Source: Hymenobacter puniceus (GTDB lineage Bacteria; Bacteroidota; Bacteroidia; Cytophagales; Hymenobacteraceae). From it: a stretch of 64,000 nucleotides of DNA. Below the pieces are notes generated by a model, which searched no databases, had not been told where the DNA came from, and saw only the letters and a list, made by a program, of their open reading frames with translations. The translations under genes and the position numbers were made by a program. Location: the NCBI RefSeq assembly GCF_014333525.1, contig NZ_JACSCX010000003.1:744001-808000 (forward strand), in the 5' to 3' direction. Numbering within the stretch: position 1 is the first letter of the stretch; every line of letters starts with the position of its first letter. This document shows positions 1 to 64,000 of this stretch, piece by piece.

Positions 1-1
1 G

Positions 2-1126
2 ACGCTTGTCGCTGCGGCGGCACTGACTTCTGCCTCGGCTCAGACTTCGGCCGTTACCAACGCCATTCTGAACCAGCGCCAGGGCCTGCTCGACAAAGCC
101 CGCACGGATATCGACAAAGCAGTCCTCAACGAAAAGACCTCTACCAAAGCTAAAACCTGGTACACGCGAGGTGAAATCTACGAGGCAATGGCCGCCAGCC
201 CAATTTATGGCAAGTCCTTGGGCGCCGGTGAGGGTACGCGCATGGCGTTTGAGTCGTATAAGAAAGCCATCGAGCTGGAAGGCAAAGATGGTGAGTATGG
301 CAAGCAGGCCGCGGCCAAGCTCGATAACCTGTATGGCATAGCGCTGAATGCCGGTGTAGAAAGCTACAACGGTAAAGACTACGACGGCGCCATCAAGGCG
401 TACCAGTTGGCTCAGCAGATTCGTCCGCAGGATACTACGGCCTATCTGTACTCGGCCTATGCTGCAGAAGCTAAGAACGATTTTGCAACCGCAAAGTCCA
501 CCTATGGCCAGCTGATTGCTATGAACTATAAGTCGCCACAGATGTATGGGCGCATGCTGCAGATTGCGAAGCAGGAAAAAAACGAAGCAGAGGTTTCAAA
601 AGTGTTGCAGCAGGCGCTTCAGGCATACCCAACGAACAAGGGTTTTATGCTGGAAGACCTGAACGCTGACCTTAGCGCTGGTCGCGGGAAAGAGGCACTG
701 GCTAAAATTGACAAAGCAATTGCCGCTGATCCTAAGAATGCCAACTTGTATGCGGTAAAAGGTTCGCTGCTGGATCAAGCAAAGCAGCCTGAGGAAGCCT
801 TGAAAGCATATCGTCAGGCAGTTGAAGCTGAGCCCAATAATTTTGATGCTAACTTCAACTTGGGCGTGTATAATTATAACAAGGCCGCTGATTTGTACAC
901 TAAGGCCAGCAAGATGGACTTAGCTACCTATAACAAGTCTGGGAAGAAGTTCGAAGCTGACGGCAAGAAGTACTTCTCAGAATCGTTGCCATACTTTGAG
1001 AAGGCACTGGCCGCTCAGCCTGATGATCGTGCTACGATTTCTTCACTTGGTAAAGTTTATACTAAGCTAGGTCGGAATGCTGATGCTGAGCGGATGAATG
1101 CTCGCCTTGACGCTCTAAAAAAGTAA
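2..1126 (+). CDS. TPR-repeat protein, 5' partial
   Basis: The frame is open from the first bases of the window, so the start lies upstream. The first visible residues (TLVAAAALTSASAQ) look like the end of a signal peptide, so the protein is probably exported to the periplasm. The rest is helical and fits several tetratricopeptide repeats, for example the stretches around NLYAVKGSLLDQAKQPEEAL and YFEKALAAQPDDRATISSLG. TPR proteins act as scaffolds for protein contacts; no catalytic motif is visible. An internal ATG at 188 could be taken for the start, but it would cut off the signal-like segment. A terminator hairpin follows the stop codon. The partner is unknown. Confidence 0.8.
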   Translation, partial: TLVAAAALTSASAQTSAVTNAILNQRQGLLDKARTDIDKAVLNEKTSTKAKTWYTRGEIYEAMAASPIYGKSLGAGEGTRMAFESYKKAIELEGKDGEYGKQAAAKLDNLYGIALNAGVESYNGKDYDGAIKAYQLAQQIRPQDTTAYLYSAYAAEAKNDFATAKSTYGQLIAMNYKSPQMYGRMLQIAKQEKNEAEVSKVLQQALQAYPTNKGFMLEDLNADLSAGRGKEALAKIDKAIAADPKNANLYAVKGSLLDQAKQPEEALKAYRQAVEAEPNNFDANFNLGVYNYNKAADLYTKASKMDLATYNKSGKKFEADGKKYFSESLPYFEKALAAQPDDRATISSLGKVYTKLGRNADAERMNARLDALKK

Positions 1127-1177
1127 CATTGTCTTTGTTATGGTTCTTGTCACTATAACAATAGGGTAGCACCATGA

Positions 1178-1210
1178 ACCATCCCGGCATCCAGTCGGGA
1201 TGGTTTTCTG
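1178..1210 (+). terminator. Intrinsic terminator after the TPR gene
   Basis: A perfect 9-bp stem (ACCATCCCG / CGGGATGGT) with a 9-base loop is followed by TTTTCT, about 50 bases after the stop codon of the TPR gene. Confidence 0.75.
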
Positions 1211-2387
1211 ATTATCACTTAACATAATATAAATTATAAGACAAATAGATTTAGTTCTTTCGATGCCGGTTTCTAGCGGCTATGGATTGTCATGTATGAG
1301 CTTAGTAGAAGATTAACGGCGGGCTTTGCACGCCTGATGATTATGGGCAAGATAACATGAGCCTGTTTGCTCGTGTACTGCGGAAGCGTTAGTGATGTAT
1401 AGACGCAGCCGAGGCCTTTCTCTATGAGGCATTGGCCGCAAGCTTCAGCGGACGCCTGTTGCCGCATTAGAACCTCATTCAGCACAAACCCTTTCTCCGC
1501 TGGGCACCTGGACCAACGAGGAAAAGAAGGCGACGTTCGAAATTTACAAGTGTGGCGTTACTGGAGAGTTACAAGCTTCGATCCGGCGGTGATTAGCTAT
1601 AGTTGAGCCCGCGGCTGCGGCCGTGTCATAGTGGACGATAAAAATGAAACTACCAGAGTCCAGATGATTCACCACGTGATACGCTCTTGGCCGTGTCCGG
1701 CCTGGACGCTGGCCAGCGCGGTAATTACTTAACGACTGGTACTTAATTCCTTAGTCGGACTGTGTATGTGCACCCGACTAATAGATTCATGGTTTCAAAT
1801 TGCCGTCGCCGAATTGCTCTTGGCTCCAGTTGCTGTCGAAGCTAAGTAGCATTTGAGGATTCGTTTGATAAAGCTTGGTTTCCCTTCCAGCAAGCATGGT
1901 CCATTGGTTTAGAAAACGAGACTCTATCTACCCGGGTGATTTTTTTCTGGGGGCCTCTCTCCTATTTAGTATATCTGAACAATCCTGTATGCACAGGCAT
2001 TTGCACGGGCATGTCATGCTTAGGCATATTAGCACTCGTCTGGGCCCCAGTTCAGCGATAGGCGAAATTGTCACGGTTCAGAAACGAACTCTATGAGTAC
2101 TCTAGTAAGGATCGATATGAAGTCCTCATGCAGGATCTAGCAAGGCCCCGCCCCGCCTTGTATTAGTGTGGTATATAAATTACAGAGGTATAGACTATTG
2201 TTTCTATTAAGGTAATAGTCAAATTGAGGGGAATTATAAGGCATCTATATCAAAATAGTAAATAAAAGCATATAAAGTACAAAAAAGTATTACCTCTATT
2301 AACTATTTTGTGCTTTTTACTACTGGTAATTTACGTTTGTGCTCTTATATTTACGTACTGTTTCATCACATAAGACTCACCTGCTAT
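1211..2387. other. Gene-free stretch of about 1.2 kb
   Basis: No convincing gene is visible here. ORFs of 60-73 codons exist in several frames, but none has a recognisable motif and all are interrupted by close stops. Base composition is near 50% GC at 1260-2130 and AT-rich at 2150-2350, both unlike the GC-rich coding regions around it. It may be decayed DNA or a long regulatory spacer. No inverted repeat of the kind seen in other spacers was found. Confidence 0.5.
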
Positions 2388-3416
2388 ATGCCAAAGACTA
2401 TAGACTATCCCAGAACTTCCTATGCCGGTGCCTGGGAAGTAGCAGAAGTAGTTGACGACACGGGTGGCAAGTGTTCTATCGAAGCTTGCGCCCGTAAGCT
2501 CAATCGTAAGGTTAGTGGCTCCTTCAAAGCTATTCTGGGTTCAGCGGTGAAGTTTGGATTGCTTACCAGCAAACGGGAGTTACTCACCACAACGAATCTG
2601 TTTCGCCGCATCAAGCACGCGTACGATAAGCAGGAGGAATTGCTTTACCATCGCGAAGCTTTCCTGCATCCGCCGCTGTTCTCCCAGATAAGCCGCAAGT
2701 TCAGGAACAAGGAACTCCCCGTGCAGATGTTTGACATCATGCTGATCCGGGAATTTGGGGTGGAAGAAATTAATGCGCAGAATGTGGCCAAGGCATTCGT
2801 AGATGGCGCCCGCATGGCCGGGATTCTGGATGAGCGCAACGTAATTGCCGATATCGACCAACTGGCCGCACAGCAGGGCCCGCGCCGCGAACTTGCCAGT
2901 GGCGAGATGCCGCTGAATCTGTTCAAGGCTTCAGACGCTCCCGATGCATCTTCCTCCTCTCCTGCCGTAGCATATTCTCAGCCCCCCCGTTTAGACCCTA
3001 CAGAGCGCTACGCTACAGACAGCACATTCCCTGAAACTAGTCTTGTACCTTCTGCGCCTTCTGAGTTGGTTACTGACGCTACAATGGACTCGGATCCGGT
3101 ATCGGCCCTGTTTGGTTTAAACCGGAAAACTCCCGCTCCGGCCACACAGTATAACCCGGAAGCAGCGGTTGTACCTCCTGTTATACTTCCGGCCGATGCC
3201 ACCCCGCCTGAGCCCCTATCGGCACCGACACCCCGGCCGGCACCGCCGGCTTCCCCCCGAGTATCCGAACCGACAGTGGCCCCACCCACTGAGGGCTACC
3301 TTATTCACATTGCCGGGCCGGGTCTGGACACCCAACTGAGCATTCAGGACGTAGACGACCTGGATATTGTCAGGATCCTACTGGAGAAAATCAGGAAGAA
3401 TCTGGCTAACAGATAG
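2388..3416 (+). CDS. Unrecognised protein with proline-rich linker
   Basis: I do not recognise this protein with certainty. With the ATG at 2388 it has 342 residues; an in-frame ATG at 2310 adds 26 residues with no conserved look, so the later start is preferred. Residues 1-155 are mostly helical and start with a segment (YPRTSYAGAWEVAEVVDD, then CSIEACARKLNR) that could be a winged-helix-like fold, as in the DUF5343 group. Residues about 160-300 are low complexity, rich in Pro, Ala, Ser and Thr, a typical flexible linker. The last 40 residues (GPGLDTQLSIQDVDDLDIV) look ordered again. This layout of two small domains joined by a tether suggests binding rather than catalysis. An AT-rich region precedes it and a strong terminator follows. 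Confidence 0.6.
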   Translation: MPKTIDYPRTSYAGAWEVAEVVDDTGGKCSIEACARKLNRKVSGSFKAILGSAVKFGLLTSKRELLTTTNLFRRIKHAYDKQEELLYHREAFLHPPLFSQISRKFRNKELPVQMFDIMLIREFGVEEINAQNVAKAFVDGARMAGILDERNVIADIDQLAAQQGPRRELASGEMPLNLFKASDAPDASSSSPAVAYSQPPRLDPTERYATDSTFPETSLVPSAPSELVTDATMDSDPVSALFGLNRKTPAPATQYNPEAAVVPPVILPADATPPEPLSAPTPRPAPPASPRVSEPTVAPPTEGYLIHIAGPGLDTQLSIQDVDDLDIVRILLEKIRKNLANR

Positions 3417-3430
3417 ATAGTTCCTCTTAA

Positions 3431-3480
3431 ATCAAAAAAGCCCCCTTACCGACGTGTAGTTGGCAAGGGGCTTTTTTGAT
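3431..3480. terminator. Bidirectional terminator
   Basis: The arms ATCAAAAAAGCCCC and GGGGCTTTTTTGAT form a long stem with A and T tracts on both sides. It can end the plus-strand gene at 2388-3416 and the his operon arriving from the right. Confidence 0.85.
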
Positions 3481-3594
3481 TTAAAGCATTTGGCTAACCC
3501 AAGTTACGAACGATGCGGCGGCCGTTAGGAGGAGGTTCCGATCCGGCAGCGGAGAGAACCACCAAACCGGAGTCCCTTCCGCAACTTTCGTCGG

Positions 3595-4233
3595 CTACTC
3601 CCGGCGCACCCCGCCAGAAATGGTGGTGTGGCGCTGCTTGAGCACGTCTACCACGTCTTCCATGGAAAGTCCGGAGGCCGTCAGCAGTACCAACAAATGG
3701 TACAGCAGGTCGGCGGCCTCGCCTTTCAAGCCCTCCACGTTGCCGCCCACGGCGTCGATGACGGTTTCTACGGCCTCCTCTCCCACTTTCTGGGCAATTT
3801 TGGGCATGCCCTTGCGAAACAGCGAGGCGGTGTACGACTTGGGGTCTTCATCGGGGTGCTGGTGGCGGCGCTGCACCAAGCGCTCCAGCTCCCCGACGAA
3901 GCTCACGGCCGGGGCCGGGTAGCGCGTCTGCTGGGGCTGCTCGAAGCAGCTGGTGGTACCCCGGTGGCAGGTGGGGCCGTCGGGGCGGGCCAGGATAAGC
4001 AGGGCGTCCTGGTCACAATCCGCGTGCTCACTCACCACGGTGAGGTAGTTGCCGGAGGTTTCACCCTTGGTCCAGAGGCGCTGCTTGGAACGGGAGAAGA
4101 ATGTCACGCGGCCCGTCTGGCGAGTCACACGCTGCGCTTCCTCGTTCTGGTAGCCCAGCATCAGCACCTGCCCCGTGTGGGCATCCTGCACAATCACCGG
4201 AATCAGCCCATCGGGCATTTTGGCAAAATCCAT
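3595..4233 (-). CDS. hisIE: Bifunctional phosphoribosyl-AMP cyclohydrolase / PR-ATP pyrophosphatase
   Basis: This enzyme carries out steps 2 and 3 of histidine synthesis: the C-terminal HisE half hydrolyses PR-ATP to PR-AMP and the N-terminal HisI half opens the adenine ring. The HisI part (residues about 1-110) shows GQVLMLGYQNEEA, a WTKGETSGN segment and the metal-binding Cys region around HADCDQDALL and GPTCHRG. The HisE part (about 115-212) shows PKSYTASLF, KVGEEAVETVIDA and GEAADLLYHLLVLL. The ATG at 4233 gives 212 residues, normal for the fusion. An upstream in-frame ATG at 4344 would run through the repeat-filled spacer and is rejected. It is the last gene of the operon. Confidence 0.95.
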   Translation of the reverse strand: MDFAKMPDGLIPVIVQDAHTGQVLMLGYQNEEAQRVTRQTGRVTFFSRSKQRLWTKGETSGNYLTVVSEHADCDQDALLILARPDGPTCHRGTTSCFEQPQQTRYPAPAVSFVGELERLVQRRHQHPDEDPKSYTASLFRKGMPKIAQKVGEEAVETVIDAVGGNVEGLKGEAADLLYHLLVLLTASGLSMEDVVDVLKQRHTTISGGVRRE

Positions 4234-4239
4234 TGGATC

Positions 4240-4324
4240 TAGTTGTTGGTTAGTAGTTGGTAGTTGGTAGTACAGTCGCGAGCAGTCAATGAACTGACAA
4301 CGGACAACTACTAACTGACAACTA
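4240..4324. repeat. Inverted repeat, AGTTGTC family, hisF-hisIE spacer
   Basis: The 20-base arms 4240-4259 and 4305-4324 match in 18 positions as an inverted repeat. The same word family recurs at 5093-5197, 25543-25628 and 28484-28573. Confidence 0.8.
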
Positions 4325-4327
4325 AAA

Positions 4328-5086
4328 TTACAGCCGCACGGCAATGCCGTCCTGGCGCAGGTGTTCTTTCAGCTCGCGGATGCCGATTTCGCCGAAATGG
4401 AAGATACTGGCGGCGAGGCCGGCGTCGGCGTGGGCCTGCTGGAACACGTTGGTGAAGTCCTGCTTGGATCCGGCCCCGCCGCTGGCAATGACCGGAATGG
4501 TCACGGCCCGGCTCACGGCCCCGGTGATGTCCAGCGCGAAGCCGTCCTTGGTACCGTCGTTGCTCATGGAGGTCAGCAGGATTTCGCCTGCGCCCCGCTC
4601 GGCGGCTTCCCGGCACCACTGCACCGCGTCGCGGCCGGTGTTGTGGGTGCCGGCCCGGGTATAGATCTGCCAGCCGTCAGCATCGTTGTAGCGGGCATCG
4701 GCGGCCACCACAATGCACTGGGAGCCGAAGCGGGCGGCCAGTTCGTCAATCAGCTCGGGGCGAGCCAAAGCGGCTGAGTTGATGCTCACTTTGTCGGCCC
4801 CGTTCATGAGCAGGGCTTCCACGTCGGATACGGTGCCGATGCCGCCGCCCACGGTGAACGGAATGTCCAGCTCCCGGGCCACGTCGCGCACCAGGGCCAC
4901 CAGCGTAGCGCGTTTCTGGTTGGTGGCGGTGATATCGAGGAACACCAGCTCGTCAGCGCCTTCGCGGGCGTAGCGGGCGGCCAAAGCCACCGGGTCGCCG
5001 GCGTCGCGCAGGCCCTCGAAGCGCACCCCTTTCACGGTGCGGCCATCCTTCACGTCGAGGCAGGGTATGATTCGTTTGGTTAGCAT
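4328..5086 (-). CDS. hisF: Imidazole glycerol phosphate synthase cyclase subunit
   Basis: HisF is the (beta/alpha)8 cyclase that combines PRFAR with ammonia supplied by HisH to give imidazole glycerol phosphate and AICAR. The N-terminus [20 protein letters not shown] carries the catalytic Asp11. The second acid lies in VVAADAR. The phosphate-binding strands [20 protein letters not shown] and VIASGGAG are all present. The length of 252 residues is usual. It lies between hisA and hisIE with repeat-filled spacers on both sides, in the order typical of Bacteroidota his operons. Confidence 0.97.
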
Positions 5087-5092
5087 GATTGT

Positions 5093-5197
5093 TTTTTAGT
5101 TGTCAGTTGTTCGTTATCAGTTGTCAGTGATTGTATGGTTTATTGCCGGCTGACTACATCGAGAGTGGACAAGCAACGAACAACTGACAACTAAAAA
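5093..5197. repeat. Perfect 23-bp inverted repeat, hisA-hisF spacer
   Basis: Arms 5093-5115 and 5175-5197 are perfect reverse complements over 23 bases, with a 59-base loop. The core word is TTTTTAGTTGTCAGTTGTTC. The RNA could form a strong hairpin between the two cistrons. Confidence 0.9.
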
Positions 5198-5202
5198 CTA
5201 AA

Positions 5203-5919
5203 TCATAGCCAGGGCTGCAGCTGCTCCAGCGTGATGGTGCCTTCGTAGATGGCTTTGCCGATGATGGCCCCGTGCATACCCACGGCGGCCAGGGCATCCA
5301 CGTCGGCAATGGTGGTTACGCCGCCGCTGGCAATGAGGCGAGCAGCGGGCAGTTGCTTGCGTAGCTCGGTGTACGTAGCCAGCGACGGGCCCTGGAGCTT
5401 GCCGTCCTTACTCACATCGGTGCAGATAAAGGTGGTGGCCCCACTGGCCAGGTAGCCCTCCACAAACTCGAGCAGGGTCCGCTCGCTCTGCTCCGCCCAG
5501 GCGTTGATGGAAATGTGATTGTCGCGGTAGTCGGCCCCGATGATGATCTGGTCGGCCCCGAAGGTATGGAGCCAGCCGTTCACGGTTTCGGGCTCACGCA
5601 CGGCAATGCTGCCGGCGGTAATCTGCCGGGCTCCGGCGTCGAAGGCCTGGCGCACGGCTTCCTCGCTCTGCAACCCGCCTCCGAAGTCGATGTGCAGACT
5701 GGTGTGGCGGGCAATGCGCTCCAGCACGGGCAGGTTCACGGGGCGCTTGGCGCGGGCTCCGTCGAGGTCCACCAGGTGCAGCCGCTTCACACCGGCGGCC
5801 TCGAAGCGTTGGGCCACGGCCAGCGGGTCGTCGTCGTAGGTGGTCTGCTGGGCAAAGTCGCCCTCCGTCAGGCGCACACACTGGCCGTTGATGAGGTCAA
5901 TAGCGGGAATAATTTCCAT
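5203..5919 (-). CDS. hisA: ProFAR isomerase (BBM II isomerase)
   Basis: HisA isomerises ProFAR to PRFAR, the substrate of the HisF/HisH synthase, by an Amadori rearrangement. It begins MEIIPAIDLINGQCVRL with the catalytic Asp8. The second catalytic region reads FICTDVSKDGKLQGP, and the phosphate-binding loops appear as DFGGGL and ASGGV. The 238 residues form a normal (beta/alpha)8 barrel. The gene is flanked by different families of intercistronic palindromes, in the expected position between hisH and hisF. Confidence 0.97.
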   Translation of the reverse strand: MEIIPAIDLINGQCVRLTEGDFAQQTTYDDDPLAVAQRFEAAGVKRLHLVDLDGARAKRPVNLPVLERIARHTSLHIDFGGGLQSEEAVRQAFDAGARQITAGSIAVREPETVNGWLHTFGADQIIIGADYRDNHISINAWAEQSERTLLEFVEGYLASGATTFICTDVSKDGKLQGPSLATYTELRKQLPAARLIASGGVTTIADVDALAAVGMHGAIIGKAIYEGTITLEQLQPWL

Positions 5920-5952
5920 GTTGGATTTAGTGCTTGGTGCTGGTAACGGATC

Positions 5953-6073
5953 AAAAGAACGTCATGCTGAGCGAAGCCGGAGGCGAAGTCGAAGCATCTC
6001 TGCCGCTTCGTTGAGTTATTACTGCAACGAAGCGGCAGAGATGCTTCGACAAGCTCAGCATGACCGTTCTTTT
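5953..6073. repeat. Long palindrome, GTCATGCTGAGC family, hisH-hisA spacer
   Basis: The inner arms (26 bases, ending ...CCGCTTCGTTG on the left) are perfect reverse complements around a 14-base loop. The outer arms GTCATGCTGAGC / GCTCAGCATGAC and AAAAGAACG / CGTTCTTTT extend the match. The right arm is closely matched by the half element at 8485-8520. Confidence 0.9.
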
Positions 6074-6082
6074 ATCACGGGC

Positions 6083-6673
6083 TTACAGCTTGAGAAAGTT
6101 TTCCAGGATGCGGGTGCCGACGGGGCCACTCTTTTCGGTGTGGAACTGCACGGCGTAAAAGTTCTCGTGCTGCACGGCGGCGCTGAATGGCGCGGGGTAC
6201 GCGGCCTCGGCAATCGTATACTCACCCACTGGGGCATAATAGCTGTGCACGAAGTACATGTAGTCCTCGGCGCTGAGGCCTTCGAACAGCGGGCCGCGCA
6301 ATGCCTGCAGGTTGTTCCAGCCCATGTGTGGCACCTTATACTCCGCGGTGGCCGGGAACCGAACCACGTCGAACGGGAGAATCCCGAGCAACTCGGTGCC
6401 TCCCCCTTCCTGGGTGTGGCGGCCCAGCAGCTGCATGCCCAGGCAGATGCCCAGAAACGGCTGCGTGAGCGTGGGCAGCAGTTCGTGCAGACCTTGGGCG
6501 CGCAGCTCCCGCATGGCGGAGGCGGCTTCGCCCTCACCCGGGAACAGCACCTTATCGGCGCGGCGAATCACGTCGTGGTCGGCCGTGAGTGTGGCCTGCA
6601 CGCCCAGCCGCTCCAGCGCAAACAGCACCGACTGCACGTTGCCGCCTTTGTAATCTACTATGGCTATTTCCAT
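6083..6673 (-). CDS. hisH: Imidazole glycerol phosphate synthase glutaminase subunit
   Basis: HisH is the class I glutamine amidotransferase that feeds ammonia to HisF. The nucleophile elbow is GICLGMQLLG with Cys77. The other triad members are His178 and Glu180 in VQFHTEKSGPVG. The N-terminus MEIAIVDYKGGNVQSV and the PGEGEA segment are typical. The length of 196 residues is normal. It lies two genes upstream of its partner hisF, with hisA between them. Confidence 0.97.
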   Translation of the reverse strand: MEIAIVDYKGGNVQSVLFALERLGVQATLTADHDVIRRADKVLFPGEGEAASAMRELRAQGLHELLPTLTQPFLGICLGMQLLGRHTQEGGGTELLGILPFDVVRFPATAEYKVPHMGWNNLQALRGPLFEGLSAEDYMYFVHSYYAPVGEYTIAEAAYPAPFSAAVQHENFYAVQFHTEKSGPVGTRILENFLKL

Positions 6674-6748
6674 TTGAACATATCGAGTGAAGAACGTCGT
6701 TTTCTCTTTTGTTTAAACAAACTTTTAAAGAGGTTTTGCTTATAAATA

Positions 6749-6832
6749 GTCATCCTGACTAGAACCGAGAGCCTTGTTACGGTAGCACGAATCGGTGCGA
6801 TGTGTAAGGCCCTTCGCTTCAGCCAGGATGAC
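6749..6832. repeat. Degenerate palindrome, GTCATCCTGA family, hisB-hisH spacer
   Basis: The outer arms GTCATCCTG (6749-6757) and CAGGATGAC (6824-6832) are reverse complements, and the inner part is degenerate. It is related to the better preserved element at 9608-9723. Confidence 0.6.
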
Positions 6833-6864
6833 AGTTATATATGCAAATCACGCGCAACCAACTC

Positions 6865-6894
6865 TTTATCCATTTGTATAAACAAATGGATAAA
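6865..6894. other. Hairpin directly after the hisB stop codon
   Basis: The 13-base arms TTTATCCATTTGT and ACAAATGGATAAA pair perfectly around a 4-base loop, touching the hisB stop. No long T tract follows on the minus strand, so mRNA processing or stability is more likely than full termination. Confidence 0.7.
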
Positions 6895-8007
6895 CTACAA
6901 AATGCCTTTCGTGCTGGGGATTTCCATGCGGCCGGCGTCGCGCACCAGGGCCATTTTGATAGACTTGGCTACGGCCTTGAATATGGCTTCGATCTTGTGG
7001 TGCTCGTTCTGGCCCTCGGCTTTGATATTGAGGTTACAGCGGGCGGCATCGGAGAAGCTCTTGAAGAAATGGTAAAACATTTCGCAGGGCATATCCCCTA
7101 CTTTCTCGCGCTTGAACTCGGCATCCCACACAATCCAGGGACGGCCCGAGAAGTCGATGGCGGCCTGAGCCAGCACGTCGTCCATGGGTAGTAGGAAACC
7201 GTAGCGGGCCAGGCCGCGCTTGTCGCCGAGGGCCTGGGTGAAGGCTTCGCCCAGGGCAATGGCCGTGTCCTCGATGGTGTGGTGCTCGTCGATGTGGAGG
7301 TCACCCTGCACGGTGATTTTCATATCCACGCCCGAGTGCTTGCTGAGCTGGTCGAGCATGTGGTCGAAGAAGCCCAGGCCGGTATGCATCTCGGGGCGGC
7401 CGTTGCCGTCGAGGTTCAGCTCGATGCTGATTTTGGTTTCGTTCGTGTCGCGTTGTACCACGGCGGTGCGGGCGGGCAGCCGCAGAAACTGATATATTTT
7501 TTCCCAGCTCATCGTGGTCAGCGCGGCGCGCTCGTCGCCCTCCCCTTCCGGCTTCAGCAGGATAGACTGGCAGACCAGGTTCTGGGCCAGCTCCACGTCG
7601 GTCAGCCGGTCGCCGATGACGAAGGAGTTTTTAAGGTCGTAGCCGCTGCCCTCGCCCAGGTACTGGGTGAGCATGCCGGTGCCGGGCTTGCGGGTGGGCA
7701 GGTTCTCGTGGGGGAAGCTTCGGTCGATGTGCTCCCGCACGAACTCCACTCCTTCCGAGCGCAGCACGTCGAGCATCATGGTGTGGGCCGGCCAGAAGGT
7801 ATCCTCCGGGAAGCTCTCGGTGCCGAGGCCGTCCTGGTTGCTCACCAGCACCAGCTCGTAATCCAGCTCGCGGGCAATGCGCGAGAGGCCGGTGATGGCA
7901 CCGGGCACAAACTGAAATTTTTCCCGCGTCAGCGCGTCCACCTGAAAATCCGTCGGCGGCTCAATGAGGATGGTACCGTCGCGGTCAATGAAGAGTACTT
8001 TTTTCAT
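6895..8007 (-). CDS. hisB: Bifunctional histidinol-phosphatase / imidazoleglycerol-phosphate dehydratase
   Basis: HisB catalyses dehydration of imidazole glycerol phosphate and, after HisC, dephosphorylation of histidinol phosphate. The N-terminal HAD phosphatase (about 1-165) has the DRDGT motif with Asp8 and Asp10, VSNQDG and the IGDRLTDVE segment. The C-terminal dehydratase (about 178-370) has the metal-binding [15 protein letters not shown] and [12 protein letters not shown] motifs. The 370 residues match the fused form of Enterobacteria and Bacteroidota. An Imm50-like gene and a half repeat separate it from hisC, which is unusual. Confidence 0.97.
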
Positions 8008-8031
8008 GGGTAAGTAAAAGTGTTGGTCAAC

Positions 8032-8460
8032 TCAGGCACTTGGCGCGTGATCTGACATTTTGTTTGGCAGCAAACTCACCACTTCAGCAGCTTGCGCAAC
8101 AATGAAAGCATCCAGACCGACCGCCGAGTCGAGCATACAGGTAAGGTCAGCGTCTTGCTCTTCAAATTTTAAACTGAAGATGACGTTTTGATGACCGAAT
8201 CCATCAAAGTCGATTTCCTTGATGCCTGTAAAACGAAGTTCGATTTCGCAGTGCTTGGCCTGACGAAAGTATCCCCGCTCATCGGTTGACGCTGTCGTTT
8301 CAAATGCAGCAAGCACAAAAGTAGCCGTTGGATAATAGCCTGGATTAGCTTCAAGGGTTACTTTCTTGACTTCTGCATCGTGAAAATCCGGCCAATACCC
8401 AAAGTGCTCAAGAACTAGGGACGCATTGGCTATCCGGCCAATCACAGGATTTTCGCTCAT
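8032..8460 (-). CDS. Imm50-like immunity-family protein inside the his operon
   Basis: The small 142-residue protein contains LEHFGYWPDFHDAEVKKVTL, which I recognise as the signature of the Imm50 family, predicted immunity proteins linked to polymorphic toxins. The remainder is predicted beta-rich, and no signal peptide or membrane segment is visible. It has no place in histidine synthesis, yet lies in the same strand and direction between hisC and hisB, only 24 bases before the hisB start. No toxin gene is adjacent, so it may be an orphan immunity gene, or a family member with another role. The family call rests on memory of the motif. Confidence 0.7.
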   Translation of the reverse strand: MSENPVIGRIANASLVLEHFGYWPDFHDAEVKKVTLEANPGYYPTATFVLAAFETTASTDERGYFRQAKHCEIELRFTGIKEIDFDGFGHQNVIFSLKFEEQDADLTCMLDSAVGLDAFIVAQAAEVVSLLPNKMSDHAPSA

Positions 8461-8484
8461 GGCTCGGACTTGATTAACGAACGG

Positions 8485-8520
8485 AACGGTAGAGATGCTT
8501 CGGAAAGCTCAGCATGATGT
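8485..8520. repeat. Half element of the GTCATGCTGAGC family
   Basis: GAGATGCTTCGGAAAGCTC and the following AGCATGATGT match the right arm of the palindrome at 5953-6073. The complementary arm is missing here. It sits just upstream of the Imm50-like gene. Confidence 0.7.
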
Positions 8521-8539
8521 TCTCTACTCCTTATATATA

Positions 8540-9592
8540 CTACCCCGCAAAATCCCGCAGAGCCTGGAGCAGCAGCTCGTTCTCGGCGGGGGTGCCCACG
8601 GTGAGGCGGAGCGTGCCGGCGCAGCCGGGCTGGGTGGTGCGGTTGCGCACGATGATGCCCCGGGCAACCAGGAAATCGTACACGGCCGTGGCGTCGGGGT
8701 GGAAACGGACCAGCAAAAAGTTCGCGTCCGAGGGGAATACCTCCGCCACGATGGGCAGCGCGGGCAGGCGCTCGGCCAGCCAGTCGCGGCCCACCAGCAG
8801 CTGCCGGCGCAGCGCCTCAAACCGGTCGGCGTCGCGCAGGGCCTGCAAGGCGAAACGCTGCGTGGCTTCCGATACGTTGTAGGGCGGCTTGATTTTATTG
8901 AGGTAGCCGATGATTTCCGGCGAGGCGAAGGCCATACCCAGGCGCAGGCCGGCAAGACCCCAGGCTTTGGAGAAGGTTTGCAGCACTACCAGGTTGGGGA
9001 ATTCGGCCAGGCGGGTGGTCCAGCTGGGGACGGCGGCGAAATCGGCGTAGGCCTCATCTACCACTACCAGCCCGCGGAAGCCGCGCAGAATTTCCTCCAT
9101 GTACCCGGCGTGGAGCAGGTTGCCGGTGGGGTTATTGGGCGAACAGAGCCACACGATTTTGGCGTCGGAAGCCAGCACGCCGGCCACGATTTCGGGCGAG
9201 AGCTGGAAGTCAGGCGTCAGCTGCAGGCGCTCCACGCGCACATCGTTCAGGTTGGCGGCCACCTCGTACATGCCGTAGGTGGGCGGCAGGATGAGCAGGC
9301 TGTCGTGGCCGGGCACGCAGGTGAGGCGCACCAGCAGGTCGATGGCCTCATCGGAGCCGTTGCCGAGGAAAATCTGCTCGGGGCGCACGGCTTTGAGCTG
9401 GGCCAGCTCCTGCTTCACGGCGCGCTGCAGCGGATCGGGGTAGCGGTTGAACTGGTCGGGACCGGCGCTGCCGAGGCTGTTCTCGTTGGCGTCGAGCATG
9501 ACCTGGGCCTCGCCCTGAAATTCGTCGCGAGCCGACGAGTAGGGCTTCATATCCCGCAGGTTGGGGCGTACGAGGCTATCAAGGTTGAACAT
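8540..9592 (-). CDS. hisC: Histidinol-phosphate aminotransferase
   Basis: HisC is a fold-type I PLP aminotransferase converting imidazole acetol phosphate to histidinol phosphate with glutamate as donor. Visible features are LDANENSLG near the N-terminus, NRYPDPLQ, the IVWLCSPNNPTGN segment, VVVDEAYADF and the PLP lysine in TFSKAWGLAGLRLG. The ATG at 9592 gives 350 residues, the normal size. An ATG at 9640 only adds residues encoded by the upstream repeat, so it is rejected. It follows hisD and precedes the Imm50-like gene. Confidence 0.96.
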   Translation of the reverse strand: MFNLDSLVRPNLRDMKPYSSARDEFQGEAQVMLDANENSLGSAGPDQFNRYPDPLQRAVKQELAQLKAVRPEQIFLGNGSDEAIDLLVRLTCVPGHDSLLILPPTYGMYEVAANLNDVRVERLQLTPDFQLSPEIVAGVLASDAKIVWLCSPNNPTGNLLHAGYMEEILRGFRGLVVVDEAYADFAAVPSWTTRLAEFPNLVVLQTFSKAWGLAGLRLGMAFASPEIIGYLNKIKPPYNVSEATQRFALQALRDADRFEALRRQLLVGRDWLAERLPALPIVAEVFPSDANFLLVRFHPDATAVYDFLVARGIIVRNRTTQPGCAGTLRLTVGTPAENELLLQALRDFAG

Positions 9593-9607
9593 CGGTTGGT
9601 TTCTTAT

Positions 9608-9723
9608 TGTCATCCTGAGCAGAGCGAAGGACCTTATCACGTCTGGGTTACTACCGAACGTCTGGTTCTGGCGTGATAAGGTCCTTCGACACTGGCTTTA
9701 TGCGCCACATGCTCAGGATGACA
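9608..9723. repeat. Palindrome, GTCATCCTGAGC family, hisD-hisC spacer
   Basis: The outer arms TGTCATCCTGAGC (9608-9620) and GCTCAGGATGACA (9711-9723) and the inner 17-base arms CGAAGGACCTTATCACG (9625-9641) and its complement (9672-9688) are perfect inverted matches. Confidence 0.9.
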
Positions 9724-9741
9724 GGTTTTATATATCTGTTT

Positions 9742-11043
9742 CTACTGCTCCCCGCCGGCCAGGGCTTCCAGGCGGAGGGTCACGGCGCGGGCGTGGGCGC
9801 GGAGGCCTTCAGCTTCGGCCATGGTTTCTACCACGGGGCCCACGTTCAGCAGACCTTCGGGGGTGAGACGCTGGAAGGTGATTTTCTTCAGAAACGAATC
9901 GAGCGACACGCCGCTGTAGTTGCGGGCGTACCCGTTGGTGGGCAGCGTGTGGTTGGTGCCCGAGGCGTAGTCGCCCACGGCTTCCGGGGTGAGGTGGCCC
10001 AGGAATACGGAGCCAGCGTTGGTCACGCCTTCGGCAAGCTGCTCTGGATTTTTTACGGCCAGAATCAGGTGCTCGGGGGCGTACTGGTTTGAGAAGTACA
10101 GCATTTCCTCCGGCGTGCGCAGCAGAATGGCGCGGCTCTCCGTGAGGGCCTGGGCGGCAACCTCGGCCCGGGGCAGCTCGCGCAGCTGACGCGCTACTTC
10201 GGCTTTGGTCTGCTCCAGCATCGACAGGGAGTCGGACAGCAGAATCACCTGCGAGTCGGGGCCGTGCTCGGCCTGACTGAGCAGGTCGGCGGCCACGAAG
10301 GCCGGCGTGGCCGATTCGTCGGCAATAACCAGCACTTCCGAAGGGCCGGCCGGCATATCGATGGCCACGCCGTAGCGGGTAGCCAGCTGCTTGGCGGCCG
10401 TCACGTAGCGGTTGCCGGGGCCGAAAATCTTATCCACGGCCGGCACCGAGTCGGTACCGCCGCTCAGGGCGGCCACGGCCTGGGCCCCGCCGGCTTTCAC
10501 GATGGTAGTGATGCCCAGCAGCTGGGCCGTGAACAGGATGATGGGGTTTACCGAGCCGTCCTTCTGGGGCGGGGTGCACAGCACGATTTCGGGGCAGCCG
10601 GCCAAACGGGCGGGCACGCCCAGCATCAGCAAAGTGCTGAACAGCGGCGCGGTGCCACCCGGAATGTAGAGGCCCACGCGCTGCACGGGCACCGCCCGCC
10701 GCCAGCACGACACGCCCGGCATGGTTTCTACTCGCTCCTCCTGCGGGATTTGCGCTTTGTGGAAGCGCAGAATGTTGGCGTGCGCCTGCCGGATGGCCGT
10801 TTGCAGCTCCGAAGGCACCTGCGCGGCAGCGGAGGCCAGCTCCTCGGGCCCCACGCGCAGGCCGCCCGCGAGGTCGGCTCCGTCGAACTGCCGGGCATAG
10901 TCGAGCAGGGCCGCGTCGCCGCGCTGGCGCACGTCCTCGAAAATCTGCTGAACGCGCTGCTCCACGTCCTGGACCTGCTGCTGGGCCGCCCGCTGCTGCA
11001 GCGCCGCCCACTCGGCCTGGGAAGGATATTGGAAGATGTTCAT
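9742..11043 (-). CDS. hisD: Histidinol dehydrogenase
   Basis: HisD carries out the last two steps, oxidising histidinol to histidine with two NAD+. The zinc and catalytic motifs are present: [10 protein letters not shown], the [13 protein letters not shown] segment, and [10 protein letters not shown] near the C-terminus. Other family signatures are [37 protein letters not shown] and [14 protein letters not shown]. The length of 433 residues is normal. It is second in the operon after hisG, separated from it by a CTTGGGGACTT-type repeat. Confidence 0.97.
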
Positions 11044-11048
11044 CTTTT

Positions 11049-11165
11049 AGGGTCTTGGGGGACTTAGGATCTTGGGGACTTGGTTTCTGTTCAAACGGAG
11101 CTCAAAGTCTATTCTGGCTGATTCAAACATCAACCAAGACACTAAGCCCCCAAGTCCCCAGGTCC
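11049..11165. repeat. Inverted repeat, CTTGGGGACTT family, hisG-hisD spacer
   Basis: The left half holds AGGGTCTTGGGGGACTTAGG and TCTTGGGGACTTGG; the right half holds the approximate complement CCAAGACACTAAGCCCCC and AAGTCCCCAGGTCCCT. It fills the whole spacer. Confidence 0.8.
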
Positions 11166-12017
11166 CTATGAAATCATTTTCTCAATCGGTAATACCAGGA
11201 TGCCTTCGGCGCCGACGGCTTTGAGCTGGCTGGTGATGTGCCAGAAGTCGTCCTCGTTTACCACCGACTGCACCGATACCCAGCCTTCCTCGGCCAGCGG
11301 CGTAATCGTCGGCGACTTGATACCGGGCAGCAACTGCTTCACCGCATCCAAGGCCGCTACGGGGGCGTTGAGGATGATGTACTTGTTACGGCGGGCGCGG
11401 CGCACGGCCTGCATCCGGAACTGCAGCTGCTCGAGCAGCTCCTTTTTCTCGGCGCTCAGGTTCTGGTTGGCAATGAGCACGGCCTCCGAGCGGAACACAG
11501 TTTCCACCTCGCGCAGGCCGTTGCCCAGCAGCGTGGAGCCGCTGCTCACAATATCACAGATGGCCTCGGCCAGCCCGATGCTGGGCGCAATTTCCACCGA
11601 GCCGCTGATGGTGTGCAGGTTAGCTTTCACGCCGCGCTCCGCGAGGTAGTCGCCCAGAATGCGCGGGTATGAGGTGGCAATGTTCACGCCCTGCAAATCC
11701 TCGATGGAGTCGTAAGTGGCGGCGCGGGGCACGGCCAGACTCAGGCGGCACTTGCTGAAGCCCAGGCCTTCCACTTCCAGCGCGGGAAAGCCGGCTTCCA
11801 CCAACACGTTCTGGCCCACAATGCCCAGGTCGGCCACGCCATCCTGCACGTAGCCGGGAATATCGTCGTCGCGCAGGTAGAGGATTTCGAGGGGGAAGTT
11901 GGTGGCTTCGGTTTTGAGCTTGTAGGAAGCCGAAAGGAAGCTGATGCCGCATTCCCGAATCAAATTCAGGGAATCTTCGCTTAAGCGGCCCGATTTCTGG
12001 ATGGCCAGACGGAGCAT
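11166..12017 (-). CDS. hisG: ATP phosphoribosyltransferase, long form
   Basis: HisG joins ATP and PRPP in the first, committed step of histidine synthesis and is usually feedback-inhibited by histidine. The 283-residue length and the extra C-terminal domain (about 210-283, with KSPTITPLAEEGWVSVQSVV) identify the long, hexameric form, which does not need HisZ. The catalytic part shows LRLAIQKSGRLS, GVADLGIVGQNVL and the PRPP loop region IVSSGSTLLGNGL. It is the first structural gene. A tandem repeat fills its immediate 5' side, and a histidine-rich leader lies about 200 bases upstream. Confidence 0.97.
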   Translation of the reverse strand: MLRLAIQKSGRLSEDSLNLIRECGISFLSASYKLKTEATNFPLEILYLRDDDIPGYVQDGVADLGIVGQNVLVEAGFPALEVEGLGFSKCRLSLAVPRAATYDSIEDLQGVNIATSYPRILGDYLAERGVKANLHTISGSVEIAPSIGLAEAICDIVSSGSTLLGNGLREVETVFRSEAVLIANQNLSAEKKELLEQLQFRMQAVRRARRNKYIILNAPVAALDAVKQLLPGIKSPTITPLAEEGWVSVQSVVNEDDFWHITSQLKAVGAEGILVLPIEKMIS

Positions 12018-12025
12018 ATGTCTTT

Positions 12026-12059
12026 CAATTAGTAATTAAGAATTAGTAATTAAGAATTG
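12026..12059. repeat. Tandem TTAGTAATTAAGAA repeat before hisG
   Basis: Two tandem copies of a 14-base unit (ATTAGTAATTAAGA) and a partial third end 8 bases before the hisG ATG. The same word family recurs at 41090-41303. Confidence 0.85.
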
Positions 12060-12210
12060 ACCGGGGTGGCCAAGGCTTAACTGTAATTCGGGTAGGAATC
12101 TGTGGGGAGGGGTTGAAAGGCTGGCCAGCGGCAATAGGCTGCCGGGGCCACCACTTTCGGGGGCCGGGGAACCTGAAGCGGTTCGCCCAACGGGACAATA
12201 TGCGTGTATC

Positions 12211-12230
12211 ATTCCTCTAAAAAGAGGAAT
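12211..12230 (-). promoter_or_regulatory. Hairpin over the stop codon of the his leader
   Basis: ATTCCTCT and AGAGGAAT form a perfect 8-bp stem with a TTTT loop. The leader stop codon TAG spans the loop-stem junction and the last His codons lie at its 5' base, a layout expected of a pause or switch structure in an attenuator. Confidence 0.65.
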
Positions 12231-12342
12231 GGTGGCCGTGCAGATGATGATGCGCCGCGCGCAGCCCAGCCGAGGCGCCGCACGTAGCGGACGCAGCCCC
12301 GGGGCTGTTGGTGCAGAAGAAAAGCGCGGCAGATGCAGGCAT
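12217..12342 (-). CDS. hisL: Histidine-rich leader peptide of the his operon
   Basis: A 41-codon ORF read toward hisG ends in AAHHHLHGHHSSF and a stop codon: six histidines within eight codons. Such a His-codon cluster upstream of hisG is the classic sign of ribosome-mediated attenuation, in which scarce charged tRNA-His stalls the ribosome and lets transcription continue. The ATG at 12342 lies about 19 bases after a good -7 element (TACTTTTG). A perfect hairpin overlaps the stop codon. A clear terminator with a T tract between the leader and hisG was not found by eye; the GC-rich stretch at 12125-12180 is the best candidate. A longer ORF in another frame overlaps this one and has no features. 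Confidence 0.7.
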   Translation of the reverse strand: MPASAALFFCTNSPGAASATCGASAGLRAAHHHLHGHHSSF

Positions 12343-12360
12343 AAAAGCAGAGTTGCGGGG

Positions 12361-12368
12361 CAAAAGTA
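12361..12368 (-). promoter_or_regulatory. Predicted -7 element of the his operon promoter
   Basis: TACTTTTG on the minus strand matches the Bacteroidota -7 consensus TAnnTTTG. A -33-like TTCG lies 18 bases upstream. The expected transcript would start a few bases before the leader ATG at 12342. Confidence 0.6.
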
Positions 12369-12547
12369 CACGGGAATCGGTCAGAACGAAATTAAATCCA
12401 GCAAAAATTCTGTAGAACCTGGACCTTTGCCCTCCCGTTTGCCTTTAACCGATTGTTGGCACTATTGTTTCTGCACGTATTGCTATCCGTTGGCGCTCGG
12501 CTCCTATTGCCTCTACTACCCGTCTCCTGCCACCTGTTGCTTTTTGT

Positions 12548-13465
12548 ATGTTCCGTCCATTCGTTCAGCTTTTTGTTTCCGGTGTGTGTAGCCTCCTGCT
12601 TTGTGGAGGGCTGCATTCTGGTGCTCTCGCCCAGACCAGACCAGCCCCGGCAATGCCGCCCGCATCTTTGTTTCCACTGCCCCAAGCCAGTCCTCGGGTG
12701 CTCCTGACCCATACCATCGGCCTGTCTGAAGTAACACTGGACTACCACGCACCCAGCGTTCGCAACCGTGTGATTTGGGAAGGTCTGGTGCCCTACGGCC
12801 AGATCTGGCGGGCGGGAGCCAATGAAAATACGGTTATCACCTTTGCTGATACCGTACGCGTCAACGGTAAAATGCTGCCCGCCGGCAAGTATTCGTTCTA
12901 TATCTTTCCCCGCTCCGACCAGGACTGGGACATGGTGTTTAACCGCGTGACCACGCATTGGGGCGCCGAAGGCTACGATGAAAAGGACGACGTGCTGCGC
13001 GTGCCGGTAGTGCCGGAAGTATCGGCGTACCACGAAACGCTGCTCTACTGGTTTTCTGACGTGAAACCCGGCTCAGCCCACCTGAACCTGAGCTGGGAAA
13101 AGAAAACCGTCAGCGTCTTCATCGATACCAACGTGCAGGCCCGGGTGGTGGCCGGCATCGAGAAAGCCGTGGCCCAGCGCCCCGGCGACTGGCAGCTGCT
13201 GGCCCAGGCCGCCGACTATCTGGTGCAAAACAACCTGAACGCCGAACGGGCCCTGTACTTCATCAACGAGTCGATCCGGCTGCGCGATGTGTATACCAAC
13301 AACTGGATTAAGGCGCGCTTGCTGGCTTCCAAGCTCGATTACGACACGGCCATCGTGTACGGCCGCAAGGCCATCAAAATGGGCGACAAAGACGACGTGG
13401 CCTTTAAAAGCCAGCTTCCCAACATGCGCACCGCCCTGATTGAGTGGCAGGGAAAGGCGTATTGA
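12548..13465 (+). CDS. DUF2911 domain protein, exported
   Basis: The protein has an N-terminal signal peptide ending at about GALAQ (residue 29). It then shows the DUF2911 pattern: PRVLLTHTIGLSEVTLDYHAPSV, YGQIWRAGANE, the PAGKYSFYIFP segment and a WDMVFN strand. The C-terminal part (about 200-305) is helical and may form TPR-like repeats. DUF2911 proteins are common in Bacteroidota, and their function is unknown. The 305 residues are usual for members with the helical tail. The gene is divergent from the his operon and shares the 12370-12547 upstream region with it. A terminator follows. Confidence 0.85.
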   Translation: MFRPFVQLFVSGVCSLLLCGGLHSGALAQTRPAPAMPPASLFPLPQASPRVLLTHTIGLSEVTLDYHAPSVRNRVIWEGLVPYGQIWRAGANENTVITFADTVRVNGKMLPAGKYSFYIFPRSDQDWDMVFNRVTTHWGAEGYDEKDDVLRVPVVPEVSAYHETLLYWFSDVKPGSAHLNLSWEKKTVSVFIDTNVQARVVAGIEKAVAQRPGDWQLLAQAADYLVQNNLNAERALYFINESIRLRDVYTNNWIKARLLASKLDYDTAIVYGRKAIKMGDKDDVAFKSQLPNMRTALIEWQGKAY

Positions 13466-13492
13466 GTGATGAGGTGAATAGTAAAAGAAAAG

Positions 13493-13519
13493 AAAGCAGG
13501 CGCTAGGGCCTGCTTTTTT
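13493..13519 (+). terminator. Intrinsic terminator
   Basis: AAAGCAGG and CCTGCTTT form an 8-bp stem followed by a T run, 28 bases after the DUF2911 gene. Confidence 0.8.
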
Positions 13520-13616
13520 GTTTCTTGACGCTCCGAGCAGTCCACCACAGTCTTACGGGTTGCTTCCTCATAATCCCGATTCCCATTCCCTTCTTCACCT
13601 TTTCACCGCGCTGTCT

Positions 13617-14180
13617 ATGGGCCCGTTTCTGCAGGTGTGCCAATCTATCTGTACGCTTTCCGACGGCCTGCAGCAGGCACTGCAGCAGCTGGTGCGCCGC
13701 GACGAGCTGCCGCGGCACCATCAGTTGCTACAGCCGGGCCAGGTGGCGGGGCGGCTATATTTCGTGGAATGCGGCGTGGTGCGCGGCTTTTCGCTGCATG
13801 AGGGCAAAGACGTGTCGGCGTGGTTTATGCGCGATGGTGATTTTGTGGTGTCTATCCTGAGCTTCTTTTCGCGGCAGCCGTCGCACGAGTATGTGGAGCT
13901 GCTCACCGACTGCGTGCTGTGGTCGTTGTCGTGGGAGCAGCTGCAGCAGCTGTACCGGCAGTTTCCGGAGTTCAACTTTGTGGGGCGCGTGCTCACGGAG
14001 CGGTATTATGTGCTCAGCGAGCAACGCGCGCTGCATTTGCGCATGCTATCCGCCGCCGAGCGGTACCAGCTGCTGCTGCGCTACTTCCCGGCCATCTTCC
14101 AGCACGTACCGCTTAAGCACATTGCCTCCCACCTCGGCCTCACTCCCGAAACCCTGAGCCGCCTGCGTGCCCGACCTTAG
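13617..14180 (+). CDS. Crp/Fnr-family transcription regulator
   Basis: The 187-residue protein has an N-terminal cyclic-nucleotide-binding-like beta roll (about 10-120, with RDELPRHHQLLQPGQVAGRL and FMRDGDFVVS) and a short C-terminal helix-turn-helix, HIASHLGLTPETLSRLRAR. The recognition helix keeps the E-x-x-S-R pattern that in E. coli FNR reads TTGAT half sites. The FNR iron-sulfur cysteines are not seen, so the signal is unknown. The start at 13617 is chosen because upstream codons look non-coding. A perfect TTGAT-N4-ATCAA palindrome lies 103 bases downstream of its stop, before the next gene, a likely target. Confidence 0.88.
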   Translation: MGPFLQVCQSICTLSDGLQQALQQLVRRDELPRHHQLLQPGQVAGRLYFVECGVVRGFSLHEGKDVSAWFMRDGDFVVSILSFFSRQPSHEYVELLTDCVLWSLSWEQLQQLYRQFPEFNFVGRVLTERYYVLSEQRALHLRMLSAAERYQLLLRYFPAIFQHVPLKHIASHLGLTPETLSRLRARP

Positions 14181-14182
14181 CT

Positions 14183-14280
14183 CGTTTTTCGTGGTTTGTT
14201 TTTCGTCGGTCGGTTTCATTTCCTGAACGGTGAAACGAATCACGAACACCAAATCACGAACACCAAATCACGAAAAGCGA
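14183..14280. repeat. Inverted and tandem TTTTTCGTGG / CACCAAATCACGAA repeat
   Basis: The left half holds CGTTTTTCGTGGTTTG; the right half holds about 2.5 copies of a 14-base unit, CACCAAATCACGAA, which is approximately its complement. Confidence 0.8.
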
Positions 14281-14281
14281 A

Positions 14282-14297
14282 CTTGATGTAGATCAAG
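14282..14297 (+). promoter_or_regulatory. FNR-type binding palindrome
   Basis: CTTGATGTAGATCAAG is a perfect 6+4+6 palindrome that contains the exact FNR consensus TTGAT-N4-ATCAA. Its centre (14289.5) lies about 42 bases before the transcription start predicted from the -7-like CACCTTTG at 14319-14326, the position expected for class II activation. Confidence 0.7.
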
Positions 14298-14318
14298 AGA
14301 AAGCGCAGGCAAGGCGGG

Positions 14319-14326
14319 CACCTTTG
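14319..14326 (+). promoter_or_regulatory. -7-like element of the hydroxylase gene promoter
   Basis: CACCTTTG matches TAnnTTTG in 7 of 8 positions. The defect at the first base fits a promoter that depends on an activator. Confidence 0.5.
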
Positions 14327-14355
14327 AGCATGGTTTCACCAAGCTCTTACCCACT

Positions 14356-15180
14356 ATGCTAAATGCCCTGCTTTTGTCGCTGCCCGACAGTGTTTCCCGC
14401 GTGCCGATGCCGGATTTGCCGCCCATGCTCGGCTATATTCTGCTGGCGTTTGCCGGCTGTTTCGTGCTGGAACGCCTGATTCCGGGCTGGCCACTGCCCC
14501 GTATTGCCTCGTGGCCGCTGCGGGTGCTGGCCATCAATGGCGCCCAGCTGGGCGTGGTGCTGCTGGCCGGCATCAGCTGGGAAAAATGGCTGTCAGAATA
14601 TTCGGTGTTTCATCTCTCGCAGCACGTGGGGCCGGTGGCAGGCGGCGTGCTGGCCTACGTGGTAGCCACGTTCGTGTTTTACTGGTGGCACCGCTGGCGG
14701 CATACGGTTGATTTTCTGTGGCGGCACTTTCACCAGATTCATCACAGCCCCCGCCGCATCGAGGTGATTACCTCCTTCTACAAGCACCCACTGGAAATGA
14801 CCGTCAATTCCATGCTGGGCGGCCTCTTGGTGTTCACGCTGCTGGGCTTGAGTCCGGCCGCCGGGGCTGTGTATACGCTTTGCACTGCGCTGGGTGAATT
14901 CTTCTACCATACCAACGTGCGCACGCCCCAATGGATCGGCTACGTGTTTCAGCGCCCCGAAATGCACCGCATCCACCACGAATATCAGAAGCACAGCCAC
15001 AACTACGGCGACCTGCCGCTCTGGGACTACCTGTTCGGCACCTACCACAACCCGTGCGAATTTCAGGCCACCTGCGGCTTCGATGCGCCCAAAGAAGAGC
15101 GCCTGCTGCCCATGCTGCTGTTCCGCGACGTGCACCAGGAGCCCATACCCACCGCAACACCCGCCGCTGACCCAGTATAA
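14356..15180 (+). CDS. Sterol desaturase / fatty acid hydroxylase family protein
   Basis: This is an integral membrane di-iron oxygenase family member. The histidine boxes are visible: HRWRH (about residue 114), HQIHHS (about 127) and EMHRIHHEYQKHSHNYGD (about 202), with further His residues in between. Several hydrophobic segments (about 20-40, 50-75, 90-110 and 155-180) fit membrane spans. The family hydroxylates or desaturates lipids, and the exact substrate cannot be read. The 274 residues are usual. It follows the Crp/Fnr gene in the same direction, with an FNR-type palindrome at its promoter, so oxygen- or redox-linked control of lipid modification is a reasonable inference. Confidence 0.9.
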   Translation: MLNALLLSLPDSVSRVPMPDLPPMLGYILLAFAGCFVLERLIPGWPLPRIASWPLRVLAINGAQLGVVLLAGISWEKWLSEYSVFHLSQHVGPVAGGVLAYVVATFVFYWWHRWRHTVDFLWRHFHQIHHSPRRIEVITSFYKHPLEMTVNSMLGGLLVFTLLGLSPAAGAVYTLCTALGEFFYHTNVRTPQWIGYVFQRPEMHRIHHEYQKHSHNYGDLPLWDYLFGTYHNPCEFQATCGFDAPKEERLLPMLLFRDVHQEPIPTATPAADPV

Positions 15181-15202
15181 GCAAGCCCCCCAATAAACCC
15201 AG

Positions 15203-15234
15203 ACGGGCCGCCCTGCATCTGCAGAGCGGCCCGT
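15203..15234. terminator. Intrinsic terminator, possibly bidirectional
   Basis: ACGGGCCGC and GCGGCCCGT form a perfect 9-bp stem between the convergent hydroxylase and TonB-receptor genes, followed by TTTAAGT. Confidence 0.7.
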
Positions 15235-15274
15235 TTAAGTGTGCGTGAGTTTTAGTACTCGCCCCTACAAAAAC

Positions 15275-17836
15275 TCAGAACCGGGCAATGACGCGCAGAT
15301 TCACGAGGCGCTGCGAGAGGTAGTTGGGCACGGCGTAGGTGCGGCCGTTCAAATCCTGCACGTAGCTATAGCCGGCCACATTGTTGCGGGCCAGCACGTT
15401 CAGCACTTCCAGCCCCAGCCAAAGGCTTTCCAGACGGCCCAACCGCCGGTCGGGCTCGGTATTCAGCGCCAGCACCTTGGAAAAGCCCAGGTCCACGCGC
15501 CAATAGGCCCGGGTGAGTTTGGTGGTGCCCCGCTCCTGCTCGTTGTTGGGCGGGCTGAACGGCAAACCCGTCCCAAACACCGAATTCACGTAGCCCCGTA
15601 CCGACGGATTGTTGGGCAAATGGTCCTGGAAGAAGATACCGAAGTTGAGGCGCTGGTCCTGCGGGCGGCGGATGTAGCCCTTGGCAGCGCGGCCCACCAA
15701 GCTGTCGGCCCCGATTTTGGTGGTCTGGTACAGGTTCAGCGAGTCGCCCTGCAGGTTTTCGCGGGTGGTGAGCACGCCCAGCGTAAACCACGACTCGGCC
15801 CCACTCACAAACTCGCCGCCCACCCGGAAGTCGGCGCCGGCGGCGTAAGCCGTGGCCAGGTTTTTGGCGAAGTAGCGCAGCCGCACGTTGTCGATATCGT
15901 AAGGCACCACGTCGGTCATATACTTGACGTACGCCTCGCCCGTGAACCGGAATGGCCGGCCGTACTGCTCGAACCGGATTTCATTGCCCACAATGAGGTG
16001 CATGGAACGCTGGGCCCGCAGCTCGGGGTTCAGGCTGGCTTCCACTACCAAGGGACGACCTGGCATGGGGCTGCCCTGCTGGTCGCGCAGCTCGCGGTAA
16101 AACGGCGGCTGGTAGTACACCCCGGCCGCCACCTTATAGGAGTGGTTGGGCCGGCTGCGCGGAATAAACGAGTACTGCACCCGCGGGCTCACCACCAGCT
16201 GCTGGTTTACCGACCACCAATGTGCCCGCACGCCGTACGTGAGCGTGCGCAAAGAATCCAGCTCGATGGTATGCTGCGCATAGCCCTGGGTGCGGGTGCT
16301 TTGCAGATCGAGGTCAGCCACCAGCCGTGTGCGGCGCGCATCGGGCACGTAGTCGGCTGAGTCGGCGAAGCTGTATTCGTTGAGCACATCTTCGATTCGC
16401 TCGCGGCCGGTTTTCATCCCGAAGCGCACGGTGTGGCGGTTGCCGGGAGTCCAGCGGGCGCGGGCCTCGGCCGTGGCAATGGCGGCCTGCAGCGTGTTGC
16501 GCGAGTGGTCGAAGCGCTTGCCCACGGCGCGCTGGCGCACGGGCTGATTAAAGTCACGCGAGTTGGGGTCCCGGTTGATGTCCGCCAGGCGGTAGTCGGC
16601 TTCCACATCGCGGTATTCCAGTTCCCGGGAGTACACCAGCCCGCCCAGTACTTCGCCCTGCAAACGAGGCGAGAAGTTGTGCTTCAGGTCGAAGCCGCCC
16701 TGAGCCATATCGTACTGCATCCGCTCCCGGCCCTTGTAGCCAATGTACAGGCGCGTGGCCTGGTTGGTGGCGGTGCTGAAGGTGCTTTCCCCAGATTCGG
16801 GCGTGAAGCGGTAGTCGTTGTGGGCGAAGGTGGCCAGCACGCCCAGCGAGGTGCGGTCCTCGTTGCCCTTCGGCCCCAAATTGGCGTTGATGTAGGCCTG
16901 CCCGTCGTAGAACGTGGGGTTGTAGCCGCCCTGCGCCTGGTCGAGGGAGCTGAGCACATAGGTGGCATTCTTATAGCGGATGCCGGCCAGATAGCTCAGG
17001 CGCCTGCCCGGCGAAGTAGCCTCCACGTGCATGGCCCCGCCCACGAGGCTGCCCGTAGCGGAGGCTGCAAACTTAGTAGGCTGCTTGTAGTCAATGTTCA
17101 GTACCGAGGACAGCTTGTCGCCGTATTTGGGCTGCCAGCCACCGGTCGAGAATTCCACCTTGTTCACCAAGTCCGGATTCACGAAGCTCAAACCTTCCTG
17201 CTGCGAGGCCGTCACCAGAAAGGGCCGGTAAATCTCGATGCCGTTGACGTACACCAGGTTTTCGTCGTAGTTGCCGCCCCGCACCGAGTACGTACTCGTC
17301 AGCTCGTTGGTGGACTGCACGCCGGGCAGGGTCTTGAGGATGGCATTGAAGTCGCCGAATGGCGAAGGCAGAACCTTGGCCGTACGCGGGTCGAGCTTAA
17401 TCATGCTCACCTGCTCGCGGGTATCGGCCTCGTCGGTTCGGGCGCGCACAGTCACGTTACCCAGCGTCCGGGTGTCGGTCTGCAGCGTTATGCTCAACTC
17501 GCGGCGGTCCTCACTCAGCACCACCGGCAGCCGCTGGGCGCGGTAGCGCAGGCTGCGCGCTACCAGCACGGCCGGCCGGCCGGTGCGCAATACACTCAGC
17601 GTAAAGCGGCCTTTTGCATCGGTAACGGTGCCCCCGGGCTGGCCTTCCACGCCCACGCCTACCTGCTCCAGCGGCTGGCCGGCGGCGTCGCGCACGGTGC
17701 CGCTGAGTGTGATGCGCTCAGTGGTTTGTGCCTGCACCGCCATTGGCAGCAACATAGCTACTGGCGCCGGACCTACCAGCAGTGCCACACGCAACGACCA
17801 GGACAAACCAGACAACCTAGAGAAACGGTGCGGCAT
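15275..17836 (-). CDS. TonB-dependent receptor with carboxypeptidase-like N-terminal domain
   Basis: The predicted outer-membrane transporter has 853 residues. A signal peptide ends near AVQAQ. A carboxypeptidase-regulatory-like domain (ITLSGTVRDAAGQPLEQVGV, about 38-120) follows, then the plug with KVLPSPFGDFNAILKTLPGV and YSVRGGNYDENLVYVNG, then a beta-barrel ending in LVNLRVIARF with a C-terminal Phe. It imports a ligand using TonB/ExbBD energy; the substrate is unknown. The ATG at 17836 lies 1 base after the rpe stop codon, so the two genes are probably co-translated. An upstream in-frame ATG at 17929 would lie inside rpe and is rejected. Confidence 0.92.
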   Translation of the reverse strand: MPHRFSRLSGLSWSLRVALLVGPAPVAMLLPMAVQAQTTERITLSGTVRDAAGQPLEQVGVGVEGQPGGTVTDAKGRFTLSVLRTGRPAVLVARSLRYRAQRLPVVLSEDRRELSITLQTDTRTLGNVTVRARTDEADTREQVSMIKLDPRTAKVLPSPFGDFNAILKTLPGVQSTNELTSTYSVRGGNYDENLVYVNGIEIYRPFLVTASQQEGLSFVNPDLVNKVEFSTGGWQPKYGDKLSSVLNIDYKQPTKFAASATGSLVGGAMHVEATSPGRRLSYLAGIRYKNATYVLSSLDQAQGGYNPTFYDGQAYINANLGPKGNEDRTSLGVLATFAHNDYRFTPESGESTFSTATNQATRLYIGYKGRERMQYDMAQGGFDLKHNFSPRLQGEVLGGLVYSRELEYRDVEADYRLADINRDPNSRDFNQPVRQRAVGKRFDHSRNTLQAAIATAEARARWTPGNRHTVRFGMKTGRERIEDVLNEYSFADSADYVPDARRTRLVADLDLQSTRTQGYAQHTIELDSLRTLTYGVRAHWWSVNQQLVVSPRVQYSFIPRSRPNHSYKVAAGVYYQPPFYRELRDQQGSPMPGRPLVVEASLNPELRAQRSMHLIVGNEIRFEQYGRPFRFTGEAYVKYMTDVVPYDIDNVRLRYFAKNLATAYAAGADFRVGGEFVSGAESWFTLGVLTTRENLQGDSLNLYQTTKIGADSLVGRAAKGYIRRPQDQRLNFGIFFQDHLPNNPSVRGYVNSVFGTGLPFSPPNNEQERGTTKLTRAYWRVDLGFSKVLALNTEPDRRLGRLESLWLGLEVLNVLARNNVAGYSYVQDLNGRTYAVPNYLSQRLVNLRVIARF

Positions 17837-17837
17837 G

Positions 17838-18521
17838 CTAGCGGCCCTCTTCTTCGGCACTGACCGTAGCGGCCAGTTGGGCCCGCAGCTCGGCCAGTGT
17901 CGCCACCGGGTCGGGCGCGTTGAACACAAACGAGCCGGCTACCAGCACATCGGCGCCGGCTTCTACCAGGGCCGAGGCATTGTCGCTGGTCACGCCGCCG
18001 TCAATCTCAATCAGCGCCGACGAGCCGCTATCTACCAGCAATTCCTTGAGCGCCGTGACTTTGCGCAGGGTATTCGGGATGAACGCCTGCCCGCCAAATC
18101 CCGGATTCACCGACATGATGCACACCAAATCCAAGTCGGCAGCCACGTCTTCCAGCACCCACACGGGCGTATGGGGGTTCAGGGCCACACCGGCCCGGCA
18201 GCCCAGCTGCTTGATTTGCTGAATGACGCGGTGCAAATGCGTACAGGCCTCGTAGTGCACCGTAATGTTGTGGGCCCCGGCATCTCGGAAGGCGCTCAGG
18301 TAGTGCTGCGGCTCCTCAATCATCAGGTGCACGTCCAGCGGCTGCTTGGCGTGGCGGTGAATGGCCTGCAGCACCGGAATCCCGAAGGAGATATTAGGCA
18401 CAAAGCGGCCGTCCATCACGTCGCAGTGCAGCCAGTCGGCCACGCTGCCGGCGAGGCGCTCAGTTTCAGTTTGAAGGTTGCCGAAGTCGGCAGCAAGCAA
18501 CGAAGGAGCCAGCAACGGCAT
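17838..18521 (-). CDS. rpe: Ribulose-phosphate 3-epimerase
   Basis: Rpe interconverts ribulose 5-phosphate and xylulose 5-phosphate in the pentose phosphate pathway. The (beta/alpha)8 barrel motifs are clear: LLAPSLLAADFGNL, HCDVMDGRFVPNISFG, DVHLMIEEP, the SVNPGFGGQAF phosphate loop and EIDGGVT. The catalytic Asp residues lie in DVMDG and EIDGG. The ATG at 18521 (MPLLAPSLL) is preferred over the one at 18542, because a -7 element (TACCTTCG, 18547-18554) would put the transcript start at about 18540. Its stop touches the start of the TonB receptor gene, an unusual operon partner. Confidence 0.95.
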   Translation of the reverse strand: MPLLAPSLLAADFGNLQTETERLAGSVADWLHCDVMDGRFVPNISFGIPVLQAIHRHAKQPLDVHLMIEEPQHYLSAFRDAGAHNITVHYEACTHLHRVIQQIKQLGCRAGVALNPHTPVWVLEDVAADLDLVCIMSVNPGFGGQAFIPNTLRKVTALKELLVDSGSSALIEIDGGVTSDNASALVEAGADVLVAGSFVFNAPDPVATLAELRAQLAATVSAEEEGR

Positions 18522-18786
18522 CCGGCGGCGGTTCAGAGTCATACCGCGAAGGTAAGCAGGTTTGGCGGACAGGTAATGCGGCTAATGCGCCAGATATGGC
18601 GGAGTTAAGCAGTTATAACTTACACTACACATTGCGGCTGGTTCGAGAGCGACCATTGCCACGCAAAAAGGCCTTCCGCGAGGCAGAACGACGTCAAACA
18701 GCGCTTTGGTACGCTGCCTGCAATCTTCTGCCCAACGAAAGGCCCTGCGGATTAGCAACGGCAACTACGGCCGTTACCGGATTGGC

Positions 18787-19119
18787 TTATTTGCTGCCGT
18801 TTTCTCCTTTGTCGTAGGCGCGCCAATCGAGCTTGCCTTCTTCATTTTTGCGCAGGAAATACGTCTGGTCGTCTTCTTGGCGCTTGCCAAACGTCACATC
18901 GGCGCGGCAGTCCAGGCAGCGGAGCGAGGTGTATTTGAACTTGTCCTGGGCCACGCGGGCCGTCAGGTCGAGGTTGTCGGAGCCGCAGATGCCGCACTTG
19001 GCCACATCCGGAAAGCTGAGCCGCTCATACTCGGTTACTACTTCGTGCAAGTTGGCGCCCTGCACTGTGAAGTGGAACTGGCGACGCCCCAGACGCTTCG
19101 AAATCATCATTTGCAACAT
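18787..19119 (-). CDS. Small zinc-ribbon protein
   Basis: The 110-residue protein has two Cys pairs, CGICG and CLDC, spaced like a zinc ribbon, between an N-terminal QFHFTVQGANLHEVVTEY segment and a charged C-terminal tail. I do not recognise a named family. The ATG at 19119 (MLQMMISKRLG) is chosen over 19191, because the extra 24 residues look like non-coding sequence. It stands alone between rpe and the subtilase gene. Nucleic-acid or protein binding is possible for a zinc ribbon, but there is no direct evidence. Confidence 0.65.
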   Translation of the reverse strand: MLQMMISKRLGRRQFHFTVQGANLHEVVTEYERLSFPDVAKCGICGSDNLDLTARVAQDKFKYTSLRCLDCRADVTFGKRQEDDQTYFLRKNEEGKLDWRAYDKGENGSK

Positions 19120-19235
19120 GGTATTGCGGCTTGTGGGTGGTGTCACCCTTGAAAAAAGAAAGGAATCCGGTTCGTCCGAATTCCCTTCCAAGGTACTAAA
19201 AATATTTGCTTTTCAATGCTAATTACATTCGCAAA

Positions 19236-20957
19236 TTATTGCTTTATGAAGCGCACCGTGCGCCGGACTGTGTCCCCGGCCGTTACGTCGCAGGTATACA
19301 CGCCTTTGGCCAGCGGCCCCGGCTGCAGCCGCACCGTGGGGGCGCTGGTGGCTGGCAGGGTTTGCTCGGCTACCAGCGCCCCGCGGCCGTCGTAGAAGCG
19401 CACCCGCAGTTGCTTGCCCTGCAATGCCGCATTGAGTTGCAAGCTTAACTCCTCGCTTTTCACCGGATTCGGATACACGAACAGCTCACCAGTTATGGCT
19501 TTCGAGCTACCTGCCGAGAGTGGTACCCCAGGGTTGGCCAGCGTGTAGGCCGCCACGGCATTCGGAATTCCGTAGCCCAGCAGATTGTTCGGCGCCGCGG
19601 ACTGGGAAGCCGAACGCTGCAGAAAGCTGATAACCTGCTGCGCCGTAAGCGTGGGGTTGGCTTGCCAGAAGCAGGCCACCATGCCCGCCAGCACCGGGCA
19701 GGCATACGACGTGCCACTGCCCCGCGTGGGCTGGCCGGCGGTGTTAACAATAGCCGTCTGAAAGCCCATAGCCGCCAGGTTAGGCTTGATTCGCCCATCG
19801 GCGCTGGGCCCGATGGAGCTGAAGCCCACCCGCGCCCCGAACGAGTCGACGGCGGCAACTGCCAGAATGGAATCGGCATCGGCCGGCGCCAGGATGCGCT
19901 GCCAGGAGTTGTTGCCCTCATTACCGGCCGAATTCACGACGATCATGCCGGCGCGGGCGGCCAGCGCGGCGGCCCGGGTGCTGATGGCCGTGCGCCCGTT
20001 CAGGTCGGTGTAGGCGTAGTTGCCATACGGCGTGTCGAAGGTGCTGTAGCCGAGCGAGGAACTGATAACGTCCACGCCGGCCGAGTCGGCCCGTTCGGCG
20101 GCCAGCAGCCAGTTCACTTCTTCAATGGGGTTTTCGCCGATGATATTTTCGGTGAGGTACAGCCGGAACGTAGCTTTCGGCGCAGTGCCCACGAATGCGC
20201 CCGTCTGGCTGGCAGCCATGGTAGAAAGGCAATGCGTGCCGTGGCTGTCGCGGCCGTATACCGCCGTGTTGCGCTCCACGAAGTTGTAGACGTCGGCCAG
20301 GCGATTCTCATTGCGCATGGCGGCAAACGGCGCGGTCTGGTTTACGCCCGGAAAACCGTCGTCGAACACCGCAATCTGCATGCCTTCCCCCCGGAAGCCG
20401 GCGTTGTGCATGGCTACGGCGCCCACCATCAGGGCCTGCTTGTAGGCCGTGCCGTACACGGGGTTGGCCTGCGTGCGCTCCTGCGTGGGCTCCTCGGCAT
20501 CCTCGGGACTCCGGGGCCGTACTGGCGTTGGGCCGGCGGCGGCAGTGCGGTTGAGGGTGGTGGCGCTGCGCACAAACGGCAGCGCCTGCAGGTTGCGCAG
20601 CGTGGCCGAGTCGCAGGAAACCACGGCCGCATTAAACCAGCGCGAGGTATACCACACCGTAGCACCCGGCACAGCTTTCAGCTGGGTTACGTAGGTAGGC
20701 GTTACGGGCAGGTCGCGGGGCTGCACGGCAATGTTCTGGCGGGTGCGGCGCTGCACGGCCCGCGCCGACAGGAACGCCTGAGGCTGGCCGACGGTGAAGG
20801 GCGTGCCGGTTTTGTCGCGGAAATACACCAGGTGCTTGCGCACTGTGTTGGCCTGCACTTTAGCCGTTACGGCCTGGGCGTGGGCAGCAGTGGGCAGCGC
20901 GGCCGTAGCGGCCGCCAGAGCCAGACCCGCCAGCAAAGCGGAATACGAGTGTTGCAT
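19236..20957 (-). CDS. S8 family serine peptidase with T9SS sorting domain
   Basis: The secreted subtilase has 573 residues. The signal peptide ends near AHAQ (residue 28). The catalytic triad is visible as Asp in QIAVFDDGFPG, His in RDSHGTHCLST and Ser in GSGTSYACPVLAG, with the oxyanion Asn in VNSAGNEGNN. The C-terminus (LFVYPNPVKSEELSLQ through RTVRFIKQ) is a typical type A sorting domain of the type IX secretion system, so the enzyme is probably exported across the outer membrane and attached or released. The start at 20957 is chosen because it begins the signal peptide; the longer reading from 21095 crosses the terminator of the neighbouring gene. Confidence 0.93.
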   Translation of the reverse strand: MQHSYSALLAGLALAAATAALPTAAHAQAVTAKVQANTVRKHLVYFRDKTGTPFTVGQPQAFLSARAVQRRTRQNIAVQPRDLPVTPTYVTQLKAVPGATVWYTSRWFNAAVVSCDSATLRNLQALPFVRSATTLNRTAAAGPTPVRPRSPEDAEEPTQERTQANPVYGTAYKQALMVGAVAMHNAGFRGEGMQIAVFDDGFPGVNQTAPFAAMRNENRLADVYNFVERNTAVYGRDSHGTHCLSTMAASQTGAFVGTAPKATFRLYLTENIIGENPIEEVNWLLAAERADSAGVDVISSSLGYSTFDTPYGNYAYTDLNGRTAISTRAAALAARAGMIVVNSAGNEGNNSWQRILAPADADSILAVAAVDSFGARVGFSSIGPSADGRIKPNLAAMGFQTAIVNTAGQPTRGSGTSYACPVLAGMVACFWQANPTLTAQQVISFLQRSASQSAAPNNLLGYGIPNAVAAYTLANPGVPLSAGSSKAITGELFVYPNPVKSEELSLQLNAALQGKQLRVRFYDGRGALVAEQTLPATSAPTVRLQPGPLAKGVYTCDVTAGDTVRRTVRFIKQ

Positions 20958-21038
20958 GGGAAACGAAACTGATAGACGTGCCGGAAGATACGAATTCGGG
21001 GCCGTACTCCGCACTTTGGTCTTCCGCCATAGTTGGCA

Positions 21039-21092
21039 CCAAAACAGCCGTGCAACCCAGCCATAAAAGGCAAAGTGGCACGGCTGTTTTGG
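21039..21092. terminator. Long-stem terminator between lipoprotein and subtilase genes
   Basis: The 15-base arms CCAAAACAGCCGTGC and GCACGGCTGTTTTGG are perfect complements around a 24-base loop. They follow the stop of the minus-strand lipoprotein gene at 21121. Confidence 0.8.
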
Positions 21093-21120
21093 CAATTACG
21101 CTACCGGTGCTATACGCCGA

Positions 21121-21888
21121 TTAGCGGCCGGCCTCGATCAGCACTTCCGTACGGGTAGAACCCGCGAAAGGGCGCGTGGGGTCCGGCACGCAGTTGCCGG
21201 GTGGGCAGTAGATGAAGCGGCGGCGACTCCGGTACACCGGCCCCGTTCCGGCGGCATACACCTGGCGGCTGCGGAAGTAGTAAAAGGCGTTGATGTACTC
21301 GCCGCCTTCTTCCGCATCCGTTTCGCGCAGGGCGGTGGTTACGGTTTTCGGGTAGGTTGTGGCCTGGCCGGCGGCACTGGTAGTCGTGAATGACTCGCCA
21401 ACCTGCTTGTAATGAAAATCGTTTTTATCCACCGGATTCTGCTCGTTGAAAGCATTCAGGTTCCAGTAGTAGCCGGTGCGCACCGGATATATTAGCTCCA
21501 CGGTGCGGCGGTTGTTGCGCGTCACCAGCACATTGCTAGCCGAAGGGCTAACCACCAGCACACTGTCGTCGCGCCAGGCGTCGGTGCTGGTAGTGCGGCG
21601 GGCACGCACCACGCGGTAGGCCGTGCGGCCGCTGGCGTCAGTGAACTTTTCCTCCACCCGCTCCCGAAACTGAAACCGGGGCTGCGGCTGGCGCACGTAG
21701 TTGGTCCAAAGCGTGTCCGTCACCTCATAAATCCGGAATTGCCCGACTTCCAGTTGGTAGTAGCTGGTGTCGGTGGGCTCTACGGTCTCGGTTTCGTTCT
21801 CGCAGCCCGCTACGGCTACCACCAGCAAAGCCGGCAGCAGCCAGCGCAGGGGCCGCAGCCCGGAAATAACAGTTGAACCCACAGTCAT
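21121..21888 (-). CDS. Lipoprotein of unknown function
   Basis: The ATG at 21888 gives 255 residues with a lipoprotein signal peptide (RWLLPALLVVAVAGC, lipobox VAGC). The mature part is predicted to be mostly beta strands (YYQLEVGQFRIYEVTDTLW) and has CPPGNC near the C-terminus. I recognise no family. It is likely anchored in the outer or inner membrane. It lies 19 bases after the mnmA stop codon in the same direction and could be co-transcribed. A longer start at 21981 would overlap mnmA and lacks a signal. Confidence 0.75.
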   Translation of the reverse strand: MTVGSTVISGLRPLRWLLPALLVVAVAGCENETETVEPTDTSYYQLEVGQFRIYEVTDTLWTNYVRQPQPRFQFRERVEEKFTDASGRTAYRVVRARRTTSTDAWRDDSVLVVSPSASNVLVTRNNRRTVELIYPVRTGYYWNLNAFNEQNPVDKNDFHYKQVGESFTTTSAAGQATTYPKTVTTALRETDAEEGGEYINAFYYFRSRQVYAAGTGPVYRSRRRFIYCPPGNCVPDPTRPFAGSTRTEVLIEAGR

Positions 21889-21907
21889 AGAGGTAAATGC
21901 GTGCGGC

Positions 21908-23080
21908 CTAATACGCGGCTGCGGCTTCCGAAGATACGGGAGTTTCGCCGATGGTGTGGCGCTCGATCCAGCCGCCACCAATTACGTCGTCGCCGTCGTA
22001 GAATACGGCGGCCTGGCCGGGCGTCACAGCGTGAACGGGCTCGTCAAAATAGATGTGGATTTTGTCGCCGATCTGCTCCAGAAACGCGGCCGCGCCGCCG
22101 TTGTGGTTGTAGCGCACTTTGGTGCGGCACGGCACTAGGCCACGGCCTTCCAGCGACGCAAACTTGCCCATGTTCAGCTTGCCCACCGTGGTGCGCGAAC
22201 TGGCCAGATCCTCGAAGTTGCCCAGCACCACCTCGTTGGTGTCAGGCCGGATTTCTGTTACGTAGGCTGGGTAGCCTAGCGCCACGCCCAGGCCCTTGCG
22301 CTGCCCAATGGTGTAGAACGGGTAGCCTTCGTGGGTGCCGAGCACGGTGCCGTCGCGCAGCACAAACTTGCCGCCCGCTACGCGCTCCTCCAGGCCCGGC
22401 ACGCGGCGACGCAGGAAGCCCCGGTAGTCGTTGTCGGGAATGAAGCAGATTTCGTAGCTCTCGGGCTTGTTCACCAGCTCGGTGAAGCCGCGGCGGCGCG
22501 CCTCGTCGTAGATTTCGGTTTTGCGCATCTTGCCCAGCGGAAACAGCGTGCGGGCCAAGCTCTCCTGGCTGACGCCCCACAGCGCGTAGCTCTGGTCTTT
22601 GTTTTCGTCGAGGCCTTTGCTGATGACGTAGCGGCCGTCTTCGTGGCGTATCTGGGCGTAGTGGCCGGTGGCAATGAACTCGCAGCCGAGCTGGTCGGCC
22701 CGGCGCAGCAGGGCGTCCCACTTGATGTGGGTGTTGCAAAGCACGCAGGGATTAGGTGTGCGGCCGGCCAGGTATTCCTCGGTGAAGTTGGAAATCACAA
22801 AGTCACCGAACTCGTCCCGGATATCGATGATATAGTGCGGAAAACCGAGGTCCACGGCAATCTGGCGGGCATCGTTGATGCTGTCCAGCGAGCAGCAGCC
22901 GGTTTCTTTTTTGGAGCCACCGGCCGAGGCGTAGTCCCAGGTTTTCATGGTCATCCCGACCACTTCGTAACCTTGCTCGTGCAGCAGCACGGCTGCTACC
23001 GAAGAATCGATGCCGCCGCTCATGGCGACGAGGACGCGGCCGCGCGGGGCGGTCGGCGTGGAGGGTGCAAATTGCGTCAT
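21908..23080 (-). CDS. mnmA: tRNA-specific 2-thiouridylase
   Basis: MnmA adds sulfur to the wobble uridine (s2U34) of tRNA-Lys, -Glu and -Gln. The PP-loop ATP motif is VAMSGGIDSSVAAVLL (about 18-33). The catalytic Cys pair appears as NPCVLCN (about 110) and YEICFIPDNDYRGFL (about 210). The C-terminal beta domain follows with YTIGQRKGLGV. The length of 390 residues is usual. A -7-like TATCTTTG lies upstream at 23122-23129. It shares its upstream region with the divergent TrpF-like gene. Confidence 0.96.
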   Translation of the reverse strand: MTQFAPSTPTAPRGRVLVAMSGGIDSSVAAVLLHEQGYEVVGMTMKTWDYASAGGSKKETGCCSLDSINDARQIAVDLGFPHYIIDIRDEFGDFVISNFTEEYLAGRTPNPCVLCNTHIKWDALLRRADQLGCEFIATGHYAQIRHEDGRYVISKGLDENKDQSYALWGVSQESLARTLFPLGKMRKTEIYDEARRRGFTELVNKPESYEICFIPDNDYRGFLRRRVPGLEERVAGGKFVLRDGTVLGTHEGYPFYTIGQRKGLGVALGYPAYVTEIRPDTNEVVLGNFEDLASSRTTVGKLNMGKFASLEGRGLVPCRTKVRYNHNGGAAAFLEQIGDKIHIYFDEPVHAVTPGQAAVFYDGDDVIGGGWIERHTIGETPVSSEAAAAY

Positions 23081-23205
23081 AAGAAAGGCGCCCGCGGGGT
23101 CAAGGCCCGCGGCCGCAGCGGCAAAGATAACACCTTGGGCGGGCCCGAGGTTTCTTCCCGCTACAAAACGCAGCGGCGGCCACTGCGCAGGCCGGCCGGA
23201 ATCCG

Positions 23206-23213
23206 TACTTTTG
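23206..23213 (+). promoter_or_regulatory. Predicted -7 element of the TrpF-like gene
   Basis: TACTTTTG is a full match to TAnnTTTG, 60 bases before the ATG at 23274. Confidence 0.5.
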
Positions 23214-23273
23214 CGCGGTGCTGGTTGCCGCCCCTCCCTTTTTGCGGAGTGGCACGCCTAATTTTCCTCTGCT

Positions 23274-23903
23274 ATGGCTTTGCTTACGTCCGTGCTGGTG
23301 CGCGGTATCAACAACCTGTCCGATGCCCGCTACTGCGCCGGCATGGGCGCCGACCGCCTTTCCTTCCTGCTCGACCCCACCTTGCCGGGCTACCTCACGC
23401 CCGAAGCCGTACAGGAAATCAGCGGCTGGGTGGCCGGCGTAGAGCTGGTGGGCGAGTTTGATACGATGCCCGCCGCCGGCATCAACGCCATAGCCACTCA
23501 GTGCGGGCTGAAGGACGTGCTGCTGCACCGCCGCCGCACGCCCGCCGACCTCTCCCTGCTACAGCTGCCGGCCCAGAAGCTGATCCGCTGGATTCCGGAT
23601 ATGCTGCCCGAGGACGTGGACACCCGCTTCCGCGAGCAGCAGCCCCACCTGACCGGCTTTATTCTGGCCACGCCGCCACAGGAATTGCTTTCAGCCATTC
23701 AGCTCACCCGGCTCACCCAGCAGGCGCGCATGTTTCCGGTATGGCTGGGCACCGGCTTTGCAGCCAGCACCGGCAACTCGGTACGGAAGCTGGTAGAGAT
23801 GGTGCGGCCGGCCGGCATTGTGCTGGAAGGCGGCGACGAAATCAAGCCTGGCCTGCGCGACTTCACCGAGCTGGAAGCGGTGTTTGAGGAGCTGGAGGCG
23901 TAA
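23274..23903 (+). CDS. TrpF-like barrel protein lacking catalytic residues
   Basis: The 209-residue protein aligns by eye with phosphoribosylanthranilate isomerase: VLVRGINNLSDARYCAGMGADRLSFLLDP matches the TrpF start KICGITNLEDALxxxxxGADxxGF, and IKPGLRDFTELEAVFEEL matches the TrpF C-terminus. The catalytic Cys of KICG is replaced by Arg, and the region of the catalytic Asp reads VWLGTGF without an acid. It is therefore unlikely to do the tryptophan reaction. No trp gene is nearby. It might be a pseudoenzyme, a binding protein or an enzyme with other chemistry. The gene is intact and has its own promoter-like element. Confidence 0.75.
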   Translation: MALLTSVLVRGINNLSDARYCAGMGADRLSFLLDPTLPGYLTPEAVQEISGWVAGVELVGEFDTMPAAGINAIATQCGLKDVLLHRRRTPADLSLLQLPAQKLIRWIPDMLPEDVDTRFREQQPHLTGFILATPPQELLSAIQLTRLTQQARMFPVWLGTGFAASTGNSVRKLVEMVRPAGIVLEGGDEIKPGLRDFTELEAVFEELEA

Positions 23904-23942
23904 AGCCGGGCGCCGTAGTGGCGCTTGGCCTGCACAGGCTCG

Positions 23943-24782
23943 TCAGGCCATAACCGTAATCAGGCTGTATAGCGGCTCGGCTAGCGCCTGGTCTCCTTCG
24001 GCCCGCAAATGCTTTGCCGCCAGCTCCCGCGGCAGACTTTTCGTGAAAAGCCGCCAGGCCACCTTTCCATCGAGCATGACGTGCGTAGCCACCGGCCCGG
24101 AGTAGTTGGTCCCCAGCTCCCAGCCGTTTTCGGCCCGCCGCAGATACCAGGTATTGCCGCTGGCTCCCGTAATGACCAGAGCCAGTACGGTGCCCACCGG
24201 GGCCAGAACCGCGCGGTAGTGGTGCGGCAAGGCCCGCAGGCAGGCACTCAGAAACGGCTCGTAAAGCGCCAAGGCAAACAGCGGCGCCTCCTGCCCCACT
24301 GCCTGCCGGATCTGCTGCTGATGGTGCCACTTCTCGGTGTACTCCCGGGCCACGTGAAACCAGTTCAGGGACGTTTCTTCACCCGCCCAGGCCACCGGAA
24401 ACACGGCCGGCTCGAAGGGCAGTAAGGCGCTGATATACGCATTGTACGCGGCTCCGCTCAACTCCAGCAGCCACCTGATGATGGCCGGGCTGAGGCGCTG
24501 TCCCGCCGCCACCCAGTCATTGTTGAGCTGATTGAGGTAGGCTACCACATCGGGGTAGGCCGCACTGCGCGGGGCGCCGGCCCCAAAGTGCCCATCCCGC
24601 AGCATCGAGAGCGTGCGCAGGTTACCGTCGAGCAAATGCAGAGCCACGTCGCGCACCCGCCACTGCGGCGCCAGCGTCGGCTGCTCCCATTCCGCCAGGG
24701 TCAGCGAGCCAAGCAGTTCCTGCAGTCGCGCATCTAGTACCGGAAACAAGTGCGCAGTGGACAGCATGGGTAATGGCTCCAT
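23943..24782 (-). CDS. DinB/MDMPI-like metal-binding domain protein
   Basis: The N-terminal 150 residues (LTLAEWEQPTLAPQWRVRDVALHLLDGNLR, and later WHHQQQIRQAVG) fit the four-helix DinB-like or mycothiol-dependent maleylpyruvate isomerase N-terminal fold, with His residues that may bind a metal. The C-terminal part (about 180-279) is a mixed domain that often follows in this group. Such proteins are thiol-dependent transferases or of unknown role. BshB1, encoded elsewhere in this window, implies bacillithiol, a possible cofactor (inference). The start could also be the second Met at residue 6. Confidence 0.7.
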   Translation of the reverse strand: MEPLPMLSTAHLFPVLDARLQELLGSLTLAEWEQPTLAPQWRVRDVALHLLDGNLRTLSMLRDGHFGAGAPRSAAYPDVVAYLNQLNNDWVAAGQRLSPAIIRWLLELSGAAYNAYISALLPFEPAVFPVAWAGEETSLNWFHVAREYTEKWHHQQQIRQAVGQEAPLFALALYEPFLSACLRALPHHYRAVLAPVGTVLALVITGASGNTWYLRRAENGWELGTNYSGPVATHVMLDGKVAWRLFTKSLPRELAAKHLRAEGDQALAEPLYSLITVMA

Positions 24783-24859
24783 GTCTTCGAATTGTAAGCG
24801 GGCAACTTCAGGCGGAATGCGGGCGACTGTAAGCGGCTGCCTGGGCTACCAACAACGCC

Positions 24860-25522
24860 CTAACTCAGCTGAAACTGCACGTACTTGATGGGCACGCCCT
24901 GGGCGCGGTACTTGCTTTCAAAGTTCGTGACGATGTCCTCGGCGTGCGGCAGCAGCTCCGGCGTAGCGTACAGGTCTTTGGTCTGGGCCAGAATGGTGAC
25001 ACCGGGCCGCTCGGTCAGCACTTCCAGGGTGTAGTCGAACAGGTCCTCGTTGTCGGTTTTGAGGTGGACGAGGCCGCCGGGCTGCAGAATCTGCCGGTAC
25101 AGGTCCAGGAAGCGCGGCGAGGTCAGGCGGCGCTTGATGTCCCGGTCACGCGGGCGCGGGTCGGGAAACGTAATCCAGATTTCAGCCAGTTCGGCGGGCG
25201 CAAAATGTTGCAGCAAATCGTGGGCCCGGGTGCGCACGAAGCCTACGTTGCGCAAGCCCTGCTCCTCGGCCCGCTTGCTGCCGCGCCAGATTCTTTCGCC
25301 CTTGATGTCGAGGCCCAGAAAGCTGCGCTCCGGATAGCGGGCCGCCAAGCCCACCGTGTATTCGCCTTTGCCGCAACCCACTTCCAGCGTAATGGGGTGC
25401 TCGGTGCCGAAGAATTCCACGTGCCAGCGGCCGCGCAGCTGCTCGTAGTTGGCTTTGCCGGGTTCTACAATGTCGGGCCGTTCGGCGTTTTCGGCGAAGC
25501 GTTGGAGTTTGATACGGGGCAC
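24860..25522 (-). CDS. trmB: tRNA (guanine-N7-)-methyltransferase
   Basis: TrmB makes m7G46 in tRNA with S-adenosylmethionine. It shows the SAM-binding ITLEVGCGKGEYTVGLA (about 45-60), FLGLDIKGERIW, the motif IWITFPDPRPRDRDIKRRLTSP and a C-terminal TNFESKYRAQGVPIKYVQF, all typical. The 220 residues are usual. It follows folC across a spacer filled with an AGTTGTC-type palindrome. Confidence 0.96.
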   Translation of the reverse strand: MPRIKLQRFAENAERPDIVEPGKANYEQLRGRWHVEFFGTEHPITLEVGCGKGEYTVGLAARYPERSFLGLDIKGERIWRGSKRAEEQGLRNVGFVRTRAHDLLQHFAPAELAEIWITFPDPRPRDRDIKRRLTSPRFLDLYRQILQPGGLVHLKTDNEDLFDYTLEVLTERPGVTILAQTKDLYATPELLPHAEDIVTNFESKYRAQGVPIKYVQFQLS

Positions 25523-25542
25523 TGGGCGTTGGGTATTTAGAT

Positions 25543-25628
25543 GTTAGTTGCTGGTTGTCAGTTGTTAGTTACTGGTTAATCAATTTTCAAGTAAACACCT
25601 GACAACTAACAACCCGCAACTAACAACT
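25543..25628. repeat. Inverted repeat, AGTTGTC family, folC-trmB spacer
   Basis: GGTTGTCAGTTGTTAGTTAC on the left and ACCTGACAACTAACAAC plus CAACTAACAACTC on the right are approximate complements around a short AT-rich loop. Confidence 0.85.
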
Positions 25629-26929
25629 CAGAAGTCCACTTCGGCTACCACAAAGGTACTGCCCCCGATGAACACCACATCATTGGGGCCGGCGGCGGCG
25701 CGGGCGGCGCGCACGGCAGCCGGAACCGGCCCCCATACGACGCCCTGCAAGCCGGCCGCCGCGGCCCGTTCGGCCAGCTCGGCGGCCGGCATAGCCCGCG
25801 GGATGGTGGCTTGGCAGAAATAGTAGGTCGCCTCTTGGGGCAGCAGGCTCAGCATTTTGGTCACGTCTTTGTCGTTGACCACACCCAGCACGAAATGCAG
25901 CCGCTGCATGGGCAGCCGCGCCAGCTGCCCCACGATAAACCGGATGCCGGCCTCGTTGTGGCCCGTGTCGCAAATTACCAGCGGCTGGCGGCCCAGGATA
26001 GTCCAGCGGCCCAGGAAACCGGTGAGGCGGCGCACGTCGCGCAGTCCTTCGCGCACGGCAGCTTCCGGAATCGTGACCCCCTGCCGGCGCAGCTCATCCA
26101 CCGCGGCCAGCACGCCGGGCAGGTTCAGACGCTGGTAGTCACCCACCAAACCCAGCTCCAGGTCGGCGAGCAGCAGCTGGCCGTTGGGTTGGGTGATGGT
26201 GAGCTGTTGGGTTTCCTCATCGGGTGCCGGCGGGGCGGCCAGCTCGGCCAGGTAGTGCTGGTCGGCGAAGAGCAGCGGGGCCTGCACCTCGGCAGCTTTC
26301 TGCTCGAACACGGCCTGCACTTCGGGCTGGGTCTGGCTGACGATGGCCGGCACACCCGGCTTGATGATGCCGGCTTTTTCACTGGCAATCTGCGGCAGCG
26401 TGTTGCCGAGCAGATTCTGGTGGTCGTAGCTGATGTTGGTGATGAGCGAGACGAGCGGCGTGATGATGTTGGTGGAATCCAGGCGGCCGCCCAACCCCAC
26501 TTCCACCACGGCCACGTCTACCTGCTCTTCGGCGAAGTAGGCAAAGGCCAACGCCACGCACATCTCGAAAAACGACGGCTGCAGCTCGGCAAACAGCGGC
26601 TGCCAGCGCGCCACCCATGCCACTAGGTAGTCGGGCGCTAAATCCTGCCCGTTGATTTTGATACGCTCCGTGAATTCCTTGAGGTGCGGTGAAGTGTAGA
26701 GCCCCACCTTGTAGCCGGCCGCCTGCAGCACCGCCGCCAGCAGGTTGGAGCTGCTGCCCTTGCCGTTGGTGCCCGCCACGTGTACGCAGCGCAACTGCCG
26801 CTCAGGGTTGCCCATGGCCGCGGCCAGCGCCTCGGTCCGTTCTAGCCCCGGCTTGTAGCCAGCTTCCCCCACCCGCTGAAACATGGGCAGCTGGCTATAC
26901 AGATAATCGAGGGTTTGCTGGTAGGTCAT
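25628..26929 (-). CDS. folC: Folylpolyglutamate synthase / dihydrofolate synthase
   Basis: FolC adds glutamate to dihydropteroate and extends the polyglutamate tail of folates. Motifs are the P-loop HVAGTNGKGSSSNLL (about 49-63), TSPHLKEFTERIKING, the EVGLGGRLDSTNII segment and YDHQNLLG. The C-terminal Mur-ligase domain has GRWTILGRQPLVICDTGHNEAG. The 433 residues are normal. It stands between the tonB-like gene and trmB on the same strand. Confidence 0.95.
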   Translation of the reverse strand: MTYQQTLDYLYSQLPMFQRVGEAGYKPGLERTEALAAAMGNPERQLRCVHVAGTNGKGSSSNLLAAVLQAAGYKVGLYTSPHLKEFTERIKINGQDLAPDYLVAWVARWQPLFAELQPSFFEMCVALAFAYFAEEQVDVAVVEVGLGGRLDSTNIITPLVSLITNISYDHQNLLGNTLPQIASEKAGIIKPGVPAIVSQTQPEVQAVFEQKAAEVQAPLLFADQHYLAELAAPPAPDEETQQLTITQPNGQLLLADLELGLVGDYQRLNLPGVLAAVDELRRQGVTIPEAAVREGLRDVRRLTGFLGRWTILGRQPLVICDTGHNEAGIRFIVGQLARLPMQRLHFVLGVVNDKDVTKMLSLLPQEATYYFCQATIPRAMPAAELAERAAAAGLQGVVWGPVPAAVRAARAAAGPNDVVFIGGSTFVVAEVDF

Positions 26930-26939
26930 TGCGGCGGGA

Positions 26940-26973
26940 GCAGTAGCGCGAACTACAAAGTTCGCGCTACTGC
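26940..26973. repeat. Perfect 14-bp hairpin upstream of folC
   Basis: GCAGTAGCGCGAAC and GTTCGCGCTACTGC flank TACAAA. The related word AGCGCGAAGC builds the palindrome at 39906-40009. Confidence 0.8.
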
Positions 26974-26983
26974 CCGCAAAACA

Positions 26984-27016
26984 AAGCCGCCAGCCGGATT
27001 TCTCCAGCCGGCGGCC
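26984..27016 (-). terminator. Probable terminator after the tonB-like gene
   Basis: On the minus strand GCCGCC and GGCGGC pair around a GC-rich loop and are followed by TTTGTTTTG. Confidence 0.55.
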
Positions 27017-27042
27017 CGGTGATGTTCTCTGTGCCTTGAAAC

Positions 27043-27927
27043 TTAGCGCACCGTAAAGCGGAACGTGTAGAAGCCGGTGCCGCCGCCGTTGGCGGAGTTG
27101 GTGCGGCGGAATTCGGCGTTTTCCAGCGCGTCGCGGCAGGCCCGCTCCTGCGCCGCCGACACGTTGCCCGATACTTTGGTCACGGCCTCCACTTCACCGT
27201 CGGCATTTACTTTGATTTTGAAGCGTACGAAGCCGGAGTTGTTGTCGATAGCCGGCGCCGTAGGCCGGTTGACGAAAGCCCAGCCGCTCATTTCCAAGCC
27301 GCCCGAGCCGGGGCTACTGCCGCTGCCGCCGCTGCCGGGCTGGCCGTAGAGGGCCTTGGCATCCAGTGAGCCATTCGGGTCGCCCTGGTCGCCGACGGAG
27401 CCGGGCCGGTCGCCGTTATTGTTGCCGGTGGGGGCGTTGCTAGAGCCGTTCACGCCGTTGCCACCGCCATTGGCGCTGCCTTTAGGCGTGTAGAGCGTGC
27501 GCGGGCGCTCGGCGGGCTTGGGTGCTTCCTTCACTTCCTCTTTTGGGGCCGGCGACGGTTTCTCCACGGTTGGCGCGGCCACCGGGCTTTCCTCAGCCTC
27601 ACTCGTCACGGTGCGGGCCTCGGCGGCCTGCTGCGGCACGGGTGGCGCCGTCTGGGGCTGCGGGGGCGTCGGCTGCGGGTCGGGGTTGGAGGCGGGCGGG
27701 CGGCTGTCTTCGCGGTTGCGCGAGTCGTTGGCGGTGGCTAGGCTTTGGATGTCACCGGAGCCGGCTTCGTCTACGCCGTAGTTTAGCTCTACTCCGTCGC
27801 CGCCCAGCGCGTCGAGGGGCGGGTCAGGGCCTTTGAAGACCGTGAAGAAGAACACGGCAGCCAGGGCCGCGTGCAGCAGCACGGTGCCAACCAGGGCTTC
27901 CTTCCGATGTTCTTCGCGGTATTCCAT
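27043..27927 (-). CDS. TonB-family energy transducer
   Basis: The 294-residue protein has one N-terminal membrane helix (ALVGTVLLHAALAAVFFFTVF, residues about 11-31), a long Pro-, Gly- and Asn-rich periplasmic linker (about 60-215) and a C-terminal domain (about 216-294, SGFVRFKIKVNADGEVEAV and FYTFRFTVR) resembling TonB/TolA C-termini. It would span the periplasm and pass proton-motive energy from ExbB/ExbD to an outer-membrane partner. It directly follows exbD- and exbB-like genes, so the three form one complex. It may serve the beta-barrel protein of the same cluster rather than nutrient receptors in general (inference). Confidence 0.88.
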   Translation of the reverse strand: MEYREEHRKEALVGTVLLHAALAAVFFFTVFKGPDPPLDALGGDGVELNYGVDEAGSGDIQSLATANDSRNREDSRPPASNPDPQPTPPQPQTAPPVPQQAAEARTVTSEAEESPVAAPTVEKPSPAPKEEVKEAPKPAERPRTLYTPKGSANGGGNGVNGSSNAPTGNNNGDRPGSVGDQGDPNGSLDAKALYGQPGSGGSGSSPGSGGLEMSGWAFVNRPTAPAIDNNSGFVRFKIKVNADGEVEAVTKVSGNVSAAQERACRDALENAEFRRTNSANGGGTGFYTFRFTVR

Positions 27928-27929
27928 TG

Positions 27930-28070
27930 TGGTGATGAGGTGATGAGGTGATGAAGAAATCAGGTGATTAGGTAAGGGATGTAAAGTGCCAAAGGTTCAG
28001 AACAACAAGCCGGATGATTTTCCTCGCCTGTTTCCTCTTCACGTCTTCACTTCATTACCTCATCACCCAA
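27930..28070. repeat. GGTGATGA-type tandem and inverted repeat, exbD-tonB spacer
   Basis: Three GGTGATGA words follow one another at the left, and the approximate complement (CTTCACTTCATTACCTCATC) lies at the right end of the spacer. Confidence 0.8.
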
Positions 28071-28071
28071 C

Positions 28072-28482
28072 CTATTTCCCGGCGGCCTGCTGGGCCTGGG
28101 TGGCCATCACCATTTTAATCTTGAGGCGGTTGCCGATTTCCAGGATGTCGACGAGCTTCTGCACGTTCAGGGAGGCATCTACGCGCAGCACAGCGGTGGG
28201 GCTGTCGAGGCCCTGCACGCGGCGCTGCAGCTCACCTTCAAGCTGGGCGGCGCTAGTTGGCTGCCGGTCGATGAAGTAGCCGCCGGCAGCGTCCACAGAA
28301 ATCGTAATGGGCTGCTTCATCATCTGCTTGCTGCTTTTGGCATTGGGCAGCATCAGCTTGATGATATTGGGGTTCACCATCGTCGACACAATCAGGAAGA
28401 ACAGCATCAAAAAGAACATGATGTCGTTCATCGAGCTGGTTTCGACGTGCGAGGAAAGCTTACGGCGCCGGCTTAAATTCAT
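28072..28482 (-). CDS. ExbD/TolR-family proton channel subunit
   Basis: The 136-residue protein has one membrane span near the N-terminus (MNDIMFFLMLFFLIVSTM, residues about 18-35) with the conserved Asp that carries protons, and a periplasmic domain. It pairs with the ExbB-like protein encoded just upstream. The cytoplasmic start MNLSRRRKLSSHVETSS is usual for Bacteroidota ExbD. The spacer to the exbB-like gene holds an AGTTGTC palindrome. Confidence 0.93.
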   Translation of the reverse strand: MNLSRRRKLSSHVETSSMNDIMFFLMLFFLIVSTMVNPNIIKLMLPNAKSSKQMMKQPITISVDAAGGYFIDRQPTSAAQLEGELQRRVQGLDSPTAVLRVDASLNVQKLVDILEIGNRLKIKMVMATQAQQAAGK

Positions 28483-28483
28483 T

Positions 28484-28573
28484 GGAGTTGTCAGTTGTTG
28501 GTCGTAAGTTGTTAGTTACCCGTTGCGGCTAGTAAAAAAGCCTGACAACTGATACCGAGTAACTGACAACTAC
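28484..28573. repeat. Inverted repeat, AGTTGTC family, exbB-exbD spacer
   Basis: GTTGTCAGTTGTTGGTCG and AGTTGTTAGTTACC on the left face CCTGACAACTGATACC and GTAACTGACAACTAC on the right. Confidence 0.85.
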
Positions 28574-29305
28574 TTAGTTGTCCTGCAAGATATCCATGAA
28601 CTCGATAGCCGAATTTTCCATGCGGAACACCAGGCGCTCGACCATGATGCTGAGCCAGTGGTAGCCGATGTGGGCAATGATACCCACAATCAGGCCGGTA
28701 GCCGACGTCACCATCTTGGTGTACAGACCGCCCGAAATCTGAGCAATGCCGAAGTCGCCGGTGGCACTGATGGCGTAGAAGATCTTGATAACCCCGATGA
28801 TGGTACCCACGAAACCCAGCATCGGCGCAATGCCGGCAATAATGCCCAGGATGCTGATGTTCTTTTCGAGGCGGGCAATTTCCACTTTGCCGACATTCTC
28901 CACGCTGGTTTCGATGTCTTTCAGCGGCAAACCGATGCGGCGGATGCCTTTCTCGATCATGCGGGCCAGTGGCGTGGCCGTCTGTGCACACAACATTTTG
29001 GCGCCCTGCAAGTCGCCTTTCACCATCAGGTTGCGGATGCCGGGCATGAACGACTCCGGCACAGCCGCGGCTTTGCGGATAGTGATGTAGCGCTCAATAA
29101 TGATGTAGAGCGACACAAACGACAGCAGAAACAGCGGAATCATGATGCCCCCGCCCTTCACAATCAAATCTACCAGCGAAAGGTCGGCGGCGGCGGCGTT
29201 GGCAGCCGCGTTGGCGGCCGTGGCGGTGGAGTCGGCGGTGGCCGCGCCGGCGGCGGGCGCGCTGCCGATTTGCATCTGAAGCAGCAGGGAAAGCAATACG
29301 GTCAT
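28574..29305 (-). CDS. MotA/TolQ/ExbB proton channel protein
   Basis: The 243-residue inner-membrane protein has a hydrophobic start, an Ala-rich stretch, a span at GIMIPLFLLSFVSLYIIIE, and the two conserved C-terminal helices LGIIAGIAPMLGFVGTIIGVI and ATGLIVGIIAHIGYHWL. The GFVGTIIG motif is the family hallmark. With ExbD it forms the proton-driven motor that powers the TonB-like protein. The ATG at 29305 directly follows the stop of the HU/SPOR gene at 29307. The longer start at 29398 lies inside that gene and is rejected. Confidence 0.93.
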   Translation of the reverse strand: MTVLLSLLLQMQIGSAPAAGAATADSTATAANAAANAAAADLSLVDLIVKGGGIMIPLFLLSFVSLYIIIERYITIRKAAAVPESFMPGIRNLMVKGDLQGAKMLCAQTATPLARMIEKGIRRIGLPLKDIETSVENVGKVEIARLEKNISILGIIAGIAPMLGFVGTIIGVIKIFYAISATGDFGIAQISGGLYTKMVTSATGLIVGIIAHIGYHWLSIMVERLVFRMENSAIEFMDILQDN

Positions 29306-29306
29306 G

Positions 29307-30557
29307 CTAGTAATTGAGTACCCAGAGAGAGGAACCCATCCGCTTGCGCAGGATGGTGGCCTGCCGGTCGGCCGAGGTGCGGTCGGCGAAGTCGGCAACG
29401 GAGAGCTTGAATTGCCGGCTACCGGCCTGCGGCAGAATCACGCGGGCCGGGTGACCCAACCGAATCAGGGCCTGACGGCCTTTTTCCGCATTTTTGAGGC
29501 TGGTATACGAACCGGCCACCACGTAGTAACGGTTGGTGCGGCTGTTAATTGTCGCGCTGCTGGCTACCGGGGTTGCATTGGTGGCGCGGGCTTTTTCCCA
29601 ACCCGGCGCTTTCACCGCTGCTTTGGCCGATTTAGCGGCCGGAGCCTGCACGTCTTTGCTGGCGGGTTTTACGGCAGCTACCGAGGCAGCCACGGCCGGA
29701 GTCACTTTTGCGGCGGGCGCAGCGGCCGGAGCTTTCCGGACCACAACGGCTGGCGTTACAGCTACCGGCTTGCTGGCTACGGCGGGCTTATTTACCACCG
29801 TTGGCGTTGCTACAGCTACTTCTGGCGCTGGGGTTTCAGAGGCGGGCGTGGCGGCGTAGTTATCGGGGGGCGTAAGGGCGGCCTGCTGACGGCTGATGGC
29901 CGGCGCAGTTACCACTGGCTGGATTTGCGGCGTGGTGGCACTCACTTCCTGAAAAGCTGGCAGGCGCAAGCTCTGCGGCAAGTAGCCTTGCTGATCGGCA
30001 AACATATAGCTGGCCGAGAACATCAGCCCTACCACCACGGCGGTAAGGGCATTGTAAACCAGCCGCGAGGCGCGGCGGCGCACGATGGCCAGCTGCGGCA
30101 CGGCCGGCTGCCGCTCGCGCGAGTTCAGCGCATCGGTGGCGCGCACCGGGCGCGACACCAACTCCGGCAGCCCGAAGCTGGCCGACAGCAAATTGTCGGT
30201 GCCGGTGTACTCAAACTCCAGGCCGCGGCCGGCAGAGCGGCGGAACGTGCCGATGCCGCTCAGCTCAGTGCGCTGGTTGGCGTCCAGCTCTTCCTGCATG
30301 CGCACTACCGCTTCGCGCACCAGCTGGCGGGCCTGCGCCGTGGTCAGGTTGAGGCGCGCACTCAGCGCATCTACCAGCAACCCGTCGTTGCGGGTCAGCG
30401 ACTGGTTGAAGGCTACGCGCTTGGCCGGCGGGGCCAGCGTGTGCCGCACCGGATGAATGCGGGCAGGCGCGTAGTCGGCAATCAGGCCGCCAAAATCGGG
30501 GATGATGACGCAGTCATGGTCCCGGAGCAGGGTGCGGATATGGTCGGAGAGCGGCAT
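29307..30557 (-). CDS. HU-domain and SPOR-domain membrane protein
   Basis: The 416-residue protein starts with a region (DHDCVIIPDFGGLIADYAPARI, residues about 13-34, then LSGIGTFRRSAGRGLEFEY) matching the CCDC81-like HU domains found in Bacteroidota. A membrane helix follows (VYNALTAVVVGLMFSASYMF, about 165-185), then a long Ala/Pro/Lys linker and a C-terminal SPOR domain (RYYVVAGSYTSLKNAEKGRQ). SPOR domains bind denuded peptidoglycan glycan strands. The protein could link cytoplasm, inner membrane and cell wall. The gene abuts the exbB-like gene, which supports a shared envelope role (inference). Confidence 0.85.
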   Translation of the reverse strand: MPLSDHIRTLLRDHDCVIIPDFGGLIADYAPARIHPVRHTLAPPAKRVAFNQSLTRNDGLLVDALSARLNLTTAQARQLVREAVVRMQEELDANQRTELSGIGTFRRSAGRGLEFEYTGTDNLLSASFGLPELVSRPVRATDALNSRERQPAVPQLAIVRRRASRLVYNALTAVVVGLMFSASYMFADQQGYLPQSLRLPAFQEVSATTPQIQPVVTAPAISRQQAALTPPDNYAATPASETPAPEVAVATPTVVNKPAVASKPVAVTPAVVVRKAPAAAPAAKVTPAVAASVAAVKPASKDVQAPAAKSAKAAVKAPGWEKARATNATPVASSATINSRTNRYYVVAGSYTSLKNAEKGRQALIRLGHPARVILPQAGSRQFKLSVADFADRTSADRQATILRKRMGSSLWVLNY

Positions 30558-30564
30558 ATATGTT

Positions 30565-30645
30565 TAGTGCGTAGTGCCTGGTGCTTGGTATTTAGTAACT
30601 GGTCGTAGCACGACCTATGCACTAAGCACCAGGCACCAAGCACTA
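30565..30645. repeat. Inverted repeat, GTGCTTGGTA family
   Basis: TAGTGCCTGGTGCTTGGT and its approximate complement AGCACCAGGCACCAAGCAC fill the spacer between the beta-barrel and HU/SPOR genes. A single word of the same family is seen near 5929. Confidence 0.85.
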
Positions 30646-30648
30646 ATT

Positions 30649-32346
30649 TTAGAAGTCGTAGGTGACACCGGCCAATACGTTGATTCCCTTCACCGGGTAG
30701 TTGAGGAACCGCTCATATTGACGGTTAAGCAGGTTATTGCCTTGAGCAAAGATGCTTAGATTTTCCATAATGCGGTAATCGGCGCGCAGATTCAGGTCGA
30801 TTACGGAGTCGGTGGGGCGCACGAATTCGCGGGGCTGCAGGGCATTGGCGCCGTAGCGGTAGCCCGAGCCGAAGCTGGAGCTGTAGGTGTAGAGCTCAGC
30901 GCCCAGCAACAGCTTTTCATACACGTTGTGCGAGGCAAACAGCACCGACTGGAAGGCCGGCCGGTGGAAGGCCTCGGCCAGCGTCTTCACGTTGTAGCCG
31001 TTGTAGTCGGCTTTGAGGCCAATGCGGGTTTTCTCGGCCGCGTTGTAGATGATTTCGCCGTGGACATTAAGCAGCTGGGTGGCTTTCTTGTCGTAGACCA
31101 GGTCGAACTTGGTGGAGTCGCGGCGGGAGTTGTTGTAGAAGTACAGGTTCCGGTCGTTGCTGAGCGTCACCTTGGCATTCACCTCCAGCGCACGGGCCGG
31201 CGCGGCCTGGAAGCCGAAGTACAGCGTGGGGCCGCGGTGCGTGTCGGCCACGCGCTGGTTTGGGGCCAGCCAGGGGTTTTCGGTGGTCAGGTCGTACATG
31301 CTCACGCGCTGCAAACCGCCACCCAGGCCCGCGAATACCACCAATTTGTCTTCCGTGACGGTATAGCCCACCCGCACGGCCGGGTACACCTTGAACTGCG
31401 ACACGTCGCGGATGGTGTCGCCGGTGTAGCCCAAGGTGGCGCCTACGGTCAGGGCCAGACGGTTGAGGGTGAGGTTGTAGGCCGGCGTCACCTGCAGGAA
31501 GGGCCGGCGGTAGCTCAGCGAATCCTTGAAGGAAATGAACGACAGGTCGCCATTGACGGTCACGCGGCTGCTTTCGCTCAGGGCGTAGCTGGAGCGCAAC
31601 TCGGCGTAGATGTTGTTTTCCTTGGCCTCAAACCGGTCGTTCCAGTGCCGGAAACCCAGAGCTACGTCATACTGGAAGGCGGCGTCGGTGGCGCGGTTGC
31701 GGGCGTACACCTTAGCATCGGCCCGGAAGAAGGTTTGCTTAAGGCTGTCGGCTACGGGCAGGTCGGCCCGGTCGCGGTTGTAGCCATAGAAGTTGTACCG
31801 CTCCCGCCCCACGTCCACCTTGGCGCCCAGCGCCGTGCTGCCGCTGTAAGTTTCGCCGTGCACGCCCAGGCTGGTGCGGCTCTGGCCGGAGTTCTGCTTG
31901 TCAACCGGGCCGCGGCTCGACGACAGGTGGTTCAGATCGAGCCCGTAGGAAGCGGCGTTGCTGCGCGTGTTGTGCAGGTGCGCCCGCCCCAAGAAGGTGC
32001 CGTAGTTGCCGATGCCCGCCTTGAGGTAGTTGCCGGTCTGCGGCGTCAGCTCCTCCTGCCGGATGGTGAGCACGCGCACCGAGGGGTTGAGCAGGTCCGA
32101 CGGCAGCTTGTAGTCGGGGTAGGTGTACGGCACCTGGGCCGCGGTTTTGGCGGGCGGCGCGATGTTGATTTTCTCGAAGTTGCGGGTGGCTTCGGGCAGC
32201 TGGTTGACCCGCTCTTTTACGATTTCAATTTCGGCCTCCTCGATCTTGCCGCGGGGGTTCGGGCGCGTAGTCTGCGCCTGCGCCACGGCGGGCACGGCAG
32301 CCAGCAGGCCAGCCAGGGCCAGCATTTTCGACGGATGAAGCGTCAT
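30649..32346 (-). CDS. Outer-membrane beta-barrel protein (TonB receptor-like, no plug seen)
   Basis: The ATG at 32346 gives 565 residues with a signal peptide (MLALAGLLAAVPAVAQAQ). A short region follows, and then alternating beta strands up to the C-terminus GINVLAGVTYDF, ending in Phe as barrel proteins do. A YERFLNYPVKG strand near the end is typical of TonB-receptor barrels. No carboxypeptidase-like domain or plug motif is visible. The neighbours are a 1,070-residue TPR protein upstream and the HU/SPOR-ExbB-ExbD-TonB genes downstream, so it is a likely outer-membrane partner of that machine (inference). Confidence 0.85.
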   Translation of the reverse strand: MTLHPSKMLALAGLLAAVPAVAQAQTTRPNPRGKIEEAEIEIVKERVNQLPEATRNFEKINIAPPAKTAAQVPYTYPDYKLPSDLLNPSVRVLTIRQEELTPQTGNYLKAGIGNYGTFLGRAHLHNTRSNAASYGLDLNHLSSSRGPVDKQNSGQSRTSLGVHGETYSGSTALGAKVDVGRERYNFYGYNRDRADLPVADSLKQTFFRADAKVYARNRATDAAFQYDVALGFRHWNDRFEAKENNIYAELRSSYALSESSRVTVNGDLSFISFKDSLSYRRPFLQVTPAYNLTLNRLALTVGATLGYTGDTIRDVSQFKVYPAVRVGYTVTEDKLVVFAGLGGGLQRVSMYDLTTENPWLAPNQRVADTHRGPTLYFGFQAAPARALEVNAKVTLSNDRNLYFYNNSRRDSTKFDLVYDKKATQLLNVHGEIIYNAAEKTRIGLKADYNGYNVKTLAEAFHRPAFQSVLFASHNVYEKLLLGAELYTYSSSFGSGYRYGANALQPREFVRPTDSVIDLNLRADYRIMENLSIFAQGNNLLNRQYERFLNYPVKGINVLAGVTYDF

Positions 32347-32447
32347 ATGGTTCGGGAGTGGATTCAGTGCAGGCATCAGTTGAGATACACTGCAGCAACC
32401 AATTAATAATCAGACAAATATTCCAGACAACACAAGCAACTCTATTC

Positions 32448-35400
32448 CTATTCCTCCTCGCCTACCGGACCGTCGGTGCGGTTGCTGATGGTATCGGTGG
32501 GCTGGGCCGTGCTGGGCTGCAACGAGCTGCGGCCGGCGGTTTTGCCCTTAGGCGTGGTCGGGGCTTTGCTGGTGCCGGGCTTGGTGGTGGCCGGCTTGGT
32601 TGGGGCAGGTTTAGTGCCGCCGGCTGGGCTGTCGGAGGGCAGCGCGGTGAGGCGCTGCTTAGCCCCGTCAATCACCTCGGCCACCGGAAATTTGTTGTCG
32701 ATGATGGAGTTGAGCGTGGCGCGAGCCTGGAAGTTTTCACCCTGCGCAGCGTAGATGTCGGAGATGAGCAGGAAGCCCCGGCCCTGCCACAGCTCGTAGT
32801 TCGAGGTGTTGGTTTTGTAGGCGGCGTCGAGGGCTTCGGGGTACTTCTTCTGCTGATACAGCGCGTCGGCCACCAGATATTGGGCTTCGGCGCCGTTCTC
32901 GTCGGCGGCAGCGGCCGTGGCGGCCGTGTTCAGCTCCGTAATGGCCTGGTCGAAGTTGCCGGCTTTGAGGCTGGCCTTGCCCAGGTAGAGCAGCGCGGCG
33001 TTGGTGGCGGTGGGCGAAGCGGCTTGCGCCTGCAGTTCCTGGGCCACACGGCGCGTGTTTTCTAAGTCGCCGCTTTCGTAGTAGCTGCGCATCAAACCCA
33101 GCCCGGCGTTGGCAATTTCGCGCTTGTTCTGCGACGAGGTGCGCAGCCGCGTGTAGTAGCTGATGGCCTCGGGGTAGTTCTTGTTCTCGAACTCCAGCTC
33201 GGCCACCCGGCCCACGGCTCGGTTCACAAACTCCGACTTGCCTTCCTGCACCACGGCTTTCAGCTTGGGCAGTGCCTCGGCCTTCTTGCCGGTGCGCAGC
33301 AGCGCGTCGGCCAGGAAGTAGCGGCCGTCGGCGGCCAAGGCGTTGTCGGGGTACTGCTTCAGGTACGACTCCAGGCGCGGAATGGCCTGGGCGTACTTCT
33401 CGGCCAGGTACAGCGACTTGGCGGCCTCAAACTCCACGCTTTCGGTGGCTTTGCTGTCGGGGTTCTGCTGCTTGAACTGGGCTAGGTACTGGTCGAACTC
33501 CTCGGTCTTGCCCTGCGCCGACAAGCTCTCCTGCAGCGAGTAGATGGCGCTGCTGGCCGCCTTGGTGCGCGGATACTGGCTCAGCACCTGCTTGAAGTCG
33601 GCGGCGGCCTTGTCGTGCTGCTCCAGGTTGGCGTAGGCCACGCCGCGCTTGTGCAGCGCCTGCGGAATGAGGGCTGAGTTGGGGCGGTTGGTAATCAGGC
33701 GCGAGAAGCCATCCACGGCCTGCTGAAACGAGCCAGCCTCGAAATCCAGCTGGGCCTGCTGGTACACGGCGTCGTCGGCGTAGCGCGAGGTGGGCGAGGT
33801 GCGCAGCAGCGTACCCAGCGTGCTGGCCGCTTCGTCGCGACGGCCCAGCAAACCCAGCACCACGCTCTTCTGGTAGTAGGCGTAGTCCTTGTCGGCGGCG
33901 TTGGCCGCAATGACTTTGTTGTAGAGCTCCAGCGCCTGGGTGTAGTTTTTGGCCACGTAGTAGGTGTCGGCCAGGCGCAAACTCACGTCGTAGTAGTTGG
34001 GGTCGGCGGGCTTGGCTGCTGGGTCCTGCAGCCAGGCCTGGAACTGCGGCCGGGCGCGGTCATACTGCTGGGTATTGTAGTAGGCGTAGCCGAGGCCGTA
34101 CCGAGCCTTCTGCTCGAACACCTTCTCGTCGGCGTCCACGCCACCCTGGCGGGCGGTGCGGGCCGCGGCGGTGTAGGCCGTAATGGCGGGCTGGTACTGC
34201 TGGCCCACGCTGTAGATTTCGCCTTTCAGCACCTGAGCGGCGGCGCGCAGCGCGTCGTCCTGCGGATATTTCAGACTCTTATCGAGCAGCGGCAGGGCCT
34301 CGGTGTAGCGGGCGTTGTTGTAGAGCGTGGCGGCCTGCAGGTAAGACACGCGCTGGTAGGTGGCGTCGAGCTTGGCGCTGCGGTCGTCGAGGTTGTCGAG
34401 GTAGTTGAGGGCCTGGGCGTAGTCGGAGGAGTTCAGGAAACTCTCGCTCAGGATGTCGTCGGCGGCTTCGCGGTTTTTGGAGCGCGGGTACTTCTTGCCG
34501 AAGTCCTTGAGGGCCGCAATTACCTCCGGTGTGTTGCCCAGCTCGTAGTTGATCTGCGCGTACTTGAGGGTAGCGTTTTCGGTGATGTTCCGGTCGAAGC
34601 TGGCTTTGCGGGCCGCGTCAAACGAGTTCAGGGCCAGCTGCTTCTGGCTGGTCTGCAGGTAGCTCAGCCCCAGGTGGTAGGCGGCGTTCTGCCCCAGCGA
34701 GTCGCGGCGGGCGGCTACGCCCTTGAACGAGCCGATAGCGCCTTTGAAGTCGCCCTGCTTGTAGTTGGCGTACCCGATTTTGTACTGCACCTCGGGCTCG
34801 ATCTTCTTGCGGCCGGCGGCATACTTATCGAAATACTCGGCGGCCTGCTTGAAGTCCTGCTTCTGATAGTACGCGTCGCCCACCAGCAGCTGAATCTCGT
34901 CGGCGGACTGCGGCGGCGGCGTCTGGGCCAGGGCCTTGGTGCCGTAGTCGATGAGGCCGTCGAAGTTGCCTTCCTTGTAGTAAATCTGGCTCATCACGGC
35001 CGGCACCACCGGGCGGTAGGCGTCGTTCTGCTCGGCCACGGCCAGGTCCTGGCGGGCTCCGGCGTAGTCGCCGGCGCGGTAGGCCAGGTAGCCGGCGTAG
35101 TAGGAGCTGGCGTAGCGGTACTCGTGGGTGCCCTGCTTGTTGCGGTCGAACTGCAGCTTGGCCTTGTCGAACTCCTTCTGGGCGAAGTAGCTGTAGCCCA
35201 GCTTGAACTCCGACTCGGCGCGCTGCTCGGTGCTCAGATTGTCGGCGCCCACGCGCTGCAGGTAGTCGATGGCCTTGACGTAGTCCTTCTTATCGAAGTA
35301 GAACTTGCCCAGCTCGAAAAACGCCACGGCAGCCTTGGGGTGAGCCGGGTTCTGGCGCGCAAAGGCCAGAATCCGGTCCTCGGCGTCGGGGTGAAACAGG

Positions 35401-35660
35401 TAGAGGCCGGCCACGGCGTAGTAGTACTCGGCGTCGATGGTGCGGCCCTCGGCCAGCTCGCCGGTGCGGCGCTGGGTTAGGTCGAGGTAGCGCTGGAACG
35501 CCTGCTGGGCGGCGCCATACTTGCCACGGTCGAACAGTTCCAGGCCTTCCTGGAAGTGGCGCTCGTCGGAGGCGAACACCTGGGTTTGCTGGGCTTGGGC
35601 GGCCAGCGGCGCCGCGGCGCTGAGGGAGGCGGCCAGCGCAATCCGGGGGAATAACTTCAT
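32448..35660 (-). CDS. Large periplasmic TPR-repeat protein
   Basis: The 1,070-residue protein has a signal peptide (MKLFPRIALAASLSAAAPLAAQAQ) and about two dozen tetratricopeptide-like repeats over residues 30-1000, such as FFELGKFYFDKKDYVKAIDY and AQYLVADALYQQKKYPEAL. The C-terminal 70 residues are a low-complexity Pro/Thr/Lys tail. It resembles YbgF/BamD-like scaffolds in layout, but no named family is clear. It is the first gene of the TPR-barrel-HU/SPOR-ExbB-ExbD-TonB series. A -7 element TACTTTTG (minus strand, 35705-35712) lies 45 bases before the start. Confidence 0.88.
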   Translation of the reverse strand: MKLFPRIALAASLSAAAPLAAQAQQTQVFASDERHFQEGLELFDRGKYGAAQQAFQRYLDLTQRRTGELAEGRTIDAEYYYAVAGLYLFHPDAEDRILAFARQNPAHPKAAVAFFELGKFYFDKKDYVKAIDYLQRVGADNLSTEQRAESEFKLGYSYFAQKEFDKAKLQFDRNKQGTHEYRYASSYYAGYLAYRAGDYAGARQDLAVAEQNDAYRPVVPAVMSQIYYKEGNFDGLIDYGTKALAQTPPPQSADEIQLLVGDAYYQKQDFKQAAEYFDKYAAGRKKIEPEVQYKIGYANYKQGDFKGAIGSFKGVAARRDSLGQNAAYHLGLSYLQTSQKQLALNSFDAARKASFDRNITENATLKYAQINYELGNTPEVIAALKDFGKKYPRSKNREAADDILSESFLNSSDYAQALNYLDNLDDRSAKLDATYQRVSYLQAATLYNNARYTEALPLLDKSLKYPQDDALRAAAQVLKGEIYSVGQQYQPAITAYTAAARTARQGGVDADEKVFEQKARYGLGYAYYNTQQYDRARPQFQAWLQDPAAKPADPNYYDVSLRLADTYYVAKNYTQALELYNKVIAANAADKDYAYYQKSVVLGLLGRRDEAASTLGTLLRTSPTSRYADDAVYQQAQLDFEAGSFQQAVDGFSRLITNRPNSALIPQALHKRGVAYANLEQHDKAAADFKQVLSQYPRTKAASSAIYSLQESLSAQGKTEEFDQYLAQFKQQNPDSKATESVEFEAAKSLYLAEKYAQAIPRLESYLKQYPDNALAADGRYFLADALLRTGKKAEALPKLKAVVQEGKSEFVNRAVGRVAELEFENKNYPEAISYYTRLRTSSQNKREIANAGLGLMRSYYESGDLENTRRVAQELQAQAASPTATNAALLYLGKASLKAGNFDQAITELNTAATAAAADENGAEAQYLVADALYQQKKYPEALDAAYKTNTSNYELWQGRGFLLISDIYAAQGENFQARATLNSIIDNKFPVAEVIDGAKQRLTALPSDSPAGGTKPAPTKPATTKPGTSKAPTTPKGKTAGRSSLQPSTAQPTDTISNRTDGPVGEEE

Positions 35661-35803
35661 TGCTCGGCGTTACGGGAAGCGGCCCCACCAGGGCCGGAGT
35701 TGGCCAAAAGTAGTTAAAAACGCGCTTGGGTTGCGGCAGAATCGCCTTTTAGCTCAGGTTAACGCGCCACCGGCCGGGTTTGGTGTAGCCAAAAGGCGGT
35801 TGT

Positions 35804-35811
35804 TACCTTCG
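35804..35811 (+). promoter_or_regulatory. Promoter: -33 TTTG and -7 TACCTTCG
   Basis: TACCTTCG is preceded at 35779-35782 by TTTG with a 21-base spacer, a good Bacteroidota promoter. It lies 32 bases before the lipoprotein ATG at 35843. Confidence 0.6.
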
Positions 35812-35842
35812 GTCCGCTATTTTATATGTTAGCCTCTGCTCT

Positions 35843-36630
35843 ATGCGCCGTATCCGTTTGCTGCTCCCGTTCCTGCTGCTAGCCGGCTGCTCCGCTCCCA
35901 ACGATTCCGTGAGCAACTATCCACAAAACCCGGCCATTTCCGATGCACAGGGCCAACCACGGGACTCCACCACGTTCTATTTCCCGGCGGATTCCTCCCG
36001 TACCCCATTGATTCGGCAGACGCTGTCCCTCCTCACTCCCTGCAATTTGCCTCGCGCAATCTGTACGCATTTAAGGCCCCGGTTCTGGCGAATTATTATA
36101 GAGGCACCGACACCTATCGGTTTCTGTGGCTGCGGGCTTTCCACCGCCCCGTTCTGCTGACCCTGGCCCGGCAGGCAAATGGCCCGACGCTTCGCACACA
36201 GTTTCTGAATAAACCGGCCGGCCTCCCCAGGATGGTAGACATCCTGTACATACCACCAGATGCCTCGGCGGCGCAAGTCAGGAAATTGAAAGCGCAGTTT
36301 CGCCAGCGACAGGCAGCCCCCGCCCTGCAGCGGGAATTGGCCGAAGCCAACCGGCCACCCATGCCGGTTGGTGCCGAAGAAACCACCCGCTCACTCAGCC
36401 AAGAGCAATGGCAGCGCTTCGAGCAGCTACTGCTGAAAAGTGAGTTTCGCCAGTTGACCTCCCGTGAAGACCTCAGCGTCATAGACGGTGCCGACTGGCT
36501 GCTGGAAGCCCACCTGGCCGACGGCTACCACCTGGTTTACCGCTATAGCCCCGACGAGCAGGAAGGCTTCCGCAAAGCCTGCGAGTATCTGTTGGACCTC
36601 AGCTCGGCCCGCGGCGAGGAGCGGTATTAG
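35843..36630 (+). pseudogene. Lipoprotein gene with a frameshift near 36001
   Basis: The first frame encodes a lipoprotein signal peptide (MRRIRLLLPFLLLAGCSAP) and about 30 more sensible residues. It then turns into an implausible Cys- and Pro-rich stretch and ends at 36160. The next frame (-1) is open from before 35983 and reads as a good protein (PIDSADAVPPHSLQFASRN, ..., then from 36232 MVDILYIPPDASAAQVRKL) to 36630. One missing base in the CGTACCCCA stretch near 36001 would join them into one protein of about 262 residues. It is either a real mutation, a sequencing error at the C run, or less likely a programmed shift. The joined protein is of unknown function. Confidence 0.65.
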
Positions 36631-36891
36631 CTACTGCCGCTCCAGCGTCACCTCGTCGCGGGTGAAGTCGATGGCGCGGCGGTCTACCGGGCCGCGGCAC
36701 TCCAGCACGCGGGGCGGCAGCAGCTTGCCCTTGGGCCCGTTCTGCACCTGAGCCTCGCCCACAATATCCAGCACGGCCACGGTTTCGCCGTTCAGGCGCA
36801 ACTCCCACTTGCCTGGCTGCACCGGCCCCGTCAGGTGGCCGATCAGGAAGGTTTCTTTGGGGGATACGGGGATGATGTCGAGGACTTGCAT
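36631..36891 (-). CDS. Small hypothetical protein
   Basis: The 86-residue protein is predicted to be all beta (ETFLIGHLTGPVQPGKWELR, then GETVAVLDIVGEAQVQNG), resembling a small barrel. No named family is recognised, and there is no signal peptide. Its stop codon directly abuts that of the converging frameshifted lipoprotein gene. It lies downstream of a secreted protein and a RES toxin gene on the same strand. Confidence 0.6.
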   Translation of the reverse strand: MQVLDIIPVSPKETFLIGHLTGPVQPGKWELRLNGETVAVLDIVGEAQVQNGPKGKLLPPRVLECRGPVDRRAIDFTRDEVTLERQ

Positions 36892-36919
36892 AGGAAAGGC
36901 AGCAGAGAGAGCAGAAAAA

Positions 36920-37372
36920 TCACTTGGTCACTTCAGTGGCGTAGCGTAGCCGGAAGGCCTCAGGAAGAAGCCTATCCAGCTTCTCCGAAACGCCGATCAG
37001 ACAGCTGAGTCGGTAGTCATCCAGTCTGATTTGCTTGATGAAACTTCCCTTCACCACTGTGAACGTGTAGCTGGGCTGGTGGGAGTCGGTGCCGCCGTTT
37101 CGGTAGTGGCTTTTTAGCGTAGACAAATACACTTGGTCCAGTGGGGCAAACAGCGCACTCCGTTCCGCTGGTGTTATTACTCTGGTAAACAATGTATCCC
37201 GGATGCCTAACCCATGTAGCTCAACCTGAATTGTGCTATCGGTAAGTACGTACTCCCGGTGGGCAAACATCTCTGAAACCGATATTCTCAGACGAGTAAC
37301 TTTCTGCGGCTGTTGCGCTATACCATAGCGGCACGTCAGCCCAAGTAGCAGCGTCAAAATCTTCTTATCCAT
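36920..37372 (-). CDS. Exported hypothetical protein
   Basis: The ATG at 37372 gives 150 residues with a signal-peptide-like start (MDKKILTLLLGLTCRYGIAQ). The mature part shows no known motif. It starts 12 bases after the stop of the RES toxin gene, so it may share its transcript. Its base composition is lower in GC than its neighbours, a hint of recent arrival. Confidence 0.6.
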   Translation of the reverse strand: MDKKILTLLLGLTCRYGIAQQPQKVTRLRISVSEMFAHREYVLTDSTIQVELHGLGIRDTLFTRVITPAERSALFAPLDQVYLSTLKSHYRNGGTDSHQPSYTFTVVKGSFIKQIRLDDYRLSCLIGVSEKLDRLLPEAFRLRYATEVTK

Positions 37373-37384
37373 CCTGATCTGCAC

Positions 37385-37846
37385 TCAGCCCACTTCCTGC
37401 GCCTTGATGCGCGAGTCGAACCGGAATTCCTCCCGGGCCACGATGCGGATGCGCTTAAAATCGGGGTGGCGGCTGTGCAGGATGTAGTTGAACTCCTGGG
37501 GCACGATGGACGAAGGCACGCGCAACACCGCCGAGCTGCGGCGGCGGTACCAGGCGTCGCCGAGGGGCTGGCACACGGCGTAGCGGCTGGCTTTTTCCCA
37601 GTCGGTGGGCAGCTGGGTGGGGCTGATTTCCTCGATGAGCACGTCGTCGGGCACCTCAATTACCAGCACCCGGAACTGGTCGGTGACGCCCTCACCACTG
37701 CGGTGCACCACGTTTTCAAGGCAGGCCAGCGCCCGGGTGGCAGCCGTGTAAATCACGAACTGATCCTTGAAATTCCAGCGCGCCCGGTAGCCCGAGGCAA
37801 ACAGGTCGTCGGCATACTTAGCCAGGCAGATGCGGTAAACCAGCAT
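37385..37846 (-). CDS. RES-family toxin (NAD+ phosphorylase type)
   Basis: RES-domain toxins degrade NAD+. The conserved pattern is visible: MLVYRICLAKYADDLFASGY with the early Arg, GYRARWN, YTAATRALACLENVVH with the Glu, and the Ser region LRVPSSIVPQEFNYIL. The length of 153 residues is typical. The gene upstream encodes an Xre/DUF2384-type antitoxin 13 bases away on the same strand, which confirms a type II toxin-antitoxin pair of the RES-Xre type. Confidence 0.92.
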   Translation of the reverse strand: MLVYRICLAKYADDLFASGYRARWNFKDQFVIYTAATRALACLENVVHRSGEGVTDQFRVLVIEVPDDVLIEEISPTQLPTDWEKASRYAVCQPLGDAWYRRRSSAVLRVPSSIVPQEFNYILHSRHPDFKRIRIVAREEFRFDSRIKAQEVG

Positions 37847-37859
37847 GCAGATTCTCGGG

Positions 37860-38321
37860 TTACGACAAGTCGCCGTAGGCGATGCGCGTGAGTTCTTCGG
37901 CTACCAGGTCAATGCCGCCGCTGGTTTCCAGCAGCCGCAGCGGAATCTCGCCGTCGAGGCCGTGGGCGGGCTTGTCCAGCCAGCGCAGGTAGGCCGCCGC
38001 GTTGCCGAACACCTCCAGCCCCAGGTTGTAGAGGCTGATAATTTTGAGCGTTTTCTCGCTGCTGGCTGCGCTCAGGTTTTTCTTTTCCTGGGAGTAGGTG
38101 CGCAGGGTTTTGGTGGATAGCTCGTAGATGGCCTCCAGCTCCTGGGCCTGCAGCTGGTAGGCCTCGGCCACCTCAAACGCCGTGGCCGCCGGCACACCTT
38201 TGCGGGCCTCCATCACCAAGGCGTAGGCGTCCTGCCCGGCCCGGCCCCAGGCGGCCCATTTTTTGCGCAAAGCCGCCGGCATGGGGGCCGTAATCTTGGG
38301 TTGATGAGCAGGTGTGGCCAT
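37860..38321 (-). CDS. Xre/MbcA/ParS-type antitoxin
   Basis: The 153-residue protein has a helical N-terminal part with a possible helix-turn-helix (AYQLQAQELEAIYELSTKTLRTY, given here only in part) and the DUF2384 C-terminal domain (LEVFGNAAAYLRWLDKP, then PLRLLETSGGIDLVAEEL). Such antitoxins cover the RES active site and repress their own promoter. It is first in the two-gene operon. The antitoxin is unusually well separated from other genes on its 5' side. Confidence 0.9.
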   Translation of the reverse strand: MATPAHQPKITAPMPAALRKKWAAWGRAGQDAYALVMEARKGVPAATAFEVAEAYQLQAQELEAIYELSTKTLRTYSQEKKNLSAASSEKTLKIISLYNLGLEVFGNAAAYLRWLDKPAHGLDGEIPLRLLETSGGIDLVAEELTRIAYGDLS

Positions 38322-38517
38322 GGTAAATTTTCGGTTAGCGAATCGAACTTATGGAATTTTTTCTGATTAACGAGGAAAAATTTCCTTTGGTTCTCCGGAG
38401 CTGTCAGCGCGGGCGTTCCAAGGCGGGTACCTTGGGCTTATCAGCGGGTATCGTAGGCTCCTACATAGACCGGGGCTTCAGGGACACCCGCGCATCTCAA
38501 CAGGCCCCCCGCCAAGC

Positions 38518-38565
38518 AGAAAAGCCCGCCCGATTTCCCCAATGGGAGGCCGGACGGGCTTTTCT
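38518..38565. terminator. Long-stem hairpin, likely terminator
   Basis: AGAAAAGCCCG and CGGGCTTTTCT form a perfect 11-bp stem. A and T runs on both sides suit termination in either direction. Confidence 0.65.
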
Positions 38566-38620
38566 GGTAATGAGGGAACCAGCTATGGATCTTCACTAGC
38601 GGGTTAAGCTGGAAGCAGCC

Positions 38621-38725
38621 AATGTAAAGACACAACATGTTGCGTCTCGTCGTTGAACGACTTGAAGCGTGAATTTTTAACAACATCAGCAACGACGAGG
38701 CGCAAAGTATTGCGTCTCTACGCCG
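38621..38725. repeat. Inverted repeat, TTGCGTCTCGTCG family
   Basis: TTGCGTCTCGTCGTTG at the left and CAACGACGAGGCGCAA at the right are near-perfect complements, and the word TTGCGTCTC occurs again at the right end. Confidence 0.8.
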
Positions 38726-38734
38726 TTCTACTGG

Positions 38735-39355
38735 CTACGCGGTAAGTTCGGCCGGCTCTGGGATGCTCACGCTGCTCAGGGCTTTTTCCAGGGCCGTATC
38801 CTGTACGCCGGGGATGGCAACGCCTTCTACCCGCACTACCGTTACGTCGGTCATGCCCAGGAAGCCGAGGACGGCCTGCAGGTACGGAGCCACGAAGTCG
38901 AAGCCGGCAGCAGGACCTTCCGAGTAGATGCCGCCGCTGGACATGGCCACGTACACTTTCTTACCGGTTACCAGGCCCTGGGGCGCGTTATCGACATACT
39001 TGAACGTGATGCCGGCGCGGGCAATGTGGTCAATCCAGGCTTTGAGCGTGGACGGGATACCGAAGTTGTAAAGCGGCGCACCGATAACGATGATGTCGGC
39101 GGCCTGCAGCTCGGCAATGGCGTCGTCGGAGTGGCGGGCGGCTTCGTGCTGCTCGGGCGTACGGTTGGCGGGCGGCGTGAAGAAGGACTGCAGCTTGGTT
39201 TCTTCCAGCTGCGGGAACGGATGCGTGGCCAGGTCGCGGGTAGTGACGGTGCTGCCGGGGTAAGCAGCCTGCAGCTTTTCGATGATGCCGTTGGCCAGTT
39301 GAATGCTGAAGGAAGCGCCGCCGCGGGGGCTGGAAATGACGTGCAGAATGTTCAT
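38735..39355 (-). CDS. azoR: FMN-dependent NADH-azoreductase
   Basis: This is a flavodoxin-fold quinone/azo reductase of 206 residues. It begins MNILHVISSPRGGASFSIQL, the FMN phosphate-binding loop. The middle shows IIVIGAPLYNFGIPSTLKAWIDHIARAG and the YVAMSSGGIYS loop, all diagnostic. It reduces quinones and azo dyes with NAD(P)H and may protect against electrophile stress. The ATG at 39355 is chosen, because the 37 residues added by an upstream ATG (39466) do not fit the family. Confidence 0.93.
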   Translation of the reverse strand: MNILHVISSPRGGASFSIQLANGIIEKLQAAYPGSTVTTRDLATHPFPQLEETKLQSFFTPPANRTPEQHEAARHSDDAIAELQAADIIVIGAPLYNFGIPSTLKAWIDHIARAGITFKYVDNAPQGLVTGKKVYVAMSSGGIYSEGPAAGFDFVAPYLQAVLGFLGMTDVTVVRVEGVAIPGVQDTALEKALSSVSIPEPAELTA

Positions 39356-40007
39356 GCTAGTGTAATAGAAAGAAGTAGGCGTCTCCCCGCTGCCCCGCGA
39401 AATCGTGCCAGCCCCGCCCCGTAGGTGCGATGCTTCGGCCAGATATGCGGTCCGCGAGAATGACAATTAATGTATAGACATTAATTGTACCGACATTGTT
39501 TCAAACCTCTTTCTATTTTGCTCTACCAAGTACTTCTCACCAGCCAACTCGGCACCGACAACTACTCCCCACCCCCAAACGCTCACCACCACCACCACCC
39601 GCAGTGCAGCGTCGCCGCCAGCAACAGCCCGAAGCCGCCGAGCCGGCGCAGCTTCTCGCGCAGGGTCAGCCAGCGGCCATAAGTGGCGGCAGCGGCCTCC
39701 GGCAGAAAATAGCCCCGCCACGCTCCTTCCGGCTCCGATAGCACCCATACTTCCCGGCACGCGGGGCACGCAAAACGCATCACCGATTCCGCTACTAGAG
39801 CCCCCTCAGCAAGCAGCAGCTGTTTACGGAGCAGTTGCTGCTCAAACGCCTCATATTACCACCACGAGGGGAAGCCGGATATCCCGGCCGGGAAGCAGTC
39901 AGGGTGCATAGTGCTTGTGTAGCGCGAAGCCTTTGCTTCGCGTAAGGCGGAACAATGCATGGCGGAAGCCCGCAACGATACGCGAAGCAAAGGCTTCGCG
40001 CTACTGG
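39356..40007. other. Intergenic region, mostly without genes
   Basis: It contains one doubtful small ORF (39583-39783, minus) and the inverted repeat at 39906-40009. A run of CAC triplets at 39588-39602 lies at the end of the small ORF. Nothing else is supported. Confidence 0.5.
39583..39783 (-). CDS. Doubtful small CxxC protein
   Basis: The 66-codon ORF starts MMRFACPACREVWVLSEPEG with one CPAC pair, has an amphipathic and then hydrophobic C-terminal part (GGFGLLLAATL) and ends in four Trp codons created by a CAC-repeat stretch. The CPAC start resembles small zinc-ribbon membrane proteins, but no second Cys pair is present. Confidence 0.3.
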   Translation of the reverse strand: MMRFACPACREVWVLSEPEGAWRGYFLPEAAAATYGRWLTLREKLRRLGGFGLLLAATLHCGWWWW

Positions 40008-40009
40008 CT
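39906..40009. repeat. Inverted repeat, AGCGCGAAGC family
   Basis: TAGCGCGAAGCCTTTGCTTC and GAAGCAAAGGCTTCGCGCTA are perfect complements at the two ends. Related arms occur at 26940-26973. Confidence 0.85.
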
Positions 40010-41087
40010 ACCGCCCCACCACCGCGTGCAGCGGCACCGGGTGGATGATGAGCCAGATCAGCTCCCGCAGGATTTCACCGTCGGTCATGGAGCCGCTGTC
40101 GATGCCTTTGCTCTGGGCGTCGGCGCGGCGGATGAGGTGCACGATGTCGCGGGTGCGGTGGAAGTCGAATACCTTCAGGCCCACCTGATAGTCCTGGCGT
40201 TGGATGGGGAAGCGTAGGCCCATCTTCAGCCAGTCGGCGTCTGCGGGGCTGCCGGGCAGCTGGTGCAGCACCAGCAGGCGGGAGAAGTAGTTGAATAGCA
40301 GCGTCAGGTTCGGGATGAGCGGGTTGTTCTTGGGGTTGGCCTCGAAGTAGAGCAGGATGCGGTTGGCCTTGAGCACGTCGCGGCGCACCAAGGCGCTCTG
40401 CAGCTCGAAGATGTTGTACTCCTTGCTGATGCCCACCATGCGCTGCACCAGATCCTCGTCGATGCTGTGGCCGGGCAACAGGTTGATGAGCATCTTATCC
40501 ACCTCGTTAGTGAGGCGGCCCAGCTCTCCGCCGATGTACTCGGCCAGCATGGCCGTGGCCTGGGGCGTAATCTGCTGGTTTTTGGAGCGCACGTAGTTGC
40601 TCAGCCAGGGGGCCACCTGGTTGTCGTATAGCTTTTTGCTGGTCATGAGCACGGTGCCGGCCGGGGCAGGCTCCTTTTTGTCGCCGGCCAGCAGCTTGCC
40701 CAGCTTCTTGCGCGCATCCAGGGTTTTGTGCTTGTAGCAAAACACCAGCACCGTGCTTTGCAGCGGATTGCGCAGGTACGCCTCCAGAAACGGCCACGAC
40801 TTCTCGGCCTCCAGATCGGCCACGGTCTGGGCTTCCTTCACGATGACCACCGAGCGTTCGGCCATCATGGGGAAGCGCTTGGCCTGGCCCAGAATGCCGG
40901 CCACGTCGGTGTCCTTGCCGTACATGACCACCTGGTTGAAGCCCTTCTCGTGCTCGGGCAGCACGTGCTTTTCCAGCAGATCGGCCAGCAGATCGATGTA
41001 GTACGGCTCCTCCCCCTGCAGAAAGTACACGGGCGCAAACTGCCGCTGCTGGAGCTGCTTCAGGATTTCGTCGGGCGAGAGAGTCAA
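40008..41087 (-). CDS. holA: DNA polymerase III subunit delta
   Basis: HolA is the clamp-loader delta subunit that opens the sliding clamp. The 359-residue protein shows the family start ILKQLQQRQFAPVYFLQGEE with FLQGEEPYYIDL, the segment RKKLGKLLAGDKKEPAPAGT, and LTNEVDKMLINL in the middle, then C-terminal YFSRLLVLHQLPG. It lacks a Walker motif, as delta subunits do. A TACCTTTG -7 element lies 80 bases upstream, back to back with that of tyrS. Confidence 0.92.
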   Translation of the reverse strand: MTLSPDEILKQLQQRQFAPVYFLQGEEPYYIDLLADLLEKHVLPEHEKGFNQVVMYGKDTDVAGILGQAKRFPMMAERSVVIVKEAQTVADLEAEKSWPFLEAYLRNPLQSTVLVFCYKHKTLDARKKLGKLLAGDKKEPAPAGTVLMTSKKLYDNQVAPWLSNYVRSKNQQITPQATAMLAEYIGGELGRLTNEVDKMLINLLPGHSIDEDLVQRMVGISKEYNIFELQSALVRRDVLKANRILLYFEANPKNNPLIPNLTLLFNYFSRLLVLHQLPGSPADADWLKMGLRFPIQRQDYQVGLKVFDFHRTRDIVHLIRRADAQSKGIDSGSMTDGEILRELIWLIIHPVPLHAVVGR

Positions 41088-41089
41088 TT

Positions 41090-41303
41090 TTTAATTAGTA
41101 ATGAGCAATTAGTAATTAAGAATTGATGCGGGCGCACTGGTGAGCACCTTCCCAATTCTTCCTACCCAAAGGTACGGGCTGCCTCTTACCTTTGCCGAAC
41201 AGCTTTGGAAGAATTGGGCGGCTGGTACCGGATGAGAAAAGCACGTTTGCCTCTCTGGATTTCGCCGGCTCAATTCTTAATTCCTAATTCTTACTTACTA
41301 CTT
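41090..41303. repeat. Inverted repeat, TAATTAAGAATT family, holA-tyrS spacer
   Basis: AATTAGTAATTAAGAATTG on the left and CAATTCTTAATTCCTAATTC on the right are approximate complements, enclosing the divergent promoters. Confidence 0.85.
41167..41194. promoter_or_regulatory. Back-to-back -7 elements for holA and tyrS
   Basis: CAAAGGTA at 41167-41174 is TACCTTTG on the minus strand (holA side), and TACCTTTG at 41187-41194 faces tyrS. They are only 12 bases apart. Confidence 0.6.
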
Positions 41304-41308
41304 ACACT

Positions 41309-42607
41309 TTGAACCTCATAGACGAACTGCGCTGGCGGGGCATGTTTCACGACATGATGCCTGGCACCGAGGAGCACCTGCTGAAGAACGCGCCCATCAC
41401 TGGCTACATCGGCTTCGACCCCACCGCGCCCTCCCTGCACATCGGCAACCTGGCCACCATCATGCTACTGGTGCACCTGCAGCGCGCCGGACACCGGCCC
41501 CTGGCCTTGGTAGGCGGCGCTACCGGCATGATTGGCGACCCCTCGGGCAAATCGGCGGAGCGTAACCTGCTCGATGAAGAGGCCCTGCGCCGCAACCAGG
41601 CCGGCATTCAGGCCCAGCTGGAGAAGTTTCTGGTGTTCGACGACTCGCCTACCGGGGCCCGCGTCGTGAACAACTACGACTGGTTCAAGGACTTCAACTT
41701 CCTGCAGTTTCTGCGCGAAGTGGGCAAGCACCTCACCGTGAACTACATGATGGCCAAGGACTCGGTGAAGCGCCGCATCGGCGGCAACGAGGAATCCGGC
41801 GCCGACGGCATCAGCTACACCGAGTTCAGCTACCAGCTGCTGCAGGGCTACGACTTCTACCACCTCTACAAAGAGTTGGGCACCACCCTGCAAATGGGCG
41901 CCTCTGACCAGTGGGGCAACATCACCACCGGCACCGAGCTGATCCGGCGCATGTCGGGCGGCGAGGGCAAGGCCTACGCCCTCACCGGCCAGCTCATCAC
42001 TAAGTCCGACGGCACCAAGTACGGCAAGAGCGAAACCGGCACCGTGTGGCTCGATGGCGCCATGACGAGCCCGTACCAGTTCTACCAGTTCTTCCTCAAC
42101 GCCGCCGACGCCGACGTGCCCCGCCTCATCCGCGTGTTCACGCTGCTGAGCCAGCCGGAAATTGAAGCCCTGGAAGCCGAGCACGCCGCTGCCCCGCACC
42201 TGCGCACCCTGCAGAAAGCCCTGGCCCAGGACGTGACCATCCGCGTGCACGGCCAGGCCGCCTACGAGGCGGCCGTGGCGGCCTCGCAGGTGCTGTTCGG
42301 CAACGGGGAGCTGAGCAGCCTCGACGAGGCTACGCTGCTCGACGTGTTTGCCGGTGTGCCCCACGTGGAGGTGCCCCGCGCCAGCCTCTCGGAGCACAAC
42401 GTCATCAGCCTGCTCAGCGACGCCACCAACGCCGTCATCTTCCCCTCCAAAGGCGAGGCCAAGAAGATGATTCAGGCCGGCGGCGTGAGTTTGAACCGCG
42501 CCAAGGCCACGCTGGAGCAGCAGGCCACCGAGCTGCCGCTGCTGCACGATAAGTACGTGGTAGCCCAAAAAGGCAAGAAGAACTACTACCTGATTAAGGT
42601 GGTGTAG
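41309..42607 (+). CDS. tyrS: Tyrosyl-tRNA synthetase
   Basis: TyrS charges tRNA-Tyr. The class I signatures are [14 protein letters not shown] (HIGH-type, about residue 38) and [13 protein letters not shown] (KMSKS-type, about 235). The [18 protein letters not shown] segment and the C-terminal S4-like RNA-binding domain ([18 protein letters not shown]) are also present. The start codon is TTG at 41309: the encoded N-terminus (M)[20 protein letters not shown] matches the family, and no in-frame ATG lies upstream; the next ATG would remove 11 residues. The length is 432 residues. Confidence 0.96.
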
Positions 42608-42627
42608 CTTCTTTGACTTACGGCCAT

Positions 42628-42663
42628 AAAAAAGGCCTCACCGGACAGGTGAGGCCTTTTCTT
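42628..42663. terminator. Bidirectional terminator after tyrS
   Basis: AAAAGGCCTCACC and GGTGAGGCCTTTT form a perfect 13-bp stem between tyrS and the convergent H1-like gene, with A and T runs outside. Confidence 0.85.
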
Positions 42664-42724
42664 TTGCGTACTCCGCATCAGCAGCGGCGGCCGGGGTGAA
42701 GGCCGGAACGGTGCCGAAGCCGGA

Positions 42725-42994
42725 CTACTTCTTTTTGGCAGCCGGAGCAGCTTTCTTGGCAGCAGCCGGAGCCGCTTTCTTAGCAGCCGGAGCGGCTTTA
42801 GCAGCACCAGCAGCTGGAGCAGCGCTGTTTTTAGCGTTCTGAACCTCCGTACGGATGCTCTGGGCCATGTTCTTCAGTTCCTGCATGCCTTTGCGCACGC
42901 GGGTGCCAGCGGCCGAGTTGTTCTTGTCGTAGAACTTCTCGAAGTCACCTTCCAGGCCCATAACGAGGTCCTTGAGTTGGCTGAAATTGCTCAT
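42725..42994 (-). CDS. Histone H1-like protein
   Basis: The 89-residue protein has a helical N-terminal part (MSNFSQLKDLVMGLEGDFEK) and a tail of Ala-Lys-Pro words (KKAAPAAAKKAAPAAKKK) like the H1-like nucleoid proteins of Bacteroidota and Chlamydia. It probably binds DNA without strong sequence choice. The tail is encoded by short repeated DNA words, which may make its length variable. Confidence 0.88.
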   Translation of the reverse strand: MSNFSQLKDLVMGLEGDFEKFYDKNNSAAGTRVRKGMQELKNMAQSIRTEVQNAKNSAAPAAGAAKAAPAAKKAAPAAAKKAAPAAKKK

Positions 42995-43174
42995 GTGAGG
43001 GGGTTGTGTGGAGTGGAAAAAACAATTTAACTGGGCCTAATATACAGGGATTTCAAATACAAGCAAGTAGGCCACTTTTTTTCTTAAACGCGTTTCACGG
43101 CTCCCAGGGCCACTTTTTCGCAAAAAAAGTTTACTCCGCCTTCGCTTACCCAGCACACCTACCTCGGAATAATA

Positions 43175-43222
43175 CTAAATACAAAAGCCAGCCCCTTCGC
43201 AGAGACTGGCTTTTGTATTTAG
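43175..43222. terminator. 17-bp stem terminator
   Basis: CTAAATACAAAAGCCAG (43175-43191) and its exact complement (43206-43222) flank a 14-base loop, just after the stop of the oxoamine synthase gene on the minus strand. Confidence 0.8.
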
Positions 43223-43233
43223 CGAAGCCGAAA

Positions 43234-44484
43234 CTAGTTCTGCAGGCCCGCAGGTACTTCAGCTTTGGAATAAAGCCCTTTTGCGAGCTTCTCCTGTACC
43301 ACTTCGAAGGCTTTGATGGTCGTATCGACGTCTTCCAGTGTGTGTACTGCCGTCGGGATAATGCGCAGCATAATCACGCCTTTGGGCACCACCGGATATA
43401 CCACGATAGAGCAGAAAATGCCGTGATTCTCACGCAGATCGAAGGTTACCTGGGTGGCATCCGGAATCTGGCCCTCCAGCAGCACCGGCGTTACGGGCGA
43501 GGTGGTAGTGCCGATATTAAAGCCTTTCTCGCGCAAGCCACTCTGCAGCGCCCGCACAATGGTCCAGAGGTTTTCCTTCAGCTCGGGCTGGGTGCGTAGC
43601 AGCTCCAAACGCTTCAAAGCGCCCACCACAAGCGGCATGGGCAGGCTTTTAGCGAAAATCTGGCTGCGCATGTTGTAGCGCAAATATTCAATTACGTTCT
43701 CGGGGCCGGCTACGAAGGCGCCAATGCTGGCCATGCTCTTCGCAAACGTCGAAAAATAAAGATCAATACCATCCTGCACGCCCTGTTCTTCGCCCGTTCC
43801 GGCGCCGGTAGCGCCCATCGTGCCGAAGCCATGGGCATCATCCACGAACAGACGGAACTGAAATTTTTCCTTTAGCGCAATCACGCCGCGCAGGTCGCCC
43901 TGGTTGCCCGACATGCCAAAAACGCCCTCGGTAATCACGAGGATGCCGCCGCCGGTTTCATCGGTGAGGCGCTTGGCCCGCTCCAGTTGCTTCTCCAGGC
44001 TGCCCATGTCGTTGTGCGTGTACACAAACCGTTTGCCGGCGTGCAGGCGCACCCCATCAATGATGCAGGCGTGCGACTCGGCGTCGTATACAATCACGTC
44101 GTGGCGGTTTACCATGGCGTCGATAATGCTTACCACGCCCTGGTAGCCGAAGTTGAGCAGCATGCAGTCCGGCTTCATTACGAATTCGGCTAGCTCATTT
44201 TCCAGCTGCTCGTGCAGGTTGGAGTTGCCGCTCATCATGCGGGCGCCCATGGGCAGGGCCATGCCGTACTCGGCAGCCGCCTCGGCGTCGGCCTTGCGCA
44301 CCTCGGGGTGGTTGGCCAGGCCCAGGTAATTGTTCAGGCTCCAGGTGAGCACCTCCTTGCCGCGGAATATCATGCGGGGCTTGATTTCGCCTTCCAGTTT
44401 GGGGAACGTGAAATAGCCGTGCGCGTAGTGCGAGTGGCTGCCCAGCGGGCCGCGGTTGGCGGCAATCTTCTCAAATAGATCCAC
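43234..44484 (-). CDS. Alpha-oxoamine synthase family PLP enzyme
   Basis: Enzymes of this family join an amino acid with an acyl-CoA and lose CO2 (KBL, ALAS, BioF, serine palmitoyltransferase). Visible motifs are SLNNYLGLANHP (about 49), GARMMSGNSNLHEQLENELA, LNFGYQGVV, VYDAESHACIIDG and FVDDAHGFGTMG; the PLP lysine is expected in STFAKSMASIGAFVAG. The 416 residues are usual. The substrate cannot be read. In Bacteroidota such genes can make sphingolipid or sulfonolipid (capnine) precursors, or be threonine-pathway KBL. It is a single gene with two -7-like elements upstream (44552-44559 and 44570-44577, minus strand). Confidence 0.85.
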   Translation of the reverse strand: MDLFEKIAANRGPLGSHSHYAHGYFTFPKLEGEIKPRMIFRGKEVLTWSLNNYLGLANHPEVRKADAEAAAEYGMALPMGARMMSGNSNLHEQLENELAEFVMKPDCMLLNFGYQGVVSIIDAMVNRHDVIVYDAESHACIIDGVRLHAGKRFVYTHNDMGSLEKQLERAKRLTDETGGGILVITEGVFGMSGNQGDLRGVIALKEKFQFRLFVDDAHGFGTMGATGAGTGEEQGVQDGIDLYFSTFAKSMASIGAFVAGPENVIEYLRYNMRSQIFAKSLPMPLVVGALKRLELLRTQPELKENLWTIVRALQSGLREKGFNIGTTTSPVTPVLLEGQIPDATQVTFDLRENHGIFCSIVVYPVVPKGVIMLRIIPTAVHTLEDVDTTIKAFEVVQEKLAKGLYSKAEVPAGLQN

Positions 44485-44551
44485 GAGGGGACGGGTTAAT
44501 GTGAAAGGAAACGAGCGGCTGTCCGCGAAGGGCTAACCGCCGGGGAATGTA

Positions 44552-44577
44552 CAAAGTTATGGCAATCCGCAAAGGTA
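44552..44577 (-). promoter_or_regulatory. Two candidate -7 elements for the oxoamine synthase gene
   Basis: TAACTTTG (44552-44559) and TACCTTTG (44570-44577) are both full matches to TAnnTTTG on the minus strand, 68 and 86 bases before the ATG. Confidence 0.5.
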
Positions 44578-44619
44578 GCCCTCAGCAGGCAGGCTTCCAA
44601 CCATCTGCAAATTGGGCTA

Positions 44620-44745
44620 CGCGGTTTTACGGTCCGGCCGGAATGGCGTTTCTTTGGGTACTGAAAGGCATTCCGCCATGTTAAACGTCATGCAGAGCAT
44701 GTGGCGCATCAAGCCAGGGACGCAGCATGACGTTTCTTTACGCAA
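44620..44745. repeat. Inverted repeat around GGAATGGCGTTTCTTT / CATGACGTTTCTTT
   Basis: CGGAATGGCGTTTCTTTGGG, GGCATTCCGCC, AACGTCATGC and GCATGACGTTTCTTT form nested partial palindromes in the spacer before accC. The arms are less regular than in other spacers. Confidence 0.6.
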
Positions 44746-44779
44746 CTATTCCACTCCCACCCGCTCCACCTCTCTCCTG

Positions 44780-46294
44780 ATGAAGAAAATCACCAAGCTG
44801 CTCGTCGCCAACCGCGGCGAAATTGCGCTGCGCGTGTTGCGCTCGGCCAAGGAAATGGGCCTCCAGACCGTGGCCATTTACTCCGAAGCCGACCGCAACG
44901 CTTTGCACGTGCGCTACGCCGATGAGGCCGTGTGCGTGGGCCCACCCGCCAGCAAAGACAGCTACCTGCGCGGCGACAAAATTCTGGAAGTGTGCCGCCA
45001 GCTGGGCGTCGATGCTATCCATCCTGGCTATGGCTTCCTGAGCGAAAACGCCGAGTTTGCCCGTATGGTCACGGAGGCTGGGCTAATTTTCGTGGGGCCT
45101 TCGCCGGAAGCCATGAACGTGATGGGCGACAAGCTTTCGGCCAAACAGGCCGTGAAAGCCTACAACATCCCGCTGGTACCCGGCACCGACGAAGCCATCA
45201 GCGACGTGGAAGAAGCCAAGCGCATTGCCGCTACGGTGGGCTTCCCCATCCTGATTAAGGCCTCGGCCGGCGGCGGCGGTAAGGGCATGCGCATTGTCAA
45301 TTCGGCTGCAGATTTCGAGGAGCAGATGCAGCTGGCCATCAACGAAGCCACCTCGGCCTTCGGCGACGGCTCGGTTTTCATTGAGAAGTTCGTGACCGGC
45401 CCGCGCCACATCGAAATTCAGGTGCTAGGTGATGAGCACGGCAACATCGTGCACCTATTCGAGCGGGAGTGCTCGATTCAGCGCCGCCACCAGAAGGTGA
45501 TTGAGGAAGCGCCTTCGTCAGTGCTTACCCCGGAGCTGCGCGCCGAAATGGGCCGCTGCGCCGTGGATGTGGCCCGCGCCTGCAACTACACCGGTGCCGG
45601 CACAGTGGAGTTCCTGCTCGACGACCAGCGCAACTTTTACTTCCTGGAGATGAATACCCGCCTGCAGGTGGAGCACCCCGTCACCGAGCAAATCACCGGC
45701 CTCGACTTGGTGAAAGAGCAGATCAAAGTGGCCCAGGGGCTGCCCCTGGCTTTTAGCCAGGACGAGCTGAGCATCACCGGACACGCGCTGGAGCTGCGCG
45801 TGTACGCCGAAGACCCGCAGAACAACTTCCTGCCCGACATCGGGACGCTGACCACCTACGTGCGCCCCCAGGGCCCCGGCGTGCGCGTCGACGACGGCTT
45901 CGAGCAGGGCATGGAAATTCCTATCTACTACGACCCGATGATTGCCAAGCTCGTCACCTTCGGGGCCACCCGCGAGGAGGCCATTGCCCGGATGCTGCGC
46001 GCCATCGACGAGTACCAGATTACCGGCATTGAAACCACGCTGGGCTTCGGCCGCTACGTGCTGCAGCACCCGGCCTTCGTGAGCGGCAACTTCGACACCA
46101 ACTTCATTAAGGACCACTTCACGCCCGAGTCCTTGAAACCTGCCGCCCCGGACGAAGCTACCGCCAAGCTCGCCGCCGTGCTCACCGCTATGCTCCTGAC
46201 CGAGAAGAAACCCGGCGCTACTGCCGCTGCTTCAGCTGATACGCCGTCCGCTACCGGCTCAGCCTGGAAGCGGAACCGGCTGGGGGTGCGGTAA
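44780..46294 (+). CDS. accC: Acetyl-CoA carboxylase biotin carboxylase subunit
   Basis: AccC carboxylates biotin on its carrier protein with ATP and bicarbonate. The ATG at 44780 begins MKKITKLLVANRGEIALRVL. The ATP-grasp loop KASAGGGGKGMRIV (about residue 165), EKFVTGPRHIEIQVLGD and the EMNTRLQVEHPVTEQITG motif are all present. It has 504 residues, about 50 more than E. coli AccC. The tail (AWKRNRLGVR) is of the kind seen in acyl-CoA carboxylase versions of Bacteroidota. No accB lies nearby, so the partner is encoded elsewhere. An upstream in-frame ATG at 44612 would read through the repeat and is rejected. Confidence 0.94.
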   Translation: MKKITKLLVANRGEIALRVLRSAKEMGLQTVAIYSEADRNALHVRYADEAVCVGPPASKDSYLRGDKILEVCRQLGVDAIHPGYGFLSENAEFARMVTEAGLIFVGPSPEAMNVMGDKLSAKQAVKAYNIPLVPGTDEAISDVEEAKRIAATVGFPILIKASAGGGGKGMRIVNSAADFEEQMQLAINEATSAFGDGSVFIEKFVTGPRHIEIQVLGDEHGNIVHLFERECSIQRRHQKVIEEAPSSVLTPELRAEMGRCAVDVARACNYTGAGTVEFLLDDQRNFYFLEMNTRLQVEHPVTEQITGLDLVKEQIKVAQGLPLAFSQDELSITGHALELRVYAEDPQNNFLPDIGTLTTYVRPQGPGVRVDDGFEQGMEIPIYYDPMIAKLVTFGATREEAIARMLRAIDEYQITGIETTLGFGRYVLQHPAFVSGNFDTNFIKDHFTPESLKPAAPDEATAKLAAVLTAMLLTEKKPGATAAASADTPSATGSAWKRNRLGVR

Positions 46295-46313
46295 AAGGTA
46301 TGAAACTGGAAAA

Positions 46314-46347
46314 GCAAAATGCCCGGCTGACCAGTCGGGCATTTTGC
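46314..46347 (+). terminator. Intrinsic terminator after accC
   Basis: GCAAAATGCCCG and CGGGCATTTTGC form a perfect 12-bp stem followed by TTTGC. Confidence 0.85.
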
Positions 46348-46442
46348 TTTGCGTATATGTGCACCTGCTGCCTAGCCTGTTGCATAACGGGCGAGCTAAG
46401 CTGCCAGGCAGTATACATCCCTTGAGAAAGAATTTGCCGCCT

Positions 46443-47162
46443 CTAAATCAACTCTGTAATCTCGCGCACGCCCACCGGCCGCTGACGGGTGAAGCCCTCC
46501 CCGAATTCCACCCCTATCAGGTGGCCGAACTCACGGGCGCGGGCTTCCATAAACTTGCTGAACTCCTGACTGGAAAGGTAGGTCTGTGGCTGGTCGAGAC
46601 TGGGGTTGAAGAACTGGGTTTGGTAGGCTTGAATGGATTCCCATTTCTTTGCCCAGTGCGCCGTAATGTCTACTACAAAGTCAGATGGTAGCTGCCGGTC
46701 CTGGATGTAGTGGTACACCACACGGGGGCGCCAGGGCTGCTGGGGCTGGCCATCTTCGCCGAGGGTTTCAATCATGCGCAGCCCGCTCAGGAAGCAGGCA
46801 TCCGAGGCCAGTTGGGCACCCCGGCCGTGGTCGGGGTGGCGGTCCTGTATGGCGTTGCAGAGCACCACATCGGGCTGGTAGCGCCGTAAGGCTGCAATTA
46901 ATGGCAGTTGATGCTCCCGGTCGTTGCGAAAAAAGCCATCGGGCAGTCCCAGGTTTTCGCGGGCGCTCAACCCCAGAATACGGCTGGCGGCTTCGGCTTC
47001 CTGGGCGCGGGTGGCGGGGGTACCGCGCGTGCCCAACTCACCCCGGGTAAAATCGACGATGCCGATTTTCTTACCGGCCGCCGCCGCCGCCAGCAACGTG
47101 CCGGCCGCCGACATTTCCACATCATCGGGGTGCGCCCCAAAAGCCAGGATATCAAGTTTCAT
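46443..47162 (-). CDS. bshB1: Bacillithiol biosynthesis deacetylase BshB1
   Basis: BshB1 is the zinc-dependent LmbE-like deacetylase that removes the acetyl group from GlcNAc-malate in bacillithiol synthesis. The ATG at 47162 gives MKLDILAFGAHPDDVEMSAA with the metal-binding AHPDD; further motifs are FTRGELGTRGT and the second metal site DRHPDHGRGAQL. The 239 residues match the family. The gene implies that the cell uses bacillithiol as its low-molecular-weight thiol. The extra 8 residues from an ATG at 47186 are not conserved. Confidence 0.93.
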   Translation of the reverse strand: MKLDILAFGAHPDDVEMSAAGTLLAAAAAGKKIGIVDFTRGELGTRGTPATRAQEAEAASRILGLSARENLGLPDGFFRNDREHQLPLIAALRRYQPDVVLCNAIQDRHPDHGRGAQLASDACFLSGLRMIETLGEDGQPQQPWRPRVVYHYIQDRQLPSDFVVDITAHWAKKWESIQAYQTQFFNPSLDQPQTYLSSQEFSKFMEARAREFGHLIGVEFGEGFTRQRPVGVREITELI

Positions 47163-47260
47163 GTGATTGTAGTACGGGAAGAGCAAAAGACGAAAATAGC
47201 TGACTTCGTCAACGCGTGGTTGAACGCTGCCAGCTATTCCAGGTTTGCTGTTTGCTATGT

Positions 47261-48403
47261 TTACTTTATCCGCAGCACCCGGCCTACGCGCAGCACGGCC
47301 GTACCGCCATTCAGGCGCCGGATCTGGGCCTGCGACACGCCGTACTTATCGGCAATTTCCGAGAGCGTGTCGCCGCTGCGGATCTTGTGGCTGACGATGC
47401 GCCGGGCCTGGGTGGGTTTGCCGGCACTGCTGCTGGTACTGCGCGTAGCCGCGCCCGGTACGCTGCCGCCCCGGTACTTCAACGATTTGCTGTAGTAAGC
47501 GAACAGGCCCGAGGTAATCTGGAAATTGTCTTTCACCAACCGGTAATCCGGGAAGTCGTACATCTGCTCCGGGTCGATGGGATTACCTTCGTAACGGACC
47601 TCAAAGTGCAGATGCGAGCCGCTGCTGCGCCCCGTGCTACCACCACGCCCGATAATTTGCCCGGCCTTCACAAACGTACCCGGCGTGACCAAGGACTTCT
47701 GCATGTGCCCGTAAAGTGTTTCGATGCCGTTGTAATGGCGGATAAGAACGTAGTTGCCGTAGCCCGAACCGTCCCATTTCACGATGCGCACCACTCCATC
47801 GAAGGCCGCCTTCACGGAGTCGCCGGTTTCCAGGTCCAGGTCGACGCCGTAGTGCCAGCGGTAGCCCCGGAAGCCGAAGTCGGACGTCAAAGGCGTTTTC
47901 ACCAGCGGCATTTTAGCGAAGCGCTGGCGCTCGGGCTCGGTTAGCTTCAGATTCAACGTGTCGCGCAGCCGGCGGCCATCTACGCGGTATGGGTTAATGT
48001 TGTGCGTGTCCCAGATGGCGTAGTAGCCCGCCACTTTGATCCAGGAGGAGTCGATTTTCACTTCCTCCGACATCTCCACAATCTCCTGCCCGCCCTCATT
48101 GAGCGTGGTAGTATCCTCACTCACGATGGACAGTTTTTTGGCCGGGTTAAAGAAGATAGATTTGGCCGCGTCAGACCCTTCTTCAGGCAATTCCTCGGTT
48201 TGAATGAGAATGGTAGTATCCGGCCGCACGTAGCGAATGGTCGGGGACTTGATGCGGAAAAAGTCGCTCCGCTTGCCTGCGGAGCCGGCTTTCGCCTTGG
48301 GCGCCGGCGCTTTGCGCCGCTGGGCCAGCAGCTGGCCGGGCAAGCCAAGAAACAGCCCGATCAGTAGCAGCGGCAGCAGCCATGTTTTCAAAAAATGCAG
48401 CAA
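47261..48403 (-). CDS. M23 family metallopeptidase with LysM domain
   Basis: This exported cell-wall enzyme has 380 residues. A signal or membrane segment (LLPLLLIGLFLGLPGQLLAQ, up to residue 28) is followed by a variable region and the M23 domain (about 190-300): GYRWHYGVDLDLETGDSV with the first zinc ligands, and SGSHLHFEVRYEG with HLH. The C-terminal LysM domain (about 335-380, IVSHKIRSGDTLSEIADKYG) binds peptidoglycan. It probably cuts peptide cross-links or, if inactive, activates amidases. Confidence 0.93.
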   Translation of the reverse strand: MLHFLKTWLLPLLLIGLFLGLPGQLLAQRRKAPAPKAKAGSAGKRSDFFRIKSPTIRYVRPDTTILIQTEELPEEGSDAAKSIFFNPAKKLSIVSEDTTTLNEGGQEIVEMSEEVKIDSSWIKVAGYYAIWDTHNINPYRVDGRRLRDTLNLKLTEPERQRFAKMPLVKTPLTSDFGFRGYRWHYGVDLDLETGDSVKAAFDGVVRIVKWDGSGYGNYVLIRHYNGIETLYGHMQKSLVTPGTFVKAGQIIGRGGSTGRSSGSHLHFEVRYEGNPIDPEQMYDFPDYRLVKDNFQITSGLFAYYSKSLKYRGGSVPGAATRSTSSSAGKPTQARRIVSHKIRSGDTLSEIADKYGVSQAQIRRLNGGTAVLRVGRVLRIK

Positions 48404-48416
48404 GGGCGTTCAGTAA

Positions 48417-48537
48417 AAGGTGAAATTGCGAGGCTGTGAAGTTGTGAAATGATGATATTCCGGGTTTCAACGCCCAATGCACCCAATGTCTTGCATCAAG
48501 TGCAAATTCATTATTTCACAACTTCACAACGCCGCTG
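48417..48537. repeat. Inverted repeat, GTGAAGTTGTGAAAT family
   Basis: GTGAAGTTGTGAAATGATG on the left and CATTATTTCACAACTTCAC on the right are near-perfect complements between trxB and the M23 gene. Confidence 0.85.
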
Positions 48538-49485
48538 TTAATGGTCGCCCAGCGCGGCCAGGTACCGCTCGGCGTCGAGGGCAGCCATGCAGCCGGAGCC
48601 GGCGGCCGTTACGGCCTGGCGGTAGGTGAAGTCCTGCACGTCGCCGCAGGCAAACACGCCGTCCACGTTGGTTTTGGCCGTGCCGGGTATGGTTTTCAGG
48701 TAGCCCTGCTCGTCGTGGTGCAGATAGGGCTGGAAGATTTTCGAATTGGGCTCGTGCCCGATGGCCACGAAAAAGCCCTCAATGGCTAGGTCGCGGGTGG
48801 TGCCATCCAGCACGTTTTTTACCCGGGCCCCATCCACGGCGTGCTCGCCCAGAATTTCGTCGGTCACCGTGTTCCAGAGCACCTCAATCTTGGGGTTGTC
48901 GGTCACGCGCTTCTGCATGATTTTCGAGGCCCGCATCTCCCCTTTCCGCACAATCATGTACACCTTGTTGCACAGGTTGGCCAGGTAGGTAGCCTCCTCG
49001 GCCGCCGTGTCGCCGGCGCCCACAATGGCCACGTCCTTGCCACGGTAGAAAAACCCGTCGCACACGGCGCAGGCCGATACGCCCGAGCCGTTCAGGCGCT
49101 GCTCCGAGGGCAGCCCCAGCCACTTGGCCGAGGCCCCGGTGGCAATGATGATGGTATCGGCCGTCAGTTCCACCTTCTCATCCACGGTCACGCGGTGCGG
49201 GTGGCCCGAGAAGTCCACCGACGTGGCAATGCCGTAGCGGATGTCGGTGTCGAAGCGGGCGGCCTGCTTCTTAAGGTCCTCCATCATTTCCGGCCCCATG
49301 ATGCCGTCAGGATACCCGGGGAAGTTCTCGACGTCGTTGGTAATCGTGAGCTGGCCACCAGGCTGCAAACCCTGGTACATGACCGGCTTGAGGTTGGCGC
49401 GGGCCGCGTAAATAGCCGCCGTGTAGCCGGCCGGGCCGGAGCCAATAATCAGACACTTGATGTGTTCTGGGGTGGTAGTCGCCAT
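48538..49485 (-). CDS. trxB: Thioredoxin-disulfide reductase
   Basis: TrxB passes electrons from NADPH through FAD to thioredoxin. The ATG at 49485 gives 315 residues. Present are the FAD-binding IIGSGPAGYTAAIYAARA, the redox pair CAVC in GVSACAVCDGFFYRG, the NADPH loop VAIVGAGDTAAEEA, and C-terminal GVFACGDVQDFTYRQAVTAAGSG. The extra N-terminal codons of a longer reading (49551) run past the promoter element at 49541-49548 and are rejected. Confidence 0.95.
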   Translation of the reverse strand: MATTTPEHIKCLIIGSGPAGYTAAIYAARANLKPVMYQGLQPGGQLTITNDVENFPGYPDGIMGPEMMEDLKKQAARFDTDIRYGIATSVDFSGHPHRVTVDEKVELTADTIIIATGASAKWLGLPSEQRLNGSGVSACAVCDGFFYRGKDVAIVGAGDTAAEEATYLANLCNKVYMIVRKGEMRASKIMQKRVTDNPKIEVLWNTVTDEILGEHAVDGARVKNVLDGTTRDLAIEGFFVAIGHEPNSKIFQPYLHHDEQGYLKTIPGTAKTNVDGVFACGDVQDFTYRQAVTAAGSGCMAALDAERYLAALGDH

Positions 49486-49540
49486 ACAGAAAAAATGACG
49501 TAAGCAGCAGCTTGCGCCGTGAAGGGTTGAAGTTGGGATG

Positions 49541-49548
49541 CAAAAGTA
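49541..49548 (-). promoter_or_regulatory. Predicted -7 element of trxB
   Basis: TACTTTTG on the minus strand lies 56 bases before the trxB ATG. The 10-base context CAAAAGTACA is shared with the his promoter. Confidence 0.55.
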
Positions 49549-49675
49549 CACGCGTCCCGGGTTTTCGTCCGGCGCAACTCCGTACTGCCGAAAATTAGGC
49601 CAAATCCGTAGCCGGCCACTTTGTCCGAAATGCCGAGAAAGCAGGATAATACAGAGGGCACCACCGTATAGTCAA

Positions 49676-49706
49676 CAAAAAACCCCAACCAAAGGCCAGG
49701 GTTTTC
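49676..49706 (-). terminator. Possible terminator after the sigma factor gene
   Basis: On the minus strand AAAACCC and GGGTTTT form a stem followed by more T, about 20 bases after the sigma-factor stop. Confidence 0.5.
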
Positions 49707-49725
49707 TGCGACGGGGCGGAAAAAT

Positions 49726-50589
49726 TTACCCCAGATAGGGCTTCAAAGCCTTGCTCCGCGAGGTGTGGCGCAGGCGGCGAATAGCTTTTTCCTTGATCTG
49801 ACGAACCCGCTCACGGGTCAGGTTGAACTTCTCGCCTATTTCTTCCAACGTAAGGGAATGCTCGCCGTTTAGACCGAAATAGAGCGTGATGACGTCGGCT
49901 TCGCGCTTGGTGAGCGTGCTCAGCGCGCGCTGCACTTCCTTGCGGAGCGAGTCGTTCATCAGGCCGGTATCGGGCGATTCTTCGTCCTCGTTTTCGAGCA
50001 CGTCGAGCAGACGGTTTTCTTCACCCTGCACAAACGGCGCATCCACCGATACGTGGCGGCCCGAAATCTTGAGCGTGTCCACTACTTCCGAGGTAGTCAG
50101 CTCCAGTACTTCGGCAATTTCCTCAGGCGAAGGCTCCCGCTCGAATTTCTGCTCCAACTCCGAGAATGACTTGCTGATTTTATTCAGCGAGCCTACCCGG
50201 TTCAGGGGCAGACGCACAATGCGCGACTGCTCGGCCAAAGCCTGCAGAATCGACTGGCGAATCCACCACACGGCGTAGGAAATGAACTTAAAGCCCCGGG
50301 TTTCGTCGAAGCGCTTGGCCGCCTTGATCAGGCCGAGGTTGCCCTCGTTGATCAAATCGCCGAGGCTGAGGCCCTGGTTCTGGTACTGTTTAGCCACCGA
50401 CACCACGAAGCGCAGGTTGGCTTTGGTGAGTTTTTCCAGCGCTTGCTGGTCACCTTCTTTGATGCGTTGCGCCAGCGTTACCTCCTCATCGGGGGTTAGC
50501 AGATCCACCTTGCCAATCTCCTGGAGGTATTTATCCAGCGACTGGCTTTCGCGGTTGGTGATCTGCTTGCTGATTTTTAACTGTCTCAT
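49726..50589 (-). CDS. rpoD: Primary sigma factor, RpoD/SigA family
   Basis: The 287-residue sigma-70 has region 1.2 ([19 protein letters not shown]), region 2 ([20 protein letters not shown], then [21 protein letters not shown]), region 3 and region 4 ([20 protein letters not shown]). It lacks region 1.1, as usual for the main sigma factor of Bacteroidota, which reads the -33 TTTG / -7 TAnnTTTG promoters seen throughout this window. The start [20 protein letters not shown] is the family start. It lies between trxB and pnp on the same strand. Confidence 0.96.
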
Positions 50590-50722
50590 TGCGGGCGCGA
50601 GAGAATGAAGTTATTGATGCTGATGACGTCGTATTGATCCGGTATACGGAAAGTACCCAAACGCGGGTACCAGGTCAGTTGAGAGCAACACCCCGGTACC
50701 CGCGAAAGTTCGGCAGGGCGGT

Positions 50723-52882
50723 TTAGGCCGCGCCGTTGGTATCGGCGGCGCGCTCCGGCTTCGGGAGCAGCACCTTGCGCGACAAGCGGTATTTGCCGGT
50801 TTTTTTGTCGATGTCGAGCAGTTTCACGTCAATCTCCTGCCCTACTTCCAGCACGCCTTCCAGCGCGGCAAGGCGCTCGTGCGAAACCTCCGAGATGTGC
50901 AGTAGCCCATCCTTGCCCGGCATGATTTCTACAAACGCACCGTATGGCTGAATGCTGCGCACCTTGCCTTTGTAGGTTTCGCCTACTTCCGGCGTGGCGG
51001 CAATAGCCCGGATCCGGTCGATGGCCGCCTGCATGTCTTCCTGGTTGGAAGCGTAGATGCTCACGTGGCCTTTCTCGTCCTTCTCCTCGATGATAACCGT
51101 AGCGTTGGTGTCCTTCTGAATCTGCTGGATGACTTTGCCGCCGGGTCCGATAACGGCCCCGATGTACTCCTTGTCGATCAGCATCTTGTGCGAGCGGGGC
51201 GTATGCGGCTTCAGCTCGGCAGCCGGCGCCGCAATGGTCTTGGCCATCTCGCGCAGGATGTGCAGGCGACCCTCACGAGCCTGGTGCAGGGCAGCCGTCA
51301 TGATTTCGGCGCTCAAGCCCTGGATTTTGATGTCCATCTGGCAAGCCACGATACCTTTCTCGGTGCCGGTTACTTTGAAGTCCATGTCGCCGAGGTGGTC
51401 CTCATCGCCCAGGATATCGGACAGCACGGCGTATTCGCCGGTTTCTTTATCCTGCACGAGGCCCATAGCAATGCCCGAAACGGCTGCGCGCACCGGAATA
51501 CCGGCGTCCATCAAGGCCATCGAGCCAGCGCACACCGTAGCCATTGAGCTGGAGCCGTTCGACTCCAGAATGTCCGACACGATGCGCACAGTGTAGGGGT
51601 TCTCGTCGTCGGAAGGCATCACCTTCTTCAAGGAGCGTTGGGCCAAGTTGCCGTGGCCGATTTCGCGGCGGCCGGGGCCGCGGTTGGGCTTCACCTCGCC
51701 GGTCGAGAAGGCCGGGAAGTTGTAGTGCAGCATGAACTTGCTGTAGCCTGAGGTCATGGCCGTGTCGATGATCTGCTCATCGAGCTTGGTGCCAAGGGCT
51801 ACGGTGGTCAGCGACTGGGTTTCGCCGCGGGTGAACAGGGCCGAGCCATGGGCACCGGGCAGGTAGTTCACCTCGCTCCAGATCGGGCGGATTTCCGTCA
51901 GAGCACGACCATCAAGGCGGGTGCGCTCCTTGATCATCATGTCGCGGATGGCTTTTTTCTCCGCCGACGAGTAGTAGCGGCCGAACATCTTCATGTCCAG
52001 CTCGGGCTGCTCTTCCAGCAGTTGCGCGGTCAAAGTCTTTTTGATGGCGCCAAAACCTTCCTTGCGGCCGGCTTTGCTGGGGTTGCCCGAGTGTGCCACT
52101 TTATAAGCCTGCTCGTACACACCTTCCTGGATGCGCTTCTTGAGGTCGTCGTTTTCCTCGTACTTGGGATACTCGCGCTTGGTGTGGGACTTCTCCACTT
52201 CAGCAGCCAGTTCCAACTGCACACGCACTTGCTCTTTGATGGCTTCGTGGGCGAAGGCAATGGCTTCTACCATTTCCTCTTCGCTCACTTCGTCCATCTC
52301 GCCTTCTACCATGGCTACCGAATCAGCTGTGGCGCCTACAATCAGGTCGATGTCGGCGCGGGCAATGTCGGCGGTGAGGGGGTTGATTTGCAGCTTACCG
52401 TCGATGCGGGCTACGCGGACCTCCGAGATGGGGCCGGCGAAGGGAATATCCGAAATTGAGAGAGCAGCCGAGGCGGCCAGCGCGGCCAGGGCATCGGGCT
52501 GCACGGTCTTATCGGCCGAAATCAGGGTAATCATCACCTGCACCTCGTAGTGATAGTCCTTGGGGAACATCGGGCGCAGGATACGGTCTACGATGCGGCA
52601 CACCAGGATTTCAGCATCCGAGAGGCGGCCTTCGCGACGCTGGAACGAGCCGGGAATGTTGCCGGCACCACCGAATTTCTCCTGGTAATCAACCGACAGG
52701 GGCAGGAAATCCACGTCGCCGCGCGCGCTGGGCTGCGACACGACCGTGGCCAGCAGCATGGCGTCGCCGAGGCGCACCACAACGGCGCCATCCGCGAATT
52801 TGGCCAGTTTGCCGGTTTCGATGGAAATCTGCCGACCGTCGGGCAGCGTAATGTGTTTGGTAACCGCGTTGTAATTGGGCAT
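50723..52882 (-). CDS. pnp: Polyribonucleotide nucleotidyltransferase
   Basis: PNPase degrades RNA from the 3' end using phosphate. The ATG at 52882 gives 719 residues. Two RNase PH-like domains ([20 protein letters not shown] with its partner region; [20 protein letters not shown] and the [12 protein letters not shown] segment), the KH domain ([16 protein letters not shown], about 565) and the S1 domain ([20 protein letters not shown], about 635) are in the usual order. A longer start at 53002 is rejected as unlike the family. It follows rpsO on the same strand, a classic gene pair. Confidence 0.96.
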
Positions 52883-53022
52883 CTGAGAGGGTGCTTGTGG
52901 AAAAGCGTGCAGCGGGCGAGCAGCCGAAAAAACGGGGCCGGCGGAGGCCCCATTTTGCTCTAAAAAATCATATTCGGGAAAATCAACGCCCAAACCCGGC
53001 AAATGGTGCGCTGGGAATCGGA

Positions 53023-53067
53023 CAAAAAAAGAGCAGGGAACCTTCCGGCGTGGAAGGCTCCCTGCTC
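53023..53067 (-). terminator. Terminator between rpsO and pnp
   Basis: On the minus strand GAGCAGGGAGCCTTCC pairs with GGAAGGTTCCCTGCTC (one mismatch), followed by seven T. It would end the rpsO message or reduce read-through into pnp. Confidence 0.8.
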
Positions 53068-53079
53068 CAGGCGGTGAGC

Positions 53080-53355
53080 TTACTTACGAATGCCCAGCTC
53101 CTTGATGATGGCGCGGTAGCGGTTGATTTCGCGGTGCTGGAGGTAATCCAACAGGCGACGACGCTTACCAACAAGCTTCAGCAGACCCAAACGAGTCGAG
53201 AAGTCTTTCTTGTTCACTTTCAAGTGTTCGGTGAGGTGCGTGATGCGGTGCGTGAACAGCGCAATCTGAGCCTCGGCCGAACCGGTGTCGGTGGCTACTT
53301 TTTGCAGGCTGTTTTTCTCGAAAATAGCCTGTTTTGCTTCGGTAGTGAGTTTCAT
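53080..53355 (-). CDS. rpsO: 30S ribosomal protein S15
   Basis: S15 binds the central domain of 16S rRNA during assembly of the small subunit. The ATG at 53355 gives 91 residues. Motifs are [20 protein letters not shown] and [20 protein letters not shown] with the C-terminal [12 protein letters not shown]. The longer reading from 53430 would cross the TACCTTTG promoter element at 53428-53435 and is rejected. pnp lies downstream after a terminator. Confidence 0.97.
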
Positions 53356-53427
53356 CGGCAGATAGGTTTCCCCGTCTTTGATAGTAAGTATGAAAAAAGA
53401 AAGCCACCCCGCATTTCGGGGTGGCGG

Positions 53428-53435
53428 CAAAGGTA
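53428..53435 (-). promoter_or_regulatory. Predicted -7 element of rpsO
   Basis: TACCTTTG on the minus strand, a full consensus match, 72 bases before the rpsO ATG. The GCCACCCCGCATTTCGGGGTGGC hairpin region (53403-53425) lies in the leader and could be a regulatory site. Confidence 0.6.
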
Positions 53436-53513
53436 AGAAAAATAGTGATTTGTTGGTTGTTTGCCGATGCTCGCTCAGAAGTATAGCTTGGGCTGAACAA
53501 CGACTACAAGCCG

Positions 53514-54947
53514 TCAGACTGCTTTCTTATAGCCGCGAAACGGCCAGCGCAGCCAGGCAGGCACAAACCGGCTCAAGTCCCAGTCGAGCAAACCGGAGTC
53601 GTTGCGCGCCTGATAGAGGAAGAACAAGCCAAACGGCAGCAGCGCCGCCGTCGACATCCACATGCCCAGCGTTACAGGCATCAACCCTTCCCGTCCATAC
53701 TTCTCGCCAATGATAGACAAGATGTAGTACACGATGAAAAACAGAATGGAAACCAGAATAGGCACGCCCAGCCCACCCTTTTTGATAATGGCCCCTAAGG
53801 GTGCCCCAATCAGAAACATCAGCAGAATGGCTACCGACTGCACGTACTTGCGGTAAATTTCGATGCGGTAGTTGCCTGATTCCTTAACCAGGTTAGCCAG
53901 CCGCTCGCCAGTAGTTCCGGCGAAGGCCCGTACGTTGCGGGCCCGGTTGGTGGCTTGTTCCAGCACACCGGCATTAAGGGCGGGCAAACGAGCTTCTGCT
54001 ATCTGAATTGGCTCGGCCCGGCGGTTGAGGGCCTGGCCGGTAGAGTCGAAACGCAGATAAGAATAGTAGGGCGCCAGCTGCTGAGGCACTTGACTACGCT
54101 CGGTTTGCAACCGCCCTTGCAGTGAATCGATGAAGGATTCCAGCTGCGGAATGTTCTTCATCATCTTATTTTGAGAAAACAGCTCTACCTGTGTCCGGTT
54201 CAGGTCAAAGGATTTCAGGGAAAACGTAATCATGTTGCGGTTGAAGGCCTGCCGAATGAACGTAGCGCCGGAACGACTGCGCGCGTCCGGCTGCTCTACA
54301 TAGCTCTGCCCCCGGAACAGCTCTAATCCTAAATACTGCCCGCCGAAACGCGTAAACATCCGGCCCGAATCTGCCAGAATCACCCGCATGGTACCGGAAC
54401 CCTGCGTGTGGTCATAAATCATAATTCCCATAAGCACTTCGCCGTCTTCACCCAACTTGTCATTGACTTTGATGGTGTAGCCCGGAATGCCACTGTAGAA
54501 CACGCCCGGCCGGATATCCAGAGCCAGCTTTTGCTGCCGCAAATCCCAGAGTAAGCTGTAGGCTTTCAGGTTGGCTTTGGGCACAATGGTATTGTTGAAC
54601 CAAAAGGCTCCAACCATCAGGCCAAGGCTGGTTAGCAGCACCGGCCGGAGAATCCGCGTCAGCGAAATTCCTGAGGTTTTGATAGCCGTCAGCTCGTGAT
54701 GCTCACCAAGCGTACCAAAAGTCATCAGGGAAGAAAGCAGCACAGCCAGCGGCAAGGACACCGGCACCATGAGCACGGCAAAGAAGAAGAGCAATTGCCC
54801 GATTACCTCAGCTCCGAGGTCCTTCCCGACCAAATCGTCGAGGTATTTTAACATGTATTGGGTGAGCAGAATAAATTCCACCACCGCAAACGTGAGGACA
54901 AAAGGCCCCGCGAAGGCCTTGAGAATAAGCTTATCGAGTTTTTTCAT
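53514..54947 (-). CDS. LptF/LptG family permease
   Basis: This inner-membrane protein of the lipopolysaccharide export ABC transporter has 477 residues. Three spans lie near the N-terminus ([20 protein letters not shown] and the segment [20 protein letters not shown], then [17 protein letters not shown]) and three near the C-terminus ([54 protein letters not shown]). A large periplasmic jellyroll-type domain lies between. The start at 54947 ([16 protein letters not shown]) is the family start. Whether it is LptF or LptG cannot be said. Confidence 0.92.
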
Positions 54948-55061
54948 GCAGAAGCGGCGACCGGGCGCATAGGCGAAAAGAGGCCACAAAAAAGAGCGGA
55001 ACAGAAACGAAGATACTGTCCGTTTCGCGTCCGCTCTGCTTTTCAATTATGAAGAACCTTC

Positions 55062-55475
55062 TTATCCGCCTACCAGTTCACGCAACTTCACAATGAGACT
55101 TTCCCACATACCTTGCAACTCATCGTCGTCGGTTTCTTCAGAGTAGTCCAGCACACGCAGGTACACTTCCTGGGTTAGCTGCGATTCTTCCAAGGTGAAA
55201 TCCAGGTAGTTGGCATCCGGGGTAAGGCGCTTGTTCTGATCGAGGAAAACATAGCGCACCGAGCGGTTGGTACGGTGCGAGTTCATTTCGGCAAAATGAG
55301 ACTGGTTGTCCCAAATGAAGTTAAAGCGGTGGTCTTCGTCGATGCGCACATCCTGGCAGAACCACTGCGCCAATCCCGAAGCCGAGGCCAAGTAGGGATA
55401 CAGAATCTTGGGAGAAGCGTTGATTGGAAATTCGACAGTAAACCGATGTTTGTGACGAGTGGCAGAAAGAGGCAT
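55062..55475 (-). CDS. START-like domain protein (SRPBCC fold)
   Basis: The 137-residue protein matches the small START-like family that is widely conserved in Bacteroidota: FTVEFPINASPKILYPYLAS, then GLAQWFCQDVRIDEDHRF and the C-terminal ELQGMWESLIVKLRELVGG. The fold usually makes a pocket for a lipid or other hydrophobic ligand; the role is unknown. It lies upstream of the LptF/G-like gene on the same strand with 114 bases between the coding regions. Confidence 0.85.
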   Translation of the reverse strand: MPLSATRHKHRFTVEFPINASPKILYPYLASASGLAQWFCQDVRIDEDHRFNFIWDNQSHFAEMNSHRTNRSVRYVFLDQNKRLTPDANYLDFTLEESQLTQEVYLRVLDYSEETDDDELQGMWESLIVKLRELVGG

Positions 55476-55589
55476 AAGCAGAACAGACTTAGGAAATTAA
55501 TGGTCCGGAAGAATCTACCAAAGACCGTAGGCAAGCAATATACACGGCTTTTTTTGCTTCAGAGCTTGTGCTAGAACAAATCTTGTCCT

Positions 55590-55597
55590 TACCTTTG
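55590..55597 (+). promoter_or_regulatory. Promoter of the tRNA-Met gene
   Basis: TACCTTTG is preceded at 55565-55568 by CTTG with a 21-base spacer. The predicted start is about 10 bases before the tRNA. Confidence 0.65.
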
Positions 55598-55612
55598 CAG
55601 CACCAAAAACCC

Positions 55613-55686
55613 GGCGGGGTAGCTCAGTTGGTTAGAGCACAGGATTCATAACCCTGAGGTCACGAGTTCAACTCTCGTCCCCGCTA
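55613..55686 (+). tRNA. tRNA-Met (anticodon CAT)
   Basis: The 74-base cloverleaf has the acceptor stem GGCGGGG / CCCCGCT (with a G-U first pair), D stem GCTC / GAGC, anticodon loop TTCATAA, and T arm ACGAG-TTCAACT-CTCGT. The discriminator is A, and CCA is not encoded. The first pair is not the C-A mismatch of initiators, so it is an elongator Met or an Ile2 (lysidine) tRNA. The next gene is an integrase, so its 3' end is the probable attachment site. Confidence 0.93.
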
Positions 55687-55692
55687 CTTTTA
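55660..55692 (+). other. Probable attachment site (attL) at the tRNA 3' end
   Basis: The 3' part of the tRNA-Met gene meets an integrase gene read in the same direction away from it, the usual layout for tRNA-targeted integration. No second copy of the 3' sequence was found in this window, so the exact core cannot be set. Confidence 0.5.
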
Positions 55693-55727
55693 AAAACGGC
55701 CTTTCCATTACGGAGAGGCCGTTTTTT
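55692..55727 (+). terminator. Terminator after the tRNA gene
   Basis: AAAAACGGCCTTTCC and GGAGAGGCCGTTTTT match in 14 of 15 pairs around ATTAC, followed by more T. Confidence 0.8.
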
Positions 55728-55767
55728 GTTGCATGTTATATTTTTATCACAATTTTATCACAACACC

Positions 55768-56904
55768 ATGTTTTCGTCAGAGTATCCCCCTCGGCTTTTT
55801 GACGCGGATGGCGACATGTCAAAGCGGTGGTATATCGACTATCGTATCTGGGATACGGACAAGCAGGACTTCGTCCGCAAGCAGTATACCGGCATGAATA
55901 AATACACCACGCTCCGGGATAGGCGGCGGGTGAGCAAAGACAAACTAAAGGAGATCCAGCAGCTGCTGCAGGAAGGCTACACGGCCGGGGAGACGCCGGC
56001 GGTAACATTGGGCCTGGACCCAAAGAAAGCCACGGTGCAGGAAGCCATCGAGTGGGTGGTAGCGCGTAAGGCAGCCGCGGGCATCGGCTTGGAATTCTAT
56101 AACGTTGCCCTGCGTCGGATTCGCGAGTACCGCACCTTTGGCAACCTCCCCTTGCGCTTTCTGACGCTGCCACACGTCACCAACTTTCTGGAGCAGCAAA
56201 GCAAGCGAGGCATTACGGCCAAAACCTACAACAACTACCGCAACAGCCTCAACGCTTCGTTTAACTACTTAGTCAAGCAGGAAATTCTGACCCGCAATCC
56301 GTGCCAGCCCACGGAACTACGCCGGGTGGAGGCCTCCCCCATCCACACGCCCTATACGGAAGCCGAACGCCAGCGGATTACGGCCGAGATTCAGGCCCGG
56401 GGCGATGAGCAACTGCTGCTCTACATCGGGTTCATCTACTATGGCTTTATTCGCAGCGGCAGCGAGCTGCGCCTGCTACGGGTCAAAGACATCAAGGCCC
56501 GCACCGTGCTCATTCCGGCAGACCGCGCCAAAAACAACAAGGCCGAGCACGTAGGCATCGTGCGCCAGCTCGAGACGCTCATCGATCAAGCGGGACTGCG
56601 CAACTACCCGCCCGACTACTACATTTTCACCAAGCAGCGGCAGCCCGGGCCCGCGCCGGTAGGTAAGAACTGGTTTGCCAAGCGTCACCGCAAGGTGTTG
56701 GAGGCTGTGGGCCTGTTTGATGGCGAGCATACGATTTACGGCTACAAGCACACCGGCGCCATTAACCTGTACTTGGCCACCAAGGATATTGAGTTGGTGC
56801 GCCGCCACTGTCGACACGCCCACGCCGGCATCACGGCCACCTACTTGCGCAAAATGGGCATGTTTGACGACGACGAGCAGCTGGCTAAGATGCCGGACTT
56901 CTAA
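55768..56904 (+). CDS. Tyrosine-type site-specific integrase
   Basis: The 378-residue recombinase has an N-terminal arm-binding region, a core-binding SAM-like domain (about 95-185, with FLEQQSKRGITAKTYNNYRN) and a catalytic domain. The catalytic residues visible are Arg in YGFIRSGSELRLLRVKDI, the His-x-x-Arg-like segment YGYKHTGAINLYLATKDI and RRHCRHAHAGITATYLRKM with the Tyr nucleophile. The ATG at 55768 is preferred over the TTG at 55726. It lies 81 bases after tRNA-Met and probably inserted the element at that gene. A terminator follows. Confidence 0.92.
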   Translation: MFSSEYPPRLFDADGDMSKRWYIDYRIWDTDKQDFVRKQYTGMNKYTTLRDRRRVSKDKLKEIQQLLQEGYTAGETPAVTLGLDPKKATVQEAIEWVVARKAAAGIGLEFYNVALRRIREYRTFGNLPLRFLTLPHVTNFLEQQSKRGITAKTYNNYRNSLNASFNYLVKQEILTRNPCQPTELRRVEASPIHTPYTEAERQRITAEIQARGDEQLLLYIGFIYYGFIRSGSELRLLRVKDIKARTVLIPADRAKNNKAEHVGIVRQLETLIDQAGLRNYPPDYYIFTKQRQPGPAPVGKNWFAKRHRKVLEAVGLFDGEHTIYGYKHTGAINLYLATKDIELVRRHCRHAHAGITATYLRKMGMFDDDEQLAKMPDF

Positions 56905-56905
56905 C

Positions 56906-56942
56906 AAAAAGGGCTCTCAGCACGACGCCGAGAGCCCTTTTT
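56906..56942. terminator. Bidirectional terminator after the integrase
   Basis: AAAAAGGGCTCTC and GAGAGCCCTTTTT form a perfect 13-bp stem between the integrase gene and a convergent small gene. Confidence 0.85.
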
Positions 56943-56950
56943 GCATGTAC

Positions 56951-57301
56951 TTATGCTCGACTTCTACTTCGCCAAATAGGTTCAGGCGTTGTTACCATGG
57001 CCCGACGCTCACCACGCCGGAACGTGAACTGGTACCAGCGACCGTGCACCCGGCGCCACCTGGTGTAAAATCGATTCGGGTGCGGCTTGCTGCCCTCGTC
57101 GGGCAGCACGGCTGCCATCTGAGCTATAATCACCTGCTCGGTTGCAACTGGCACTGCGTCCACATCGATGTACACGTGACGCATCTGCATGTGGAAGGCG
57201 ACAGGTTCAGGCCTTCGCACCTGGGCATAGGCCGGGCTGCTCAGCGCGCTGGCCAGTAACAAACTGATGCTGCCGAAAAGCAGCACAAAAAATCCTTTCA
57301 T
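56951..57301 (-). CDS. Small exported protein of unknown function
   Basis: The ATG at 57301 gives 116 residues with a signal peptide (MKGFFVLLFGSISLLLASAL, cleavage near AYAQ). The mature part is basic and short, with YTRWRRVHGRWYQFTFRRG. No family is recognised. It is the first cargo gene after the integrase and faces it. It is periplasmic or secreted by the signal. Confidence 0.65.
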   Translation of the reverse strand: MKGFFVLLFGSISLLLASALSSPAYAQVRRPEPVAFHMQMRHVYIDVDAVPVATEQVIIAQMAAVLPDEGSKPHPNRFYTRWRRVHGRWYQFTFRRGERRAMVTTPEPIWRSRSRA

Positions 57302-57496
57302 AAAACTGGGGTTTGGATTGGGATGTGTGAAACATGAGCCCAAAACTCACGCCCAGCGGTGCCGTCAAAAAGGACAGGAAATTGCGGTAACTACCCGCTA
57401 CACTGTACGTGAAAACCGCACTCCAAACTCCTCATTGGATAAGTACAGAGCCTTTTTTCAGTATAACTCGCATAATTTACCGGGCGTTACGTCAGT

Positions 57497-57925
57497 ATGA
57501 TTGTACCCCTGTATGAATCCTCGATTTTTTCAGTTAGTGAAGATACCAGCCGGCGTTGGCTCTATATCGAATGGCAAGGCATACAGGATGAAACCTCTGC
57601 CTTGGCTAGTTGCGCCATTATTATGCGTTTCGTCAAGCAAACGGGAGTCACGAAAATTCTCTGGGATAGCAGCCAAGGCATAGATGGCTGGGAGCTGCTG
57701 GGTGAATGGATGCAGCAGCATTATTTTCCCCGTTTGTGGCAAAACGGGATTGGAGCAGTCGCTTGGGTGAAAGCGCAAGAGCCGACTACTCCCTATAAGA
57801 TTCAGGATAAGATTCAGGAATTTGCGCATCGCAACAAGCATCCTGTTATCAACATATTTGATCATCTAGCCTCCGCATGCGAGTGGCTTGAACATTATTC
57901 ATCGTCCACTGCCAAGCGTCAGTAG
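57497..57925 (+). CDS. Hypothetical protein, STAS/SpoIIAA-like in pattern
   Basis: The 142-residue protein alternates strands and helices (WLYIEWQGIQDETSALASC, then TKILWDSSQGIDGWELLGEW and IGAVAWVKAQ), which resembles the SpoIIAA/STAS-like proteins that Hymenobacter relatives often encode near sensor kinases. No catalytic motif is seen. The call is by pattern only. It is convergent with the resolvase gene; their stops are 5 bases apart. Confidence 0.55.
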   Translation: MIVPLYESSIFSVSEDTSRRWLYIEWQGIQDETSALASCAIIMRFVKQTGVTKILWDSSQGIDGWELLGEWMQQHYFPRLWQNGIGAVAWVKAQEPTTPYKIQDKIQEFAHRNKHPVINIFDHLASACEWLEHYSSSTAKRQ

Positions 57926-57930
57926 CACCC

Positions 57931-58512
57931 TCAGGTGGCAAGGTACTTGGCCACGGTGCTTGGCGAAAGCCCCAGCGCGGTAGCAATGGCCCGGTTCGAA
58001 ATGCCGGTGGCCTTCAGCCGCAACACATGGACCTGCTTCTCGGTGTCGACACCTGGCCGGCCCAGCGTCGCACCCTTTGCCACTGCTTTGGCCAGGCCTG
58101 CCTTCGTCCGCTCCCCCAGCCGTACCCGCTCCTGCTTGGCAATGGTGGCCAGAATGCTGACGATGGCCTCCTTGAACATACCGGTTGAATCTAAGTACTG
58201 CTCGGAGTAGCTCTTAAACTGCACGCCCGCGTGCGAGAGTCGCTGCAGGTGGTTGAGCGTTTCAATAACGCCCTCCCGGCTAAAGCGGTCCAGGGCCCAA
58301 AACAGCACGACGTCGAAGCGGCGCTGGTGGGCATCGGTGAAGAGTTGCTGGAACTGGGGCCGGTTGGCCTTACCGCCCGACTCGGTATCGAGGTACTCCT
58401 TATAGATAGTGTAGCCGAGTCGTTCGGCGAAGGCCCGTAGCTCGCGCAGCTGGTTCTCGTTGTCTTGGCCTTTATCGCGGGTGCTCACGCGGGCGTAGAT
58501 GGCAGCTTTCAT
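57931..58512 (-). CDS. Serine recombinase of the resolvase/invertase family
   Basis: The 193-residue protein begins MKAAIYARVSTRDKGQDNEN with the nucleophile Ser10. Other catalytic-domain features are the LRELRAFAERLGY segment and VVLFWALDRFSREGV with the conserved Arg. The C-terminal Hin-like helix-turn-helix is LRLKATGISNRAIATALGLS. It could resolve cointegrates, or invert or excise DNA. A 30-base dyad upstream at 58847-58876 is a possible binding site. Confidence 0.9.
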   Translation of the reverse strand: MKAAIYARVSTRDKGQDNENQLRELRAFAERLGYTIYKEYLDTESGGKANRPQFQQLFTDAHQRRFDVVLFWALDRFSREGVIETLNHLQRLSHAGVQFKSYSEQYLDSTGMFKEAIVSILATIAKQERVRLGERTKAGLAKAVAKGATLGRPGVDTEKQVHVLRLKATGISNRAIATALGLSPSTVAKYLAT

Positions 58513-58575
58513 GGGCGTTGGAGTTCGGCAAGCACAAGAAGTAAATGCTGCCGTCCTACCGGCTCAGCTGCCTTC

Positions 58576-58719
58576 TCATCGAGCAAGAGATTTAAGCGTG
58601 AGCAACACACGCAGGATGCATTCCCATGAATGGTAGGTCTGCGAGTGCTTAAACAATTGTTGACACACTTGCTGGGCAATTCGTACTTGGTCAGGCACAG
58701 ACAAAGAGCGAAAGTCCAT
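58576..58719 (-). CDS. Small ORF of 47 codons
   Basis: The ORF begins MDFRSLSVPDQVRIAQQVCQ and ends LLTLKSLAR before TGA. Its composition is protein-like, with amphipathic helices. There is no homology from memory. It lies 63 bases upstream of the resolvase gene on the same strand and could be a small accessory factor, or chance. Confidence 0.35.
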   Translation of the reverse strand: MDFRSLSVPDQVRIAQQVCQQLFKHSQTYHSWECILRVLLTLKSLAR

Positions 58720-58796
58720 GAGACGATGATAGTTTATTTTACTGTTTAGCTTGTTAGAAACAGATTAATACTACTCGTCCAAAAAAGGGTTACGAA

Positions 58797-58830
58797 AACG
58801 GCCCCGAAAAACGGTGTTTTCGGGGCCGTT
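58797..58830. terminator. Hairpin with CCCGAAAA arms, left copy
   Basis: AACGGCCCCGAAAA and TTTTCGGGGCCGTT form a perfect 14-bp stem with loop ACGGTG. A sister hairpin with loop ACAGTG lies at 61751-61794. It may terminate the GAF gene arriving from the right. Confidence 0.75.
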
Positions 58831-58846
58831 GAGGCGGGTAACTAAA

Positions 58847-58876
58847 GTGTCCAGAAATCGACCGATTTATGGACAC
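58847..58876. other. 30-base dyad, possible recombinase site
   Basis: GTGTCCAGAAATCG and CGATTTATGGACAC match as complements in 13 of 14 positions around AC. The length and shape fit a serine-recombinase binding site, and the resolvase gene begins 335 bases away. It could also be an operator. Confidence 0.45.
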
Positions 58877-58924
58877 GCCTGTCACTGGATAGTGGTTGCT
58901 TTATCTATCGACTACCCACTTTAA

Positions 58925-59638
58925 TCACTTGCTATAGTTCTGCAAGATTTCTCGCAGATCATCTAAACGACGTGACACAGGCGCTAGAACATCATGCGAC
59001 ACCGGCACTTCAGCTCCGTAGCGTGTATTGACGTAGCGCACCAACGCAACCAGTGCGTGTATCTCCTCGACCAATCGCCGCTGGTTGTCTTTCCAACAAT
59101 CTTCCCCTAGCTCAGTGCTTACAAGGCAAAAATGCCGAACAGCAATGGTCTGCGCCACCAAACCAGCCAATTGATTAAGCATCTGCTGTTCTTCCTCGCT
59201 GAATGAGCGTGGATTTCTATCTATGACGCATAGCGTGCCTATGCTACGCTGATCAGGCATCCGCAACAGGGCACCGGCATAGAAGCGCAGGTTATTCAGC
59301 TGGGCAGCCTTCTTAATTTCGTTGGTAACCGGAAGCTGGATTTCTTTTTCTATATCCTGCACCACCACCGCCTTGTCCTGCTGAATGGCGAGCGAACAAA
59401 GCGCTTCCACTCTAGGCTGGGATGTCAAACCTTGTAGCCCAGCACTTGCTTTGTACTCTACCTGGTCTTCATCTACCAAGCTGATCAGGGAGATAGGCAA
59501 ACTGAAAATACGAGCCGTCAGATTCACAAATTCATCGAAAATCTGCTCGTTCAACGAGTTTAGAATGTCATAATAGCGGAGGGTGCGCAAACGCTCCACT
59601 TCCTCATTAGCTAAGATGAATGCCGGAGTTGTTGTCAT
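58925..59638 (-). CDS. GAF domain protein
   Basis: The 237-residue protein has one GAF domain (about 15-165; RLRTLRYYDILNSLNEQIFD, then SLISLVDEDQVEYKASAG and GTLCVIDRNPRSFSEEE), which binds small ligands or chromophores in signalling. The C-terminal helices (about 175-237) have no kinase or output motif. GAF-only proteins often modulate sensor kinases; the PAS kinase gene lies upstream on the same strand, 316 bases away, so they may cooperate (inference). Confidence 0.85.
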   Translation of the reverse strand: MTTTPAFILANEEVERLRTLRYYDILNSLNEQIFDEFVNLTARIFSLPISLISLVDEDQVEYKASAGLQGLTSQPRVEALCSLAIQQDKAVVVQDIEKEIQLPVTNEIKKAAQLNNLRFYAGALLRMPDQRSIGTLCVIDRNPRSFSEEEQQMLNQLAGLVAQTIAVRHFCLVSTELGEDCWKDNQRRLVEEIHALVALVRYVNTRYGAEVPVSHDVLAPVSRRLDDLREILQNYSK

Positions 59639-59954
59639 GAATTAGAAGAGGCAAACAAAGTAGGTGAACGAAAAACACCTCCTAAACAAATATACATATT
59701 GATCAGATTAAGCAAAAAAACACCCTCGAAAAGTTATATTTTCCAGGACATTGGCTAGTGTAGCTAAACCGAGCGTTTTTTGGAATGATCATAAGTTGAG
59801 GAACCACACCCCCAACTGTATTTTCTTACCACTGATTCTGTGAACTAGTTTGTTAAATATTGCAGCAGATTACAAGCAGCGTCTTCATGAGCGACTAAGG
59901 ACAATGAGGCCCCAGATAGAGGGGCATAAGACGGAAACAACAGAAAGGCGCGCA
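59639..59954. other. AT-rich spacer between kinase and GAF genes
   Basis: No gene is supported. The stretch is clearly lower in GC than both neighbours and holds several A/T runs (for example near 59715-59745). No palindrome of the his-spacer type was found. Confidence 0.45.
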
Positions 59955-61568
59955 TCAGGCGCGGAACGCCACGATGAACGTGGTGCCCACACCTGGCTCA
60001 CTGCTCACGGCAATGGTGCCGCCCCCGTTCTCAATGAGTCGCTTGATCATGTAAAGCCCAACGCCCGACCCTTCGACGTGGGTGTGCAGGCGTTGAAATA
60101 CCTGAAACAAGCGCCCCTGCTGCGCTTGGTTTAAGCCCAGGCCATTATCCTGCACGGTCAGCGTTACCACCCCGGCCTGCTGCTCAGCTCGCACCCAGAT
60201 GTGGGCTGGCCGCTCAGGAGCACGGTATTTCACGGAGTTGCTGAGCAGGTTGTACACGATGGAGCGCAGGGTGGCCGGAATGAAATTGATCCGCAGCTCT
60301 GCCGGTATATGCAGGTGCACTGTGGCCTCGGCTGCCTTAATTTCGGCGGCCAGATCGTGGCATACAGCCTCCAGCAAGGGCTCCAGCATCACCGGTTGAG
60401 TCGGGCCTGCCTGGCTCTGCTGTAAGCGCACCAAGTCGGAGAGCTGCGTGATGGTGATGCGGAAGCGGCTGACCGTGTCCTGCAGCAAGCGTAGTGGCTC
60501 AGCCACCAGCTGCGTCTGTTGCACCTCGGCCGGCAGCACCTCGTGCAGGGTCAGCAACAGGCCCTCGATGTTGGTAATTGGCGCTTTGAGGTCGTGCGAG
60601 GCGGTGTAGACAAAGGTATCCAGGTCCGCGTTGGTGCGCTGCAAGTGGGCATTGCTCTCGCGCAGTTCCTGGGTGCGCTCCTGCACGCGGGTTTCCAGCG
60701 CCTGGTTGAGGTGCTCAACTTGCTGGCGGGCGCGCACCTGCTCGCTCACGTCGTACGTGAAGTCCATCACCCCGTCGATGTGGCCCTGCACATCGCGCAA
60801 CGGGTGTAAGGAGATATTTAGAAAGACCTGCACCGGCTGCCCGTTGCCGTGAAAGTCAAACCAGCCTTCCATTTCGCGCAGGTAGACCGGCTCCCCAGTT
60901 CGGTACACCTGATCAAATAAGGCCACAACCCCCAACTCGACGGATTCCGGGGTTCCCTCCCGAAATGGCCGGCCCAGGAAGGAGCGGTGCGGAAACAAGC
61001 TCTGGTAGGCGGGGTTAACGAACTGGTAGATGTGGTCTGGCCCCTGGTAAACGGCAATGTATGCGGGCATCTGCGTGAGCACCTCGCGGAAGCGTTGGCG
61101 CTGCTGCTCGGCCACGGCAAAAGCTTCTTGCTCAGCCTGCATGCAGGCCAGCAGCTGCCGCTCGGCCTGGCGGCTGGTGGTGATGTCCTGCACGGATTGA
61201 ATGATGCACTGCACCTGCCCCTGCGCATCAAGCACCGGCGTGTGGCGCGCCTGCCAGTAGCGCTCAACGAACTGGCCGGGCTGCGTGCGGTCGGGCACAT
61301 CGTAGTGCTGGGGCGCCATTTCGTGTGGCCGTTTTGTCGCCATCACCTGCTGCAGGGAGGCGCGTACGTTTGCTACGGCGTTGGCCTCGGGGGTTTGGGG
61401 ATTGTCGGGAAAGGCCTCGAAGATGAACTGTCCCACAATTGTATCTCGCTGGGTTAGGGTCGCGGCCAGGTAGTCATCGCTGGTACCCAGTATCACCCAG
61501 TCCGGAGACAGCAAGAGGGTAGCGCCGGGCTGAGCATTAAAGACAGACAGGAAGTCGAGTGCAGGCAT
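59955..61568 (-). CDS. PAS-domain sensor histidine kinase
   Basis: With the ATG at 61568 the protein has 537 residues. Two PAS-like domains (about 1-140, FLSVFNAQPGATLLLSPDWV; about 165-290, VLTQMPAYIAVYQGPDHIYQ) are followed by a coiled coil (ALETRVQERTQELRESNAHL), the HisKA helix with the phosphate-accepting His in TASHDLKAPITNIEG, and the HATPase with N box SIVYNLLSNSVKYR, DNGLGL and GSGVGLYMIKRL. No membrane span is seen, so it is cytoplasmic. A longer ORF from 61742 adds residues of doubtful character. No response regulator gene is adjacent. It sits downstream of a phage tail gene. Confidence 0.92.
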   Translation of the reverse strand: MPALDFLSVFNAQPGATLLLSPDWVILGTSDDYLAATLTQRDTIVGQFIFEAFPDNPQTPEANAVANVRASLQQVMATKRPHEMAPQHYDVPDRTQPGQFVERYWQARHTPVLDAQGQVQCIIQSVQDITTSRQAERQLLACMQAEQEAFAVAEQQRQRFREVLTQMPAYIAVYQGPDHIYQFVNPAYQSLFPHRSFLGRPFREGTPESVELGVVALFDQVYRTGEPVYLREMEGWFDFHGNGQPVQVFLNISLHPLRDVQGHIDGVMDFTYDVSEQVRARQQVEHLNQALETRVQERTQELRESNAHLQRTNADLDTFVYTASHDLKAPITNIEGLLLTLHEVLPAEVQQTQLVAEPLRLLQDTVSRFRITITQLSDLVRLQQSQAGPTQPVMLEPLLEAVCHDLAAEIKAAEATVHLHIPAELRINFIPATLRSIVYNLLSNSVKYRAPERPAHIWVRAEQQAGVVTLTVQDNGLGLNQAQQGRLFQVFQRLHTHVEGSGVGLYMIKRLIENGGGTIAVSSEPGVGTTFIVAFRA

Positions 61569-61750
61569 TAATTGGGCAATAAGAGCGGGATACAGGTCGA
61601 GGAAATACGCTTTGTGGACTAAAATCTCAACCAAGCTTATGGGTTTACCCCCGCCAGGGCACATCTGCCAAAGCAACCAGCTAAATAAATGAGCTTTACT
61701 GAAACGGGTGTTTACATAAGATGTTACAACCGGCATGTTCAAAACACCTC

Positions 61751-61794
61751 ATGCAAACGCGCCCGAAAAACAGTGTTTTCGGGCGCGTTTGCAT
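61751..61794. terminator. Hairpin with CCCGAAAA arms, right copy
   Basis: A perfect 19-bp stem (arms 61751-61769 and 61776-61794) with loop ACAGTG. It shares the core CCCGAAAAAC-R-GTGTTTTCGGG with the hairpin at 58797-58830. It lies between the tape-measure gene and the kinase gene. Confidence 0.8.
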
Positions 61795-61837
61795 GGGTAG
61801 CAATGCCACTTAAAAAAGTGTCATAATCAACACTTGA

Positions 61838-64000
61838 TTAATCAGTGACTGCGTTTTCCTGATTCACCTTCTTGTAGGTGTCGTAGGCTTGATCAAATTC
61901 GTAGAGCTGCTGCACCACGGTTAGCTCCCGGGCCCAGGTGTCCATGCGCTCGTCCTGCCGGCGCAGTCCCTCGACCAGTGTGCGTAGCAACGCCGTCATT
62001 TCCGATGACTCGCCGAGCAGCCCGGCGCCGGTTGGCGTGTGGCCGTCACCCTCAGTGGTTGGGCCGCCATCTCGAAAGCTGCCCCCACCACGCTGGCGCT
62101 TCTGCTCCAGCCACTGCTCGACCTGGATGACCTTAGGGTCCTGGCGCATCCATTCGGGAATCACATACTCATTCTCGTGCACCAGGCCCGCGACGGCAAA
62201 GCCCTCCTGATCCAGCAGCTTTCCGCTAAGGCCAATGCTGAGCTGGCTCAAGTCGAGCAGATTGCTGCCGTTGCGGCTGAGTGTGCGGCCGCCTTCGCGG
62301 AAGCCGGCCACTTTGGCCGTGGCCCCAGCAGCCCCAATGACTGCCAGCGCGTTGGTACCAATGGTATAGGCCACGCCCAGCGGCACGGTAACGGGCGGCG
62401 CGGAGGCGGATATCTTGGCCCCAGCCTCGCTGTTGGCGGCAATCTGCTTTTGCAGGCCGATGCCGATTTCGGTTAGCGCAATGGCTTTCTGAGCGGCGAC
62501 AGCGGCTTTGTAGATGAGCGACTTCTTGCCGAAGAAGTCGCCCAGCATGTTCACTTCGTCCGTGCCGATGATTTTCTTGGCCGCTGCGAGCCCCTTCTCA
62601 AACTTGAGCAGCCCATCCTGCTCGGCGCGCACCTTGGTGACGTGGTCGGCCTCGCCTTTGAGAATCTCAGCGTTTTTCTTTTTGGCCTCGGCCGACTCGG
62701 CCCCATACTTTTCCTTCAGAAACGCCAGCTCGCGCAGCGCAGCGCTTTGCTTGACCAGGTACACGGCGTCCTGAAAGGCTTGCTCGTCAATGACGCCGTT
62801 GGCCAGGTTTAACTCTAGCTGGGCCACCCGCTCGGCCGTGGCCGCCGCCTCGTCCGCCAGCTTCTGGTCGAGGGCCACCTGCTTTTCTTTCAGGTCCTCT
62901 TCGGCAAACTTTCCGGCCAGCTCACGCAGCTGCAGGTCACGCTCGGCAACAATGGCTTTCAGCCGCTCCGTATAGTCCAACTCCTGCCCGCTCAGCTGAT
63001 TGACCTTCTTCGTGGCCTCCTCGAAAATCTTCTCCCGCTGCAGCTGGCGGCGCTGCATCTCGTCGCTCAGGGCCTGGCCGTCGAGCCGGGCGTGCAGCGC
63101 CGAGCGCATTTCCAGCAACCCGCCCTCTTGCGCTACCCACTCCTTCAAATCGTTGAGCCGCTGCTGGTCCTTTTTCCTCTGACGAGCCTGGCGCTGGCGC
63201 TCCGCCGATTCCTCCTTCTTAGCGCGTTTAGCCGCTGCAGCCTCCGCCAGGCTATCGTCGCCTCCCTCCTCGCCGTTCGTGGCTGGGTCGGCCGCGGTAC
63301 CGCCGTTGGCGCTGCCGGCCTGCGCTTGGGCTTTACGCACGATGCGGTTGTCCTTGGCCCCTACATAGCCCTTGTAGAAGTTGTCAGCCGCGTGGTAGCC
63401 TGCCTTGTAGGTCAGGTCCGATACGCTGTCGAAAGTCTGCTTCAGCCCGGACTTGATTTTAGCGGTATCCAGCGTGAAGATGCCGACCAGCAGGTCACCT
63501 ACCCCGCCGAGCGTATCCCAGGCGGCCTTGGCTACGCCCTTAAATGTCTCGACCAAGCCCCCAACTACGCCGCGAAATACCTCACTCTTATTATAGAGCG
63601 AGATAAAGCCATCGACCAGGGCGTTGATGGTACCCACCGTCAGGCGTACGCCGGCCGTGAGGATGCTGAAAAGCCCAATCAGAAGTTTGGCCACAAAACC
63701 CACGGAGTCGCCCTTGTCAGAAACCAGGCCCAGGCTCTCGGCAACGTCGTAGAGGTTGTTGTAGAGGCGCGTGCCCTCTTGCCATAAGTCGGCGAAGATG
63801 TCGCGCACCGGCTGGGTTTTGTCCCAGAGTCGGCCCAGCCAGTCGGTGGCCTTGCTCAGCCCGTCCACGACGAAGCCACCGATGGTTTCCTTGGTGTCGG
63901 CAAACTGCATTTTCAGCGTACCCAGCGGCCCGGCAGCCTTGCGTGCGGCTTCAGCCGAGCCGCCAAATTCCTTGTTCAGCTCGCCCAGGATAATGCGCTG
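61838..64000 (-). CDS. Phage tail tape-measure protein, 5' partial
   Basis: The frame stays open to the right edge of the window, so the start lies outside. The visible 720 residues include LNKEFGGSAEAARKAAGPLG and KMQFADTKETIGGFVVDGL, the conserved tail tape-measure segment, then hydrophobic stretches (LLIGLFSILTAGVRLTVGTI), a long charged coiled coil (SAERQRQARQRKKDQQRLND), and a C-terminal part with VAGLVHENEYVIPEWMRQD, usual for phage tail tape measures. It would set tail length and help DNA passage. An internal ATG at 63910 is not the start, because the conserved motif begins before it. The next gene downstream is a sensor kinase rather than a tail-tip gene. Confidence 0.88.
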   Translation of the reverse strand, partial: QRIILGELNKEFGGSAEAARKAAGPLGTLKMQFADTKETIGGFVVDGLSKATDWLGRLWDKTQPVRDIFADLWQEGTRLYNNLYDVAESLGLVSDKGDSVGFVAKLLIGLFSILTAGVRLTVGTINALVDGFISLYNKSEVFRGVVGGLVETFKGVAKAAWDTLGGVGDLLVGIFTLDTAKIKSGLKQTFDSVSDLTYKAGYHAADNFYKGYVGAKDNRIVRKAQAQAGSANGGTAADPATNGEEGGDDSLAEAAAAKRAKKEESAERQRQARQRKKDQQRLNDLKEWVAQEGGLLEMRSALHARLDGQALSDEMQRRQLQREKIFEEATKKVNQLSGQELDYTERLKAIVAERDLQLRELAGKFAEEDLKEKQVALDQKLADEAAATAERVAQLELNLANGVIDEQAFQDAVYLVKQSAALRELAFLKEKYGAESAEAKKKNAEILKGEADHVTKVRAEQDGLLKFEKGLAAAKKIIGTDEVNMLGDFFGKKSLIYKAAVAAQKAIALTEIGIGLQKQIAANSEAGAKISASAPPVTVPLGVAYTIGTNALAVIGAAGATAKVAGFREGGRTLSRNGSNLLDLSQLSIGLSGKLLDQEGFAVAGLVHENEYVIPEWMRQDPKVIQVEQWLEQKRQRGGGSFRDGGPTTEGDGHTPTGAGLLGESSEMTALLRTLVEGLRRQDERMDTWARELTVVQQLYEFDQAYDTYKKVNQENAVTD

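Follow-up and report, generated by a model that had tools for sequence, protein, structure and literature searches.

The leader reading frame before hisG

Does the histidine-rich reading frame upstream of hisG in Hymenobacter puniceus control the his cluster, and by what means? In the window (the whole stretch of 64,000 nt that we analysed), this leader ORF lies on the minus strand at 12342-12217 and consists of 41 codons and a TAG stop (12219-12217). It is read toward hisG and its translation is MPASAALFFCTNSPGAASATCGASAGLRAAHHHLHGHHSSF, with AAHHHLHGHHSSF as the end of the peptide, just as a sequence-only reading of the locus had stated. That reading had also counted six His codons in eight; these, HHHLHGHH at 12252-12229 (minus), are the predicted regulatory codons, which we counted codon by codon over 63 rows of relatives that keep the ORF. 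It had further placed a -7 element ~19 bases before the ATG, and a box of the Bacteroidota form TAnnTTTG, TACTTTTG, is present at 12368-12361 (minus), its end 18 nt 5' of the ATG. In Flavobacterium the -7 box has been mapped at -12 to -5 (PMC9723704, in excerpt); if the box occupies the same position here, transcription would start at about 12356. A TAnnTTTG box was found 16-22 nt 5' of the leader ATG in 60 of the 63 rows of the window's leader type (type A).

The leader stop is separated by 199 nt from the start of hisG (12017-11166, minus; Pfam PF01634 and PF08029), the first gene of the cluster. On the same strand, Pfam assignments give the order hisG, histidinol dehydrogenase, aminotransferase, Imm50-like protein, IGPD-domain protein, glutamine amidotransferase, two His_biosynth proteins and PRA-CH/PRA-PH, which we provisionally take as hisG, D, C, (Imm50-like), B, H, A, F, IE. 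The Imm50-like protein (142 aa; PF15594, E 3.9e-12) is encoded at 8460-8032 (minus), between hisC and hisB.

The sequence-only reading had named relatives lacking the His-codon run as the finding that would count against it. We scored stop-terminated ORFs with at least four His in eight residues within 330 nt of hisG. The gene was present in 119 of 120 Hymenobacter genomes, 110 of which were examined (G027, G061, G062, G090, G094, G096, G097, G107 and G111 were left out). The run proved to be kept: a His-rich ORF was found at 108 of 110 loci on the sense strand, the window's own included, and at none on the antisense strand. With thresholds of at least three or at least five His in eight, the counts were 109 sense vs 2 antisense and 93 vs 0, respectively. 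The two exceptions were L098, with three His in eight at most, and L112 (genome G018), the sole locus of the 110 without any His leader before hisG. The L112 locus sits on a 12-kb contig, in an assembly of ~450 contigs.

Outside the genus, all 26 Pontibacter, Rufibacter and Adhaeribacter loci carried a His-rich ORF in the sense direction (antisense: 0/26); these 26 and six loci of type D (see below) were counted from an additional 80 contig loci, which for the most part duplicate the same species. In the order sample outside Hymenobacter, in which 60 of 61 genomes with hisG were examined (G167 was left out), the ORF was present at 11 of 60 loci vs 0 antisense. The phylum sample held 103 genomes with hisG; of 25 further loci read there, those closest by hisG score, 19 had the ORF in the sense and none in the antisense direction, a share that is biased upward. 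Judged by these predicted ORFs, the His leader is nearly universal in Hymenobacter and patchy across the phylum.

The leaders fall into several types. Type A, HHxHHGHHSSF* and close variants, occurs in 63 of the 110 Hymenobacter genomes, that of the window included; type B, HHHHLWxAGLCAGC*, in 28; and type C, HHHHHL* and similar, in 18. Type D, HHHHHSSPGEE*, was seen at six loci outside the 110, and type E, HHFHHSS*, at 23 Pontibacter/Rufibacter loci; three Adhaeribacter loci stand separate from types A-E. The hairpin described below as P1 is common to types A and E, and types B and C have neither P1 nor the motif that follows it. In types B/C (within L071-L118), only 6-8 nt separate the end of the -7 box from the leader ATG, as seen in all 46 rows. 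Assuming the Flavobacterium box position, transcription would start 2-4 nt before the ATG, and a nearly leaderless leader mRNA is predicted. In Flavobacterium psychrophilum, leaderless mRNAs make up only 5.5% (PMC9723704, in excerpt).

The 63-row alignment of type A leaders (A1) bears marks of translation. All 123 internal gap runs in coding columns were multiples of three (3, 6, 9 or 12), counted per row, so that related rows repeat one event; gap runs 3' of the leader stop were mostly of 1-2 columns. Both His codons, CAT and CAC, are in use at the conserved His columns; the one exception is the last column, which lies inside P1 and is CAT in 63/63 rows. The columns between the His positions vary in residue. 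His-rich peptides are able to bind metals, and the ORF might encode a small peptide of this kind that serves some purpose of its own and has no part in his control. This we regard as highly improbable: the His run precedes hisG in the genus, in the family and at more distant loci, whereas the remaining sequence and the length of the peptide differ between leader types.

We conclude that the ORF of the window encodes a true histidine leader peptide, which makes it very likely that stalled ribosomes control hisG. It is strongly supported by the sequence comparison that the translated His run would make ribosome progress before hisG depend on charged tRNA-His. Of the his attenuation that had been proposed for this locus, the sensor half (a translated His run and its dependence on charged tRNA-His) has held up through conservation, in-frame gaps and synonymous codons. 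For the output half, no conserved terminator/antiterminator pair was seen in type A, so that another structure, as the sequence-only reading had suggested, may serve as the switch.

The P1 hairpin and the CATAT motif

A hairpin, P1 (12231-12210, minus), spans the end of the leader ORF from the last His codon through the SSF codons to the stop; on folding it takes the form CATTCCTCT-TTTT-AGAGGAATG. The perfect 8-bp hairpin noticed earlier over the stop codon is thus real, and it folds as nine perfect pairs, not eight, around a 4-nt loop. When the 200 nt around it were shuffled by mononucleotide, 6 of 500 shuffles contained a perfect 8-bp hairpin. The core TTCCTC:GAGGAA was identical in 63/63 type A rows; as it is invariant within Hymenobacter, covariation cannot probe its pairing there. 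The sole source of double changes for P1 is one locus of another family, f9 (L241), in which AUUCUCC:GGAGAAU replaces AUUCCUC:GAGGAAU and thereby contributes two compensatory double changes.

Nine nucleotides 3' of GAGGAA stands the motif CATATTGTCC (12202-12193, minus; form cATATnGnCC). Its ATAT, G and CC are invariant in the type A and type E alignments, and the sequence of the spacer varies. Of the 63 type A rows, 58 have 9 nt between GAGGAA and [CT]ATATnG and the other five have 8 nt; in type E, the distance is 9 nt in 22 of 23 rows and 10 nt in one. As judged from these alignments, the hairpin, the 9-nt spacer and AUAUnGnCC are one predicted element, which is new here.

We built a model of P1, spacer and motif (R1) from 24 rows. 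Searched against its own genome at E up to 1, it gave a single match, at 12239-12191 of the window. Among 241 genomes of the order, 22 were matched, once each, in three families (16 in the window's family, 1 in f9 and 5 in f19); at least four of these 22 (G000, G021, G112 and G127) are genomes of the model's own rows, and the same may hold for other same-family matches. Twelve of the 20 genomes of the same genus in the order sample were unmatched. All 22 matches have the orientation of hisG and end 78-190 nt 5' of its ATG; 20 read CATAT and two (L312, L314) CATAC. In a fourth family, a hairpin GGCTCTC:GAGAGCC followed after 10 nt by CATATTACCCC was seen by eye at L228 and L229, a likeness that the model did not support (L228, which is outside the rows of the model: 13.5 bits, E 0.53; L229: unmatched up to E 1). 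At L244 and L214, P1 is present and the motif absent.

We also considered P1 as a generic element. Its own genome has two other TTCCTC-N-GAGGAA sites, one within a long ORF and one at an ORF end followed by a T-run; neither is leader-like, and the idea was dropped. Elsewhere in the genome, CATATnGnCCCCGTTGGG had three matches with 1-2 mismatches vs one for the reversed control, the context being read for one of them; this pattern, which carries four C, misses the window's own motif site.

Structures before hisG and the output of the leader

Compared with its shuffles, the complete leader RNA has a folding energy lower by 4.9 standard deviations. Downstream of the motif follow two hairpins: P2, GGGCGAACC / GGTTCCCC (12188-12166, minus), with 91.0% of cells paired on A1 and five of eight pairs changed on both sides, and P3, GGCCCCC / GGTGGCC (12165-12146, minus), with 97.9% of cells paired. 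For P1-P3 jointly, 95.5% of cells on A1 form standard pairs, vs 42-58% in slid controls, and 49 cells are double-changed, vs 11.6 in shuffles; none of 500 shuffles reached the observed values. Six of the eight P1 pairs counted are invariant in A1, and it is P2 and P3 that supply the covariation. A short hairpin, P4 (CGGCAG / TTGCCG; 12144-12129, minus), comes next: a hairpin occurs here in 48 of 63 rows, with a mean score of 6.1 vs 3.4 in shuffled sequence. With the window taken alone, the minimum-energy fold has an extended P4 in place of P3. A long-range helix around P2-P4, GNCCCGUUGGG:CCCAACGnnnGGGNC, was seen by eye in many rows and was not upheld on the alignment, which is gappy there: the observed values were reached in 13/500 shuffles for per cent paired, 42/500 for double changes and 17/500 for covariation.

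The sequence-only reading had found no classic T-rich terminator before hisG, and we agree: a terminator scan of the window's leader returned one weak site vs a shuffle mean of 1.3, which is not above chance. This terminator-like hairpin, T1, TTGGCCACCCCGGTCAA followed by TTCTTAATTA (12073-12057, minus), had 61.7% of cells paired on A1 with modest covariation, and as a conserved hairpin next to hisG it was rejected as weak. In 25 of the 63 type A rows, the 6 nt that follow P4 include at least three T; the tail in the window is CTGGCC, with no U-tract. By a loose scan, not controlled for chance, 44 of these 63 leaders have at least one terminator-like site. Neither an antiterminator nor a U-tract terminator emerged as conserved from the folds, masking and alignment of type A. 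Directly 5' of hisG (12064-12013, minus) lie A/T-rich tandem AATTCTTAATTACT repeats. This stretch recurs at at least 15 other places in the genome with 81-97% identity (40 of 64 candidates scored) and is apparently a dispersed short repeat.

The same sensor could act through Rho, with the pyrimidine-rich untranslated stretch before hisG as a loading site that stalling protects or refolds. The missing U-tract terminator in type A would fit this, as would the base composition of type A (C 34%, T 28%, G 20%) in the part that begins at +100 past the stop and ends 45 nt short of hisG. The excess of C over G is, however, moderate, and both the T-rich tails after P4 in the 25 rows just mentioned and the T-tailed terminators of distant loci speak against Rho, which we consider rather unlikely.

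We compared averaged folds with and without a ribosome masking part of the leader, using pairs with a mean probability >0.25. In type A, a ribosome masked at the first His changed little in silico. With the mask at the last His or at the stop, P1 was lost and P2 and P3 shifted within ~0.1; P4 (last-His mask) and a four-pair helix (stop mask) just passed this ~0.1 threshold. Folding for alternative structures, which the sequence-only reading had called for, thus showed that P1 opens under masking and revealed no conserved switch partner in type A. In type B (28 rows), the terminator had a computed mean probability of 0.32, which dropped to 0.17 once the last His was masked; 2:3 pairing rose from 0.49 to 0.65, and 1:2 pairing fell from 0.48 to 0.11, as expected from the mask. 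The type B rows scattered widely. Among the more distant loci inspected, 10 of 16 had T-tailed terminators by eye. Five of the his leaders (L279, L281, L284, L287 and L289) share a near-identical terminator, AAACCCGUUUGA...CAA(A/G)CGGGUUUUU, and at these loci the hisG start (AUGAGUA) repeats letters from the loop of this terminator.

P1 might itself be an antiterminator, in a switch of three segments rather than four. An early stall in the His run would let P1 form and block a terminator that uses the 3' arm of P1, and translation through P1 would free this arm for termination. Two of the three Adhaeribacter loci (L173, L196) are built in this way. At these two, GGGGAAUAAU or GAGGAAUAAU is paired to AUUAUUCCUC and a T-run comes next, so that one strand just past the leader stop serves both P1, as its 3' arm, and a T-tailed terminator, as its 5' arm. 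This arrangement suggests a three-segment attenuator at these loci. In type A and Pontibacter/Rufibacter, on the other hand, the freed 3' arm had no conserved downstream partner in averaged folds, and the best arm matches, obtained without a shuffled control, were scattered and of 5-9 pairs. For the window's leader we consider an antiterminator role of P1 improbable.

The output could also be translational, the leader governing access to the hisG start. The window lacks a clear terminator, and its hisG AUG has an unpaired probability of <=0.01 because GACAUAUGC around the AUG pairs with GCAUAUUGUC of the motif. This pairing persists, however, when the last His codon is masked. Over the 63 type A rows, duplexes between motif and start had a mean of -5.95 kcal/mol vs -6.02 for shuffled motifs and -5.94 for other windows, and they were weaker than duplexes of motifs with the starts of other species (-6.65); over the 23 type E rows, cross-species duplexes equalled or surpassed the rows' own in 49 of 60 permutations. 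Strong in the window and equalled by controls over both sets of rows, this duplex was rejected as a conserved feature, and we judge a translational output to be quite improbable.

Transcription termination before hisG is most likely the output, because other leaders have recognisable switches, namely the T-tailed hairpins of distant loci and the type B structures that respond to masking.

Proposed mechanism and known systems

Taken together, we read the region as a ribosome-mediated histidine attenuator of the leader-peptide type for the his cluster that begins with hisG, in which P1 would pause RNA polymerase; we give this reading a probability of about 0.78. The ORF, its translation, the selection for His, P1, the spacing, the motif, P2 and P3 are supported by comparison of related sequences. 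We propose that polymerase starts near 12356, transcribes the leader ORF and would then be held by P1 roughly a dozen nucleotides downstream, at the CAUAU motif. An arriving ribosome would open P1 and release the polymerase, after which the two would move together. If histidine is scarce, the ribosome would stall in the His run and the polymerase would continue into hisG. If histidine is plentiful, the ribosome would end at the stop inside P1 and depart, and with the ribosome gone transcription would presumably end in the structured untranslated stretch before hisG.

The assignment of P1 follows from its layout. Like the window, E. coli hisL has a His-codon leader peptide before hisG and a hairpin right after the last His codon. 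The hisL hairpin, CCTGA:TCAGG, which we take to be the his pause hairpin, carries the TAG stop in its loop; P1 has the same layout and an unrelated sequence, and for this reason we read it as a pause hairpin. In the E. coli his pause, 11 nt separate the hairpin from the pause site. The geometry of P1, spacer and motif, a hairpin at a fixed short distance from a conserved site, would fit a pause of the his type. The motif matches the elemental-pause consensus imperfectly: at a position where the consensus calls for a pyrimidine, A stands in many of the Pontibacter rows. That type A and Pontibacter/Rufibacter leaders carry a dedicated hairpin-stabilised polymerase pause (P1, 9-nt spacer, cAUAUnGnCC) working with a termination step other than a U-tract is a tentative proposal, which we hold to be less likely than not.

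Such a leader would place histidine control with lineage-specific RNA parts in nearly every member of one genus and, in patches, throughout a phylum about whose gene regulation little is known. Should the element of P1, spacer and motif prove to be a polymerase pause, the coordination of ribosome and polymerase could be tested on an example from outside Proteobacteria. Translation start without Shine-Dalgarno sequences has been stated for Flavobacterium (PMC9723704, in excerpt), and the pause case, if true, would lie in bacteria that start translation in this way. The hairpin and motif at fixed distance are the part most deserving of experiment.

Compared with E. coli hisL, the leader peptide of the window has 41 rather than 16 residues, no strong T-tailed terminator follows it, and the AUAUnGnCC motif at fixed spacing is added. 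The Rfam family His_leader (RF00514) did not match the window, and relaxing the search of 11950-12450 to E up to 10 brought no match either; the E. coli leader, as a control, scores 131.6 bits. At gathering and relaxed thresholds, no RNA family was found in the leader. A His T-box had no Rfam match in the window either, the window's sole Rfam match being a tRNA gene at 55613-55686. Vitreschak et al. reportedly predicted some attenuators in Bacteroidetes/Chlorobi in 2004. Bacteroid-trp RNA precedes trp genes and has Trp codons. Like the leader of the window, it is a candidate cis-regulatory RNA in Bacteroidetes (RF01692; PMC2864571, in excerpt); it differs in the amino acid concerned and has no match in the window.

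His-rich leader peptides with candidate attenuators, as here, precede his operons of the Bacillus cereus group, Eubacteriales and Erysipelotrichales, but these Firmicutes leaders belong to another phylum and have conventional antiterminator and terminator hairpins (PMC9413887, in excerpt). In 2010, before adding His leaders of bacilli of their own, the authors of PMC2965389 (in excerpt) knew of leader-peptide systems shown only in Proteobacteria and Actinobacteria. PMC8305728, on the his genes of this superphylum, mentions attenuation once, for E. coli/Salmonella, and Hymenobacter never. We recognised no description of a Hymenobacter his leader in the open-licence literature.

Nearer to the window, loci of the same class within the phylum, which we take as flavobacteria, also have His leaders, mostly with strong T-tailed terminators; among the same-class loci read, we saw no P1/CAUAU element of the Hymenobacter kind. 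For F. psychrophilum, strong clues to leader-peptide attenuation before amino-acid operons have been reported, together with a structured element upstream of hisG that occurs in other Flavobacteriaceae genera and has no Rfam hit (PMC9723704, in excerpt). Likened by its description, that element shares phylum and gene with the leader of the window. The sequence-only reading had implied that the logic of attenuation was new for Bacteroidota; these clues and the hisG element, as far as the excerpt goes, partly pre-empt it. Leader-peptide attenuation in Bacteroidota has already been reported, and the Hymenobacter leader is a variant with RNA parts of its own.
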